Assembly (NCBI GenBank): GCA_947476855.1
Contig: CANJSR010000231.1
Span: forward strand, 1-7,694
Source of the DNA: Acetobacteraceae bacterium
Lineage (GTDB): Bacteria > Pseudomonadota > Alphaproteobacteria > Acetobacterales > Acetobacteraceae
Direction of reading: 5' to 3'
Length of the DNA: 7,694 nt
Shown here: piece by piece, positions 1-7,694 of the stretch
Position numbering within the stretch: the stretch's first letter is position 1
Layout: the number at the start of each line of letters is the position of its first letter
The notes under the pieces: generated by a model
What the model saw: only the letters and a program-made list of their open reading frames with translations
What the model was told of the DNA's origin: nothing
Database searches by the model: none
Position numbers and translations under genes: made by a program

Positions 1-489
1 AAGAACAACCTGGTCGGCCAGATCGACAAGGGCTGGACCATGGCCAAGGCCCTGCTGGGCTTTGAGCGTATCGGCTCCGGCTCTCCCCGCCAGTCCTCCT
101 TCGCGCTGAAGGGCCTGAAGAACGTCGCCGAACGCATGGGCTGCTGGGAAGACGACCAGTTCCAGGAGCGGTACAACAAATTGCGGATGGAGCTGCAGGA
201 CCACAAGGACCTGTACGAAACCTTCGTCGAGAAGGTGCGCCGCGGCGAATTGCTGGGCCCCGACGTTTCCATGCTCAAGGTCTACCAGACCGAATTGTTC
301 CAGCGGATCACCGAGACCGCGCTGGAAATCAGCGGGGAGTACGGCGCCGGCCTCGGCCCGATGGAAGGGAACCGGGACCTCAACCCGACCGGGCTGTTCC
401 TGCAATCGCGCCCGGCCTCGATCTACGCCGGATCGAATGAGATCCAGCGGAACATCCTGGCGAAGAACGTCCTCGAACTGCCGGGCTGA
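1..489 (+). CDS. Acyl-CoA dehydrogenase, C-terminal part (5' end outside window)
   Basis: The frame is open from base 1 and ends at a TGA (487-489), giving the last 162 residues; an internal ATG at 40 is not the true start. Acyl-CoA dehydrogenases are FAD flavoenzymes that desaturate acyl-CoA thioesters at C2-C3 and pass electrons to ETF in the cytoplasm. Visible hallmarks of the C-terminal helical domain are the LVGQIDKGW entry strand, the LLGFERIG helix, EISGEYGAG near the middle, and the closing IYAGSNEIQRNILAK signature before a typical LELPG tail. The usual Tyr-Glu-Gly of medium-chain enzymes is replaced by AGSNE. By analogy with isovaleryl- and long-chain enzymes, the Glu of GFER (residue 22 of the visible part) may be the catalytic base; this is inference. 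It is followed after 56 bp by a GST gene and then a ketopantoate reductase gene on the same strand, so it is probably part of a catabolic operon. The acyl substrate cannot be told. Confidence 0.93.
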   Translation, partial: KNNLVGQIDKGWTMAKALLGFERIGSGSPRQSSFALKGLKNVAERMGCWEDDQFQERYNKLRMELQDHKDLYETFVEKVRRGELLGPDVSMLKVYQTELFQRITETALEISGEYGAGLGPMEGNRDLNPTGLFLQSRPASIYAGSNEIQRNILAKNVLELPG

Positions 490-502
490 GCACGACCGGG
501 AA

Positions 503-523
503 GGGCGGGCACCATGCCCGCCC
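503..523 (+). other. Intercistronic GC hairpin
   Basis: A perfect 8-bp stem (GGGCGGGC 503-510 with GCCCGCCC 516-523) with a 5-nt loop lies 14 bp after the acyl-CoA dehydrogenase stop. It is not followed by a T-run, so it is a weak candidate terminator. It could instead attenuate transcription or protect the 3' end of processed mRNA between the first and second genes. Confidence 0.5.
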
Positions 524-545
524 GTTCGGCGAAAAGGGGATCACC

Positions 546-1187
546 ATGGACCAGCCCGATCGCCTGACGCTGTACGGGAGCTTCACGTCCAGCTCGACCT
601 ACAAGCCGATGCTGTTCCTGTCGCTGTCGCGGCTGCCCTTCGATTTCCGCACGGTGAACCTGAAGTTCGGCCGACAGAAGGAACCGGAGTATCTGGCCGT
701 CAACCGCTATGGCCAGGTGCCTGCGCTGCGCCACAAGGGCCTGACGATTGTCCAGTCGAATGTCATCCTCGATTACCTTGCCCGGGTGACCGGCTGCTTT
801 GAAGGCAAGACGGAACAGGACCGCTGGACCGCGCGGGAATGGCTGTCGTGGGAATCGGACGCGATCACGAACGTCGCCAAGGTGCGGCACTATCACCGCT
901 TCCGCACGGTCGATCCCGCCGTGATGGACTATTTCCGTCCGCCGGCCGAGGCCGCCATTACCTTCGTCAATACAGCCCTCGAAGGCCGGGACTGGCTGGT
1001 CGGTGACGCCCCGACCATCGCCGATATCGGCTGCTGGGGCCGGATGGTGTTCATGGCGGAGGGCGGTTTCGACATCGCCAACTGGCCGAATGTCCAGGCG
1101 TGGTCACAACGGCTGGCCGCGATGGAGGGCTTCGCCCTGCCCTATGACCTGACGCCGAAGAAGGATTGCTCCTTCGATCCGGCCTGA
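546..1187 (+). CDS. Glutathione S-transferase family protein
   Basis: A complete 213-residue protein, the normal size for a soluble GST. The N-terminal thioredoxin-like domain (about residues 6-82) runs from LTLYGSF through the cis-proline loop GQVPAL (P59) to the glutathione-contacting turn QSNVILDYLA (Q70-S71, in place of the common E-S). The C-terminal all-helical domain (about 90-200) contains TIADIGCWG (157-165), the N-capping box conserved in GSTs, and a final NWPNVQAWSQRLAAM helix. The serine-rich FTSSSTYK segment (13-20) sits where the catalytic Ser/Cys/Tyr of the family lies, but which residue acts is not clear. The start is set by AAGGGGA at 534-540, 5 nt before the ATG. The acyl-CoA dehydrogenase upstream and the ketopantoate reductase downstream suggest a role in detoxifying or opening an electrophilic intermediate of a degradation pathway; this is inference. 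No signal peptide is visible. Confidence 0.9.
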   Translation: MDQPDRLTLYGSFTSSSTYKPMLFLSLSRLPFDFRTVNLKFGRQKEPEYLAVNRYGQVPALRHKGLTIVQSNVILDYLARVTGCFEGKTEQDRWTAREWLSWESDAITNVAKVRHYHRFRTVDPAVMDYFRPPAEAAITFVNTALEGRDWLVGDAPTIADIGCWGRMVFMAEGGFDIANWPNVQAWSQRLAAMEGFALPYDLTPKKDCSFDPA

Positions 1188-1235
1188 GCCAAAGCCCTGG
1201 CGATCCGACCACCTACCAATCAGGAGAGTTCAAGC

Positions 1236-2153
1236 ATGCGCATCGCTGTGATCGGTGCCGGCGGCGTCGGCGGCGCCTTCGGGGCAGCCCTGGCCAAGGC
1301 CGGAGCCGACGTCACCTTCGTCGCCCGCGGCGCCCATCTGGCCGCGATGCAGAAGAACGGCCTGCGGGTTGAGGGCGGGCGGGGCGACACGCTCATCAGC
1401 CCGTGCCAGGCGACCGACGACCCGGCCTCCATCGGGCCGGTCGATATCGTGATGTTCTGCGTCAAGCTCTGGGATGTCGAGAGCGCGGGCGAACGCATCA
1501 AGCCGCTGATTGGGCCGGACACGGCGGTGATCACGTTCCAGAACGGCATCGACGCACCCGAGCGGCTGGTCCCCATCCTGGGCGCCGGCGCGGTGATGGG
1601 CGGGGTCGCACAGATCAGCGCCACGATCGCCGAACCGGGCGTGATCCGGCAGACCGGGACCTTCATGCGGCTGGTGTTCGGGGAACTCGGCGGCGGGAAA
1701 AGCGCGCGGGGGGAGGCGTTCCTGGCGCTCTGCAAGGCGGCCGGCTTCGATGCCTCGCACAGCCCGGCGATCCTGACCGAGATCTGGATGAAGTTCATCA
1801 TCCTGGCCACCAACAGCGCCTTCACCGCCGCGACCCGCACGCCGATCGGCAAATTGCGGGAGGACGCGGACATCATGGAACAATGGGACCTCGCCACCCG
1901 GGAGGTGATCGCGCTCGGCAAGGCCTGCGGCATCGCGCTGCCGGACGACGCCGCCGACAAGGCGATGGCGTTCTCCAAGCAGGCCCCGCCGGCGATGATG
2001 GCGTCCATGGCGCATGACCTGATCCGCGGCGGGCGGATCGAGTTGCCCTGGCTCTCCGGCAAGGTCGTGGCGCTGGGGCGGGAACGCGGCGTGCCCACGC
2101 CGGTGCATGCCGTGCTGAACGCGGTGCTGAAGCCGCACGCGAACGGGGGTTGA
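1236..2153 (+). CDS. Ketopantoate reductase (ApbA/PanE) family protein
   Basis: A complete 305-residue protein, the usual length of 2-dehydropantoate 2-reductases, which reduce ketopantoate to pantoate with NADPH in pantothenate synthesis. The dinucleotide-binding motif is at the N-terminus (GAGGVGG, residues 7-13), followed by VARG (29-32), where the NADP phosphate would be contacted, and VKLWD (76-80). FQNGID (101-106) is the family loop. EIWMKFIILATNS (182-194) carries the presumed catalytic Lys (K186) and the conserved Asn (N193). The C-terminal helical domain has SMAHDLIRGGRIELPWLSG (257-275), with the conserved Ser, Asp and Glu that bind substrate, and ends in the typical GVPTPVHAVL. 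AGGAGAG at 1222-1228 precedes the ATG by 7 nt. The gene follows the GST gene after 48 bp. Many genomes carry several paralogues of this family and the neighbours look catabolic, so it may reduce another 2-oxo acid; assignment to panE itself is not secure. Confidence 0.92.
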   Translation: MRIAVIGAGGVGGAFGAALAKAGADVTFVARGAHLAAMQKNGLRVEGGRGDTLISPCQATDDPASIGPVDIVMFCVKLWDVESAGERIKPLIGPDTAVITFQNGIDAPERLVPILGAGAVMGGVAQISATIAEPGVIRQTGTFMRLVFGELGGGKSARGEAFLALCKAAGFDASHSPAILTEIWMKFIILATNSAFTAATRTPIGKLREDADIMEQWDLATREVIALGKACGIALPDDAADKAMAFSKQAPPAMMASMAHDLIRGGRIELPWLSGKVVALGRERGVPTPVHAVLNAVLKPHANGG

Positions 2154-2158
2154 GGGGA

Positions 2159-2345
2159 GGCTGGTAGGGAACCCAACAGCCAGCACCGACCTACCCCACC
2201 GTCATGGCGGCCGCAGGGCCGCCACACACGAATTGCGATGCTGATCGCAGCGAAGACGTGGATGGTGGCCCTGAGCCTGCCCTTGGGCCGGCTCTCCGCC
2301 GGACCCGGAGGGCCACCACGACGAGAATGTCAGCGTCACAAGAGA
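2159..2345. repeat. Nested palindromic intergenic repeat between convergent genes
   Basis: The 222-bp gap between two converging genes is mostly inverted repeats. A hairpin TGGCGGCC/GGCCGCCA (2205-2212 with 2217-2224) is followed by TGCGAT-GCTG-ATCGCA (2234-2249). A 10-bp arm TGGTGGCCCT (2263-2272) pairs with AGGGCCACCA (2309-2318), enclosing a second stem 2285-2292/2298-2306 with one bulged A. The segment 2257-2270 can instead pair with 2217-2230 (11 of 14 positions), so two folds compete. A short GGTAGG/CCTACC pair (2163-2168 with 2190-2195) flanks the left side. No T-run follows any stem. The overall look, including the 'CCCCACCGTCATGGC' entry, resembles interspersed palindromic repeats that I recall from alphaproteobacterial intergenic regions; copies elsewhere in the genome cannot be checked here. 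It may also act as a bidirectional transcription barrier. Confidence 0.6.
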
Positions 2346-2375
2346 GCCCCTGGCCACCCCGACGAAGTGCCATCC

Positions 2376-3074
2376 CTAAGCCGCGTCGTGGAAGATGATC
2401 CCCAGCGTCTGCCGCACGCCCGTATGCACCCGGCTCACGCCATGGCGCATCGTGGCGCGGTAGGGGCGGCGGGCGCCCATCGCGGGGCGGTGATGCACCG
2501 GGAAGATCGCCGCCTCCCCCTGCGCCAGGGTCACCACCTCGGCGCGTGACTGCGCGCGGGGGCGTTGTTCCACCAGCAGGAACTCCCCGCCCGTGAAATC
2601 CTCCCCCGGCCGGCTGAGCAGCACCACGACCTGCAAGGGAAACACCAGGTCGCCGTAGAGGTCCTGGTGCAGGCAGTTGAAGCCCCCCGCCTCATACCGC
2701 AGCAGCAGGGGCGTCGGCCGCGTCTGGCCGGCGGCGTGACACAAAGCCAGGTACTCGTCCAGGGTCGGCGGAAAGCTCTCCGGTTCCCCCAAGGTCCGCC
2801 GCCAGGCATTCGCGACAACCGCCAGAGGCGGGTACAACGCGGCCCGCAGCGCGACGATCGGGTCGGGCAGCGGATAGGCGAAATACTTGTATTCGCCCTG
2901 CCCATAGGCCCGCTGCTCCATGATGATGCGCTTGCGGAAGCGGGCATCCTCGCCATACAGGGCCGCGATGGCACCGCAGGTGGCGGGGTCCAGCAAGGGC
3001 ATGGTGGCATAGCCGCGCTGGGCGATGGTCTCGATCAACTGGTTCGGGTCGGGCTGGGTCATGTGCGGCAGCAT
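2376..3074 (-). CDS. 2OG-Fe(II) oxygenase (COG3826-type)
   Basis: A 232-residue protein of the family that uses Fe(II), 2-oxoglutarate and O2 to hydroxylate a substrate that has not been identified. The double-stranded beta-helix core shows the facial triad HQD (H136, D138) in a very conserved block, LHQDLYGDLVFPLQ, followed by DFTGGEFLLVEQRPRAQSR (about 159-177). The distal His is probably H211 in MRHGVSRV, and R221 in TGVRQTLG would bind the 2-oxoglutarate carboxylate (spacing H-x9-R). GEYKYFAYPLPD (60-71) and GQTRPTPLLLRY (116-127) are also typical of this group. The frame is open back to 3161, but the upstream part is low quality. The ATG at 3074 has a weak GGA element 8 nt ahead; the ATG at 3062 is the alternative. 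It lies about 40 bp behind the repeat protein gene on the same strand, so it is probably co-transcribed with it. It may act on a protein or glycan made by that locus (inference). Confidence 0.88.
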   Translation of the reverse strand: MLPHMTQPDPNQLIETIAQRGYATMPLLDPATCGAIAALYGEDARFRKRIIMEQRAYGQGEYKYFAYPLPDPIVALRAALYPPLAVVANAWRRTLGEPESFPPTLDEYLALCHAAGQTRPTPLLLRYEAGGFNCLHQDLYGDLVFPLQVVVLLSRPGEDFTGGEFLLVEQRPRAQSRAEVVTLAQGEAAIFPVHHRPAMGARRPYRATMRHGVSRVHTGVRQTLGIIFHDAA

Positions 3075-3114
3075 AGCGCGAATCCCACCGCCCGCCGCCC
3101 GGTTCTTGCCCTGG

Positions 3115-4197
3115 CTACCGGTAGGTCGTGCGCAGGAAATGCACCAGCGGGTTATGCACATCCGGGCGCATCATCCGCCGGAACCCCCGGCTCGCCCGCC
3201 CCAGATGGCGCCGCCGGTACTCCGCCGCGTTGAACCCGCGCGACGGATCGATATCGGCCAGCGTCCCGGCCTGGAGGTAATGCGCGAAGGGATCGCGGTT
3301 CGGCCCCATCACCTCTGCGAAGCGTTCCACGTACCAGCCCACATCGAACAACGCGTTCGGGCTGACGATCTGCCGCCGCCGGTGCACCAGGTAATGCGCC
3401 AGCGCCGTCTGCCCTGGCGGCACGTCATAGGCCTGCCGGTACCACACAGGATCGAAATAAGGCACCGGCCGCCGCCCCGCCGGCTCCCCCACCAGCACAT
3501 AATGGACGATCGGGTTCATCCGCCGGTGATCGAGGTCTGGGTTCGTCGCGATATACCATTCCGGCGCGAAGTAGACGTTCGGCTGCCGGTTCTCCCGCCA
3601 GCCAAAGCGGCAGTAATGATCGACCGGGTCCAGCCCCGATTCATGCACGTCGGAGGCATTGATCAGATAGTGGTTGGGATCGAGCAGCCCCGACCCGGCG
3701 ACGATCCCCGGATCGGGGGAGCCAGGCAGGCCCAGCCTCGCCTGTTCGTGCAGGAAGCGGTCGAAACGGCGCTGCCCGTCCCAGTACGGCAGCAGGCAGA
3801 CGGCGGCGAGTTCGGCGCAGGGCGCGCGATCCCCCGCCACCCGCTGGCCCAGGAAATCCCGCAGCGCATGGGTCTCCTCCGGCAGGTCATACGACCGCCG
3901 ATACCAGACCGGATCGAACAGCGGATGCGGCCGCCGTCCCTCCTGATCACCATGGCGCAGGTAATGCAGGAAGGGTTCCAGCTCGGCTGCCGCGATATCG
4001 GGGTTTTCCCGCGCGTACCAGGCCAGGTCGAAATAGGGGTTGGGCATCCGCCCCTCCCGCATCCCGAACCGGGCGAAATGCGTGGCCGGGTCCAGCGCCG
4101 CCGCCGCGACGTCGGCATTGTGCGCGAGGTACCAGGCGGGCTCGAACAGGCCGGACCCGACGATCTCGCCAACCAGCGCGGCATCGTCGAGCACCAT
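3115..4197 (-). CDS. FD-WY/HY repeat protein, glycosyltransferase-associated type
   Basis: A 360-residue protein built almost entirely from about eight ~38-residue units of the pattern F-D-x-x-W-Y ... N-P-D ... P-x-x-H-Y-x-x-x-G-x-x-E-x-R-x-P. Units begin near residues 15, 56, 94, 169, 210, 248, 284 and 322. Such units are known to me as accessory segments in large bacterial glycosyltransferase and rhamnan-synthesis-like proteins; here they stand alone with no catalytic domain. Residues 14-116 and 168-270 align without a gap at an exact offset of 154, with about half of positions identical; FDPVWYR occurs at 94-100 and 248-254. The middle segment (about 131-167) breaks the pattern. No signal peptide or membrane helix is visible. 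The ATG at 4197 is preceded directly by an in-frame GTG (4200), a possible alternative start. Only 7 bp separate this ATG from the stop of the upstream TPR/glycosyltransferase gene, and there is no clear Shine-Dalgarno, so translational coupling is likely. The function is unknown. Confidence 0.85.
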   Translation of the reverse strand: MVLDDAALVGEIVGSGLFEPAWYLAHNADVAAAALDPATHFARFGMREGRMPNPYFDLAWYARENPDIAAAELEPFLHYLRHGDQEGRRPHPLFDPVWYRRSYDLPEETHALRDFLGQRVAGDRAPCAELAAVCLLPYWDGQRRFDRFLHEQARLGLPGSPDPGIVAGSGLLDPNHYLINASDVHESGLDPVDHYCRFGWRENRQPNVYFAPEWYIATNPDLDHRRMNPIVHYVLVGEPAGRRPVPYFDPVWYRQAYDVPPGQTALAHYLVHRRRQIVSPNALFDVGWYVERFAEVMGPNRDPFAHYLQAGTLADIDPSRGFNAAEYRRRHLGRASRGFRRMMRPDVHNPLVHFLRTTYR

Positions 4198-4201
4198 CAC
4201 G

Positions 4202-4215
4202 CGGTCAGCCGACCG
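4202..4215 (-). other. Small hairpin across the stop/start junction
   Basis: A 5-bp stem, CGGTC (4202-4206) with GACCG (4211-4215), and a 4-nt loop overlap the TGA (4207-4205) of the TPR/glycosyltransferase gene just before the GTG-ATG start of the repeat protein. With no visible Shine-Dalgarno, this structure could tie translation of the second gene to ribosomes ending the first. The stem is short and could be chance. Confidence 0.3.
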
Positions 4216-5641
4216 GCTCGCCGAACGGGCGCTTCACTGCCTGCTCCAGCGCGCCCCTTACGCGGCCGATCACATCCGCCCAGTCCCCCGGCTTCGGCTG
4301 GCGGAACAGCCGGGCGGAGGGGTACCAGGGCGTCGTCTCCCGATCGAGCAGCCAGCGCCAGTCCGCCGCCTTGGGGATCATGATCCAAACCGGCTTGCCC
4401 ATCGCCCCGGCAAGATGGCCCATCGAGGTATCGACGGTGATGACCATATCCAGGTTCTCGATCACCGCCGCTGTCTCACCGAAGTCGGTCAGTTCGCCGG
4501 ACAGGTCGGTCATGCCGTTGAAGCGGGCGAGGTCGGCGCGGTCGGTCTCCGGCATCGGTTTCTGCAGCGACACGAACACGGCGGGTCCGACACCGGCCAG
4601 CGGCAGAAGCTGCGACAGCGGCAGCGACCGGCGGCGGTCATTCGGATGCGTCGGCCGGCCGGACCACGCCAGCCCGATGCGGCGCACGCCCGCGGGCAGG
4701 CGTTCGGCCAGCTTCTGCCGCCACGCCTCGGCCCGCGCTGGCGGGGCCTTGATGTACGGGATCGGCGTCGGGATCGTGTCCAGACGGGTGCCGAACAGAT
4801 AGGGCAGGCTCGACAGCCGGCAGTTCACCGCATGCCCTGGCACGTCGGTCCAGCGGGAGCAGTACTGTGTCACCCCGGGCATGGCGGCGAGCAGCGGCTC
4901 CATCTCGGCGCTGCATCCCAGGATGATGTCCTGCACCCGTTCGGCGGCGGTGGGGATGTAGCGGGCGAACTGGAGCGTGTCGCCATAGCCCTGGTCACCC
5001 ACCAGCAGCAGCCGCCCCTGCGGGATCCGCATGCCGTTCCACGGCGCGGACGTCATGGCGGGCATCGTGTTCTTCCCCGCCTCGGTCAGGTTGCGCCATT
5101 CATATTCGATCCAGCCAGGCTCGAAATCGCCCATTGCCAGCAGGTTCTGCGCCAGCGCCAGATGCGCGTCGGGGTGGTCGTGCTTGATCCCGATCGCGCG
5201 CAGCAGGCAGGCGACCGAGCGGTCACGGTCATCGGCGTCGGAGAACACGAGCGAGAGGTTGACCAGATGCTCGGGGTTGCCGGGGTCGAGCCGGATCGAT
5301 TCCTGGCCGGCGGCCAGCGCCTCACCAATCTTGTAGGTCTGCCGGCACAGCGCGCTGAGATGCGCCTGCCAGGTCGCGTTGCCCGGCCGCAGCCCGATCG
5401 CCCGCCGCAGCAGGACGATCCCCCGCTCCGGGTCGCCGGCCATCGCGGCCGAGATGCCGAGCAGCGCGATGGCTGAGGGGTGCTCGGGGTTGGCGGCGAG
5501 GACATCGTTGCAGATGCCCATCGCTTCATGCAGGCGCTTGGCCTGGGCGGCGACCTGCGCGCGGGCGAGGGCCTGTTCGGCGGTCTCGCCCCCAGGTTGG
5601 GGCGCGGGCGGGGCTTGCGTGGTCGTGGTGGTGACGCTCAT
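4205..5641 (-). CDS. TPR domain plus glycosyltransferase-9-like protein
   Basis: A 478-residue two-domain protein. After a low-complexity Thr/Pro/Gln leader (1-20), tetratricopeptide-like helices fill about 23-183 (for example AMGICNDVLAANPEHPSAIALLG and AGQESIRLDPGNPEHLVNLSLVFSDADD in adjoining units). The C-terminal half (about 208-468) resembles the heptosyltransferase-like GT9 fold found in many TPR proteins. It has GDQGYGDTLQFARY (215-228), IGLAWSG (322-328), the NDRRR segment (334-338), and the donor-site block ITVDTSMGHLAGAMGKPVW (401-419, with H409), then DWRWLLDRETTPWYPSARLFRQ (427-448). The presumed role is transfer of a sugar from a nucleotide donor, perhaps onto protein or a surface glycan; donor and acceptor are not known. 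The ATG at 5641 has AAGG 7 nt ahead and removes a poor-quality 32-residue extension that would overlap the divergent promoter region. It heads a likely three-gene minus-strand unit with the repeat protein and the 2OG oxygenase. Confidence 0.87.
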   Translation of the reverse strand: MSVTTTTTQAPPAPQPGGETAEQALARAQVAAQAKRLHEAMGICNDVLAANPEHPSAIALLGISAAMAGDPERGIVLLRRAIGLRPGNATWQAHLSALCRQTYKIGEALAAGQESIRLDPGNPEHLVNLSLVFSDADDRDRSVACLLRAIGIKHDHPDAHLALAQNLLAMGDFEPGWIEYEWRNLTEAGKNTMPAMTSAPWNGMRIPQGRLLLVGDQGYGDTLQFARYIPTAAERVQDIILGCSAEMEPLLAAMPGVTQYCSRWTDVPGHAVNCRLSSLPYLFGTRLDTIPTPIPYIKAPPARAEAWRQKLAERLPAGVRRIGLAWSGRPTHPNDRRRSLPLSQLLPLAGVGPAVFVSLQKPMPETDRADLARFNGMTDLSGELTDFGETAAVIENLDMVITVDTSMGHLAGAMGKPVWIMIPKAADWRWLLDRETTPWYPSARLFRQPKPGDWADVIGRVRGALEQAVKRPFGEPVG

Positions 5642-5754
5642 GGCACGACCTTGCCGCCTGGATGGGGGGTTGGGCAAGCAGGGACTCTGTCCGCGGCCTT
5701 CTCCGGTGGATGGGGCTGTGCGATCATGCCACGCCACTCGCTTCGGACATGGTC
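5642..5754. promoter_or_regulatory. Divergent promoter region
   Basis: The 113 bp between the start of the minus-strand TPR/glycosyltransferase gene and the start of the plus-strand epimerase gene must hold promoters for both. No convincing -35/-10 pair is visible. A small GGAC-TCT-GTCC dyad is present at 5682-5692. Confidence 0.4.
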
Positions 5755-6699
5755 ATGCCTCCCGCCGCATCGGATTCCGCGCCGAAGACCTATCTCGTGA
5801 CCGGCGGCGCCGGGTTCATCGGGTCGCATCTGGTCGACGCGCTGCTCGCGTCCGGCCACAGCGTGCGGGTCGTCGACGATCTGTCGAGCGGCAAGCGGGA
5901 CAATCTGGACCCGCGCGCCACCTTCACCCGGGGCGATATCGGTGACGCGCGGCTGATGCGGGACCTGCTGGACGGGGTCGCGGGGTGCTTTCATCTGGCC
6001 GCCATCGCGTCTGTCGCCCGGTGCACCGAGGAATGGACGGCCACCAGTCATACCAACATGGGCGGCACGGTCACCGTGATGGACGCCGCCCGCAAGCAGG
6101 GGGGCGTGCCGGTGGTCTATGCGTCCTCGGCCGCGATCTATGGCGAGCAGGCGGTGCTGCCGATCCATGAGGATTTGGCCCCCCGCCCCCGTTCAAGCTA
6201 CGGCGCGGACAAGCTGGCCGGGGAGTTGCAGGCACAGGCCGCCTTCATCACCCATGGCCTGAGCAGCGTCGGATTCCGGTTCTTCAACGTCTACGGGCCG
6301 CGCCAGGACCCATCATCGCCCTATAGCGGGGTGATCTCGATCTTCGCCAACCGGCTGCGCGCGGGCCAAGCGATCACGATCCATGGCGATGGCGGGCAGA
6401 CGCGGGATTTCATCGCGGTGGCCGATATCGTGCGGTTCCTGCTGGCGGGGATGACACGGGCTCAGGCCGAACCGGGCGCGATCGTGCTGAATGCCTGCAC
6501 CGGCCAGGCGACATCCGTGCGGGAACTGGCCGATCTGCTGGCCCGAACGATCGGGTCCGACGCCGCGATCGGGCATGGGGACGCGCGGTCCGGCGATATT
6601 CGGACCTCGGTCGGCGATCCGGCGCGGGCGCGGGCGATTCTGCGGACCGAGGCGCGGGTCACCTTGGCGGACGGCCTGCGCGCTTTGCTGGACGCCTGA
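5755..6699 (+). CDS. NAD-dependent nucleotide-sugar epimerase/dehydratase (SDR)
   Basis: A 314-residue extended short-chain dehydrogenase/reductase, close to the length of UDP-glucose 4-epimerase-like enzymes. The NAD-binding motif TGGAGFIGSH is at 16-25, an Asp ending the second strand (VVDDLSSG, 39-46) selects NAD over NADP, and the active site has SS (124-125) and YGADK (Y149, K153). RFFNVYGPRQDPSSPYSG (175-192) is the substrate-binding block typical of UDP-hexose and UDP-N-acetylhexosamine epimerases, and HGDGGQTRDFIAVAD (210-224) is the C-terminal signature. The exact sugar cannot be told. The ATG at 5755 has a GGA element 7 nt upstream; in-frame ATGs at 5749, 5710 and 5662 are alternatives with worse support. 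It is divergent from the glycosyltransferase-like operon, which fits a supply of activated sugar for it. No plus-strand terminator with a T-run follows; the gene runs toward the two minus-strand sRNA genes. Confidence 0.9.
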   Translation: MPPAASDSAPKTYLVTGGAGFIGSHLVDALLASGHSVRVVDDLSSGKRDNLDPRATFTRGDIGDARLMRDLLDGVAGCFHLAAIASVARCTEEWTATSHTNMGGTVTVMDAARKQGGVPVVYASSAAIYGEQAVLPIHEDLAPRPRSSYGADKLAGELQAQAAFITHGLSSVGFRFFNVYGPRQDPSSPYSGVISIFANRLRAGQAITIHGDGGQTRDFIAVADIVRFLLAGMTRAQAEPGAIVLNACTGQATSVRELADLLARTIGSDAAIGHGDARSGDIRTSVGDPARARAILRTEARVTLADGLRALLDA

Positions 6700-6716
6700 T
6701 CCCCGCCCGCGGGACG

Positions 6717-6747
6717 AAAAAAAACGGCGGCCCTTGCGGTGCCGCCG
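6717..6747 (-). terminator. Intrinsic terminator of sRNA copy A
   Basis: On the minus strand a perfect 7-bp stem CGGCGGC/GCCGCCG (6741-6747 with 6725-6731) with a 9-nt loop is followed at once by eight T (6724-6717). This is a textbook rho-independent terminator in the minus direction only. Confidence 0.9.
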
Positions 6748-6800
6748 AAGTTTAGGGAGGAAACGTCCAAGAAAGCAGGGCACCGAAGCGCCGCTGCGAG
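6717..6800 (-). ncRNA. ar8/suhB (MmgR)-like small RNA, copy A
   Basis: On the minus strand this ~84-nt segment reads as a complete trans-acting sRNA gene. Near the 5' end is a hairpin GCAG-(C)-GGCGC-UUCG-GUGCC-CUGC (6775-6797) with a stable cUUCGg loop and one G·U pair. Then comes an unpaired stretch holding UUUCCUCCCU (plus-strand 6754-6763), an anti-Shine-Dalgarno-type core, and then the intrinsic terminator. I recognise this layout, core and size as the alphaproteobacterial ar8 family (Rfam suhB), whose S. meliloti member MmgR is about 77 nt and limits polyhydroxybutyrate accumulation. The core would bind ribosome binding sites of target mRNAs, probably with Hfq. The 5' end is estimated from the -10 and may be off by several bases. 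It lies downstream of copy B on the same strand and faces the converging epimerase gene. Confidence 0.82.
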
Positions 6801-6804
6801 ACAA

Positions 6805-6833
6805 ACTATGCCCTTCGCAGGTGCAGCATGCAA
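6805..6833 (-). promoter_or_regulatory. Predicted sigma-70-type promoter of sRNA copy A
   Basis: On the minus strand, TTGCAT (6833-6828) and CATAGT (6810-6805) are spaced by exactly 17 bp. They match three and four of six consensus bases. Transcription would start near 6800, just before the UUCG hairpin. Confidence 0.6.
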
Positions 6834-6841
6834 GCGGTTTT

Positions 6842-6856
6842 TGCTGCGTTGCAGCA
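6842..6856. promoter_or_regulatory. PhaR-like operator palindrome, copy A
   Basis: TGCTGC-GTT-GCAGCA is a perfect 6-bp dyad with a 3-bp spacer, 8 bp upstream of the -35 of sRNA copy A. It contains CTGC-N3-GCAG, the pattern I recall for PhaR, the repressor of phasin genes in Rhodobacter and Paracoccus. Binding by PhaR is inference. Confidence 0.5.
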
Positions 6857-6883
6857 TAATTTTTGAGGCCTGATCGTCGGACG

Positions 6884-6914
6884 AAAAAAAACGGCGGCCC
6901 TTGCGGTGCCGCCG
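6884..6914 (-). terminator. Intrinsic terminator of sRNA copy B
   Basis: The same structure as in copy A: stem CGGCGGC/GCCGCCG (6908-6914 with 6892-6898) followed on the minus strand by eight T (6891-6884). It should stop transcription before copy A, so the two sRNAs are probably separate transcripts. Confidence 0.9.
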
Positions 6915-6966
6915 AAGTTTAGGGAGGAAACGTCCAAGAAGCAGGGCGCCGAAGCGCCGCTGCGAG
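6884..6966 (-). ncRNA. ar8/suhB (MmgR)-like small RNA, copy B
   Basis: The second, upstream copy of the minus-strand sRNA, ~83 nt. The 5' hairpin is fully Watson-Crick here: GCAG-(C)-GGCGC-UUCG-GCGCC-CUGC (6941-6963), with the same bulged C. The single-stranded core UUUCCUCCCU corresponds to plus-strand 6921-6930, and the terminator follows directly. Core and terminator are identical to copy A, so both RNAs should share targets, while the promoters differ slightly (CATGTT against CATAGT at -10), which could give different expression. Family assignment rests on the conserved core, size and fold that I recall for ar8/suhB; Rfam was not run. The 5' end is estimated. Confidence 0.82.
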
Positions 6967-6970
6967 ACAA

Positions 6971-6999
6971 AACATGCTCTTCGCAGGTGCAGCATGCAA
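6971..6999 (-). promoter_or_regulatory. Predicted sigma-70-type promoter of sRNA copy B
   Basis: TTGCAT (6999-6994) and CATGTT (6976-6971) on the minus strand, 17 bp apart. The -10 is weaker than in copy A (three of six consensus bases). The expected start is near 6966. Confidence 0.55.
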
Positions 7000-7007
7000 G
7001 CGGTTTT

Positions 7008-7022
7008 TGCTGCGATGCAGCA
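7008..7022. promoter_or_regulatory. PhaR-like operator palindrome, copy B
   Basis: TGCTGC-GAT-GCAGCA, a perfect 6-bp dyad with a 3-bp spacer, at the same distance (8 bp) upstream of the -35 as in copy A. Only spacer bases differ between copies; the arms are fully kept, as expected for a protein-binding site. Confidence 0.5.
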
Positions 7023-7086
7023 TGTTTTTCGGCCGCCCGGGCGGGCGTTGCAAAAAAGCCACACCCCCCCCCTCGGCGGACCCAGG

Positions 7087-7102
7087 TTTGATCCAGATCA
7101 AA
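7087..7102. promoter_or_regulatory. FNR/FixK-type box upstream of the DUF6455 gene
   Basis: TTTGATCCAGATCAAA is a perfect dyad and matches the TTGAT-N4-ATCAA consensus of the FNR/FnrL/FixK/Anr regulators at all ten fixed positions. Its centre is 63 bp before the ATG at 7158. If it acts as a class II activator site near -41.5, transcription would start around 7136, leaving a leader of about 22 nt. The gene is thus likely induced at low oxygen (inference). Confidence 0.8.
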
Positions 7103-7157
7103 GCCCGTGCGGGAGGAACGCGGCAGCGTGACGCATGCCAGCCTCAAGGAGGCATCC

Positions 7158-7565
7158 ATGCCACACGTCCCCTCCGGAATTGACGACAGCCTGCTCACGC
7201 GGGCGTTTTCCTGGATCATGACCCACCGCACGCAAGAGGGTCGGGTCGCCGGTCTTTCCAATGGCGATCTGCGGAACCTCGCGGCCGACCTCGGTGTGAC
7301 CCAGGCCGATCTGCTGCACGTCCTGCCCGAGGGCACGCCGCCGCGCGACCTGATGGATCAGATGATCCGGGCCCATGGACTCGACCCGGCGGCGATCCGG
7401 GCCCTGCCGACGGCGATGGTGCGGGACTTGGAAGTCACCTGCTCCCGCTGCCAGAACGCCAGCCGGTGTGAACGGGACCTGAAGGCCGGGCAAGCCGCGG
7501 TCAACAGCCCGCATTATTGCGGCAACGCGCCGACCTTCGACGCGATGATCGATGCTCGCGCCTGA
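7158..7565 (+). CDS. DUF6455 family protein, four-cysteine type
   Basis: A 135-residue protein. The N-terminal part holds a helix-turn-helix-like pair, LSNGDLRNLAADLGVTQADLLHVL (33-56), followed by an alpha-helical middle. The C-terminal third carries C95-x2-C98-x5-C104-x16-C121 in the blocks TCSRCQNASRCERDL and HYCGNAPTFDAM. This is the arrangement I know from DUF6455 proteins of alphaproteobacteria; the cysteines may bind a metal ion or an iron-sulfur cluster, but this is not established. No signal peptide is seen, so it is probably cytoplasmic. The start at 7158 is secure: AAGGAGG (7146-7152) lies 5 nt ahead. A longer frame from 7107 would place the Shine-Dalgarno inside the gene and is rejected. 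A perfect FNR box upstream points to oxygen-dependent expression. It appears to be a single-gene unit closed by a terminator hairpin. Confidence 0.85.
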   Translation: MPHVPSGIDDSLLTRAFSWIMTHRTQEGRVAGLSNGDLRNLAADLGVTQADLLHVLPEGTPPRDLMDQMIRAHGLDPAAIRALPTAMVRDLEVTCSRCQNASRCERDLKAGQAAVNSPHYCGNAPTFDAMIDARA

Positions 7566-7593
7566 TCCGAGTCCGCCGCGAGTCTGACGCCCG

Positions 7594-7620
7594 CGACCCC
7601 CGCCGGCAGGGCGGGGGTTG
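7594..7620 (+). terminator. Terminator-like hairpin after the DUF6455 gene
   Basis: ACCCCCGCC (7596-7604) pairs perfectly with GGCGGGGGT (7610-7618) over a 5-nt loop, and the stem can extend by a G·U and a C-G pair. It lies 28 bp after the stop codon. The T-run behind it is poor (TTG), so the terminator may be weak; a TTTT follows only at 7636-7639. Confidence 0.65.
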
Positions 7621-7629
7621 GACGCAACA

Positions 7630-7684
7630 CGCGGCTTTTCCCTGACCCAGACGGCACAGCCGCGGATCGTGGACCGCCGTCCAC
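7630..7684. other. Inverted repeats at the right edge
   Basis: CGCGGCT (7630-7636) pairs with AGCCGCG (7658-7664) across 21 nt, and GTGGAC-CGCC-GTCCAC (7669-7684) is a perfect 6-bp hairpin. No gene is visible in 7621-7694. The structures may belong to an operator or promoter region of a gene beyond the window, but this cannot be judged. Confidence 0.35.
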
Positions 7685-7694
7685 CACGACGGGC

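Follow-up and report, generated by a model that had tools for sequence, protein, structure and literature searches.

A tandem pair of ar8/MmgR-type small RNA genes with predicted PhaR operators in a member of the Acetobacteraceae

The stretch of DNA analysed here, hereinafter the window (7,694 nucleotides of contig CANJSR010000231.1 from an Acetobacteraceae bacterium), contains an intergenic gap of 458 bp (6700-7157) that holds two minus-strand genes of the RF00519 family, a locus that would stay blank under a protein-only annotation. The gap is flanked by a convergent gene for an NAD-dependent sugar epimerase (5662-6699, plus strand; PF01370, E = 3.9e-55; its start codon is provisional) and a divergent DUF6455 gene (7158-7565, plus strand; PF20056, E = 3.5e-9). 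The predicted transcripts, whose ends we place from the promoter position and the T-run, occupy 6884-6966 for the upstream (promoter-proximal) copy and 6717-6800 for the downstream (distal) copy. Ahead of the DUF6455 gene there is also a perfect box, TTGATCCAGATCAA, at 7088-7101, which we take to be of the FNR/FixK type and which suggests a possible oxygen control of that gene, perhaps without extending to the sRNAs; the related locus L001 keeps such a box at 2964 (TTGATCTGGATCAA), and the exact pattern finds no match in a second relative, L004. Elsewhere in the window, a 361-aa frame (3118-4200, minus strand), which displays repeated motifs by eye and returned no match in a Pfam scan, adjoins a TPR/heptosyltransferase-like protein (4205-5737, minus strand).

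Across the whole window, Rfam cmscan recovered just two gathering-level matches, both to RF00519 (suhB, MmgR, ar8; gathering score 41), at 6788-6710 (57.2 bits) and 6954-6877 (56.0 bits) on the minus strand; the model is covered over positions 1-77, and the predicted RNAs, with their inferred ends, measure 83-84 nt. A preliminary description, made from the letters alone, had proposed two near-identical minus-strand units of this family in the gap and had named the suhB covariance model as a check; with both units matched on the minus strand and a 166-167 bp repeat (see below), the pair and its family membership are now computed results. CcsR1 membership was rejected in a scan with laxer limits, where its model scored only 12.8 bits, with a cut-off of 65.3, and matched the opposite strand. 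Up to an E-value of 5 no ar14 match is listed, and no other sRNA family among those listed in the gap comes near its own cut-off, with the proviso that cmscan prints only the best of overlapping families per clan, so that weaker clan mates of suhB would stay hidden.

With the guessed ends, the predicted RNAs fold at -37.2 kcal/mol (6966-6884; z = -3.10, with 0 of 200 shuffles folding as well) and -35.3 kcal/mol (6800-6717; z = -2.62, 4 of 200 shuffles). The UUCG hairpin noted earlier is present in both folds, and in each the conserved core UUUCCUCCCU sits between two hairpins. This core had been described as unpaired; it is mostly open, apart from contact with a weak GGA/UCC pairing of 3 bp. 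Within it, the anti-Shine-Dalgarno core TTTCCTCCCT occupies 6921-6930 in the upstream and 6754-6763 in the downstream copy (minus strand), with identical letters in L001 and L004. Similarly, the intrinsic terminators (6884-6914 and 6717-6747, minus strand) do end in eight T, but their GC stem is not the perfect one first reported, because a bulged A separates 7 bp from 2 bp, the latter closed by a GCAA loop. In an alignment of 16 sequences, namely the window's two and 14 others, the pairing of the first hairpin and the terminator survives changes at several positions with few broken pairs, one terminator pair being CG in 7, UA in 7 and UG in 2 sequences; the core is invariant in this alignment because the 14 were selected for an identical core and following letters.

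Each copy has its own putative promoter, at 6971-6999 (TTGCAT, 17 bp, CATGTT) for the upstream and at 6805-6833 (TTGCAT, 17 bp, CATAGT) for the downstream one, both on the minus strand. The previously claimed -35/-10 boxes with 17-bp spacing are discernible by eye, but they are poor matches to sigma-70, and a consensus promoter scan flagged neither; the putative promoters are supported by the conservation of the region in two relatives, L001 and L004. Eight bp upstream of TTGCAT (-35), each copy presents TGCTGCNNYGCAGCA, which we annotate as a PhaR-type operator: TGCTGCATCGCAGCA at 7008-7022 in the upstream and TGCTGCAACGCAGCA at 6842-6856 in the downstream copy (minus strand). These palindromes, absent from the preliminary description, exactly match the motif CTGCNNNGCAG of Rhodobacter sphaeroides PhaR and the core YGCRNYGCR of the Sinorhizobium meliloti motif (both motifs from PMC12542648), and they are conserved in L001 and L004. 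Allowing up to two mismatches on both strands, they give 4 matches as against a shuffle mean of 0.25, and 0 of 200 shuffles reach 4. In S. meliloti, PhaR is reported to shift the mmgR promoter in EMSA, the palindrome being required, and the site is given as CAATTGTGCACCGCAGCATTA (PMC12542648). That site lies between -35 and -10 (PMC8401924, PMC12542648), whereas the clear site of the window lies upstream of -35; inside the window promoters there is at most a degenerate PhaR site, where a TGC-rich stretch has one base too many for the motif, and the TGC-rich spacer of the upstream promoter is possibly such a second site. Since each copy has a predicted PhaR site, both sRNAs are probably switched by the carbon store. 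In the two closest genomes the full palindrome seldom occurs: G004 has it in one place, the sRNA locus, and G001 in two, the sRNA locus and one other. This other exact TGCTGCRNYGCAGCA of G001 (L220 1501-1515; G001:C131:16733-16747) sits between a pair of divergently oriented reading frames, of which one resembles an ene-reductase by eye.

The tandem duplication (6697-7029) has a unit of 166-167 bp spanning terminator, RNA, promoter and upstream palindrome; repeat comparison recovered it as one segment of 77 nt (91% identity, spacing 167 bp) and one of 91 nt (92%, 166 bp), and the cores of the two copies are identical. Searching with the exact 24-base core matched five contigs with the titles Acetobacteraceae or Rhodopila, Asaia and Ameyamaea, three genera that we take to belong to the Acetobacteraceae. 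L001 (Acetobacteraceae bacterium UBA6159) aligns with the window over 2376-6863 at 95% and over 6879-7692 at 93%, and for L004 (a MAG labelled, perhaps wrongly, Asaia bogorensis) the identities are 75 and 73.5%; both loci have a single sRNA copy where the window has two. The operator, -35 region, core and terminator are retained in all four copies (the window's two, L001 and L004). The L001 copy is a patchwork, agreeing at some sites with the upstream copy and at others with the downstream one, and the three pairwise comparisons among it and the window copies each give 9 substitutions in 151-152 bases. Recombination between direct repeats, or assembly collapse, would be expected to leave such a pattern, and because the L001 copy mixes both window copies, a gain here, a loss there and a collapsed assembly are inseparable. 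It could also be argued that the downstream copy alone is active and that the upstream one is decaying after a chance duplication, since the -10 box CATGTT of the upstream copy (CATAGT in the downstream copy and in L001) and the loss of one base from its linker are both absent from L001 and L004, which are single-copy at the locus. However, the upstream copy keeps its core, operator, hairpins and terminator intact, and the one difference between the first hairpins of the two copies (G-C versus G-U) still pairs. We consider decay unlikely; both copies may be functional and, as the preliminary description proposed from their identical cores, have common targets.

Related genes are widespread. 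In 150 genomes from the family of G002, which we treat as Acetobacteraceae because it is a Rhodopila MAG, 123 have an ar8 match at E 0.001 and 120 one over the cut-off, with 1-8 matches each; the corresponding figures for 190 genomes of its class are 107 and 86. Tandem arrays of two or three copies occur in at least six genomes (the Rhodopila MAGs G002 and G003, and G103, G117, G431 and G559). As in the window, these are direct repeats, mostly with a box per copy; they differ in a core-to-core distance of 169-289 bp, in having up to three copies and, in G002, in one copy without a box. Because adjacent ar8 genes have already been mentioned in print (PMC12559287), the tandem state is not new, and in the window's pair both the family and its arrangement were known before. 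S. meliloti, in contrast, is reported to have a single ar8 gene (PMC12559287). A further parallel is offered by the ar8 siblings SisA-D of Caulobacter crescentus, which, like the window pair, are several to a genome and have a common 10-mer anti-Shine-Dalgarno core; they are sponged by CrfA and, unlike the window's copies with their boxes, have promoters among which the authors report no conserved motif (PMC12559287). As a separate observation, 13 plasmid records match parts of 6700-7030, 12 of them at 80-90% identity and each over less than 80% of its length (Roseomonas 8, Acidiphilium 3, Acidithiobacillus 1, Methylobacterium 1); ar8-like genes may travel on plasmids.

The published PhaR motifs were applied unaltered to 147 ar8 promoters, comprising the window's two and 145 of 157 fetched loci; 11 loci without the core (L017, L018, L021, L022, L024, L028, L029, L030, L031, L033 and L049) were dropped, as was L182 with less than 130 nt upstream, and L032 was kept though below the family cut-off. 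These loci favour high scorers, since they were drawn from among the matches listed, and include several from one genome and many related genomes, mostly of one family. YGCRNYGCR occurs in 122/147 promoters within the interval from -130 to -25 relative to the core, as against a mean of 26.4 in dinucleotide shuffles (largest 33 in 20 rounds) and 14/147 in a control stretch further upstream; with one mismatch allowed, CTGCNNNGCAG occurs in 102/147 (shuffles 17.3, largest 27; control stretch 18). The boxes cluster at about -95, upstream of -35, where both window copies have theirs, and at about -48, within the promoter as in S. meliloti: 55 promoters have the first position only, 13 the second only, 52 both and 27 neither. 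A class-wide sample, from which L255 was dropped, has the box in 24/29 loci versus 6/29 in the control stretch and lacks it in 5/29, counting L242, whose anchor is doubtful (23/28 without it); ten of the 24 box-bearing loci have two boxes, 17-21 bp apart. In seven tandem arrays, the window included, 16 of 17 copies have a box. The remaining copy is at L080, in the G002 tandem pair, where its twin has one, hinting at a divided control of the two.

Taken together, these motif counts make a statistically strong case for PhaR control as a predicted general feature of the ar8 family. Alternatively, the sRNAs might indeed be of the ar8 type with palindromes that are bound by another regulator or act as hairpins, for instance as the terminator of the plus-strand epimerase gene, a role for which the palindrome with its T-run does have a terminator-like appearance (by scan score, at 6842 and 7008 of the plus strand). 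We hold this to be quite improbable: the outer stem bases differ in many relatives and the YGCRNYGCR half-sites stay, the boxes cluster in position relative to the sRNA, and phasin genes too have such boxes ahead of them. Returning to PhaR, we lean, by a little, towards its control being an ancestral, class-wide property of ar8 rather than something peculiar to S. meliloti, with the operator having been shifted, duplicated or lost in different lineages and with tandem copies having one each; the family would then serve the PHB store as its RNA arm throughout the Alphaproteobacteria. A dyad common to mmgR and the PHB genes was reportedly described by Ceizel Borella in 2018, so the newness of the class-wide box is uncertain.

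The distribution of the regulator bears on the same question. phaR (TIGR01848) is found in the relatives G001 and G004. Over the 150 genomes, 116 have both ar8 and phaR, 7 ar8 only, 1 phaR only and 26 neither (uncorrected for phylogeny); for the 190 genomes of the class, again ignoring phylogeny, the counts are 80, 6, 29 and 75 with ar8 over the cut-off and 90, 17, 19 and 64 at E 0.001. Gaps in MAGs blur all these counts. The ar8 gene of G005 (Ameyamaea, L005) is without a box, as expected since that genome gave no phaR match. Against expectation, the box is kept in six of the seven genomes with ar8 only, in which phaR was not found (G038, G043, G069, G079, G098 and G117, with one locus or pair read in each), which runs counter to the PhaR reading; incomplete assemblies may explain them. 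At phasin genes, sampled as 30 loci from 12 searched genomes and reduced to 28 because L210 and L217 were too short, a box lies within 300 bp of the guessed start in 17/28 (100 shuffles: mean 9.4, largest 14), with none in that range at the other 11, and a pair of boxes 56-60 bp apart occurs in 10/28 (shuffle mean 0.12, largest 1, for a spacing picked post hoc). In G001 and in G004, one phasin gene has a box more than 300 bp from the script-chosen start, its letters nearly the same in the two genomes; the second G004 phasin gene (L211) has no box.

The window pair and S. meliloti MmgR have in common the family, the core, the two hairpins and, by prediction here, a PhaR-type control site, and reviews report a PHB and phasin phenotype for MmgR; the pair might thus act exactly as MmgR does, limiting PHB through lowered phasin protein. 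The phasin leaders L195 and L196 from other genomes do pair at -19.8 and -18.5 kcal/mol (under other settings and without a background). However, in the two closest genomes phasin finds no support as a direct target: with likeliest start codons guessed, the G001 and G004 phasin leaders pair with the core at -8.1 and -13.1 kcal/mol, no better than a background of 83 rough gene starts (mean -11.3, sd 3.3). In S. meliloti too, no mRNA is reported to pair directly with MmgR (PMC12559287). Further, G001 has 9 and G004 has 6 exact occurrences of AGGGAGGAA shortly before ATG, compared to 0 and 1 for the reversed pattern, and a Pfam scan of five G004 proteins behind it found no phasin; two TctC receptors, an arylmalonate-decarboxylase-like protein and a beta-lactamase-fold hydrolase are among them. 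We accordingly regard an exact equivalence to MmgR as rather doubtful. At L229, L232 and L234, the frame behind AGGGAGGAA is either very short or cut by the contig end. Orthologous pairs recur among these leaders (L225/L226, L224/L231), which means little because G001 and G004 are too close, and the transport and catabolic flavour of the list amounts to no tested enrichment because the list was selected by pairing. One TctC receptor gene with a AGGGAGGAA leader is divergent to a phasin gene (G004:C1:82056-82317). Of the link to PHB drawn in the preliminary description, then, the input side gains support, with a PhaR-type operator per copy, and direct phasin targeting is unsupported in the two closest genomes. 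Because the phasin leaders are at background and exact AGGGAGGAA leaders lie elsewhere, such as before the two TctC receptors, we think that the PHB link is mainly in the sRNA input; at a guess, uptake and catabolism may form the output.

Our preferred reading, which we consider likely, is that the window carries two independent ar8 units, each equipped with a promoter, a PhaR-type operator and a terminator of its own, which respond to titration of PhaR by PHB and act as anti-Shine-Dalgarno repressors. By analogy with the work on S. meliloti and Caulobacter, where SisA is reported to silence a leader via the same 10-mer core (PMC12559287), PhaR would occupy both predicted operators when no PHB is stored and keep both sRNA genes low; as granules form, PhaR would be drawn to them and the sRNAs would rise. 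Each RNA of about 83 nt would then expose the same core, which, probably with Hfq, would block ribosome binding on purine-rich leaders, the identity of these targets being a guess, and the pair would chiefly increase the dose. Reviews report nitrogen control of S. meliloti mmgR by NtrC, and such a control may add to the PhaR switch.

In broader terms, this offers a testable general rule for a widespread and little-studied sRNA family, namely that its genes sense PHB through PhaR. If true, the PhaR rule would explain how the copies of these genes could multiply and yet stay under one control.
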